This document shows, piece after piece, positions 1 through 35,162 of a stretch of 35,162 bases of DNA. The stretch is from Candidatus Doudnabacteria bacterium RIFCSPHIGHO2_02_FULL_42_25 (GTDB lineage Bacteria > Patescibacteriota > Doudnabacteria > UBA920 > O2-02-FULL-48-8): contig MFEQ01000001.1 in assembly GCA_001777665.1 (NCBI GenBank), positions 1 to 35,162 of the forward strand. Reading direction: 5' to 3'. Below the pieces are notes generated by a model. The model did not search any database and was not told the origin of the DNA. It saw only the letters and a list, made by a program, of their open reading frames with translations. Made by a program: the position numbers and the translations under genes. The stretch's first letter is position 1. Each line of letters starts with the position of its first letter.

Positions 1-507
1 AACTTTTATCCGTTGAGCTTCCACCCTTCCACGAAGGATGGTCGGATCACTAACTTCTACTTTCGTATCTGCGCGGCGTGCCAGCCTTGCAGTTAAGCGA
101 GCTTTTGCGTTTGCGCGTCACACTCCGTTTCCATCGGAGCTAAGCTCACCTTAATAAACGCCTCCGTTACCATTTAGGAGGCAACCGCCCCAGTTAAACT
201 ACCCATGAGCCACTGTCCCTTTGTTGGTTAAATAAAGGTTAGAAACAAAAATCTTTCAGGGTGGTATTTCACTTGTCGCCTCCATACCAGCTAGCGCCAG
301 TACTTCGAAGGCTCCCACCTATGCTAAACAAAAAAATTCTTGCATCAATGACACACTATAGTAAAGCTTCATAGGGTCTTTCCGTCTTGTTGCGGGTAGA
401 CGGCATCTTTACCGTCAATGTAAATTCATCGGGTTAATCCTTAAGACAGTCCCCTACTCGTTATGCCATTCGTGCGGGTCGTAACTTACACGACAAGGAA
501 TTTCGCT

Positions 508-1238
508 CGGGTCTTTCTTAATCTTTTATGATTAAGTGCTGTTAAGCCTGCATATCGCTATGCAGTTGGGACTATATCTTGTCGTCTTTTGGACGACCTT
601 GGCGTATAGTCTCTGAGGATTCTAATTAGTTTATCTCGCGATTTTTTGTGATTCATCTTTTGTGTAAGTCTGGCTATTTTAAGCATTCCGCCAATTGCGA
701 GGTGCTTATTCTGTAGCATTAACTCAACACACTTTGCGAACAACAAAAAATCATTTCGCTTCGAGGTTATCAGTTTATTCCGTTTAAAAAAGGGAATAAT
801 TACTCGTTTCAAATCTTCGCGATTAGTAACTTTATAGCTGTATAAATCTTCTTTATGATTATCATGTCTTCGATTTCGGTAAATTTTACCAATTCCGAAG
901 AAAATCTTAATCACTTCTAAAGACCTTAGACTACGCTGACCTTGCACTACTGCAAAGTTTTGCGAAATTTGATAACCAGTCTTGTAACCTCTCCGGATTC
1001 TAGTGGCTTCCTGACGATCTGGCTGTTTCGTGAAATTAATCGAGAAACAACCTTCTCCATCAACAAACCCTAAAATCCAACCAATTAGCCTTTCCTGCTG
1101 ATTGTCTGCACGAGACGCATTTTTACTTTGTTTCATAAGACAAGGAATAAATATCCATTGTCATTATAACCTAGTAGCGCTCGATACACCAGATATCCCA
1201 GCATTTGGCCAAGTTTTACTATGGCAGCTTTTAGTTCA
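508..1238 (-). other. Group I intron in 23S rRNA at the position-1923 site
   Basis: The exon flanks, read on the minus strand, are ...CGTCCTATGGT and AGCGAAATTCC. They join to give the conserved CCTAAGGTAGCGAAATTCC-like segment, so the insertion lies after E. coli 23S position 1923. This is the insertion site of the Chlamydomonas I-CeuI intron. The 5' exon ends in U and the 731-nt intron ends in G, as group I splicing requires. Intron core blocks are recognisable: AAATGCTGGGA near the 5' side (1198-1208) and AGATATAGTCC (571-581), the usual P7-type block. The second block lies inside the last codons of the endonuclease gene, so coding and catalytic RNA overlap. Confidence 0.9.
558..1136 (-). 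CDS. LAGLIDADG homing endonuclease of the 23S intron
   Basis: This 192-residue protein has one LAGLIDADG-type motif, LGFVDGEGCF (about residues 22-31). The class with a single motif acts as a homodimer that cuts the intronless allele of its own insertion site. The middle and C-terminal part (VIIPFFKRNKL, KRNDFLLFAKCVEL) resembles the endonuclease in the 16S intron of this window, so the two are probably paralogues. The gene fills most of the 731-nt intron. Its last codons, reading QDIVPTA, overlap the intron P7 block. The frame is intact and the motif acidic residue is present, so it is probably active or recently active. Confidence 0.92.
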   Translation of the reverse strand: MKQSKNASRADNQQERLIGWILGFVDGEGCFSINFTKQPDRQEATRIRRGYKTGYQISQNFAVVQGQRSLRSLEVIKIFFGIGKIYRNRRHDNHKEDLYSYKVTNREDLKRVIIPFFKRNKLITSKRNDFLLFAKCVELMLQNKHLAIGGMLKIARLTQKMNHKKSRDKLIRILRDYTPRSSKRRQDIVPTA

Positions 1239-1754
1239 CCATAGGACGATTATAGTTATCGCCGGCGTTCATTAGGGCTTGGCTCTTGAGCTTGCGCAAA
1301 AGAGTTTAACCTTCTAACACTGGCCAGGCATCAGCCCGTATACTTCCCCTTGCGGGTTTGCACGGACCTAAGTTTTTGATAAACAGTCGGGAGGGGTCAG
1401 TCGCTGCGACCCAGCTCCACTCATCAAAAACTACTATGTCTTAGAGTGTATTGTCTTAAACTGGAACATTACTCTCAAATTCATCATAGAATCTGAAGAG
1501 TGGGGCTGGGCAAGGCATATTGCTAACTTACGCCTGCTTTTTTGCCGAGTTCCTTAAGGATTATTGTCCCGGTCACCTTAGTATTCTAGCACTCATCCAC
1601 CTGTGTCGGTTTGCGGTACGATCACTTATAACTATTTAGCAAAGTCACCTCTTGCGAGACAACTTCGCTAATCCCTAGCAACGTTTCTTGACACCTTGGT
1701 TCGTCCAAATTGCCCGTTACCGAGCTTCTCTCATGTTTTCACTGTTACAGTAAT

Positions 1755-1836
1755 CCAAGTTCGGAGATCGGAAGTCGGATAATCAGAAGTCGAATTTCTC
1801 CGATCTCTGACATCTGATCTCTGACCTCCGAACTGG
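1755..1836. repeat. Palindromic repeat copy A inside 23S rRNA
   Basis: An 82-bp imperfect palindrome with outer ends CCAAGTTCGGAG and CTCCGAACTGG. It is built of 8-9 bp units such as GATCGGAA, GTCGGATA and ATCAGAAG that are repeated directly within each arm and inverted in the other arm. It lies in the 23S between acagtaatcc and ggacacatag, where E. coli has only a short variable helix. It would form a long hairpin expansion in the rRNA. Copies B and D are about 90 percent identical by eye. Confidence 0.9.
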
Positions 1837-2170
1837 ACACATAGACGCTTGGGGTTTACCTCAAGCACCCAGCTAAGAACACAAGAACACATATAGTCAA
1901 AATATGCTCGGATTACCATGATGTGTAATTGCATCAGTATTATAAGCGGTTACGGAATATCAACCGTATTTGCCATCATCCGCACCCGTTCGGGTACGAA
2001 CTTAGGATCGACTAACCCTGGGATGATTATCATTGCCCAGGAAACCTTGGATTTTCGGTGTGCATGATTCTCACATGCATACATATTACTTATTCCAACA
2101 TTCTCACTTGTATGCAGTCCACAGAGAGTTCCCTCTCTGCTTCAGCCCACATACAACGCTCCTCTACCAC

Positions 2171-2253
2171 CCAAGTTCAGAGATCGGAAGTCGGATAATC
2201 AGAAGTCGGATTTCTCTGACCTCTGACATCTGATTTCTGACCTCCGAACTTGG
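2171..2253. repeat. Palindromic repeat copy B inside 23S rRNA
   Basis: An 83-bp element with perfect outer arms CCAAGTT and AACTTGG and the same internal units as copy A. It lies about 90 nt downstream (in the rRNA) of the L11-binding domain. In E. coli this place holds a short helix, near positions 1165-1180. Confidence 0.9.
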
Positions 2254-2336
2254 ATCCGCGTCTTCGGTACAAAACTTAGCCCCTATACATTGTCGGCGCA
2301 AGAACGCTTGACCAGTGAGCTGTTACGCTTTCTTTA

Positions 2337-2374
<38 letters not shown>

Positions 2375-2761
2375 AGTGTTCCCACATCCTTTACACTATA
2401 GTTTTGATTTAGGGACCTTAAACGGCGGTGTGGATTCTTCTCCATTAGACAAACGAAGCTTAGACCTCATTGTCTGACTCCATGCCCTTAAGTGTTTGAA
2501 TTCGGAGTTTGGTTCGGTCTACGAGATTGCTCCCGCAGAGCCGATTCAGTGCTCTACCTCAAACACGTGCGGCACAGGCTAGCCCTAAAGCTATTTCGAG
2601 GAGAACCAGCTATTACCCAGTTCGATTGGAATTTCTCCCCTACTCACAGTTCATCGCGGAATTTTGCAACATTCTAGCGTTCGGACCTCCCGTTACTTTT
2701 ACATAACGTTCATCCTGACCATGAGTAGATCACCGGGTTTCGGGTTTAGCGCACGCTACCT

Positions 2762-2813
2762 AAAATCGGAAATCAGAGGTCGGAAAATCTCCGATTATCT
2801 GATATCTGATTTT
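2762..2813. repeat. Shorter palindromic repeat copy C inside 23S rRNA
   Basis: A member of about 52 bp, built of ATCGGAAATCAGAGGTCGG and its inverted counterpart CCGATTATCTGATATCTGAT. It sits in domain II where E. coli has a variable helix. It lacks the CCAAGTT outer ends of copies A and B. Confidence 0.82.
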
Positions 2814-3003
2814 TACGCCCTATTAAGGCTCGCTTTCACTATACCTTCGCATTTGATAATGCTTAAGTAAGCAACGTACGGCTAACTCGTTGGATCATTC
2901 TTCAATAGGCACGCGGTCACTCACAACACCCTGCGGCGTTGGAGCTCCCACTCGATTGTAAGTGTATGGTTTCAGGTACTATTTCATCGCCCTCACCGGG
3001 CTG

Positions 3004-3040
<37 letters not shown>

Positions 3041-3727
3041 ATCAATTTGAGTATTTAGTCTTATGTCGTAGTCGACACAGATTCCAACTAGATTTCACGT
3101 GTCTAGTTGTACTTAACAAACCATTCGGAAGATATAAGAGGTTTTTCGCGCTACACGGCTATCACGTTCTTTGGCTGGTCTTTCCAGACCATTCGGCTAA
3201 ACAGCTCCAACTGAATCTTCAAGAACTTTACAGAGTTCTAATGAATGATTGTTACAACACTAATCCTTGCAACGCCTGTAAGCTTTAATCCGAGTTTGAA
3301 ATAATCTTGCGATTACTCTTCGACTCGAAGACACAAAGTTAGTTTAGACTCCTCCCCGTTCGCTCGCCACTACTAGGAGAATGAGACAATATTCGATTTG
3401 AACTTCAATATCAAAAGTTCAAATTAAATAATGCCCTTATTTTCTTTTCCACATGCTACTGAGATGTTTCACTTCGCATGGTTCCCGATCTCGTATCCAC
3501 CACGGATACTGATCATCTGTTCTTCAAACAGATAGGTTTCCCCATTCGGACACCTCCGGATCAAAGGTTGCTTACCACCTCACCGAAGCTTTCGCAGGTT
3601 GCTGCGTCCTTCTTAGGCTCAAACTGTCAAGGCATCCACCATACACCCTTATTTGTTTAATTCTCCGCCAGATGGCGGATATTTGACTAGTAATTATTGA
3701 TTACTAGGATTTTACTAAATACTAATT

Positions 3728-3793
3728 TTTACGAATTTACTAATCTGAGAATTCTCTGATTCGTATATTCGCAGCTATTCGTATTTCGTAAAG
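3728..3793. repeat. Palindromic TACGAA-unit array, short copy in the 23S leader
   Basis: Inverted arms built on TTTACGAATTTAC and GTATTTCGTAAA enclose further TTCGTA units and a gagaattctc palindrome. It is the smaller of two arrays of this second repeat type. Both lie in the leader just upstream of the 23S gene. Confidence 0.65.
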
Positions 3794-3963
3794 TTGCCCC
3801 GCTTTACAAAGACGAGGACTTTGATTCAAGCATGTCACTGATACTTACAAATATATAAGCACAGCGTTCTTAAAAGCGCCTACCAGAATCTCATCAATTC
3901 TATACGCTTAAAAGACTAAAACATACTTCTTAGATGCCGGTTAGTTGTCAAAGGACGCTCCGC

Positions 3964-4030
3964 TTCAGAGATCGGAAATCGGATAATCGGAAGTCGGATT
4001 TCTCTGACCTCTGACATCTGATTCTCCGAA
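3964..4030. repeat. Palindromic repeat copy D in the 23S leader
   Basis: A 67-bp copy of the family seen as A, B and C, starting TTCAGAGATCGG and ending GATTCTCCGAA. It is nearly identical to the core of copy B, which points to recent spread. It lies about 310 bp upstream of the mature 23S 5' end. Confidence 0.88.
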
Positions 4031-4033
4031 TTT

Positions 4034-4120
4034 GCCGTAACTTACACAGGTCACTACTTGCTTTCAGACCCTGATTTAAGCAATCAATGCGGGGAAGTAG
4101 TGACCTCTATCTATTACGGC
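4034..4120 (-). other. Long stem-loop in the 23S precursor leader
   Basis: The 12-bp inverted repeat AGGTCACTACTT (4048-4059) and AAGTAGTGACCT (4095-4106) is nested in a 7-bp outer pair, GCCGTAA (4034-4040) and TTACGGC (4114-4120). A stem of this kind in an rRNA leader suits a nuclease processing site. That role is inferred. Confidence 0.6.
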
Positions 4121-4121
4121 T

Positions 4122-4204
4122 TTCTACGAACTTACGAATATCTACGAAAGTACGAACGGGTGTGAAACCTGTTTCGTAATTCGTTTATTTCGTATTTCGT
4201 AGAA
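4122..4204. repeat. Palindromic TACGAA-unit array in the 23S leader
   Basis: The left arm contains TCTACGAA, TTACGAA, CTACGAA and GTACGAA in series. The right arm carries the inverted units TTTCGTA, ATTCGT, TTTCGTA and TTTCGTAGA. The central spacer is about 10 bases. The design (short units repeated directly within arms and inverted between arms) is the same as in the TCGGAAG family, but the unit sequence is unrelated. Confidence 0.75.
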
Positions 4205-4236
4205 ATCGCCCATATAAAGAACTCCTATTCGGGCGA

Positions 4237-4259
4237 TTAAAAAACCGCCTTTTGGCGGG
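4237..4259 (-). terminator. Terminator-like hairpin within the 23S leader
   Basis: On the minus strand CCGCC-AAAA-GGCGG is followed by six T. It lies downstream of the consensus promoter at 4369-4397 and upstream of the 23S gene. It could act as an attenuator that rRNA antitermination must pass, or it could end a separate transcript. A second stem, ATCGCCC with GGGCGAT (4205-4237), directly follows the T run. Confidence 0.65.
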
Positions 4260-4368
4260 TTTCAGAGTCAGCACACAAAAAATCGTGCTAGTTCTGTAAA
4301 CCGCCTTTCTTTATCGTGTAATGTCCAGTTTTTACCATACTTTATGCCCTTTTTTTAATCTTACGCAA

Positions 4369-4397
4369 ATTATAACTTTTTTAAGGTGTCGTGTCAA
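4369..4397 (-). promoter_or_regulatory. Consensus sigma-70 promoter upstream of 23S
   Basis: On the minus strand TTGACA (4392-4397), a 17-nt spacer and TATAAT (4369-4374) match the consensus exactly. The next gene in this direction is the 23S rRNA, about 0.7 kb away. A perfect promoter suits an rRNA gene that has lost its linkage to the 16S. Confidence 0.85.
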
Positions 4398-4445
4398 GGG
4401 CGGGCTTGGGGATAGGCTGGGGATATAAAGCGGATACAATTCAGT

Positions 4446-4580
4446 ACTCCCCTCTCCTTGAGAGGAGAGGGGTTGGGGGTGAGGTAAATTCTAAGACTTG
4501 CTGGTAATCTACCCCTCCCGCTGATCTGCGGAGAGCAGATCGGCTCCCTCCCCGCTCACGGGGAGGGAAATTCTAATTTG
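4446..4580. repeat. Dispersed repeat, copy 1 (GAGAGGAGAGGGG type)
   Basis: It begins ACTCCCCTCTCC-TTGA-GAGGAGAGGGG, runs through a gggggtgaggt block and ends GGGAGGGAAATTCTAAT. The same order of blocks occurs at 20119-20232. Copy 1 has an extra internal palindrome, GATCTGC-ggaga-GCAGATC, in the second half. The bases 4581-4717 beyond it show nothing recognisable. Confidence 0.8.
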
Positions 4581-4719
4581 AAAAATCATTTGAAAAAGAG
4601 TCTACGTATTTTGCGCGATCGCTTACTTTACGTATATTCTAAAAAAAGTTATTAGCAAAAAATGTGTAATTACATCCGAGCTACGATTATTTTTCTATAA
4701 CCTAATAAGTCAAATCAGG

Positions 4720-4765
4720 CAAAAAGAAAAGCGAAGCAACCACTGGGATCGCAACGCTTATGTCT
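4720..4765 (-). terminator. Intrinsic terminator after the ribbon-helix-helix gene
   Basis: On the minus strand an imperfect stem AAGCG...CGCTT, with inner pairs, is followed by TTTTCTTTTTG immediately after the stop codon of the gene at 4769-5014. Confidence 0.6.
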
Positions 4766-4768
4766 GAA

Positions 4769-5014
4769 CTACTTCTGCGGGGTTGACCAAGATACGTCTG
4801 GAGCCTGGAGAGGATCTGGTATTCCTTTCTTCTCCTTCAGATACCAGGCGAGAGCCTCTTTAATCAAACGACTTTTCGCTCGACCCTCGTAAAGGGCAAC
4901 TAGTTCAATGTTCATGTCGAGATTGGCGGGCATGACCAGAGTTACCCGTTTTGGTTTTGAACTGTTTGGCAACCGTAACTTGTCATCGACAACTACCTGG
5001 TTTGATCCAGCCAT
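4769..5014 (-). CDS. Ribbon-helix-helix (CopG-like) DNA-binding protein
   Basis: This 81-residue protein has a central block, RVTLVMPANLDMNIELVALYEGRAKS then LIKEALAWYLKEK (about residues 23-66). It fits the beta strand plus two helices of CopG/Arc-type repressors. Such proteins bind DNA as dimers through the paired strands, often as antitoxins or plasmid or phage repressors. No toxin gene is adjacent, so the target is unknown. The start is supported by a strong ribosome site GGAGGAGC five bases upstream. The gene stands alone between two terminators. The family call is good; the role is inferred. Confidence 0.8.
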   Translation of the reverse strand: MAGSNQVVVDDKLRLPNSSKPKRVTLVMPANLDMNIELVALYEGRAKSRLIKEALAWYLKEKKGIPDPLQAPDVSWSTPQK

Positions 5015-5044
5015 AGCTCCTCCGCTTATACGAAGAGTGGTTCA

Positions 5045-5090
5045 AAAAAAGAAAGCGCCGCAACCCTGTTAGGTCGCCGCGCTTTGAGGT
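5045..5090 (-). terminator. Intrinsic terminator after gene 5101-5346
   Basis: On the minus strand AAAGCGC and GGCGCTTT arms, with an inner CCT-aac-AGG stem, are followed by CTTTTTTTG. Confidence 0.75.
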
Positions 5091-5100
5091 CGAGGCGGGT

Positions 5101-5346
5101 TTAGACGGACACTGCTATCGGCGCTGCGTCGAGCAGCGACTCCGCCATCTGCAAACTACATGGCGGTCTCATGGTCACCGTCAGTAGATTGAGTGCAGCG
5201 TCTCGATCGATCACCTCGTAGTCCTGCATGGTCCCGTCGTAGCGCCTCCATTCACCTGCCAGCCAGATGTCGATGTTACGGCCCTTCTCACGCAGAAGAA
5301 CCGTGCCGCGCGACAAAAACCTCTGACCTGGTATGTTCGTGCTCAT
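5101..5346 (-). CDS. Hypothetical protein, 81 residues
   Basis: I do not recognise this family. The protein is soluble in appearance, with no membrane segment and no obvious motif. The N-terminal half (RFLSRGTVLLREKGRNIDIWLAGEWRR) reads like successive beta strands. The ATG is supported by GGGAGG six bases upstream, and a promoter and hairpin leader precede it. It has its own terminator. Codon use is richer in G and C than in the pilus operon. Confidence 0.75.
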   Translation of the reverse strand: MSTNIPGQRFLSRGTVLLREKGRNIDIWLAGEWRRYDGTMQDYEVIDRDAALNLLTVTMRPPCSLQMAESLLDAAPIAVSV

Positions 5347-5352
5347 GGATCC

Positions 5353-5426
5353 TCCCGCATGAAATGATAGTCGGCCAATCCGACTGAAATTACAGGAATA
5401 TTAATGTATACAAATAAAAAAAGCAA
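5353..5426 (-). promoter_or_regulatory. Promoter and hairpin leader of gene 5101-5346
   Basis: On the minus strand TTGCTT (5421-5426), a 17-nt spacer and TAATAT (5398-5403) form a good promoter. The transcript would start near 5391 and carry a small hairpin AGTCGG-attg-GCCGACT just before the ribosome site. Confidence 0.7.
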
Positions 5427-5495
5427 CCTGGGGAAAACTAATATAAAGTTATATAAAATTGCTACCTATTTTATACAAATGTAAAAAATAGGGCA

Positions 5496-5521
5496 CAAAA
5501 AAGCAAATGCTGGGCATTTGC
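5496..5521 (-). terminator. Intrinsic terminator after the HTH gene
   Basis: A perfect 8-bp stem GCAAATGC-CCA-GCATTTGC is followed by six T on the minus strand, directly after the stop codon at 5523. Confidence 0.9.
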
Positions 5522-5522
5522 A

Positions 5523-5813
5523 CTAAGCTGCGGATTCTTTCTGCTTGCTCATTTCCTCCTTGAGTCGCTGTACTTTGTCCTTCGAGATCCTGAATTGATG
5601 ACCCACCAGGTGTGTGGCGTGCTTTACCGCCTCAACCATCGAAATATTCAGCAAACCTGCTGCTTCCCGAACTGAATAAGTCTGGTCCAGGACCGCTTGT
5701 ACTTCTTCCGAGAACAATGTGCTGTTCTCCCGCGCTGTTCTTTCGAGATCCAGCTTGCGATGGAAGGCTTCCGCATCACGGATCTTTCTCGAATTACAAC
5801 TAACTGGTTTCAT
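5523..5813 (-). CDS. Small helix-turn-helix-like protein, 96 residues
   Basis: The segment YSVREAAGLLNISMVEAVKHATHLVGHQFRISKDKVQRLKEEM (about residues 46-88) resembles excisionase or MerR-type small DNA-binding domains: a helix-turn-helix (SVREAAGLLNIS) followed by a wing and helix. The N-terminal half is charged and probably helical. The start is backed by AGGAGG seven bases upstream. Target and role are unknown. Like its two neighbours at 4769 and 5101 it is a stand-alone gene ending in its own terminator. Confidence 0.7.
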   Translation of the reverse strand: MKPVSCNSRKIRDAEAFHRKLDLERTARENSTLFSEEVQAVLDQTYSVREAAGLLNISMVEAVKHATHLVGHQFRISKDKVQRLKEEMSKQKESAA

Positions 5814-5972
5814 TGCCGCCTCCTAACATAAGCTTAGCAAAAAGAAAAACGCCGCGACAGAGATCGGAGATTGGTAATAATATTTGATTTTAATTAAAAG
5901 AAGTGGATTCCGGATCGCCCTTCGCCTCTGATTAATCCAATGGAACGTAGCGTCCGGGATGGTTATAGAAAG

Positions 5973-7970
5973 TTACCGTCCCAAAAGCTTCAAGAATTCC
6001 TTTTCGTTGAGAATTTTTATGCCCAGATTCTCGGCTTTGTCAGCTTTCGAGCCAGGGCTATCTCCGACAACGATGAAATCAGTATTTTTGGATACCGAGC
6101 TCACCCAATCCCCACCGGCTTCTCTGACAGCTTCTTTCGCTTCTTCTCGGCTCATGGTATCAAGTGATCCTGTAACCACTATTGATTTACCAGTCAATGC
6201 AGTTGTTTTGATTTTCACATTTTCAATTCTTACCCCTGCATCAATCAATCCAGAAACTAAATCTTTATTCGCCGATTTATTAAACCAACTATAAGCCGAC
6301 TCCGCCACGACTTCGCCGATATTGGGAATACTATTAATTTCTTCTTTTGACGCATCCATCACGGCCTTGATCGAACCAAATCTAGAGGCAAGATCAAAGG
6401 CAGTCTCCTCCCCGACGTGCGGAATGCCTAGCGAGTATATAAATTTGGGCAAAGTAATTTTTTTATGGTCTTGAATGGAGTTGACGATATTCTCTGCACT
6501 TTTTTCGCCGAATCGTTCCAGCGATTGGATATCTTCTTTCTTTAGATGGAACAAATCAACGACATCGGAAATCAACCCTTCGTCTTTGAATCGTTTCAAA
6601 ATCTTCGGTCCGACAGTATATATATCAAAGGCGGAAACAAAATGCTCCATGGCCCGGACGTTTTTGGTCGGGCAGTCATCATTGGTACAAAAATAATCCA
6701 CCCCACGTCGTGTGACCAATTCCTTACAAACTGGGCAATACTTCGGCATATTAAACTTTTTCTCTTTGCCCGTGCGAAGTTTCGGGAGCACTTCGACCAC
6801 ATCCGGTATGACGTCCCCTGCCCTCTGGATGACCACTGTGTCGCCAATTCTGACATCTAAGCGTCGAATCTCGTCTTCATTATGTAATGTGGCTCTTGAA
6901 ACAGTTGTCCCCCCTACAAACACAGGTCGTAAAAATGCCACCGGAGTTAGTTTGCCAGTCCGACCGACATTAATGTTAATGTTCTCAACCACTGTCGTGA
7001 CTTGTTCGGGTGCAAATTTAAAGGCCACTATCCCACGCGGTGCCTTCCCTACAACTCCAAAACGTTTGTATAAATCAATTTGATTGACAGAGACTACGAC
7101 CCCATCAATTCCGAATGGTAATTTTTCTCTGGCTTTTTCAATTTGTTTATAAAATTCATGTACACCCTCTAAATTTTTTACGGTCTTTTGATATTCCGAA
7201 ATCCTAAATCCTAAATCTTTAATCTTTTTATGAATTTCCGCATGAGTTTTCAATCCATGATCAGTGACAATGTCATAAGCATAGTACTGCAGGTTTCGAG
7301 AAGCTGTAATTTTTGGATCGAGCTGACGAAGTGAACCAGCAGCAGCATTTCTGGTATTCGCATACAGGACCTTGCCTTCTTTTTCTTGCTGTTTATTTAA
7401 CTTCTTCCAGGCTTCTTTCGGCATCACTATTTCGCCCCGGACTTCGACTTCTTTTCGTTCATCAATTTCCAAAGGGATTGATTGGATGGTCCGGATGTTA
7501 TTGGTAACGTTTTCGCCGACAAACCCATCGCCTCTGGTCGCAGCTATCCCTAACTCCCCTTTTTCATAACGCAAACTGATGGCTAGACCATCAAATTTCA
7601 GCTCCACAAAATAATCCCACCGTTCGTCTGGAAGAATTTTTCGCAGTCGATCTTCCCAGGCTTGAACTTCTTCAAAGCTAAACGCATCGGAGAGTGAAAG
7701 CATCCGTCTTTGATGAGTAACTTTTTCAAACTTATCCAAAGCGACTCCGCCCACACGATTAGTCGGTGAATTTTTCAATTTGAACTGTGGATAATCCTTC
7801 TCTAAACCCACTAACTCTTGGGTTAAAGAGTCATAAATTTGATCAGTTACAGAGGGATCATCGAGTACATGATAACGGTATCTAAGGTCATTTATCTGAT
7901 CCGTAAGCTTCTTTATCCGTTCTTGAATTTTTTGTCCGCCAGCTGGCGGATGAGTTGCTTTGACAGGCAT
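5973..7970 (-). CDS. ligA: NAD-dependent DNA ligase LigA
   Basis: LigA seals nicks in double-stranded DNA during replication and repair, using NAD as adenylate donor. The 665-residue length is typical. Visible parts: N-terminal NAD-binding Ia domain (RYRYHVLDDP, about 30-38); adenylation motif VELKFDG with nucleophile Lys125; RGDGFVGENVTNNI; OB fold; four-cysteine zinc site (Cys412, 415, 428, 433); helix-hairpin-helix region; C-terminal BRCT domain (about 590-665) with TGSLDTMSREEAKEAVREAGG. The N-terminus carries a short extension, HPPAGGQ, encoded by the palindrome TCCGCCAGCTGGCGGA (7935-7950), an in-frame insertion or late start. No ribosome site is visible. It is divergent from the LysM gene, 32 bp away. 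Confidence 0.98.
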   Translation of the reverse strand: MPVKATHPPAGGQKIQERIKKLTDQINDLRYRYHVLDDPSVTDQIYDSLTQELVGLEKDYPQFKLKNSPTNRVGGVALDKFEKVTHQRRMLSLSDAFSFEEVQAWEDRLRKILPDERWDYFVELKFDGLAISLRYEKGELGIAATRGDGFVGENVTNNIRTIQSIPLEIDERKEVEVRGEIVMPKEAWKKLNKQQEKEGKVLYANTRNAAAGSLRQLDPKITASRNLQYYAYDIVTDHGLKTHAEIHKKIKDLGFRISEYQKTVKNLEGVHEFYKQIEKAREKLPFGIDGVVVSVNQIDLYKRFGVVGKAPRGIVAFKFAPEQVTTVVENININVGRTGKLTPVAFLRPVFVGGTTVSRATLHNEDEIRRLDVRIGDTVVIQRAGDVIPDVVEVLPKLRTGKEKKFNMPKYCPVCKELVTRRGVDYFCTNDDCPTKNVRAMEHFVSAFDIYTVGPKILKRFKDEGLISDVVDLFHLKKEDIQSLERFGEKSAENIVNSIQDHKKITLPKFIYSLGIPHVGEETAFDLASRFGSIKAVMDASKEEINSIPNIGEVVAESAYSWFNKSANKDLVSGLIDAGVRIENVKIKTTALTGKSIVVTGSLDTMSREEAKEAVREAGGDWVSSVSKNTDFIVVGDSPGSKADKAENLGIKILNEKEFLKLLGR
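7935..7950. repeat. 16-bp palindrome inside the ligA reading frame
   Basis: TCCGCCAGCTGGCGGA is perfectly palindromic. The same word occurs at 12432-12447, with variants at 3664-3679 and 8561-8576. Here it encodes PPAGG near the LigA N-terminus. Confidence 0.85.
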
Positions 7971-8002
7971 TTTTTAGTAACGTAAAATTTAAATAAAGAG
8001 AG

Positions 8003-8560
8003 ATGAAATATATCAAACCCCATTTATCACCCGAGCTTCGTGCTCAGATTTCTCCGCATTCGCGGAAGGATGTGATGCTTGTCGCAACGGGTGTATTTTT
8101 TTTACTGATATCTGCCGGTTTGGGGTATAACCTCTGGCCGAAATCCGATGCTAGTGTCGCTCCCCGTATTAATAATACTGAAAAACAAGTCTTGGGAGCA
8201 ACTACCCAGCAAACCGTACAGCCCACCCCCGAAGTCGTCCAGTCCGAATTTACAGAATATGTGGTAAAAAATGGCGATACTTTGTTTAATATCAGCCAAA
8301 AATATAACGTCCGCTGGGATTCGATTGCCCAAATCAATAGCTTATCTGAGCCTTATTTGCTTCACGCTGGGATGAGCCTAAAAATTCCCCAAGCGACGAC
8401 CAGTGCCATTCCTAATAAAGTCTATACAATCAAAAATGGAGATACTCTAGTCTCCATCGCCAAACAATTCAATATTACGGTTGATGATATTATCGCTGTC
8501 AACCCCAATCTCCAACAATCCGATCTCATCACCGTAGGTCAAATATTAAAACTCCCCTAA
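8003..8560 (+). CDS. Membrane-anchored protein with two LysM domains
   Basis: This 185-residue protein has a cytoplasmic N-terminal stretch, one membrane helix (VMLVATGVFFLLISAGLGYNLW, about residues 24-45), a proline/threonine-rich linker, and two LysM repeats (about 88-132, YVVKNGDTLFNISQKYNV; and about 140-184, YTIKNGDTLVSIAKQFNI). LysM domains bind peptidoglycan or chitin-like glycans, so it probably tethers the membrane to the wall from the outer side. No catalytic domain is fused. It is convergent with the end of the pilus operon and followed by a terminator. Confidence 0.93.
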   Translation: MKYIKPHLSPELRAQISPHSRKDVMLVATGVFFLLISAGLGYNLWPKSDASVAPRINNTEKQVLGATTQQTVQPTPEVVQSEFTEYVVKNGDTLFNISQKYNVRWDSIAQINSLSEPYLLHAGMSLKIPQATTSAIPNKVYTIKNGDTLVSIAKQFNITVDDIIAVNPNLQQSDLITVGQILKLP

Positions 8561-8596
8561 TCCGCCGGCCGGCGGAGCCAGCCGGCGGAAGTTTTT
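8561..8596 (+). terminator. Intrinsic terminator after the LysM gene
   Basis: TCCGCCGGC pairs with GCCGGCGGA and is followed by AGTTTTTT on the plus strand. The left half is itself the palindrome TCCGCCGGCCGGCGGA. There is no T run on the minus strand, so this does not clearly end the convergent pilus operon. Confidence 0.8.
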
Positions 8597-9330
8597 TAGT
8601 TACCGAGATTCACTTCAATTTTACGATTAAATATTTCACTACCCGTATCCACAGCACAACTAGTGGTGGTGAGTTTGGTGTTACAGCCAAGGGAGCTGAT
8701 ACTGACTATGTCTGGCAACCCCTCATTCGTATCCACAAACGCAGTTGAAACTGCAGCTCCACCCAGAGTTGACAACCTGACAATCAGCCGGCCTTCCCTC
8801 CCAACCGCGACAGCGGCGATCGGAAATGGTACTACAGGGTCACCTGGTGCAATTAGGGCTGACGCCACTGGTGTGTCGTCTAACCGTAAAATCTCAACCC
8901 GGATCGACACAGGCCCAGTATTCAGAACATCGACATTGTTATAATAAGTCACCCCAGCTCCATCTAAAAGATCGATATCGCCATTCGGGTCATCTGGATT
9001 ATATAACAAAATATCAATCGGCTGGACTGTAATATCAAAGGTTCCACCACCAAAGGATTTACAATATGTAACTTCAGAAACAGCGTTATAGGCCACGAGC
9101 GGCGGATTGGTTTTGCATGCCGTTACCGCTGAAATATCATCGCGTTTAAGAGTCCACAACCCTTGTTCTATGCCGGCTTCTGCCGCCGCATAACCTGGTT
9201 CCGTCAGCAGAGTGGCTCTGGAACTACGAATCTCCCGCACGACAAATGTCGAAACCGCGGCTGCGACTAAACTCATCGCGGATAAAATCAGAATCGATAA
9301 TAATAATGTGACACCTCGTTGGTTGGTCAT
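8596..9330 (-). CDS. PilX-like minor pilin / pseudopilin
   Basis: The 244-residue protein starts MTNQRGVTLLLSILILSAMSLVAAAVSTF, a short basic leader and hydrophobic helix like PilX-type minor pilins. It is followed by YAAAEAGIEQGLW, the segment typical of the PilX N-terminal family. The rest is a large extracellular domain with several cysteines (CKTN, YCKSF, LGCN, TSCAV). It is the last gene of the pilus operon. A short element with CCCGTTTAGAAAT ends (9331-9431) separates it from the previous gene, and the right element end (AACGGG) abuts its ATG. Confidence 0.82.
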   Translation of the reverse strand: MTNQRGVTLLLSILILSAMSLVAAAVSTFVVREIRSSRATLLTEPGYAAAEAGIEQGLWTLKRDDISAVTACKTNPPLVAYNAVSEVTYCKSFGGGTFDITVQPIDILLYNPDDPNGDIDLLDGAGVTYYNNVDVLNTGPVSIRVEILRLDDTPVASALIAPGDPVVPFPIAAVAVGREGRLIVRLSTLGGAAVSTAFVDTNEGLPDIVSISSLGCNTKLTTTSCAVDTGSEIFNRKIEVNLGN

Positions 9331-9431
9331 CCCGTTTAGAAATAATGATTAGTTAGATAAATAGATAAAATAAAATTTAAGTTCGAACTGGTACACTGTG
9401 AGACGGTCGCCGATGTAAAATTTCTAACGGG
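9331..9431. repeat. Short element with CCCGTTTAGAAAT inverted ends
   Basis: Left end CCCGTTTAGAAAT (9331-9343) and right end ATTTCTAACGGG (9420-9431) are inverted copies apart from one extra T. The 101-bp element fills the gap between the stop codon of the gene at 9434 and the ATG of the PilX-like gene. It has no coding capacity. The ends match those of the elements at 9976-10036 and 26276-26547. Confidence 0.7.
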
Positions 9432-9433
9432 AC

Positions 9434-10054
9434 TCATGGTCGTGATGGATAATATCTCTCAGTAAAGGTACTCTGGAGGTTAACTTTCGCTTGGTCTTCG
9501 GTGCTCCCACCCGTATTACTGGATACTTCCAAAATGATGGTCACTGAAGGTTGGATGTTTGATACGTATGGTGGCAGAAAAGGATCGACTTCTGGAAGAA
9601 CTCGAAACTCAAGATTGGTAATTTTAACTGCGTCACTCGTCAAATCCGCCGGTGGTGACCCATTTTTTTCCATAGTAATCTTACAAACTCCTAAAACACA
9701 CGCGAGCGTAAATGACTCTGAATCTCCGGCCTGGTTGATAATATGCAACTGATCGGGATTGTCAGCCGTGCCGCCATATCCAGGATGAGCATAATCGATT
9801 CTTCCGCTGCGGACTTCTTTGGCCAGAAAGTCCATGATATACCTGGCGTTCTGGACCACAGCGCGTTCGGCTCTCGTTTTCCGGTCTAATCTGATGGCAG
9901 AAATATAAATCGCCACAATGGAGCTGATTACAAAAGCGAAGATCCCTGCGGAAACGACTGCCTCAATTAATGTGAACCCCGTTAGAGATTTATTATTTTT
10001 TTTACCGTTAGATAATTTAACTATCTCTAACGGGGTGAAGCCCTTCTGTCTCAT
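9434..10054 (-). CDS. Pseudopilin with a duplicated prepilin motif
   Basis: This 206-residue type IV pilin-like protein has an oddly long N-terminus. KGFTPLEIV (residues 4-12) is followed 21 residues later by TGFTLIEAVVSAGIFAFVISSIVAIYISAI, a normal prepilin peptidase site and membrane helix. The extra 21 residues come from a 63-bp in-frame insertion bounded by inverted repeats (9976-10036). Cleavage before the second F would still give a normal pseudopilin. Without the insert the start would read MRQKGFTLIEAVV, as in an ordinary prepilin. It overlaps the upstream gene by ATGA, showing translational coupling. The C-terminal part is a beta-rich minor-pilin domain. Confidence 0.85.
   Translation of the reverse strand: MRQKGFTPLEIVKLSNGKKNNKSLTGFTLIEAVVSAGIFAFVISSIVAIYISAIRLDRKTRAERAVVQNARYIMDFLAKEVRSGRIDYAHPGYGGTADNPDQLHIINQAGDSESFTLACVLGVCKITMEKNGSPPADLTSDAVKITNLEFRVLPEVDPFLPPYVSNIQPSVTIILEVSSNTGGSTEDQAKVNLQSTFTERYYPSRP
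9976..10036. mobile_element. Miniature element inserted in frame in the GFTLIE codons
   Basis: Perfect 14-bp inverted ends ACCCCGTTAGAGAT (9976-9989) and ATCTCTAACGGGGT (10023-10036) enclose 33 bp rich in A and T with a further partial CCGTTAGATA copy. The host codons GGnTTCAC (Gly-Phe-Thr) occur on both sides, and the insert length (63 bp with the duplication) keeps the frame. The ends match the inverted repeats bounding the GIY-YIG gene at 26276-26547. It may therefore be a non-autonomous derivative. Confidence 0.75.
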
Positions 10055-10737
10055 TTGTAATCCTTCCAGTTAGTCATGGTTTCTTCGACTATGGTTTTAC
10101 AGGCAGTAATGAATGCTTGCGGTCCTGCGGTATCAGATAGATTGACATTGGTATTATCATTAGGAACTGCTGTACAATTTCGTCCATCCCAGACCACTAT
10201 TGATTTTACATTCATAGCAGGATTAACAGCCTTGTATGGCGGGTCAGACTCATCAAAAGAAATTATAATCTGCCTCGCGTAATTAGTAATGGTTCCGCTA
10301 CTCTCATGTGAAAAAATTCCTGAGGCATCCGTATAAAGTCTGATTTGAGAAAAATTGTTCCCGCCTTGTATTCGCCAATCGTTAAGTGGCGCATTGAGTT
10401 GGACACGCAAACGCTGATTATCTTCATATGCTCCACTGGCGTCCACAGGATATGGGTTCGCTTGAAAAACACCAGGATAACAATCTCGATCCACATCATC
10501 TGGCGGAGCACACAATCCAAATGTTGCTGTGTTACTTAGCCAATTCGAGTCCCGCATCATCCGAATCACGTCTAGCCCTTCCCGAGCCAGGTTCGACGCC
10601 ACCACTTCCCTTTCCACGATTTGACCTCGGGAAAAAGCATACACAGCCACACCCACCAAAACAGTCAGTCCGGTGACTAATATAAAAATTGCTCCGATGG
10701 TTTCAATCAAACTTTGACCTTTTTGATTTTTTTTCAT
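10051..10737 (-). CDS. PilV-like pseudopilin
   Basis: The 228-residue protein has the prepilin-type start KKNQKGQSLIETIGAIFILVTGLTVLVGVAVYAF: processing site after G, then glutamate in the fifth mature position as in other type IV pilins. NLAREGLDVIRMMRDSNWL follows the helix and is common in PilV-like minor pilins. The rest is a globular extracellular domain with cysteines. It overlaps the next gene by four bases (ATGA). It is likely part of a minor-pilin initiation complex with its three neighbours. Confidence 0.82.
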   Translation of the reverse strand: MKKNQKGQSLIETIGAIFILVTGLTVLVGVAVYAFSRGQIVEREVVASNLAREGLDVIRMMRDSNWLSNTATFGLCAPPDDVDRDCYPGVFQANPYPVDASGAYEDNQRLRVQLNAPLNDWRIQGGNNFSQIRLYTDASGIFSHESSGTITNYARQIIISFDESDPPYKAVNPAMNVKSIVVWDGRNCTAVPNDNTNVNLSDTAGPQAFITACKTIVEETMTNWKDYK

Positions 10738-10772
10738 GACCTGAAAATTATTATCATCTAAATTATACCAAA

Positions 10773-11321
10773 TTATTGGTCGATCCGGCCAGTAACGCTG
10801 TCAACAGTGATGGTTCGGCTCACCGACCCATCCAGAGTCTCCACGACAATATTCAATGTTGGGTTCCCCGGAATAACCCCGAGGTCGGAATCAAAAGTAA
10901 TTTGTCCAAAGGGCAAAGCAAATCTCGTTTCCGTCCAAACATAACTGGTAGCGTCCGCCGTGATTTCTCTAAATCGGACGTTGCCAGGCAGTGAGTAAGT
11001 TTCAATTAGATCATCGCCAGCACAAATATTTCGTGCCTTGACTTCATAAATATTCGTTGAAGTATCAACTCGCAAAAAATAGTATGCGGCTGTCCGACAG
11101 GAAGCATTATTATTCGAAGTTTGTCGACCGGATAAAGTTAAGTTTTGGGTAAAGTTAAACGCCCCGATCACACCATCCGCAGCGATAGCCGCTTGCCGGC
11201 TTCGCTCTCCCTTTCGATAATTAGCAACACTAACCCCGGCAATCAGGGTGATAATGAAAATAGTAACTATCAGTTCAATTAGTGTAAATCCAGCACCACT
11301 TTTCAAAGAAGTTTGTTTCAT
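10773..11321 (-). CDS. GspH/FimT-like pseudopilin
   Basis: This 182-residue protein begins MKQTSLKSGAGFTLIELIVTIFIITLIAGVSVANYRKGERSRQ, a textbook prepilin leader, cleavage site and helix. The C-terminal domain contains a short cysteine pair (NNASCRTAAYY, RNICAGDD) and strands typical of GspH/FimT minor pilins. It overlaps the prepilin peptidase gene by four bases (ATGA), so the substrate gene is translationally coupled to the peptidase gene. Confidence 0.85.
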   Translation of the reverse strand: MKQTSLKSGAGFTLIELIVTIFIITLIAGVSVANYRKGERSRQAAIAADGVIGAFNFTQNLTLSGRQTSNNNASCRTAAYYFLRVDTSTNIYEVKARNICAGDDLIETYSLPGNVRFREITADATSYVWTETRFALPFGQITFDSDLGVIPGNPTLNIVVETLDGSVSRTITVDSVTGRIDQ

Positions 11322-12079
11322 AATCCCAATAAATTATAGTACCAGTCAGCCAAATCCTGCCCATAGAGCATTATTAGTATAGCAGAAATCGATAAAAATA
11401 CCCCAAAGGGCAGTTCAGAACTTAGCTTTTTCCGGCCAGTGATTAATAAGCCGACTCCGACAATTGCTCCCATAAAATAAGCAAGTAAAAGCATAACCAG
11501 CCCTAGTTTCAGTCCGAAGATGCTTCCTAACAGTAAGCCCAATTTGACATCACCAAATCCGATCCAACGGCCTTTCGAAACAAAATATTGGGCAGCAAAA
11601 AATCCTGAAATAACCAAAGCTCCGATTATGCCCTCGACAAAAAATCCCGTAGACAAATTATAGATTGTGGCCAAAATCAGTGCTGGATAGATAACAACGT
11701 CCAAAATTAAAAAATGTTTAAAATCAAAAACTGCAATGATAATCAGAAAACAGATAACAGTTAACAGATACCAAAATTCAGAGGTCAGAAGTCGGAAGTC
11801 GGAACTAAGAGCTAATAATACAAAGACTAATCCCGTGACTAGCTCTACCAACGGGTACTGCCAGGAAATTTTCTTATGGCAATATCGGCATTTGCCGCTG
11901 AGGATCATGAAGCTAACGACAGGGATCAGATCCATGGGACTCAATTCATGCTTGCAGTGAACACAGTGTGAACGACCTCTAATTATGGATTCGGATGAGT
12001 GTAAACGAAAAATGACAGCATTGAGAAAGCTGCCGACGATTAAGCCAAATACGAAGACAATTACGATCATGATTGACAA
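11318..12079 (-). CDS. pilD: Prepilin peptidase / N-methyltransferase
   Basis: This A24-family aspartic protease cleaves the prepilin leader and methylates the new N-terminus. The 253-residue polytopic protein has a first membrane helix with GSFLNAVIFRL, a cytoplasmic zinc-type loop with CVHC and CRYC, then further helices. The catalytic aspartates lie in AVFDFKHFLILD and in GFGDVKLG. The segment SSDFRLLTSEF in the loop between helices is encoded by a fragment of the TCGGAAG palindromic repeat family (11775-11806), apparently tolerated in frame. It overlaps the upstream minor pilin gene by 13 bases. Confidence 0.95.
   Translation of the reverse strand: MSIMIVIVFVFGLIVGSFLNAVIFRLHSSESIIRGRSHCVHCKHELSPMDLIPVVSFMILSGKCRYCHKKISWQYPLVELVTGLVFVLLALSSDFRLLTSEFWYLLTVICFLIIIAVFDFKHFLILDVVIYPALILATIYNLSTGFFVEGIIGALVISGFFAAQYFVSKGRWIGFGDVKLGLLLGSIFGLKLGLVMLLLAYFMGAIVGVGLLITGRKKLSSELPFGVFLSISAILIMLYGQDLADWYYNLLGL
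11775..11806. repeat. Fragment F of the TCGGAAG repeat inside pilD
   Basis: The run of units ATTCAGAGGTCAGAAG and TCGGAAGTCGGAAC matches one arm of the repeats in the 23S gene and its leader. It is read in frame as SSDFRLLTSEF in the prepilin peptidase. Confidence 0.75.
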
Positions 12080-12384
12080 CGGTTTAATTTGTAATCATTG
12101 CCACCAGCCAATCGCTCATAAGTATACGAGCAATTAGAGTAAGACGGATAAAATTCTAAATAAAGCTCAATGTCTTTCGGCTGGCCATTGTCCGTCTGCG
12201 GATAAAAGCCATTGACCTCAAAATATATTTTTAAGGCTTCTTCTATTTTTTCAACATCAGCAATCCGCTGGCGGGTAGTAGCTTCGGATTTCGCATTCAC
12301 AAATGCCAAAACAATCGTACTAGCTGATAGAACAACAATCAATCCTAGAACGATCAGCTTATAAATGTTTAGATTTTGAACCAT
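12067..12384 (-). CDS. GspG-like small pilin protein lacking the GFTLIE site
   Basis: The 105-residue protein has an N-terminal membrane helix (YKLIVLGLIVVLSASTIVLAFVNA) and then RQRIADVEKIEEALKIYFEVNGFYPQT. That is the same helix-plus-loop region seen in the two major pilins of this window (RRLADVRQIMTALELYYND). It has no glycine-phenylalanine cleavage motif, so it may stay anchored in the membrane as an uncleaved pilin-like subunit. Two cysteines (NCSYTY, LNRCQS) near the C-terminus could form the usual pilin disulfide loop. Confidence 0.75.
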   Translation of the reverse strand: MVQNLNIYKLIVLGLIVVLSASTIVLAFVNAKSEATTRQRIADVEKIEEALKIYFEVNGFYPQTDNGQPKDIELYLEFYPSYSNCSYTYERLAGGNDYKLNRCQS

Positions 12385-12460
12385 ATACCTAAGGAGCTAA
12401 ATCAAATTCGCTACTTAGGTATATCCCGTAGTCCGCCAGCTGGCGGATATTACGGGATAT
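12385..12460 (-). other. Two stem-loops between the major pilin and downstream genes
   Basis: One stem is ATACCTAAG with CTTAGGTAT (12385-12393 and 12414-12422). The other is ATATCCCGTA with TACGGGATAT (12421-12430 and 12451-12460), whose loop holds the palindrome TCCGCCAGCTGGCGGA. There is no T run. The position after the major pilin gene suits an mRNA processing or stability element that lets the pilin be made in excess. That function is inferred. Confidence 0.65.
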
Positions 12461-12466
12461 ATAGAT

Positions 12467-12952
12467 TTATTGCAAACCTTTTTCGGAAGCTGTAACTAGA
12501 CCTGGTCCAAATCCACCAGATGTTCCTTCCAACCCAAACGTGATCGTGTATTCAGTATTACTGGCTGAACTATAGGTGTAAATCAGTGCGGAAGGGTCGG
12601 CTGGAGTCGGATTGCTCGGGATCGTCGCTAAGAAAGTTCCGAAAGTTGTGCCTGCAGAGGTACAAGGGGTACCGTCACTAACCTCGTCCTGCAGAGCAGC
12701 TATTCCAACTGTTGTAATTGGCGCTGGTGGGTTAACATCATCATCAGGATAACCACCACAGTCATTGTAGTAAAGCTCTAACGCGGTCATGATTTGACGC
12801 ACATCTGCTAGACGTCTGGCGTCTCGAGACTTAGCCCTGGCCGAGTTCAGAGAGACCAAAACCACTGCTGCCAAAATTCCAATAATGGCGATAACTACCA
12901 ATAATTCAATCAATGTAAACCCTTTTGACCCTTGAGATTTAAAATTAAACAT
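12467..12952 (-). CDS. Type IV major pilin
   Basis: The 161-residue prepilin has a short leader, MFNFKSQGSKG, then FTLIELLVVIAIIGILAAVVLVSLNSARAKSRDARRLADVRQIMTALELYYND. The cleavage glycine, glutamate-5 equivalent and long N-terminal helix are all present. The remaining domain has cysteines in YNDCGGYP and GTPCTSAG. A GGGGGTG ribosome site precedes the ATG. The stem-loops immediately downstream and its position between pilC and minor pilin genes make it the best candidate for the main pilus subunit. A paralogue with a very similar N-terminal half lies at 23814-24263. Confidence 0.92.
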   Translation of the reverse strand: MFNFKSQGSKGFTLIELLVVIAIIGILAAVVLVSLNSARAKSRDARRLADVRQIMTALELYYNDCGGYPDDDVNPPAPITTVGIAALQDEVSDGTPCTSAGTTFGTFLATIPSNPTPADPSALIYTYSSASNTEYTITFGLEGTSGGFGPGLVTASEKGLQ

Positions 12953-13076
12953 TTACTTACACCCCCTTCCAATGCTGGAAAAGCATTGCAATACTAAAGA
13001 AAACAAGGCGCCTTTGAAAGCCGTCTCCTTTCGAATTGCTTAGGTTTTCCTTAAATTAATTTTTGTATCCATTCGA

Positions 13077-14279
13077 CTATGCAGCACTAGCTAAATTATA
13101 TATCGGCATTAAAATTCCTGCAACTATGGTTGCCACAGCGACCCCTAACAACAACATGACAATTGGTTCCAGTAAAGTCGTCAAAACCTTTAGGTTCGAA
13201 TCCACTTCTTTCTCATAAAAGCCCGCGAGCTTCTCCAAAATTTCCTGAAGTTGACCTGTACTCTCCCCGATCTGCGTCATTTGCGCCACAATCACGGGAA
13301 ATTCCGGGCTGGCTGTCAGAGCCGAGGCCACACTTTTACCGTTTCGAACTTGGGTTCCGGCTTTCATGACTATATCCCTATAAACCACGTTCCCGATAAT
13401 ATCAGCCACTGAATCTAACGCCTGGACAATTGGAATGCCACCTGCAATTAAGGTCGCAAGGTTTCGGGCAAACCTAGCCATATATATTTTCTCAAACAAA
13501 TTGCCAAAAATAGGTAAATGAATTTTAAACCGATCGATGACATAACGACCGCCTGCCGTTCGAGCATAGAAAATCAGCAAGCCAATTGAGACTACTAAAA
13601 AAGCAAGAACTAAGACCCAATACTTAGAGAAAAATCCCGTAACTACCACTAAAATTTTGGTTGTAATCGGTAATTCAACATTGGATTCCGTCAGCACTGA
13701 AATCATAGGTGGGAGGACATAGACCATCATCAGGAACCCCACGACTATCAAAGCGGCAACCACAAACGCCGGATAAGTCATGGCTGAAATAAATTTCGAA
13801 CGCAAATCATAATCTTTCTCCATCTGATTCGCCAAGTACGACAACGATTCGTCCATTTTTCCTGATAACTCTCCAGCCCGCAACAAATTCACAAACATGT
13901 CGGAAAAAATCTGGGGATGACGAGCAATAGCCGAAGACAGACTTTCGCCGCCCTCGACATGAGAACCGATATCTTTTATTGTCGATTTCAATTTTGCTGA
14001 ACTGACCTGACTTTCCAGAATCCGCAAAGCCTGCACAATTGAAATTTTAGCATCGATCAAAGTTGCCAGCTGCCTCGTAAATAAGACCAACTCTTTGACA
14101 GAGACAGAATCGAAAAGCCGCAACCGCTCCAGCATATCGAGTTTGGTAAACGGGGCGATTTTGATCACGATCAAGCCATGAGCTCGAACAATTTCCGTAG
14201 CTTTCGCCTCATCCACGGCTTCCACTGTTCCTGTCCGAAACCCTCCTTCATTATCTCTGGCATTATATAAAAATTCCAT
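13077..14279 (-). CDS. pilC: Type IV pilus inner-membrane platform protein PilC
   Basis: PilC (GspF family) is the membrane platform that couples the PilB and PilT motors to pilin insertion and removal. The 400-residue length is normal. Two GspF domains are visible, each with the FTRQLATLIDAKISIVQAL or FARNLATLIAGGIPIVQAL signature (about residues 66 and 268). Three hydrophobic segments are seen (about 170-195, 220-240 and 370-397). Gene order pilB, receiver, pilT, pilC, pilin is kept without large gaps. Confidence 0.96.
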   Translation of the reverse strand: MEFLYNARDNEGGFRTGTVEAVDEAKATEIVRAHGLIVIKIAPFTKLDMLERLRLFDSVSVKELVLFTRQLATLIDAKISIVQALRILESQVSSAKLKSTIKDIGSHVEGGESLSSAIARHPQIFSDMFVNLLRAGELSGKMDESLSYLANQMEKDYDLRSKFISAMTYPAFVVAALIVVGFLMMVYVLPPMISVLTESNVELPITTKILVVVTGFFSKYWVLVLAFLVVSIGLLIFYARTAGGRYVIDRFKIHLPIFGNLFEKIYMARFARNLATLIAGGIPIVQALDSVADIIGNVVYRDIVMKAGTQVRNGKSVASALTASPEFPVIVAQMTQIGESTGQLQEILEKLAGFYEKEVDSNLKVLTTLLEPIVMLLLGVAVATIVAGILMPIYNLASAA

Positions 14280-14296
14280 AGAATCTCGTTAATATC

Positions 14297-15376
14297 TTAA
14301 TGCTTTAATAAGCCCTGGAATAGATCATGATCTGACACAAACATAATTACGTCTTCCAACCGACAAGTGTTCGTCCGAACCAGTTTGGCTAAGCTGTAGT
14401 CTAATGAAATCATACCATGAGATTGAGAGGTATGGATAATATTCGGCAACTCATAAGTTTTGTTTTCGCGGATAACATTGGCCACAGCGTTGCTGTTTAA
14501 CATAATTTCCACGGCCGGAACGCGGCCCCCACCAATTTTTGGCAACAGCCTTTGTGAGATTACAGCCACCAGAATGTTTGAAAGTTGCGCCCGGATTTGA
14601 TTCTGCTGGTGCGAAGGAAAAACGTCAATGATGCGATCAATGGTTTGAGCTGCATCGTTCGTGTGGACGGTGGCAAACACCAAGTGTCCTGTTTCAGCCA
14701 CAGTAATAGTCGTGGCAATAGATTCCAAGTCACGCATTTCACCAACCAAAATGACGTTGGCGTCTTCGCGAAGAACACTCTTTAGAGCACGGCCAAACGC
14801 TTGGGTATCAGAACCGACCTCGCGCTGGTTGATCAAAGACTTGTCAGGAATATAAACGTATTCAATCGGATCTTCTATGGTCACGATATTCTCTGCTCTC
14901 GTATGATTCACTAAATCAATCAACGAGGCTTGGCTGGTCGATTTCCCGTGTCCAGTAGGACCAACAAACAAAATCAAGCCTTGTTTATGATTAATCAATT
15001 CTTTCAGTTGTGGTGGCAAATTCAATTCTTCGATAGTTTTGACTTTGTTCGAAATCAAACGAAGAGCCGCGGACATAAACCCTTTTTGGAAATAAGCGTT
15101 AACCCGGAAACGAATATTATCTTTGAAAGAAAATGAAAAATCCATTTCGCGTTCAGTCATCAGCTGTTGATTGCGTTCGGGAGTTTCCAGCAACACCGCG
15201 ACCATAGCTGCAATCGCGTTGCCTGAAAGTACTTCGTACTCTTTGAGTTCCACTAACTCGCTGTCGATTCGAAGTGTCGGTGGTTTACCTGCGATCAAGT
15301 GCAAATCAGAGGCATTGCGCTGCAAAACCATGGTCAATAATTTGTTTACTTCGAGTTCTGTTGATTTATACGGCAT
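14297..15376 (-). CDS. pilT: Type IV pilus retraction ATPase PilT
   Basis: PilT powers pilus depolymerisation and twitching. From ATG 15376 it is 359 residues, the family length. An upstream in-frame start at 15406 is less likely because it overlaps the receiver gene further and adds a hydrophobic tail. Motifs: Walker A GPTGHGKST (139-147), Asp box TIEDPIEYVY, Walker B ILVGEMRD, His box AETGHLVFATVHTNDAAQTIDRIIDVFP. The Walker A residue that is usually serine (GSGKST) is histidine here, while the lysine and following Ser-Thr are kept. The gene overlaps the receiver gene stop by 11 bases. Confidence 0.95.
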   Translation of the reverse strand: MPYKSTELEVNKLLTMVLQRNASDLHLIAGKPPTLRIDSELVELKEYEVLSGNAIAAMVAVLLETPERNQQLMTEREMDFSFSFKDNIRFRVNAYFQKGFMSAALRLISNKVKTIEELNLPPQLKELINHKQGLILFVGPTGHGKSTSQASLIDLVNHTRAENIVTIEDPIEYVYIPDKSLINQREVGSDTQAFGRALKSVLREDANVILVGEMRDLESIATTITVAETGHLVFATVHTNDAAQTIDRIIDVFPSHQQNQIRAQLSNILVAVISQRLLPKIGGGRVPAVEIMLNSNAVANVIRENKTYELPNIIHTSQSHGMISLDYSLAKLVRTNTCRLEDVIMFVSDHDLFQGLLKH

Positions 15377-15737
15377 GCATTTGATGAATTTTATGAATAC
15401 GATCAAGTAAGAAATCTGGACTGCAATTCCTGGTATCCAACCAGTCTGAAGCTCCCAAACCTAATGCTTCAGAATTATCATGATAAGTGGTCAAGAAAAT
15501 AAAAGGCACGGCTTGGTGAATTGGATGCTGTCTCACAAAGCGCAGGAACGAAATTCCAGATAACAAAGGTAATTCGTAATCACTGACGACGATCGAAGGC
15601 GGGTTTGCACGAAATCTTCTGATGGCAGTAAGTCCATCATGAGCGCTATCGACATTGAAACGCGTACCCAGATGCTTGGCATAAATTCCCGATAATTTGT
15701 AATCCGGGTGGACAAATAATAATTTTTTTTCGATCAT
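15366..15737 (-). CDS. Degenerate response-regulator receiver domain between pilB and pilT
   Basis: This 123-residue stand-alone receiver-like protein keeps the phosphorylation site aspartate (SDYELPLLSG, Asp53) and the Thr (LTT, 83-84). The N-terminal acidic pair is reduced to HPD, and the conserved lysine near the C-terminus is replaced (WLDTRNCSP instead of a KP). Loss of the lysine usually means altered or phosphorylation-independent signalling. It lies between the extension and retraction motors and is only one base from pilB, so it probably works on the pilus motor. A canonical receiver lies at 25904-26275. Confidence 0.85.
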   Translation of the reverse strand: MIEKKLLFVHPDYKLSGIYAKHLGTRFNVDSAHDGLTAIRRFRANPPSIVVSDYELPLLSGISFLRFVRQHPIHQAVPFIFLTTYHDNSEALGLGASDWLDTRNCSPDFLLDRIHKIHQMHAV

Positions 15738-15738
15738 A

Positions 15739-17511
15739 TTATTCTTTAGTAACTCTGATGACCTCTTCGACAGTCGTGACTCCTGCTAAGGCTTTCAGGA
15801 TCCCGTCTTGCTGCATTGAGATAAATTTTTCATCTTTAACTGCGACTTCTTGAATTTTAATGGCTGGCGTGCGGTCATTAATCAACTCTTGAATTTTTTT
15901 GCTAACAACCAACATTTCGTGGATACCAATTCGGCCTTTATATCCTGAATTACCACAAACTGGACAGCCTCGGCCCATATAAACTTTCGTATTTTTGATA
16001 TCATATCCTTTATATTCTTCCGCATCGACATTGGCTAAATGTTCCGTAATAAATTTCTGGACCGCTTCGCTCGGCTTGGTTTCAGTTCGACATTTATCAC
16101 AAATTCTGCGGACCAACCGCTGGGCACCGACGAGGTTGAGGGATGCGGTAAGCAAGAACGGTTCAATTCCCATGTCCACCAATCGCGGAATAGCGCCAAC
16201 TGCGCTATTCGTGTGCAGGGTCGAAAACACCAAGTGTCCGGTCAAAGCAGAATTAACTGCCAGTTCGGCTGTTTCGCGGTCACGGATTTCACCAACCATG
16301 ATAATATTTGGATCTTGGCGTAAAATTGAACGCAACCCAGAAGCAAACGTCAGCCCAATTTCTGGTCGAACCTGGGCTTGATTCACTCCATCAATGAAGT
16401 ACTCGACCGGGTCCTCTAGAGTCACGATATTCACCCCGGGCTTATTCAGAATGCTTAAAATTGCATAGAGAGTGGTTGATTTACCACTACCGGTCGGCCC
16501 AGTAATCAAAAACATTCCGTGGGGCTTGAGAATCGTGCTTTTCACCGCCTCGAGCCTTCGTCCCATGACGCCGAGTTCTTCCAGGGTCGGAGCGCCCATC
16601 GATTTATCTAAAATTCTCAAAACAACTTTCTCCCCGACCACGGTCGGGAATGTCGAAACACGAAAATCGATAGGTTTACTTTCTAAATTTATATGAAATC
16701 GTCCATCTTGAGGAAGCCTTTGTTCGTCGATTTTCAGGTTCGACAAAATTTTAATCCGGGAAACAATCGCACTGTGGACCGATTTCGGAAGAATTAAAGA
16801 ACTATGCAGCACTCCATCAACCCGGTAACGAACTCTTAAATCTTCTTCAGAGGGTTCAACATGAATATCAGAGGCTCTAGCTTCAATCGCGTGGCGGATA
16901 ACAACATCTACAATTTTTGAAATCGGAGCTTCGTCGGATAACTTCTGCTCACCATTATCTGATTTCGTTGGTCGTTTATATTCGGCTGCAACTTTTTCTC
17001 GGGCTTCTTTCTCGACTACTTCTTTTAAGGCCTGAGAAACTTCTGTGCTGACTGAAGCGACGACTGATGAAGCGGCATGGAAACTGATCAGAGAAGTAAT
17101 ATAGACTTCGAGTCGGAAATTATGCTTTTGGGCTAAAAATTCTAAGGCCTGAATGGCCGCCAGGTCAGTCGGGTCAGTAACAGCAACTTTTAAAATATCA
17201 TCTTCCTTTTCAAACGGCACAACTTTATATGTGCTAATCGTATCTTTCGAAACTATCTCCAGCAGGTCTTTGGCAATGCTTTTTCCTCGAAGATCGATAT
17301 ACGGCAGGTTAAAAAAAAGCCCACGGGCGCGAGTCAGATCTTCTTCAGTTAGGTATTTCTCGCTTACTAAAAAGTCAAAGAGGTTGCGGTTGGAGCTGCT
17401 GGCTTCTGCCCGAGCCTTGATCAGATTTTCCCTGGAGATGAATTTTTTTTCCGACAAGAACTCTTCAAAACTCAAGGTTTTCTCTAGGGTGTTAACTGCT
17501 GCTTCTGCCAT
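15739..17511 (-). CDS. pilB: Type IV pilus extension ATPase PilB
   Basis: PilB drives pilin polymerisation. The 590-residue protein has an N-terminal GspE/MshEN-type domain (about 1-140), a linker, and the secretion ATPase core: SDIHVEPSEEDLRVRYRVDG, Walker A GPTGSGKST (338-346), LEDPVEY, Walker B NIIMVGEIRD, LTGHLVFSTLHTN. It has the four-cysteine zinc site typical of PilB rather than PilT (Cys471, 474, 516, 519). The start is two bases from the preceding gene stop, consistent with one operon. Confidence 0.97.
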   Translation of the reverse strand: MAEAAVNTLEKTLSFEEFLSEKKFISRENLIKARAEASSSNRNLFDFLVSEKYLTEEDLTRARGLFFNLPYIDLRGKSIAKDLLEIVSKDTISTYKVVPFEKEDDILKVAVTDPTDLAAIQALEFLAQKHNFRLEVYITSLISFHAASSVVASVSTEVSQALKEVVEKEAREKVAAEYKRPTKSDNGEQKLSDEAPISKIVDVVIRHAIEARASDIHVEPSEEDLRVRYRVDGVLHSSLILPKSVHSAIVSRIKILSNLKIDEQRLPQDGRFHINLESKPIDFRVSTFPTVVGEKVVLRILDKSMGAPTLEELGVMGRRLEAVKSTILKPHGMFLITGPTGSGKSTTLYAILSILNKPGVNIVTLEDPVEYFIDGVNQAQVRPEIGLTFASGLRSILRQDPNIIMVGEIRDRETAELAVNSALTGHLVFSTLHTNSAVGAIPRLVDMGIEPFLLTASLNLVGAQRLVRRICDKCRTETKPSEAVQKFITEHLANVDAEEYKGYDIKNTKVYMGRGCPVCGNSGYKGRIGIHEMLVVSKKIQELINDRTPAIKIQEVAVKDEKFISMQQDGILKALAGVTTVEEVIRVTKE

Positions 17512-17512
17512 T

Positions 17513-17821
17513 TTAATAGCGATTAAAAGGATCTGGTCGGCCGAGTTGGTTGGCGATATCTAGTGGAGTGTAGCCGCGAAGTTGAGTGTATTCAGGGTTT
17601 TGCAAAACCCCACTGTCAAAAGTCTTACTAGCTGGAAACACCGGAGGAGCTTGAAAAGAACCGGTAGCATCGTTGTCACGGCCACTGTTTGTAACGGGAG
17701 TTATCAAATCAGCTTCAGGAGATGAACCACCACTAAGATTACTCCAGACTAAGATACCAACACTCAAGAGTATGGTTACGACGATGAGAATAATATAAAT
17801 TTTCCTTTTTTTCGGATCCAT
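17513..17821 (-). CDS. Small membrane-anchored protein of the pilus operon
   Basis: The 102-residue protein has an N-terminal basic stretch (MDPKKRKIY), one membrane helix (IILIVVTILLSVGILVW, about 9-26) and a low-complexity extracellular tail ending GRPDPFNRY. A terminal RDPF-like sequence and the position after pilO recall the lipoprotein PilP of Gram-negative systems. However, there is no lipobox and no beta domain, so it is at most a reduced functional counterpart. It is adjacent on both sides (pilB two bases, pilO none). Confidence 0.75.
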   Translation of the reverse strand: MDPKKRKIYIILIVVTILLSVGILVWSNLSGGSSPEADLITPVTNSGRDNDATGSFQAPPVFPASKTFDSGVLQNPEYTQLRGYTPLDIANQLGRPDPFNRY

Positions 17822-18376
17822 TTATTTCTGGTAGTAAGTGTTTAATTTAATTTGATAAATCAAAATCGGAGTGGAGTTACTCTGGTCGCCCAAATTATTA
17901 GCTGCGAGTGTGATATTCGTGACATCCATTAACCGCAGATGGAGCTGAATTTTAGTAATAAAATCTTTAAGTTGAGGATACGTGCCGGAAGCACTAAAGC
18001 TGATTCCGACCGGTTGGACAGCATTAACTGCACTAATTTTAGTCGCACTATCCACAATTTGAATTTCACTTAAAACGATGGCACTTTGTCCGGCTAAACT
18101 TTCGATATTCGCCAAAAGATTCGGGACGTCCGGCTCTTTCGCTGGTAAAAACTGGTCAATGTTCGAGGGATTGGAGGCTTGTTGATTATATTTCTCTATA
18201 AAATCCTTAGTGGAATCTAGGGTATCTTGTAACTGTTGATTTTCGGTTTGAGCCAAATTCAAGGCCATTTGTTGAGACGAATAATTCGGCCAAACTGTAT
18301 TATAAAGATAATAGCCACTTGCTAAACAAGCTAAGGTCAGGATAATCGCGTATAAACTTTTGGATTGAATAGACAT
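17822..18376 (-). CDS. pilO: PilO-like type IV pilus assembly protein
   Basis: The 184-residue bitopic protein has an N-terminal helix (SLYAIILTLACLASGYYLY), a coiled-coil stretch (MALNLAQTENQQLQDTLDSTKDFIEKYNQQ), and a ferredoxin-like domain (ISFSASGTYPQLKDFITKIQLHLRLMDVTNITL) as in PilO. PilO pairs with PilN to form the inner-membrane alignment complex. It follows pilN directly and precedes the small anchored protein. Confidence 0.88.
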   Translation of the reverse strand: MSIQSKSLYAIILTLACLASGYYLYNTVWPNYSSQQMALNLAQTENQQLQDTLDSTKDFIEKYNQQASNPSNIDQFLPAKEPDVPNLLANIESLAGQSAIVLSEIQIVDSATKISAVNAVQPVGISFSASGTYPQLKDFITKIQLHLRLMDVTNITLAANNLGDQSNSTPILIYQIKLNTYYQK

Positions 18377-18949
18377 TTATTTAGTGTATATTTTTGGAAT
18401 CACATTCATATCAATGGAAAAAGAATAAACCTTTCCCGATCCAGCTGCGGCCTTAGCTGATCCATCGCTGACTGACAACAACTTTACGTTCTGAAAATTT
18501 TCAGAAGTCGATAAACCTAAAATCAATTTGCCTAAATCTGTATAAGTTGGAACGTTGCCTTCGAGATGAATTTTGTTATTGTCCTTATTAAAATCGGCTG
18601 CGAAATATCTGGATTTAATAAAAGTATATTTTTCTAATTCTTCAAGTAATGGGGTGGTCAAGGTGTGCTTTTCGAGGAGCATGGAAGCATTGGCCAACTT
18701 CGCTTGCAGGCTTTTTGCAGCATCCAGCTCTTTCGAAACCTTGTTGATGCTTATTTGCAGCTCATTATTCTCTTCCAATACTTCCGCCGTTTGTTTTTCA
18801 GTGGTTTTTGTCAACAAATACAGGAGGACATTACCAGCGACCAGTGCAATGAAAATTATCACAACCAAAGTCACGAACATCGAAGTTCGCTGTGTCGAAG
18901 CGACAGTGGTATCTTTTATCTGGCTTTGTAATAAATTTATATCTGTCAT
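18377..18949 (-). CDS. pilN: PilN-like type IV pilus assembly protein
   Basis: Starting at ATG 18949 the protein is 190 residues and begins MTDINLLQSQIKD. This matches the short cytoplasmic INLLP-type peptide by which PilN binds PilM. A membrane helix (FVTLVVIIFIALVAGNVLLYLL) and coiled coil follow, then a periplasmic-type domain (IHLEGNVPTYTDLGKLILGLSTSENFQNVKL). An upstream start at 18985 would overlap pilM and displace the INLL peptide, so it was not used. Five bases separate it from pilM. Confidence 0.9.
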   Translation of the reverse strand: MTDINLLQSQIKDTTVASTQRTSMFVTLVVIIFIALVAGNVLLYLLTKTTEKQTAEVLEENNELQISINKVSKELDAAKSLQAKLANASMLLEKHTLTTPLLEELEKYTFIKSRYFAADFNKDNNKIHLEGNVPTYTDLGKLILGLSTSENFQNVKLLSVSDGSAKAAAGSGKVYSFSIDMNVIPKIYTK

Positions 18950-18953
18950 TTTT

Positions 18954-19997
18954 TTATGAGTGGCGCATAGCCAGACCCATTGCAACCGCTAAATTAAGCC
19001 CCAAAGGTTCAATCACAGCTTTAAGTTTGTCAGGGGCGACGACGTGAGACCATGGATTGGCTGAAACCAGGGGTTTGCCTAATGTACTTAAATATTCTTT
19101 CAAATTCGGAAGTCTCGAACCTCCCCCACTGATGATGACCTTATCAATTGTTCGGCCCCGACTTTCAAACAAGTTAATTAATTGTCCCGCTTCGTTCCGG
19201 ATAATATCTAGGATCGGTCGCATGACTTGAGGCAGTTGAGTGTTTCCAGAGAGCCCGAAATCTTTTTTGAACTGTTCGGCGCGGTTATAGTTGACTGATA
19301 AGCTCTTGGCTAAAGTCAGAGTAATCGAATCGCCACCAATGTTCAAATTTTTCGACAACCGCAGATACCCGTTTTCGACTAAATTAACTGAAGTACTTTT
19401 CGCTCCGATATCTATTAAAATACAATTCACCGAATCTTCGCCCACCAACGACCTTATCAGAGCCAGCGCTTCGATCTCAATGGCCGAAGCTTCTAATCCG
19501 CATAATTTAAAAAGCTGAATGTAATTGTTAATAACGACCGAGGGGACGGCTGTGAGTAAGACTTTAATTTTTTCTGGGAGGTTTGCACCAAGGCCAATAT
19601 CCTTTTTAGTTTTTTTTTCATCAATTACGCTCCAGGATAGAGCAACTTCTGACAGAGGCAAAGGAACGTATTTTTTCGCTTCAAATTCTACAGCTTTTTT
19701 CAATTCGTCATCGGGAATTTTCGGGAGTTCAATCACAGAAGTGAACACCGAGTTATTGGGCAGTGATGCCACAACTTTATTCGTCGTTACTCCAGCTCTG
19801 CGCATCAGTTCTGTTAAAACTTCCGCAACTGGTTTAATGACTGCGGAACTCTCCTTGTTCGCGATCTGGTAAGAGACATTGACTATCCCATAAGTTTCCA
19901 GCACAAATCGATCATTATCAGGTCGCAATTGGACGATTTTGATATTGGAAGAACCAATATCCAATCCTAGCTGGCTTTTAGTTTTACTGAATAGCAT
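18954..19997 (-). CDS. pilM: Actin-like pilus assembly ATPase PilM
   Basis: The 347-residue protein of the FtsA/MreB fold is the first gene of the operon. Visible nucleotide-binding blocks are GLDIGSSNIKIVQL (about 11-24), LIDIGAKSTSVNLV (about 194-207) and VIISGGGSRLPNLKEYLS (about 289-306). The segment LPKIPDDELKKAVEFEAKKYVPLP is the usual PilM signature. PilM links PilN to the cytoplasmic motor. A consensus promoter lies about 70 bp upstream. Confidence 0.96.
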   Translation of the reverse strand: MLFSKTKSQLGLDIGSSNIKIVQLRPDNDRFVLETYGIVNVSYQIANKESSAVIKPVAEVLTELMRRAGVTTNKVVASLPNNSVFTSVIELPKIPDDELKKAVEFEAKKYVPLPLSEVALSWSVIDEKKTKKDIGLGANLPEKIKVLLTAVPSVVINNYIQLFKLCGLEASAIEIEALALIRSLVGEDSVNCILIDIGAKSTSVNLVENGYLRLSKNLNIGGDSITLTLAKSLSVNYNRAEQFKKDFGLSGNTQLPQVMRPILDIIRNEAGQLINLFESRGRTIDKVIISGGGSRLPNLKEYLSTLGKPLVSANPWSHVVAPDKLKAVIEPLGLNLAVAMGLAMRHS

Positions 19998-20066
19998 CTT
20001 TTACTCTATTTTTATTGCCCTCTCTTTTTCTATTTGATTTCTTCTCGAATATCAGTTCGCAAATCA

Positions 20067-20095
20067 ATTATAGTGAAATTTAAGCAATACGTCAA
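20067..20095 (-). promoter_or_regulatory. Promoter of the type IV pilus operon
   Basis: On the minus strand TTGACG (20090-20095), 17 nt and TATAAT (20067-20072) form a near-perfect sigma-70 promoter, with a leader of about 60 nt before pilM. No strong promoter was seen inside the operon, although the intergenic gap before the major pilin (12953-13076) was not excluded. Confidence 0.85.
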
Positions 20096-20118
20096 ATGAT
20101 AAGTAAATTCAGATTAAA

Positions 20119-20232
20119 ACTCCCCTCTCCTTGAGAGGAGAGGGGTCGGGGGTGAGGTAGATTTCTCAACATATTTGCAATCTACCCCACCCTTAATCCC
20201 TCCCCTTTCAAGGGGGGGAAATTCTAATATGA
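20119..20232. repeat. Dispersed repeat, copy 2 (GAGAGGAGAGGGG type)
   Basis: It has the same order of blocks as copy 1 at 4446-4580: ACTCCCCTCTCC-TTGA-GAGGAGAGGGG, GGGGGTGAGGTA, a TCTACCCC block and GGGGGAAATTCTAAT. It fills most of the 0.3-kb gap between pilM and the PIN gene, outside the pilM promoter. Confidence 0.8.
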
Positions 20233-20298
20233 AGCAAAATCTACCGAACAAAAAAGACTTTTCAACACCCTAGGCTGACATTTCGGGTAAGGGTTAGG

Positions 20299-20736
20299 TT
20301 AATTGCGAAATTCTTCTATAAATTCTTTCGGTTTCATAATGGCCAGGGCTTTTTCTTTCGCTAGATTTATTATTCCGGAATTAAAAAATTCATTATCTAG
20401 TGTTATAAGAAAGTCGCTGTGTTTTAAGGCAGAAGCTAAAATTGGAGCATCGATTTTGGAAATGTATTTTTCTGCTTGTTTTTCTTCTTTTTTAGCCGGA
20501 TTAGGCAATATGGTTATTTGAGCCATGCCTAAAATTAAAAATAACTGATTTTGTAGGTTGGGTTGATCGGCGAACTTATTCTTTAAGGTTTTCTGAATCT
20601 CGCTTAAACCATATTCGTTGGTTTGAAGCTCGAAATCGTCCTTCAACGTATTGATAATATAAAAGCTCCCTCCGGTCGTAGAAAGGAGGGAGGAAATAAT
20701 TACGCTAGAATCTAGAAATATAACTGGCTTAGCCAT
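20299..20736 (-). CDS. PIN-domain ribonuclease toxin
   Basis: This 145-residue PIN domain has FLDSSVIISSLL (first acidic residue Asp9), a central glutamate region (YGLSEIQKTL), and KIDAPILASALKHSDFLITLDNEFF carrying the last acidic residues. VapC-type PIN proteins cut RNA when freed from their antitoxin. The start codon overlaps the end of a 57-residue upstream gene that fits an antitoxin (TATGGCTAA serves both). The target RNA is unknown. Confidence 0.88.
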   Translation of the reverse strand: MAKPVIFLDSSVIISSLLSTTGGSFYIINTLKDDFELQTNEYGLSEIQKTLKNKFADQPNLQNQLFLILGMAQITILPNPAKKEEKQAEKYISKIDAPILASALKHSDFLITLDNEFFNSGIINLAKEKALAIMKPKEFIEEFRN

Positions 20737-20902
20737 AAACCTCTTTATAAGTCTGGGCTCTGGCTTTTTTGAGTGCTGGCTTTATTTTCTTCCAATTCTG
20801 CTCATCAATTTCAAAATCCGGCCGCTGCGATACGGCACTCTTGAGCAAAGAAATCTCTGCTTCTAGCTTTTGGATTTTCTTCTTAACGGCAATCTTATTC
20901 AT
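20729..20902 (-). CDS. Probable antitoxin of the PIN toxin, 57 residues
   Basis: This small frame starts MNKIAVKKKIQKLEAEISLLKS and ends AQTYKEVYG. The N-terminal half is a predicted coiled coil. The C-terminal half is basic and helical (NWKKIKPALKKARAQTYKEV), fitting a toxin-binding tail. The last codons overlap the PIN start, the usual arrangement of toxin-antitoxin pairs. No DNA-binding fold is obvious. A TTGACTTGACC box and TATAAA lie just upstream, with almost no leader, so translation may be leaderless. Confidence 0.75.
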   Translation of the reverse strand: MNKIAVKKKIQKLEAEISLLKSAVSQRPDFEIDEQNWKKIKPALKKARAQTYKEVYG

Positions 20903-20977
20903 ATTTTTATAGTAACCGATCGTTTAGGTCAAGTCAACGAGCAGACCTGCTCCGTACTAATTTTTGATTGCTTATCT

Positions 20978-21053
20978 TGGTGGACCGCACCGGGCTCGAA
21001 CCGGTCACCTCCGCGTTGCAAACGCGGCGCTCTACCAAATGAGCTAGCGGCCC
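20978..21053 (-). tRNA. tRNA-Ala(UGC)
   Basis: The minus strand reads GGGCCGCTAGCTC... with anticodon loop TTTGCAA and ends GCGGTCCACCA. The acceptor stem has the G3-U70 pair that marks alanine tRNA. CCA is encoded. It is 76 nt long. This tRNA is a classical 16S-23S spacer tRNA. Confidence 0.97.
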
Positions 21054-21074
21054 TCAAATCCCTCTAAGCTTACC

Positions 21075-21326
21075 TTATCTGGAGCCGCCGAACAAGTGCC
21101 CAAAGGGGCTGACAATTGCTCCCATAAATCCAAAGATATAGAGTAAGGATAAGATGATGATCAATAACCCGAGCAAGCGATACATTGAGTATGTCCCCGC
21201 ACCAAAGCCGCCTTTAAGATACTTTTCAGCCCAATCCATCGTGCCTAAGTTTTCCGTGAGGCCCACCGAATACCTGATCAGGAGAAATCCTATAATTATC
21301 CAAATAATTCCGTAGAATATACGCAT
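21075..21326 (-). CDS. Small two-helix membrane protein, 83 residues
   Basis: It has two hydrophobic segments, RIFYGIIWIIIGFLLIRY (about 2-19) and YRLLGLLIIILSLLYIFGFMGAIV (about 49-72), with an amphipathic link between them (GTMDWAEKYLKGGFGAGT). I do not recognise a family. The gene ends 22 bp upstream of tRNA-Ala on the same strand. Confidence 0.75.
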   Translation of the reverse strand: MRIFYGIIWIIIGFLLIRYSVGLTENLGTMDWAEKYLKGGFGAGTYSMYRLLGLLIIILSLLYIFGFMGAIVSPFGHLFGGSR

Positions 21327-21382
21327 ATAGGTATTTTACAGTTCACTCAAAATTTGGTAAAGTATTGGGGCTAATTTCATGA

Positions 21383-21445
21383 GGGCGACTAGCGATGCTA
21401 TCCTTACTAGCATCGACCTGATAATGACCAAGGTCATTTCGTCGC
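21383..21445 (+). other. tRNA-like sequence, probably a decayed tRNA-Ile copy
   Basis: It begins GGGCGACTAGC, identical to the first 11 bases of the real tRNA-Ile at 21477. It contains CTGATAATGAC (the same anticodon-loop text) and ends GTCGCTT, which pairs with the 5' GGGCGAC using two G-U pairs. Between them lie hairpins GATGCTA/TAGCATC and GACCT/AGGTC. There is no T arm and no CCA, so it is not a functional tRNA. Confidence 0.6.
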
Positions 21446-21476
21446 TTTACTTTATTAAAAATAGTCTATGGCTGAT

Positions 21477-21553
21477 GGGCGACTAGCTCAGGTGGTTAGA
21501 GCGCGTCACTGATAATGACGAGGTCGATGGTTCGAGTCCATCGTCGCCCACCA
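21477..21553 (+). tRNA. tRNA-Ile(GAU)
   Basis: The 77-nt sequence starts GGGCGACTAGCTCAGG, has anticodon loop CTGATAA (anticodon GAU), T arm GGTTCGAGTCC and ends GTCGCCCACCA with encoded CCA. It is on the strand opposite to tRNA-Ala and the rRNA genes. Confidence 0.97.
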
Positions 21554-21566
21554 GCTTTAGAGTATT

Positions 21567-21603
21567 ACGAGGTCAGAGGTTTCGGTCCAATCGTCGCCCA
21601 CCA
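21567..21603 (+). pseudogene. 3' fragment of a tRNA-Ile copy
   Basis: acgaggtcagaggtttcgg...tcgtcgcccacca repeats the 3' half of the adjacent tRNA-Ile (acgaggtcgatggttcgag...tcgtcgcccacca) with several mismatches in the T arm. There is no 5' half next to it. Confidence 0.75.
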
Positions 21604-21633
21604 AAAAACTACGTATCAAACTACGTAGTTTTT
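21604..21633. terminator. Bidirectional terminator
   Basis: AAAACTACGT and ACGTAGTTTT form a 10-bp stem, with T runs on both strands. It can end the tRNA-Ile transcript and the convergent gene at 21647-22552. Confidence 0.8.
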
Positions 21634-21646
21634 GATTTATAACGGA

Positions 21647-22552
21647 TTATTGTAATTTGGCCAATTCTTGGTCTAATGAATGAACCGCGATATCCCGATA
21701 TCGTTTAAGCGTAGGATGATCGAGATCTAATAATTTTAAGCTGGCTAATATAGATTCTATTTGTTCGAGATCAAACATTTTTGCCGATGACTTCTTCCCT
21801 TTCTTTTCGGTATAGACGTCTTTGTGTTGATAATGCTTTATGCTTAAAAATAATTTACGCACTGTAGTAACTATATATTGCTCTACCTCCCCATTGATCA
21901 TTTCTAATGCTAATTCTTTCTTATCTGACACCTCGTCTTTTATAATCCCCTCTCCTTTTTCTAAATATCCAGTGAGTATCTTCACATACTGGTCTAATGG
22001 GATATGTCCTTTACGTAGTTCCTGAATAAAATTCTTCAAAATTAAACTAAACTCCGGAGTGGATAACAAAGCCATTTTAATCTGCTCTGGCGGCAGAGTA
22101 TCACGCTTCGCAGGCTTCTTTCTGGATTTTAGGCGCTCCTTTAGCAAATCTTCGCTTTCGGGTGCGTGCAAGGCATGGTGATGTCTTTCCCAATGATTCC
22201 GAAAAATTACCTCATCATCTGTTTCTTGAGGAAAAGAAGAGATGTGTGATGCTTCATAATTTTGAGGTTCTATGACTAGAATAAGGCCTTGAGATTCGCT
22301 AGGTTCTAAATCGTGAACCTTGCCCCGTCCAGACCTCTTCCTCTGATCCATTATTGTTTCGGCTTTGGTCCAGTGTCTTTCAATAAAACTAGGAGAAATT
22401 GATAAAGTCGCTAACCCCTCTCTAAAATGAAAGCCTTCAGTATTTATATGTTCAAAATCTTTAAGAAGAGTACCATGATAAAAATACTTTCGTTCAAGCT
22501 TGGATTGCTCTTTAGATTCATGCCGAAACCCATATTCTCTTTCCATGTCCAA
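21647..22552 (-). CDS. Hypothetical protein, 301 residues
   Basis: I do not recognise the full protein. The N-terminal part has YFYHGTLLKDFEHINTEGFHFREGLATLSISPSF (about residues 23-57). A YHGT followed by a gly-phe loop recalls the first strand of ADP-ribosyltransferase-fold enzymes, but the remaining catalytic residues cannot be placed, so this is a weak lead. The middle and C-terminal part is charged and mostly helical (EQIKMALLSTPEFSLILKNFIQELRKG). No signal peptide or membrane helix. It is 12 bp downstream of a sortase gene, so it may be co-transcribed with the surface locus. Confidence 0.8.
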   Translation of the reverse strand: MDMEREYGFRHESKEQSKLERKYFYHGTLLKDFEHINTEGFHFREGLATLSISPSFIERHWTKAETIMDQRKRSGRGKVHDLEPSESQGLILVIEPQNYEASHISSFPQETDDEVIFRNHWERHHHALHAPESEDLLKERLKSRKKPAKRDTLPPEQIKMALLSTPEFSLILKNFIQELRKGHIPLDQYVKILTGYLEKGEGIIKDEVSDKKELALEMINGEVEQYIVTTVRKLFLSIKHYQHKDVYTEKKGKKSSAKMFDLEQIESILASLKLLDLDHPTLKRYRDIAVHSLDQELAKLQ

Positions 22553-22563
22553 ATTATATACAT

Positions 22564-23130
22564 CTATTGCAAAGTTGCATAGACAACCAAATTATCCGAA
22601 TAACGGCCTTTGAGGGCACTATAAGTTCCACTACAAGTTATCAATCGCAAGCCAGGATAGCTTAAACTGCCGTAAACTTTTTCCGTGGGAAACTGATCCT
22701 GCTTATAAGTTTCTATACTCTCAACTTTAAACGTGGTCGTGCTTCCGTCTTCTCGGTCAATAACAATCTCGTCTCCGATTTTAACTTTGTTTAAATCATA
22801 AAACACAGCGCGTCCGGTAATTGCATCTTTGTGTCCGACCATCACTGCTGGTCCGATATAACCCGGGCTTGGAGAGTATTTATACCACCCGACTTCAGAA
22901 ACATTTTTTGGGACTTCGATGGTTTGGTCAGCATTTAGCCCCAGCTCCCCTACCGCAGCATCAACATTGATACTGGGAATTTTTATTTTTATCGGTTTAG
23001 AGAGCGAGGGATCGGTCTCAATAGCTGCCGTCGGAATTCGCGGACTCAAATCCAAAAACTGGCTAAGTAGAACAAAGCCACCGGCAATTATTAGTACTCC
23101 AGAGATTAAATAGATAATTCTTTTGGTCAC
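22564..23130 (-). CDS. Class F-like sortase 1
   Basis: Sortases join sorted surface proteins to wall or to other subunits by a cysteine transpeptidation. The 188-residue protein has an N-terminal membrane anchor (IIYLISGVLIIAGGFVLLSQFL) and a sortase beta-barrel with catalytic His100 (VGHKD), Cys166 (LITCSG) and Arg176 (KGRYSDNLVVYA). It lies four bases downstream of a second sortase gene. Confidence 0.93.
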   Translation of the reverse strand: MTKRIIYLISGVLIIAGGFVLLSQFLDLSPRIPTAAIETDPSLSKPIKIKIPSINVDAAVGELGLNADQTIEVPKNVSEVGWYKYSPSPGYIGPAVMVGHKDAITGRAVFYDLNKVKIGDEIVIDREDGSTTTFKVESIETYKQDQFPTEKVYGSLSYPGLRLITCSGTYSALKGRYSDNLVVYATLQ

Positions 23131-23134
23131 CCAT

Positions 23135-23746
23135 TTAGTTTACTACAGAAGCATAAACAACTAAATTGTGACTATATCTAGCGGTTTTTGGATCGTATTT
23201 CCCATCACAGGTAATGATGCGGAGGCTCGATGGACCGGTTGTCGCATAGACTTTATCCCAGGGAAAAGTCATATCTTGGGCATAAGATTCTAGTTTGTCG
23301 ACTTGATAAGTTACGATCTTCCCGTCATCTCGTTTGGCATAAATCAAATCCCCGGGGACTAGTTTTTTGAGATTCCAAAACACCCCTGGGCCAGACATCG
23401 AATCGAGGTGTCCCGTGACCAAAGCTGTACCCGCTTCTCCAAACTTCGGCCCTGATTTATACCATGCCGCTTTGTTTGGATTAGCTGGAACCAAGAGTTC
23501 CTGATTTTTTCCCAAAGTAGTTTTGTCTAATGGAATATCGAGATTAATTGCTTCAATGCTAAGACCTCGAACTTCAGCTGCTTTTGGTAGCCGTTCCCTA
23601 ACTGTGACTTCTGGACTAATCACTGTCGTCATCGTCGCTGCTAATTGCGGGATTATTAGTCGATTTTCGGCAAATGATTGCTGTTTATGAGGTGTTGTAA
23701 ATACTCCCAGCACAACTAGTCCAACCAGTATAGTCAATTTGTACAT
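23135..23746 (-). CDS. Class F-like sortase 2
   Basis: This 203-residue sortase has catalytic His113 (TGHLD), Cys180 (IITCDG) and Arg190 (ARYSHNLVVYA). The N-terminal hydrophobic stretch (LTILVGLVVLGVF) is short and could be a signal anchor. It is clearly paralogous to the downstream sortase. Its ATG lies just after the T run of the hairpin that ends the upstream pilin gene, so expression needs read-through or a promoter overlapping the start; a later start is also possible. Confidence 0.92.
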   Translation of the reverse strand: MYKLTILVGLVVLGVFTTPHKQQSFAENRLIIPQLAATMTTVISPEVTVRERLPKAAEVRGLSIEAINLDIPLDKTTLGKNQELLVPANPNKAAWYKSGPKFGEAGTALVTGHLDSMSGPGVFWNLKKLVPGDLIYAKRDDGKIVTYQVDKLESYAQDMTFPWDKVYATTGPSSLRIITCDGKYDPKTARYSHNLVVYASVVN

Positions 23747-23747
23747 T

Positions 23748-23783
23748 AAAAATATCCAGGATTAATTCATTCCTGGATATTTT
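23748..23783 (-). terminator. Terminator between pilin and sortase 2
   Basis: A perfect 13-bp stem AAAATATCCAGGA / TCCTGGATATTTT with a loop of about 9 nt, followed by a short T run. The start codon of sortase 2 overlaps the end of the T run. Confidence 0.8.
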
Positions 23784-23813
23784 AACTAAGTAGTATTTTT
23801 ATGCAAGCAATCC

Positions 23814-24263
23814 CTAGTTGATTCCAGCACCACTTGCGGTTCTGACACCCGCTGGATATTGATCAACGGCAGCTCCCAGACAAAACGTTAAGGCGTAATC
23901 CTGGCCACCTCCAACTTGCGAATAAGTATACAAATTATTCGTCCCATCACAAACAGGAGCTCCATCTGGAGGCACAGGGGCATTGGGCCAGGTACCCAAA
24001 AAAGTACTCCACGCAGGACTGCCATTGGCTGGATCTGGACCAGTGTCACTAGGTGTGGCTGGAATAGGGGTATCTGGATAGCCACTATTATCATTATAAA
24101 AAATTTCAAGTGCAGTAATAATCTGACGAATATCCGCAAGTCTGCGAGCGTCACGGCTTTTTTGCCGAGCCGAATTCAAATTAACCAGAACAACCGCAGC
24201 CAAAATCCCAATAATGGCAACAGTTACTAACAGCTCGATGAGCGTGAATCCTTTGTTTTTCAT
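23814..24263 (-). CDS. Second type IV pilin, outside the pilus operon
   Basis: MKNKGFTLIELLVTVAIIGILAAVVLVNLNSARQKSRDARRLADIRQIITALEIFYNDNSGYP is nearly the same as the major pilin at 12467 over the helix. The globular part differs and is shorter, with cysteines in PVCDGTNN and LTFCLG. A GTG start at 24284 would add seven residues. ATG 24263 is preferred because a TATAAT box ends just before the GTG. It is monocistronic, with a terminator downstream, and may be an alternative or surface-linked pilin. Confidence 0.88.
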   Translation of the reverse strand: MKNKGFTLIELLVTVAIIGILAAVVLVNLNSARQKSRDARRLADIRQIITALEIFYNDNSGYPDTPIPATPSDTGPDPANGSPAWSTFLGTWPNAPVPPDGAPVCDGTNNLYTYSQVGGGQDYALTFCLGAAVDQYPAGVRTASGAGIN

Positions 24264-24298
24264 TTCAATTAGGCTTATTTTCACTTATTATAGCAAAG

Positions 24299-24332
24299 TA
24301 AAACCGTTCCGATAAATCGGAAACGGTTTTAC
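24299..24332 (-). terminator. Terminator after the exported protein gene
   Basis: AAAACCGTTTCCGA and TCGGAACGGTTTT form an imperfect long stem on the minus strand, just after the stop codon at 24344, and end in a T-rich stretch. Confidence 0.75.
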
Positions 24333-24343
24333 ATCAACTACTA

Positions 24344-24865
24344 CTAGTGCACAGGAGTCTCTCGTTTAGACCCCAGGAGTAATCCTATAATCCCTGCAGA
24401 GACGAGAATTCCAGCAATGATCAAGGTTAAATCTAAACCCGCAACACCCGCAGCCACTCCTCCGACTGGGGTGGTTGAAACCCCTGCGACATCACCACTG
24501 GTAATACTAGAACTAGTGATACTAGCACTCAATATGATAGCAGACATGATCGTGCTTCCATCTGGACAAGTCGCGCTTAGGAAAGCAGGTCCAGGTTGAA
24601 ATCCGGTCGATGGTAATCGAACTGTCGTAAAGAAGCTGCCGTTCGATCCGACTGTTGCCGCGAACCCGACTCGGCTGGCCATACCGATCTGGCTAAGTGT
24701 GATCGGTACCAAACTTGCGTTCGGGACATCGCCACAACTGGCAGAAACACTGACATCCGATCCGATTCTGGTATCACCATTAACCGTCAAGGACGAGCTG
24801 ACTGCAGCAGAACTAGTACTGGCAATGAATAAAGCCAAACTGGCTATGAATATTGATTTTTTCAT
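24344..24865 (-). CDS. Exported protein with C-terminal membrane anchor
   Basis: The 173-residue protein has a clear signal peptide (MKKSIFIASLALFIASTSSAA), a serine/threonine-rich beta domain with two cysteines (ASCGDV, SATCPDGS), a low-complexity linker (ASITSSSITSGDVAGVSTTPVGG), and a C-terminal hydrophobic helix (LTLIIAGILVSAGIIGLLL) ending in the basic tail GSKRETPVH. This layout is that of a sortase substrate, and two sortases lie 0.6 kb downstream. However, no clear LPXTG is present, so substrate status is inferred. AAAGGAC precedes the ATG. Confidence 0.85.
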   Translation of the reverse strand: MKKSIFIASLALFIASTSSAAVSSSLTVNGDTRIGSDVSVSASCGDVPNASLVPITLSQIGMASRVGFAATVGSNGSFFTTVRLPSTGFQPGPAFLSATCPDGSTIMSAIILSASITSSSITSGDVAGVSTTPVGGVAAGVAGLDLTLIIAGILVSAGIIGLLLGSKRETPVH

Positions 24866-24877
24866 GTTTTGTCCTTT

Positions 24878-24897
24878 CCTGCCTGCCGGCAGGCAGG
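24878..24897. repeat. 20-bp perfect palindrome before the exported-protein gene
   Basis: CCTGCCTGCCGGCAGGCAGG lies directly upstream of the ribosome site. It could form a hairpin in the leader of the gene or be an operator. Confidence 0.75.
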
Positions 24898-24922
24898 CAT
24901 TAATTCTGCGACCTCAACATAA

Positions 24923-24948
24923 TAAAAACAGACCTCTTTGCAGAGGTC
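24923..24948 (-). terminator. Terminator after the GtrA-like gene
   Basis: GACCTC-tgcaaa-GAGGTC followed by TGTTTTTATT on the minus strand. Confidence 0.85.
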
Positions 24949-24969
24949 AATTGGTGATTACGACAGCTC

Positions 24970-25557
24970 TTATTTTCGTTTGAAAACGAAGATTTTGTAC
25001 CCGATAAAGTCGACAAATATCCCGACAAATGTCGCAACCACATTGCTGATATTTAGCCAAGCACCCGCAGCAATTCCCGAATGACTGACTTGTGAGGTCA
25101 TGACTACTAAAACTGTACTCCGGGCGAGTAAACCTAAGCACGTGACCAGGATAAATTTCGGGACATCCTGGATAGCGGATTGTCGACCCTGAAATACCCA
25201 ATGCTTGTTCCAAAAATAACTGTTGGTGGCAGCAATGATGGTCGCTGGAATGTTGTATTCCCCGACTGAAATCCCAGCCGTAATCCCGCTCCAAAGACTC
25301 AACAGATTTAAAACCGCAAAGTTGATAGCGGTGTTGAGAATTCCCACTGCCGCAAATCTGGATAGCTGGTACATGATCGGCAAAAAATTCGAGAGAAATT
25401 TGCCGAGCCAAACCCCAAACATGATTACCAAGGCAATTATAAATGGTACGGCAAATAGAATGCCGGTTTGTTGATAACCACTATTCCAAGCAGTCGGGAT
25501 CAAACAAATCCCGGTCAAAAATCCGGCCAGGGCCCCTAATTTATAATCTTTCAACAT
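24970..25557 (-). CDS. GtrA-like membrane protein
   Basis: The 195-residue protein has two N-terminal hydrophobic segments and then a GtrA-type four-helix region: FAAVGILNTAINFAVLNLL (about 69-87), NIPATIIAATNSYFWNKHWVFQ (about 102-123), LVTCLGLLARSTVLVVM and VVATFVGIFVDFIGYKIFVFKR. The NxxxxKxWVF and KIFVF elements are typical. GtrA proteins are thought to help flip polyprenyl-linked sugars. It is upstream of the surface locus but has its own terminator. Confidence 0.88.
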   Translation of the reverse strand: MLKDYKLGALAGFLTGICLIPTAWNSGYQQTGILFAVPFIIALVIMFGVWLGKFLSNFLPIMYQLSRFAAVGILNTAINFAVLNLLSLWSGITAGISVGEYNIPATIIAATNSYFWNKHWVFQGRQSAIQDVPKFILVTCLGLLARSTVLVVMTSQVSHSGIAAGAWLNISNVVATFVGIFVDFIGYKIFVFKRK

Positions 25558-25610
25558 TTCTATATTTGTTTCTTTAAAGTTTAAACTTCCTTTACATTAT
25601 ACCATTGTTT

Positions 25611-25799
25611 TTAAAAGATTTTGCAAATAAGTGGGACGTTGCCAGATAGACGATCGCTGTTGTAAATATACTCAACGATGCGACAGGTGTTGTGCTCCAA
25701 AAATATAGCTCCTAACAATAATAGTAAAATACACACCGCAAAAAAAGTGGTTTTTGGATTATCCCGATAGGTTTTGATTTGCAAATATTTAGAATCCAT
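25611..25799 (-). CDS. Small membrane protein, 62 residues
   Basis: From ATG 25799 it reads MDSKYLQIKTYRDNPKTTFFAVCILLLLLGAIFLEHNT, a cytoplasmic head and one membrane helix, then a short tail with a cysteine pair. The longer frame to 25865 overlaps the terminator region of the response regulator and lacks a ribosome site. I do not recognise the family; coding status is plausible rather than sure. Confidence 0.5.
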   Translation of the reverse strand: MDSKYLQIKTYRDNPKTTFFAVCILLLLLGAIFLEHNTCRIVEYIYNSDRLSGNVPLICKIF

Positions 25800-25863
25800 T
25801 GCGTTTGTCTTGACTACAGATATTAGCATATAACCCCAGCTTTGTAAAGAGTCCTGGGATAAC

Positions 25864-25893
25864 AAAAATAGCTGTTAACACCAGCTATTTTTT
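25864..25893 (-). terminator. Terminator after the response regulator
   Basis: AAAATAGCTG and CAGCTATTTT form a 10-bp stem with A-rich and T-rich flanks, so it can act on both strands. Confidence 0.85.
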
Positions 25894-25903
25894 GTCTATT
25901 TTA

Positions 25904-26275
25904 CTAATCGTGTAGGACTTTTTTGACTTTTTCTAGAACGATTTTTGTATCGACATTGGATTTGACCAGATAGTCATCCACTTGGCTAGCGAATGCTTGG
26001 ATTTTCGAATCTGGCTGTTCGACTGAACTTAGCATAATTACCCGGGCTTTCTTGTCTGGCTCTTCTTGATTTCGCAGTTGCTTCAACATCTCTAATCCAT
26101 CTAATTTGGGCATCATAATATCGAGAATGATCAAATCCGGATGATGTCCGCGGACTGCATCCAATCCTTCCAGGCCGTCCTTGGCTGTAACCACATTGTA
26201 ACCAGCTTTGGTTAACACGTGTCGAAGAATATCTGTAAACATGGTGTCATCCTCGACAACTAGTATAGTTTTCAT
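25904..26275 (-). CDS. Response regulator, single receiver domain
   Basis: The 123-residue CheY-like protein has a complete active site: Asp9 and Asp10 (VVEDD), phospho-acceptor Asp52 (LDIMMPKLDG), Ser83/84 (MLSS) and Lys105 (LVKS). There is no output domain, so it acts by protein contact. No histidine kinase lies in the window. The start codon overlaps the stop of the upstream GIY-YIG gene (ATGA), which suggests the element at 26276-26547 landed exactly at this start. Confidence 0.93.
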   Translation of the reverse strand: MKTILVVEDDTMFTDILRHVLTKAGYNVVTAKDGLEGLDAVRGHHPDLIILDIMMPKLDGLEMLKQLRNQEEPDKKARVIMLSSVEQPDSKIQAFASQVDDYLVKSNVDTKIVLEKVKKVLHD

Positions 26276-26532
26276 CCCGTTAGAGACAGGAAACGCTTGA
26301 ACCGATTTTTTATATATCTTTTACCCATTCCTGTTTTTAAATATTTTTCTCTTACCCGAGCGTCTAGTTCGTTTAAACAAGACTCGTAGTAAATTAAGAT
26401 AAATGGACCCCGGCCTTTTGTTGAATAAACCCTTCTTGAATTATGCTCGCTCAAGCGTTTCCGTAAATCATTCGTTGATCCAGAATATAAGCGCTTATCT
26501 TTCTGACTTTGTAATATATAAACGTAGAACAT
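26272..26532 (-). CDS. GIY-YIG nuclease-domain protein in an inverted-repeat element
   Basis: The 86-residue protein is a bare GIY-YIG domain: FYVYILQS (strand 1), LYSGSTNDLRKRLSEHN (YxG, catalytic Arg), GPFILIYYESCLNELDARVREKYLKTG (catalytic Glu in VREK). The family includes homing and repair nucleases and the small proteins very common in CPR. The last residues, SLTG, are encoded by the right inverted repeat, and the start codon is four bases inside the other repeat. The gene fills the element almost completely and leaves no room for its own promoter. Confidence 0.92.
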   Translation of the reverse strand: MFYVYILQSQKDKRLYSGSTNDLRKRLSEHNSRRVYSTKGRGPFILIYYESCLNELDARVREKYLKTGMGKRYIKNRFKRFLSLTG

Positions 26533-26547
26533 CTATGTCTCTAACGG
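26276..26547 (-). mobile_element. Inverted-repeat-bounded GIY-YIG element
   Basis: Perfect 12-bp inverted ends, CCGTTAGAGACA (26277-26288) and TGTCTCTAACGG (26536-26547), enclose a single GIY-YIG gene. The same end sequence bounds non-coding elements at 9331-9431 and 9976-10036. Element size is about 272 bp. No transposase is present, so mobility by the nuclease is an inference. Confidence 0.65.
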
Positions 26548-26609
26548 AATTCATAAATATAATATACTCCTCGCTTGAAAAAAGTGCAAAAGACCAGAAA
26601 CATCAGGCC

Positions 26610-26638
26610 TTGAATTCTATTGTGGTCTAGTGTAATAT
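26610..26638 (+). promoter_or_regulatory. Promoter of gene 26659
   Basis: TTGAAT (26610-26615), a 17-nt spacer and TAATAT (26633-26638) lie just before the ribosome site AGGAGG, giving a leader of only about 14 nt. Confidence 0.75.
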
Positions 26639-26658
26639 CTGGATTCAGGAGGAAACCA

Positions 26659-27018
26659 ATGGAAACATTCGTGCGCTGGGGTCTAGTCACCATCGGCTTG
26701 GTAGTCAACGGTATTCTGTCGTCCGCTCACGAAAACAGAAAAAAGCTCGACCAGAATAAGGCACGAAAGCTGTTTGCCCTGTTCTGCCTCGAGGCTCACG
26801 CGACCTTCATTCTGATCTGGCACACGATTTTCGTCTATCACTGGCGCTGGAGCAGTACCATCGGCTGGTCGCTGTTCATCCTGCTAACATTCGTCGGGGT
26901 GATCAATTGCGCACGGGTCATAATCCGCGGCGAAAAAAATAGTAGCGAGACGAAGTCTCGACAAGTTGTCATCGCGACAGAGGAAGAAGCGAAGGCTTCA
27001 AGCCAGAAATCAATTTAG
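26659..27018 (+). CDS. Small two-helix membrane protein, 119 residues
   Basis: The start METFVRWG is set by AGGAGG five bases upstream and by the promoter at 26610. An in-frame ATG at 26620 lies within the promoter. Hydrophobic segments: WGLVTIGLVVNGILSS (about 7-22) and, after HATFILIWHTIFVYHW, IGWSLFILLTFVGVINCARVII (about 67-88). The C-terminal tail is charged (EEEAKASSQKS). Family not recognised. It is GC-rich and ends in a strong terminator. Confidence 0.82.
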   Translation: METFVRWGLVTIGLVVNGILSSAHENRKKLDQNKARKLFALFCLEAHATFILIWHTIFVYHWRWSSTIGWSLFILLTFVGVINCARVIIRGEKNSSETKSRQVVIATEEEAKASSQKSI

Positions 27019-27022
27019 TTAG

Positions 27023-27049
27023 CGGGAGTCGCAGACGCCCGTTTTTTTT
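27023..27049 (+). terminator. Terminator after gene 26659
   Basis: CGGGaGTC-gca-GACgCCCG followed by eight T. Confidence 0.9.
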
Positions 27050-27058
27050 ATACATGAA

Positions 27059-27090
27059 ATAAAAAAAGAGCAGATTTGTGGGTCTGCTCC
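27059..27090 (-). terminator. Terminator after the aldolase gene
   Basis: On the minus strand GAGCAGA-cccacaaa-TCTGCTC followed by seven T. Confidence 0.9.
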
Positions 27091-27114
27091 AAAAGATCAC
27101 TGACGAGTTGCTGG

Positions 27115-27762
27115 TTAGGCGGCGTGAGGCAACGAGATATTCACCGCGGCTTCGTGGATGATCTGATCCGCTGATTCGATCCCGTTCTCGAGGAACTCAG
27201 TGGCACCGAAAGCAACCGCAGCTGCTCCCCGTTTCAACAGCTGACCGGCATTGTGACGAGTCACCCCACCTGCAACGACGAACTGCACGTGTGACAGAGG
27301 TCCGTGGACGAATTCTTCCAGCTCCGCACCGTTGTCAAACCCTCCAGGGTAGAGCTTGATGAACGTCGCACCCGTGTGCCACGCTTCCCGGATCTCTGTC
27401 GGCGTTTTGCATCCTGGGATCACAATGATCTCACGCTTGAGCGCGGCTTCAATGACTTTGTGGTTGTTCCAGTAGGTCACAACGTACGAAGCGCCGGCGT
27501 GGACAGCTTCGTAGACCTGCTCGGGTGTCTCCACAGTCCCCGCACCAATCAATAAATCTTGGTATCGGTCCCAGTATCGGATCGCGCCCATGGCGTGGGG
27601 TGAATCCATGGTAAATTCCCGAATCGTGAACCCTGCCGACGAGAGCTTCTCACCCAGTTCCAAGATGGTCTTCGCGGCGATCTTGCGATGGACGATGAGC
27701 GCTTTCTGCTCGCGGATGCGCGCAGCAGCGGTTGAGTTTCGCAACTTTTCGACGGTAGTCAT
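27115..27762 (-). CDS. KDPG/KHG aldolase-like protein
   Basis: The 215-residue TIM-barrel aldolase of the Eda family cleaves 2-keto-3-deoxy-6-phosphogluconate or related keto acids to pyruvate plus an aldehyde. Seen: FTIREFTMDSP with the active-site Glu49, LLIGAGTVETPEQV, IPGCKTPTEIREA, FIKLYPGG with Schiff-base Lys136, and QFVVAGGVTRHNAG phosphate loop. The usual VSPG segment is VTYWNNH, so the substrate may differ. Start ATG 27762 is backed by AGGAG and a promoter at 27814-27843; the longer frame to 27903 would begin upstream of that promoter. No Entner-Doudoroff partner gene is nearby. Confidence 0.88.
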   Translation of the reverse strand: MTTVEKLRNSTAAARIREQKALIVHRKIAAKTILELGEKLSSAGFTIREFTMDSPHAMGAIRYWDRYQDLLIGAGTVETPEQVYEAVHAGASYVVTYWNNHKVIEAALKREIIVIPGCKTPTEIREAWHTGATFIKLYPGGFDNGAELEEFVHGPLSHVQFVVAGGVTRHNAGQLLKRGAAAVAFGATEFLENGIESADQIIHEAAVNISLPHAA

Positions 27763-27813
27763 AGCCTCAACTCCTATATTAAGTCGTGGGCTTTCCTCTT
27801 TCGATTTCAAGTA

Positions 27814-27843
27814 ATCATAGTACAAAAAAGCTCGGCCGGTCAA
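27814..27843 (-). promoter_or_regulatory. Promoter of the aldolase gene
   Basis: On the minus strand TTGACC (27838-27843), 18 nt and TATGAT (27814-27819). It lies inside the apparent N-terminal extension of the aldolase frame, so it supports the internal start. Confidence 0.75.
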
Positions 27844-27844
27844 A

Positions 27845-27867
27845 GTAAAAAATCGCCATTGTGGCGA
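27845..27867 (-). terminator. Terminator-like hairpin upstream of the aldolase promoter
   Basis: TCGCCA-caa-TGGCGA followed by six T on the minus strand. No minus-strand gene lies directly upstream, so it may block antisense transcription from the region to the right. Confidence 0.7.
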
Positions 27868-27887
27868 CTTTGTGATAAATTTACTAT

Positions 27888-28424
27888 ATGACGTGGAGAA
27901 CACATTTAGCGATAGGAGCCAATGCTGTTTGGCTTACATCATTTACGAAAAACCCAGACCAATCCCTTTTGGTATTTCTACCCGTCGCGATGCTAGCCAG
28001 TCTCCTGCCCGATATTGATGCTGCTGGAGATGGCGCAAAAATCCACTACGTGGGTGGAGGGGTATTGAGTAATTTCAAAGGAATATTTACTGGGAGGTAT
28101 TTTCACCATCGTGGAATCATGCATTCCGTCTTTGTATCACTAATATTTTTCCTGATCGTCTATCTGATCAACTTTTTTTATTTAAATAATATTTATCCAC
28201 TATTACCTTATGTATTTTTCCTAAGCTATATCAGCCATCCGCTGATCGATGGATTCAACACCTCTGTTGGTTATCTCTATCCGTTCAACAGAAAGAAAAT
28301 CGCATTATTTCCCAAACTAATGCTCTCCCCAGTCAAAGGATTTACAGACAAAATTTTATTTGTCATCGGTGCTTTCGGTATTCTGTTGTTTTTCCTAATG
28401 TTCGCTTACTATTATCTATTATAA
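27888..28424 (+). CDS. Membrane-bound metal-dependent hydrolase-like protein (YdjM/DUF457 type)
   Basis: The 178-residue polytopic protein has the family metal-type motifs LLPDID (about 40-45), HHRGIMHS (about 78-85) and ISHPLIDGFN (about 115-124), placed between membrane helices. YdjM-like proteins of E. coli are linked to the SOS response, but the reaction is unknown. The start MTWRTHLAIGANAVW is typical of the family (THxxxG). Confidence 0.9.
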   Translation: MTWRTHLAIGANAVWLTSFTKNPDQSLLVFLPVAMLASLLPDIDAAGDGAKIHYVGGGVLSNFKGIFTGRYFHHRGIMHSVFVSLIFFLIVYLINFFYLNNIYPLLPYVFFLSYISHPLIDGFNTSVGYLYPFNRKKIALFPKLMLSPVKGFTDKILFVIGAFGILLFFLMFAYYYLL

Positions 28425-28433
28425 TCGTCTATC

Positions 28434-28455
28434 TTTTTGCACGGCCGTGCAAAAA
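28434..28455. repeat. 22-bp perfect palindrome after the hydrolase gene
   Basis: TTTTTGCACGG followed by its exact inverse complement. It lies 10 bp after the stop codon and could act as a terminator stem without a separate T tail. Confidence 0.65.
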
Positions 28456-28475
28456 TTGACACTGGTGATCGAAAA

Positions 28476-28500
28476 AAAAATCGCCTTTTGGGCAAAAAAC
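28476..28500 (-). terminator. Possible terminator after gene 28534
   Basis: On the minus strand TTGCC-caaaa-GGCGA (one G-U pair) is followed by nine T. Confidence 0.55.
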
Positions 28501-28533
28501 AAATCATGTCAACCAAAAGTGCTCTAACATTTC

Positions 28534-28836
28534 TCACCCACCGAAACCTTTATAAAGAGAGTAGAACATTGATACTGCAAAAAGCATAGCAAGAACTATA
28601 ATAATAATTCCGATTGCTCTCATAATCTTAAGAGATTTAGGCTCAATCTCTCTCGGATGATTTGTTCTATATAACCAAGAAAAAAGGTAAACTAAAAGGA
28701 ACACAAGAATCCATATAGGATAAAAAACATCATTAAAGAAGTGGGCACTATCTCCTACCAAAATAAGCCATGAAAAGATAAAAGCACATGGCACTAATGC
28801 TATTAAAACGAAAAACAATATTGAAAATACTTTCAT
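28534..28836 (-). CDS. Three-helix membrane protein, 100 residues
   Basis: From ATG 28836 it reads MKVFSILFFVLIALVPCAFIFSWLILV, then VFYPIWILVFLLVYLFSWLY and, after a basic loop (RTNHPREIEPKSLK), IGIIIIVLAMLFAVSMFYSLY. Family not recognised. The start at 28860 is possible but adds only MLGVYDLY. Confidence 0.75.
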   Translation of the reverse strand: MKVFSILFFVLIALVPCAFIFSWLILVGDSAHFFNDVFYPIWILVFLLVYLFSWLYRTNHPREIEPKSLKIMRAIGIIIIVLAMLFAVSMFYSLYKGFGG

Positions 28837-28894
28837 GTATAAATCATATACCCCAAGCAATAAAATGGCAAAAAGAAAAACCGCTCACGTTTTT

Positions 28895-29686
28895 TTATGG
28901 TTGAAATATTTCTTCGGGCAAAAATTTTACTGTCTTGACTTCAGAAAATTGTTTGGCAGTCTTTGTAATTGAAGCCGTCATCAATCTAATTCTTGCCGAC
29001 CCACCCATAGTAAACCCTGGAACTTCCGTAAATTCCAAAGTCAGTACACCGGCTTTCAAATTTGCTCCCAGTAGTTTAAAGTCCTCATTTGGAAATTCAG
29101 TCATAAATCCCTCATCTCTTTCTTCACTCGATAATTCTCCTCGGATCAACAACCTGATCGCATCTTGAATCGGCGTCATGGTAGTGGGAATTTGTCGTTC
29201 TACAGGGATCACGGCTTCAGGATCTAAGCTCAGCCACTCCCCGCCCGATATTTCCCGATCCCTGTCTTCGTTGTAATAGTAAAGTTTAATTTGTAATAAT
29301 TTTGCTGGTTCCACATCTTCCAGGACTATCATTTGTCTGATCAGAACTATGTTATCTTTCTCAACACCTTCAACATGGATGGCTTGACCAACAGTAAAGG
29401 TGTACTCACTGCAAAAAATGGACTGATCATTTACAAAACAGAAGCTTTTTTCATCGAATTTGAGCTCAACATTCAATGCTGGCTGTCCTGGCTTTTCATA
29501 AATCAAATACCAGGTGTCAGGTTTCAATCCGGGATTATTTCTGACTATATGTCCGGTAAAATCGAAGTTTGTTTCTTGAGGAATTGGTGGGGGCGATTCT
29601 CTACGAATCGCGAAGCGCTCGACCGCCAACCCAATCAGAATCAATACGACTACGGCGGCTATATTTTTAAGCAGATTGAGTGTCAT
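28895..29686 (-). CDS. GerMN-domain exported protein
   Basis: The 263-residue protein has an N-terminal membrane anchor (NIAAVVVLILIGLAVERF). A beta-barrel-like first domain follows (FTGHIVRNNPGLKPDTWYLIYE to about 125). The C-terminal GerMN domain is about 128-263: LQIKLYYYNEDRD, then IQDAIRLLIRGELSSEERDEGFMTEFP and AGVLTLEFTEVP. GerMN is known from spore germination and spoIIQ-type proteins but is widespread in non-sporulating cells as a cell-envelope binding fold. Two cysteines (SFCFVND, SIFCSEY) may pair. One base separates it from the upstream gene. Confidence 0.88.
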   Translation of the reverse strand: MTLNLLKNIAAVVVLILIGLAVERFAIRRESPPPIPQETNFDFTGHIVRNNPGLKPDTWYLIYEKPGQPALNVELKFDEKSFCFVNDQSIFCSEYTFTVGQAIHVEGVEKDNIVLIRQMIVLEDVEPAKLLQIKLYYYNEDRDREISGGEWLSLDPEAVIPVERQIPTTMTPIQDAIRLLIRGELSSEERDEGFMTEFPNEDFKLLGANLKAGVLTLEFTEVPGFTMGGSARIRLMTASITKTAKQFSEVKTVKFLPEEIFQP

Positions 29687-29687
29687 A

Positions 29688-30062
29688 TTACTCTTTGTTA
29701 ATCATCATTCCTCTTAGCGTCTTCGTGCTCAAGTAGATGGCGAGGAGAAACAACGTGGCTAAAAATTGATTGACAACAAAGAAGAAGGCACGAGAATCAT
29801 TAAACGATTTAACTGCTGCGTATTCGAATACGACCAGGGCAATCGAAGCCACCAGAATATTGACCCAATTGACCCACATCTGCCTCGGATTAGTCAGGCC
29901 GGCTAAAAAATCTAAAACAAGAATCGCGAAGATGGAAATAAATACTGGCAAGGTGACGAGTGGACCGACAAAGGGCAAGCCAATCAGCATGATTGCAGCC
30001 GCAACGAAAAATAGTTGCCTCACGCGATCTCCATAATAATGTTGTGTTGGAATCTCATTCAT
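29688..30062 (-). CDS. Four-helix membrane protein, 124 residues
   Basis: Hydrophobic segments are at about 17-32, 34-54, 66-83 and 92-112 (LFFVAAAIMLIGLPFV, VTLPVFISIFAILVLDFLAGL, INILVASIALVVFEY-like, FFFVVNQFLATLFLLAIYL). Family not recognised. It is adjacent (one base) to the GerMN gene and probably co-transcribed. Confidence 0.8.
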   Translation of the reverse strand: MNEIPTQHYYGDRVRQLFFVAAAIMLIGLPFVGPLVTLPVFISIFAILVLDFLAGLTNPRQMWVNWVNILVASIALVVFEYAAVKSFNDSRAFFFVVNQFLATLFLLAIYLSTKTLRGMMINKE

Positions 30063-30096
30063 AAATTTACTAATTAAATAACACTATTTGATTTCG

Positions 30097-30570
30097 GCTA
30101 CGCCCTCATTATCTTATCGCTGAACAGAAACATTGGTGCTGCGAAATCCCAGCTCTACCTGTGGAGCAAATAACACTAGCGCATAGCCTAGATAATATGT
30201 CCACATCGTAAACAATCCAGAAACAAACTGTTGGCTAACTATTAGATCTAGGATAACCCCAACTACCACAAACACAGCGCCATAACCGAAGGCTGACATT
30301 GGTGCTGGGGCTCGAATATTTATAGCAAGCAAGTATGCAGCGATTCCACCGACAATTGCCAATGTAATTTCTGCCCAGAGGTTAATCGTGATCCCAAATC
30401 CCACGAAGATGGAAGCTGCTATAAACATGATTGCCCAAACCAGAGCACCGAAACCCACTGCCTTGAACCAATTAAATTTGTTCATATATTTTACTCCTAC
30501 TTGTCCGCCATAGCTTTAGCGACGGCGGATTGAATTCGACCTTTAACCACTTCCTAAATGAGGGCGTAGC
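30097..30570. repeat. 14-bp inverted repeats bounding a membrane-protein gene
   Basis: GCTACGCCCTCATT (30097-30110) and AATGAGGGCGTAGC (30557-30570) are exact inverse copies. They flank only the gene at 30114-30485. The right copy is also part of a hairpin GAGGG-cgtagctata-CCCTC with seven T (30560-30586, plus strand). Confidence 0.7.
30114..30485 (-). CDS. Four-helix membrane protein, 123 residues
   Basis: The protein starts MNKFNWFKAVGFGALVWAIMFIAASIFVGFG and has further helices at about 37-55, 66-86 and 92-108. Family not recognised. The tail FRSTNVSVQR is soluble. It is enclosed by 14-bp inverted repeats (30097 and 30557). The 200 bases upstream (30486-30686) hold no gene, only the hairpin at 30504-30529 (TCCGCC ... 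GGCGGA) and the terminator-like stem. Confidence 0.8.
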   Translation of the reverse strand: MNKFNWFKAVGFGALVWAIMFIAASIFVGFGITINLWAEITLAIVGGIAAYLLAINIRAPAPMSAFGYGAVFVVVGVILDLIVSQQFVSGLFTMWTYYLGYALVLFAPQVELGFRSTNVSVQR

Positions 30571-30661
30571 TATACCCTCTTTTTTTATACCATTCCTGCA
30601 TAAAATAACAATTCAACTAATGAATAAGCCAACAAACTGCCAAATTTATCAATAAAAAACC

Positions 30662-30692
30662 TAAATAAATGACGGCCAATTCGCCGTCATTT
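30662..30692 (-). terminator. Terminator overlapping the TrmB stop codon
   Basis: AAATGACGGC-gaattg-GCCGTCATTT. The stop codon TGA lies in the first arm. Confidence 0.7.
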
Positions 30693-31430
30693 GTCAGTAC
30701 TTTGGTTCCACAAACTTTCGAAAAAAATCGACATGGTATGAGCTGTATCCGGATCCTCGATCACGATACCGGTCGGTTCTTTGCGGTTGAAAGAAATCAT
30801 CGCGACTTTGTTACCGTAAATAAAATTCGCGGTCCGGCGTAACTCGAAATTATCAGGTAAAAATCTGGTCCGTCGTAATTGATCTGAGTCCCTCGCCTGC
30901 AACTCCAAAGCGGCAGGTGTTTTTTCTACAATTAAACGAATTTTCAAAAAATGCTCATATCGACGCTGGACGAAGGAATTCATAAAATCCATGCCCAAAA
31001 TTTCGCGCCCATCACGAAAAGCGTCAACGCCTAGAATTGGATGTTTGGTCGCTATCATATCATCATAAATTTGGCGGATCTCTGATAAACCAAAAAAAGT
31101 TCTGATAATTGGTTTTTGTATTCCGCTTTTTTCTCTGATCGCTTCCAGTTCGGGAAGAATTGAACTGAGTGCAACTTCTTTTGCTTGTTCGTGAGCCAGG
31201 AGGCGGCTAGGTTCAACCGCTATCAAAATCGTTCGACCATGTTTTTCGAATTGATTCAAAAGACCTTTCTGTAGCATCTCGTCTATGTGTTCCCGAACAG
31301 TGGTGCGAGGAATGCTGACTTTGGCTGACAATTCCGTTATATTTGCCTGGCCCAATTCCAAAGCAGCCAGATAAATCTTAACTTCGTTTGGGTGGAGCCC
31401 TAATTGTTCTAAGGTTTCAGTAATCTTCAT
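30687..31430 (-). CDS. TrmB-family transcriptional regulator
   Basis: From ATG 31430 the protein is 247 residues: MKITETLEQLGLHPNEVKIYLAALELGQANITELSAKVSIPRTTVREHIDEMLQKGLL is the winged-helix domain of TrmB (residues 1-60). It is followed by a coiled coil (EQAKEVALSSILPELEAIREKS) and a C-terminal sensor half without sugar-binding motifs that I can name. TrmB-type proteins sense sugars in archaea; in CPR they are common with unknown ligands. A TATGAT box ends six bases before the ATG, so the mRNA is probably leaderless. An inverted repeat TGACGaCG-aaag-CGcCGTCA (31453-31472) just upstream may be its operator. Confidence 0.88.
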   Translation of the reverse strand: MKITETLEQLGLHPNEVKIYLAALELGQANITELSAKVSIPRTTVREHIDEMLQKGLLNQFEKHGRTILIAVEPSRLLAHEQAKEVALSSILPELEAIREKSGIQKPIIRTFFGLSEIRQIYDDMIATKHPILGVDAFRDGREILGMDFMNSFVQRRYEHFLKIRLIVEKTPAALELQARDSDQLRRTRFLPDNFELRRTANFIYGNKVAMISFNRKEPTGIVIEDPDTAHTMSIFFESLWNQSTDK

Positions 31431-31524
31431 ACTTGTATCATAGCACTCGCCCACTGACGACGAAAGCGCCGTCAGGATTTGTCCAGGTTTTTATAGATTA
31501 TTTTAAATCTTGTAGGTTTTCTAC

Positions 31525-31720
31525 TTTACTTTACATCTAGCTGTCATATACTTAATTTGAAAGGAGAGATGAATGAAGCAAAACGAAAGTTACGCACGTG
31601 ATGTTTCCAAATATTGTTAACTCCGGGCAGTTCGCCCAATATAGTAAAAATCAACAATACAAACACATGGAAACACCCAACGTTTGCTAAAAGCCGGAAG
31701 TTATTTAACATCCGGCTTTT
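31525..31720 (+). ncRNA. Short transcription unit: promoter, tiny ORF, terminator
   Basis: TTTACT (31525-31530), 16 nt and TATACT (31547-31552) are followed by AAGGAG and ATG at 31573 (15 codons, MKQNESYARDVSKYC). The stem AAAAGCCGGA/TCCGGCTTTT (31689-31720) closes it. A second ATG at 31569 reads 10 codons in another frame. The unit of about 160 nt has the form of a small mRNA or regulatory RNA. No known family is recognised. Confidence 0.45.
31689..31720. terminator. Bidirectional terminator between Fic and the small unit
   Basis: The 10-bp stem AAAAGCCGGA and TCCGGCTTTT with A-rich and T-rich ends serves the Fic gene on the minus strand and the small unit on the plus strand. Confidence 0.8.
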
Positions 31721-31723
31721 AGG

Positions 31724-32614
31724 TTATAATCTAAAACTCTCCCCAATCTTCCAAACACCTTTTTCTCTAAATGCTGGAATATTTTGTCTTCTCGCAGCGT
31801 TTAGGACAGCTGGGGTAGATTTTTTATGCTTCTTAGCATAATCAGCAAGTATGACAACATTGTCCCCTTTAAGATAAGTAATCCTTTTATGCAGTGATTC
31901 AATCAAACCCAGACCTACAATCTTTTCCATTATCTTTCCATTCTTATTTTTACTATCTCGATATTCTTTGAAGGCATCATAATATTCTTTTTTCTCTTTA
32001 TCCCTAATAATAATAATTGGGAAACCAAGTTTAAGCAGCTGCAAATTAGTAAGCACACGCCCGATGCGACCATTACCATCACAGAATGGATGTACAGTTT
32101 CAAAATCCAAATGGAACTTTGCAACCTTATCCACAAAATACGATTCCAAATTGCTTGAATACTCATTTAGTATTTCTTCAATCATTCTCTCTACATGTTC
32201 CGGAGCTGGTGCTATATGAGTACCGACTCGGACATATTCCCCTTTCTTCCTGAATCGGCCAGCAATACTATCATCAATGCCCCCAATCAACATCTGATGC
32301 AGAAGCAATATAGTTTCTTTATTTATTTCAAGAGTTTGAACTTTATTACGAATATAATCTATAACTCTGGCAAGGTTTTTTGCTTCATAAACTTCGCGCA
32401 AAGAAATATCTCGTGAGACCTCCTGCTCCAATAAAATCTTTTCAGTTTCCTTAAGAGTCAAGGTTGAATTTTCTATAGCATTAGAGTTATAGACACTCTC
32501 TGGAATTTCAGCATCATCAATCATATTTAAAAGAGATTCTTTACCTTGTCGCATAGTATCAAATTCGCTCTTAAGAGCTTGGATTCTATTTCTAATAGGT
32601 TTAGTTATAGCCAT
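31724..32614 (-). CDS. fic: Fic-domain AMP transferase, class II
   Basis: The 296-residue protein has the complete Fic motif HPFCDGNGRIGR (175-186), which transfers AMP (or another nucleotide part) to target hydroxyls. An N-terminal inhibitory motif SNAIEN (44-49) matches (S/T)xxxE(G/N), placing it in class II, where this segment of the same chain blocks ATP. The C-terminal part (VVILADYAKKHKKSTPAVLNAARRQNIPAFREKGVWKIGESF) looks like a small winged helix that could bind DNA or the target. It has a perfect promoter and a possible operator upstream and lies just downstream of the 16S gene. Confidence 0.95.
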   Translation of the reverse strand: MAITKPIRNRIQALKSEFDTMRQGKESLLNMIDDAEIPESVYNSNAIENSTLTLKETEKILLEQEVSRDISLREVYEAKNLARVIDYIRNKVQTLEINKETILLLHQMLIGGIDDSIAGRFRKKGEYVRVGTHIAPAPEHVERMIEEILNEYSSNLESYFVDKVAKFHLDFETVHPFCDGNGRIGRVLTNLQLLKLGFPIIIIRDKEKKEYYDAFKEYRDSKNKNGKIMEKIVGLGLIESLHKRITYLKGDNVVILADYAKKHKKSTPAVLNAARRQNIPAFREKGVWKIGESFRL

Positions 32615-32618
32615 ATTT

Positions 32619-32639
32619 ATAGTTAATTCCTATAACTAT
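32619..32639. promoter_or_regulatory. Possible operator of the Fic gene
   Basis: ATAGTTA (32619-32625) and TAACTAT (32633-32639) are a 7-bp inverted repeat between the -10 box and the start codon. Confidence 0.45.
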
Positions 32640-32666
32640 TATAGTCGATTAACGAATAATTGTCAA
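32638..32666 (-). promoter_or_regulatory. Consensus promoter of the Fic gene
   Basis: On the minus strand TTGACA (32661-32666), 17 nt and TATAAT (32638-32643) match the consensus exactly. Confidence 0.85.
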
Positions 32667-32703
32667 ATATTAGTGAATTTAGCTTAGAAACAACAGATAT
32701 TCA

Positions 32704-32734
32704 CTAAAAAATAAAAAGCCTCATGCAAGGCTTC
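32704..32734 (-). terminator. Terminator of the 16S rRNA transcript
   Basis: On the minus strand AAGCCT-tgcatg-AGGCTT runs into TTTATTTTTTA, about 150 nt after the 16S 3' end. It supports transcription of 16S separate from 23S. A stem GCTCTGAC-gcaa-GTCAGAG lies between (32796-32813). Confidence 0.85.
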
Positions 32735-33010
32735 TATTTCTTTGTACGTAAATTATTGGGAATAAGGCTTATATATCGTCGTTTTTGATGTATCACTCTG
32801 ACTTGCGTCAGAGCAATCGACCATCCTTCCCGCTTGCCAGAAACATCGAAATGTTGTCTGGTAGAGACGGAATTCTCCTTAGAAAGGAGGTGATCCATCG
32901 ACAGCTTCCGCTACCGATGCCTTGTTACGACTTCACCCCAGTCATGATTCTTACCTTAGTTCTCTAACGAGACTTTTGGGTACTAACCACTTCCATGGTG
33001 TGACGGGCGG

Positions 33011-33827
33011 ATTGCGATAACTGATAGTTTCGCATTCCCACGTAGTGTGCGGCGTTACCGCGCTACGCGAGTCCGAAGGTTCATTTGAGATTTTAGTAAT
33101 CGAATTCGATCTAGACCAAATTTAGAATGATGCTTTCCCATTTCTACAAGCTTAGCTATTTTGCAAAACAACTCAAAGCTTTTCTTCTTTGAATAACTCT
33201 GCAATTGATGCTTGCGAAAAAACGGGATAATTACATCTAGGATTGCTCTATGTGTGTTTACTGTATAACGGTAACATTGACTATGATTTTCTCGACTTTC
33301 TGGTTGAAAGTATACTGCTCCGCAACCTAAAGAGTTACGAACTTTATCGAGCATAGCCTTATCTTGTTCCTGAACTTTTATAAAAAAGTTCAAAGTAACA
33401 CGTCCGCCACCGCCCTTATTTAAGGGTGACTTTATTAGAACATAGAAACATCCTTCTCCATCTGTTAGACCGACGATATAATCATCAGAAACCATCGGTT
33501 TTGTCCTTCGGCTTGATTTTAAACCAAGCTTACTATGACGCAGCTGACTTCTCAAAACTTTTAAATTTTCCATAAGTTTATGAGATCTCCCTGGGTAACC
33601 ATTAATACTATTCCAAACATCATGATCGAGATTTTTTGTGATACTTCCCTATTACACACCGCACTAAAAATAGGTCGTATCTCTCTTTTTATGATCACGC
33701 TGCCCTTTGCTACTAGGATCCTTCAGTCTATCCCTCGCGGAAGTAGACCTACCCGTTCGCTACACTCGAAAATCGAGCGAGTGGACTTAAACCACTTAGC
33801 TTTAATAGCCGCCAGGCGCCTTTAATT
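33011..33827 (-). other. Intron in 16S rRNA between positions 1398 and 1399
   Basis: The exon flanks GTACACA and CCGCCCGTC join to the universal GTACACACCGCCCGTC, so the 817-nt insert is exact. It carries a LAGLIDADG gene near its 3' side. About 250 nt precede the gene, and a hairpin (33013-33034) sits against the 3' junction. The base before the 5' junction is A and the last intron base is U, unlike group I rules (U before, G at the end). The intron class is thus open: an unusual group I or another type. Confidence 0.85.
33055..33573 (-). CDS. LAGLIDADG homing endonuclease of the 16S intron
   Basis: This 172-residue protein has one motif, IVGLTDGEGCF (about 33-43), so it should act as a homodimer. 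The C-terminal region (VIIPFFRKHQL, KKKSFELFCKIAKL) is similar to that of the 23S intron endonuclease. The segment SPLNKGGGGR (about 49-58) is encoded by a small palindromic CCCTTA-aa-TAAGGG sequence and looks like an in-frame repeat insertion within the first beta strands. The frame is otherwise intact. Confidence 0.92.
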   Translation of the reverse strand: MENLKVLRSQLRHSKLGLKSSRRTKPMVSDDYIVGLTDGEGCFYVLIKSPLNKGGGGRVTLNFFIKVQEQDKAMLDKVRNSLGCGAVYFQPESRENHSQCYRYTVNTHRAILDVIIPFFRKHQLQSYSKKKSFELFCKIAKLVEMGKHHSKFGLDRIRLLKSQMNLRTRVAR

Positions 33828-34246
33828 TGTGTACAAAACCCGAGAACGTATTCACCGTAGCGAGGCTGATCTACGGTTACTAGCGATTCCAGCTTCATGA
33901 GGGCGAGTTGCAGCCCTCAATCCGAACTGAGGGTAGTTTTTGAGAGGATTTGCTCCACCTTACGGTATTGCGTCCCTTTGTTCCTACCCATTGTAGCACG
34001 TGTGTCGCCCAGGGTGTAAAAACCACGCTGATTTGACGTCATCCCCGCCTTCCTCCAGCTTAAACGCCGGCAGTCTGTTATGAAAATCAACATAACATGG
34101 GGGTTGCGCTCGTTCTCCCACTTAAGGGAACATCTCACGACACGAGCTGACGACAACCGTGCAGCACCTGTGTATCACTCTCGAAGATCACACGTTTCCG
34201 TGCGCTTGAAGATACATGTCAAACCCTGGTAAGGTTCCTCGCTTAT

Positions 34247-34300
<54 letters not shown>

Positions 34301-34736
34301 ATGTTTTAGCCTTGCGGCCGTACTACACAGGCGGGATATTTAACGCGTTAGCTACGGCTCGCACGAGGGTCGATACTCGCGCATGCCTAATATCCATCGT
34401 TTACAGCGTGGACTACTGGGGTATCTAATCCCATTCGCTCCCCACGCTTTCGTCCTAGCAGTGTCAGGTGGCACCCAGAGACCTGCCTTCGCTTTCGGTG
34501 TTCCGAACGATATCAACGCATTTCACTACTACACCGTTCGTTCCAGTCTCCTCTTTGCCCCTCTAGTTTTGCAGTATTTTGAGCAAACTCAGAAGTTGAG
34601 CTTCTGGCTTTTACCCAAAACTTTCAAAACCACCTATCGGTACGCTTTACGCCCAATGATTCCGGATAACGCTTGAGGTCTCTGTATTACCGCTGCTGCT
34701 GGCACAGAGTTAGCAACCTCTTATCTATGGGTACCA

Positions 34737-35036
34737 TCAGTCCCGCACCTTTTTGGCATCGTTGATGCTAGATTCTAATCTTTTCTTAAGTTCATGAAAC
34801 CCTTTGCCATGATGCTTTAACTGTCGCTCTCGACGACCAGCATCTACTGGCGATAGATAAGCTTCAAAATAGATTAACCTCCAGGGACCAAATTTACTTG
34901 TCCACTGACTTAATCCATGATTATGCTGATCTACTCTTGTCGTTACTTTATCAGTAACTCCAATGTAGAACTTACGAGCAGATTTCTCGTCTAGATTTAA
35001 AAGTATATAAACGTAATACATACGCGTATTATACAT
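34737..35036 (-). CDS. GIY-YIG nuclease-domain protein encoded inside 16S helix 17
   Basis: The protein is 99 residues from ATG 35036, or 94 from ATG 35021, which gives the more usual start MYYVYILL. GIY-YIG domain: YYVYILL, FYIGVTDKVTTRVDQHN (catalytic Arg), GPWRLIYFEAYLSPVDAGRRERQLK (catalytic Glu). The last seven codons (DAKKVRD) lie in the base-paired stem that extends rRNA helix 17. Related to, but clearly different from, the GIY-YIG gene at 26272. Confidence 0.88.
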   Translation of the reverse strand: MYNTRMYYVYILLNLDEKSARKFYIGVTDKVTTRVDQHNHGLSQWTSKFGPWRLIYFEAYLSPVDAGRRERQLKHHGKGFHELKKRLESSINDAKKVRD

Positions 35037-35068
35037 TCAAACCCCAACCAGACCAAAAAGGTGCGGGA
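34741..35068 (-). mobile_element. Intervening sequence extending helix 17 of 16S rRNA
   Basis: Exact 16-bp inverted repeats, TCCCGCACCTTTTTGG (34741-34756) and its complement (35053-35068), bound the GIY-YIG gene. The flanking rRNA (GAUGGGGAAAA on one side and CUGAUGGUACCC on the other) is the usual helix 17 base. In RNA the insert would hang from a 16-bp helix, as in intervening sequences that are cut out without ligation. There are no splice-site signs. Confidence 0.8.
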
Positions 35069-35162
35069 TTTTTCCCCATCAAAAGCACTTTACAACCCGA
35101 AGGCCGTCTTCGTGCACGCGGCGTCGCTGGATCAGGCTTTCGCCCATTGTCCAAAATTCCAA

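Follow-up and report, generated by a model that had tools for sequence, protein, structure and literature searches.

Between the genes for its extension and retraction motors, the type IV pilus locus of a member of Candidatus Doudnabacteria (genome of 849 kb, 8 contigs, 98% completeness) encodes a small receiver that lacks part of its active site, and this raises the question of what such a protein does at that position. Pili serve in the attachment of Patescibacteria to other microbes. A sequence-only reading of the locus had proposed that a degenerate receiver could set the balance between PilB and PilT without a kinase. The window analyzed here is the whole 35,162-nucleotide stretch containing the locus. 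Its ends lie inside a 23S rRNA (left) and a 16S rRNA (right), probably reflecting an assembly break at an rRNA operon. The partial 23S rRNA (1-3656) contains insertions, its 3656 bases covering 2464 model positions, and an open reading frame inside it (558-1136) encodes a LAGLIDADG endonuclease. Next to the 16S rRNA end lies a second LAGLIDADG frame (33055-33575), in which positions 33503-33575 match group II intron D1-D4-1. The features of the pilus locus are the following:

17513..19997, minus strand: pilM, pilN, pilO and a 102-aa open reading frame, upstream of pilB (Pfam PilM_2, PilN, PilO)
15739..17511, minus strand: pilB, extension ATPase with an MshEN domain (Pfam T2SSE, 438.8 bits; MshEN, 50.9 bits)
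15366..15737, minus strand: psr, single-domain pseudo-receiver of 123 aa (Pfam match, active-site alignment, AlphaFold2, Foldseek)
14297..15406, minus strand: pilT, retraction ATPase (Pfam T2SSE, 149 bits)
13077..14279, minus strand: pilC, platform protein, in an operon shared with psr (Pfam T2SSF, 199.6 bits)

The genes follow each other on the minus strand in the order pilB, psr, pilT and pilC. A single nucleotide separates the pilB stop from the start of psr, and the 3' end of psr overlaps the start of pilT by about 11 nt, the true pilT start likely being an ATG at about 15376, from which the PilT proteins of relatives align. The pilM, pilN and pilO genes and the 102-aa frame make up the remainder of this pilT-bearing locus, which also contains pilin-like genes. 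The 102-aa frame (17513-17821), located between pilO and pilB, has no Pfam match and ends in GRPDPFNRY. The receiver frame called in the sequence-only reading is real: its product matches the Pfam Response_reg profile (PF00072) with 39 bits (E 9.7e-10), above the curated cut-off of 30.2 bits, as well as many CheY-like PDB chains.

Alignment of Psr with CheY and with the other receivers of the genome was used to assign the active-site residues. The D12/D13 pair of CheY corresponds to His10-Pro11, so that both metal-binding acidic residues are gone, and Asp12 of Psr aligns one residue past the pair. The position of the conserved lysine is occupied by Thr102 and that of the switch tyrosine (CheY Y106) by Trp99, and about 3 residues are missing from the beta4-alpha4 loop. 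The phospho-acceptor (Asp53) and the conserved threonine (Thr83) are kept. The loss of the lysine had hence been read correctly, whereas the loss of acidic residues had been put at one instead of two. Psr is a pseudo-receiver in the sense of PMC12632262, a recognized receiver without key phosphotransfer residues, and it probably works without aspartate phosphorylation in vivo.

In this genome, eight receivers exceed the Pfam cut-off, and there are five HATPase_c proteins. The active site is intact or nearly intact in six of the other receivers, indicating that receiver degeneracy is not genome-wide and that the genome is not devoid of kinases. The window itself also encodes, at 25904-26275, a complete receiver (E-D, D, S, K; 93 bits).

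The predicted structure of Psr is a five-strand alternating receiver fold of the (beta-alpha)5 type, modeled by AlphaFold2 with a pLDDT of 92.9 and a pTM of 0.86. Foldseek searches with this model returned CheY and RR468 as best matches, with TM values of about 0.85-0.9, and the CheY double mutant D13K/Y106W (1u8t) was also among the best matches.

To what extent these features are shared by relatives can be seen in the family of the window genome (f1; 14 genomes). Ten of its genomes carry this pilT, and the same ten carry a psr ortholog, in every case between pilB and pilT. Scores within the family are bimodal, with orthologs at 162-186 bits and other receivers at 68 bits or less, and a search of genome contigs with the family alignment returned only three loci, all of them from Doudnabacteria. 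The lysine and the second acidic residue are absent in all ten orthologs, and the first acidic position is Asp in a single ortholog and His in the other nine. The threonine is replaced by Ala or Gly in three, and at the switch position nine orthologs have Trp and the tenth has Phe. The phospho-acceptor position presents Asp in four, Glu in five and Ala in one, and its retention, which the sequence-only reading had noted, therefore applies to the window protein and not to the family at large. Place and changed residues are otherwise conserved, and Psr is a pseudo-receiver, as the sequence-only reading had it.

The four f1 genomes without pilT also lack psr. They have lost the first pilus system and retain a second pilB/pilM system with no pilT, so that Psr belongs to the pilT-bearing pilus. 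In genome G000 a second pilB/pilM system, likewise without a pilT match, maps to contig C6 at about 206-213 kb, and its relatives are found in genomes devoid of the first system. Saccharibacteria have also been described as having two pilus systems, only one of which includes pilT (PMC12206443).

Across the order, sampled with 49 genomes of which 42 carry pilT, all 41 evaluable pilB-pilT pairs enclose an open reading frame of 79-155 aa in the same slot. The active site of its product is graded, from complete in two genomes to the loss of all active-site residues in most of family f2. The two complete receivers belong to the sister family f3 (G015 and G019), another member of which (G027) presents an altered acidic pair. 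In f4 and f5 the second acidic residue is Pro, the lysine is kept and the phospho-acceptor is mostly Glu; f1 lacks the lysine and the second acidic residue, and f2 nearly all active-site residues. Only 4 of 17 f2 slot proteins match the Pfam receiver profile even at E 0.01, and an AlphaFold2 model of an f2 protein still shows a receiver fold (pLDDT 88.1), whose closest counterparts among solved structures include HP1043 and similar regulators that are orphan or independent of phosphorylation, FrzS being a further match. Degenerate slot proteins display new signatures, including a conserved Trp/His at the switch position. In f2, a conserved N-terminal M(A/S)YxxKQK-like stretch, which may be a docking peptide and is modeled with low confidence, precedes the receiver fold. 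One slot frame (L089, genome G031) is 79 aa long and starts 22 nt after pilB, its first half seemingly missing.

The region upstream of pilT was also read in genomes from about 75 families outside the order. A receiver occupies the slot in 20 genomes of 14 Patescibacteria families (for two of these 20 genomes, the stretch that was read did not show pilB), and its active site is complete in all 20; in most of the other families examined, pilB abuts pilT directly. Receiver fusions to PilT were considered for long frames in f22 and f61, in which the extensions read proved to be long P/T/E/D-rich stretches with no evident domain, and for a 568-aa f21 frame, which begins in out-of-frame sequence upstream of PilT; both were rejected. 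The f22 and f61 PilT proteins (L173, L187) carry their P-, T-, E- and D-rich extension at the N-terminus. Complete receivers in the slot, which the sequence-only reading regarded as evidence against its proposal, are thus absent within f1 and present in two f3 genomes and in 14 other families. Their distribution indicates that the degenerate state is derived and that the ancestral slot protein was probably phosphorylatable.

Since a tree of the receivers left a single origin undecided, the history of the slot was examined on a PilB tree. This tree has a branch that separates 42 slot-bearing and seven slot-less rows from 53 further rows, all slot-less. Slot presence requires 5 changes on it, against 32.6 in shuffles (0/500). 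This clustering fits an old receiver that later lost phosphorylation in Doudnabacteria, and a single origin of the slot is likely rather than proven, given the weak support (65) of the deepest PilB branch. Doudnabacteria PilBs form one clade (support 88), within which f3, with its complete receivers, groups with the highly degenerate f2 (support 99). Phosphorylation was thus lost separately in at least f1, f2 and f4/f5, provided that f3 did not regain a complete receiver, and we conclude that it was probably lost several times. In the receiver tree the slot proteins of each family form a clade; too short to decide, it rejects neither a single clade for all Doudnabacteria slots (p 0.14) nor one for all slots (p 0.07). 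Not all slot proteins come together in this tree, so that some lineages may have replaced theirs.

The Doudnabacteria slot proteins diverge quickly. Relative to PilB, slot proteins diverge at 0.84 in f15, where the receiver is complete, and at 1.27 across non-Doudnabacteria families, versus 2.8 in f3, 3.5 in f4, 3.6 in f1 and 7.0 in f2, that is, about three to seven times faster than PilB; a complete receiver of the same f1 genomes diverges at 0.87. PilT values from the latter comparison were left aside, one PilT sequence having apparently been translated in the wrong frame (lowest identity 0.33). Between close f2 genomes, dN/dS is 0.14-0.29 for the slot gene versus 0.009-0.048 for pilB, and it reaches up to 0.37 for the slot in other pairs, in which dS is near saturation. 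The slot gene is hence under relaxed but clearly purifying selection (0.14-0.37 where measurable). Together with the conserved place and residue changes, this makes a phosphorylation-independent role in the motor operon likely, and the sequence-only reading is thus supported in part.

A position between the motor genes and an absence of phosphotransfer chemistry, combined with intact fold and selection, are best read as those of a binding partner of the pilus machine. According to this reading, a CheY-like single-domain receiver would have settled between pilB and pilT in one Patescibacteria pilus-operon lineage, and in Doudnabacteria it would have lost its chemistry, probably several times, while keeping the fold. 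The resulting pseudo-receiver, made in step with the motors and translated beside both, would act by binding, most likely to PilB, and would so change pilus extension as against retraction. Instead of being switched by a kinase, it would be active at all times or regulated through a partner or through its own abundance. Of this, the analysis shows the fold (as a prediction), the lost residues, the conservation of the slot and purifying selection; phosphorylation independence in vivo and the pilus motor as target are what we infer. The persistence of Asp53 and Thr83 in the window protein counts against it, and overall we give a phosphorylation-independent motor partner of this kind an even chance of being correct. 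A bolder version, in which a kinase-free subunit stays on the motor ATPases, has evolved several times independently and sets extension against retraction, as a pilus clutch made from a CheY-like switch, is more tentative.

The original proposal, that Psr binds both motors or mainly PilT and in this way sets their balance, is plausible, if rather unlikely. The place of psr between the two genes, its overlap with the pilT start and its absence from genomes with only a pilT-less system all agree with it. However, pilB1, pilM1, pilT and psr are lost together, as a whole locus, and gene loss therefore does not tell PilT from PilB as the partner; furthermore, EmvR, the known single-domain precedent, binds PilB and not PilT (PMC11973254). 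Signaling proteins are an unlikely target instead of the motors. Psr could act as a kinase decoy or team up with complete receivers, for instance that encoded at 25904-26275, in line with roles proposed for other pseudo-receivers (PMC12632262) and with the complete receivers and kinase-like proteins of this genome, but it is strictly linked to pilB-pilT, and genomes with only the second pilus system have no copy. It is highly improbable that Psr is still a phosphorylated response regulator, with Asp53 and Thr83 taking the phosphate, Asp12, directly after the lost pair, binding the metal, and one of the genome's five HATPase_c proteins in control, as the lysine and the second acidic residue are each lost in 10/10 orthologs, the phospho-acceptor is Glu or Ala in 6/10 and the threonine is Ala or Gly in three. 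A decaying relic, kept after the loss of phosphorylation only by its place inside the operon, would account for the fast divergence, the 79-aa remnant in G031 and the f2 members mostly below Pfam detection, but is made very doubtful by a frame open in 41/41 loci over a deep order, by its dN/dS values, by a confident receiver fold even in f2 and by the conserved Trp/His and other new signatures.

The motor-partner reading would add to Patescibacteria a candidate pilus-motor regulator so far undescribed in the open-licence literature searched. No description of the arrangement was returned by searches of that literature on receivers encoded between the two motor genes, on the pili of Doudnabacteria and on pseudo-receivers associated with pili, a negative result that does not prove its novelty. 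The working of bacterial pseudo-receivers has been described as largely unknown (PMC12632262). Here, the receivers of a single slot, next to their presumed targets, range by degrees from complete to fully degenerate, which makes it possible to study the transition experimentally on small proteins within one molecular context.

Several known systems resemble parts of this arrangement. CheY D13K/Y106W is a constitutively active mutant (PMC11528121) that shares with f1 a changed second acidic residue and a Trp in place of Tyr106, suggesting by analogy that f1 proteins may be locked in an active-like state; it is a laboratory mutant with Lys where f1 has Pro, Ser or Thr, and constitutive activity is accordingly only a suggestion. 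PilG and PilH of the Pseudomonas Pil-Chp system control PilB polarity and pilus dynamics (PMC10519157). Like Psr they are single-domain receivers with a link to pilus motors, but they are phosphorylated via ChpA in a chemosensory system. PilH remains functional and is active-like when its Asp is replaced by Glu (PMC10519157), which agrees with how often Glu occupies the slot phospho-acceptor position.

The pseudo-receiver FrzS of Myxococcus xanthus needs no phosphorylation for its part in type IV pilus motility, and NMR found it to bind neither Mg nor BeF3 (PMC1974792). Its receiver domain, like Psr, combines the receiver fold with an altered active site (Ser at the CheY D13 position, Ala at the phosphosite), but FrzS is larger, has other domains, keeps the lysine and switch tyrosine and binds SgmX. 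The FrzS gene is not known to lie between pilB and pilT. EmvR of Xanthomonas oryzae, an orphan regulator, binds PilB, as found by co-IP, two-hybrid and pull-down assays, and lowers its ATPase activity (PMC11973254). It matches Psr as a single-domain receiver linked to the extension motor, and differs in having a complete, phosphorylatable site that is required for its effect: changes of Asp15, Asp59 or Thr87 abolish the effect on PilB (PMC11973254), which limits EmvR as a precedent for a degenerate receiver. By analogy with EmvR and FrzS, PilB would be the first guess for the target of Psr, and PilT the second.
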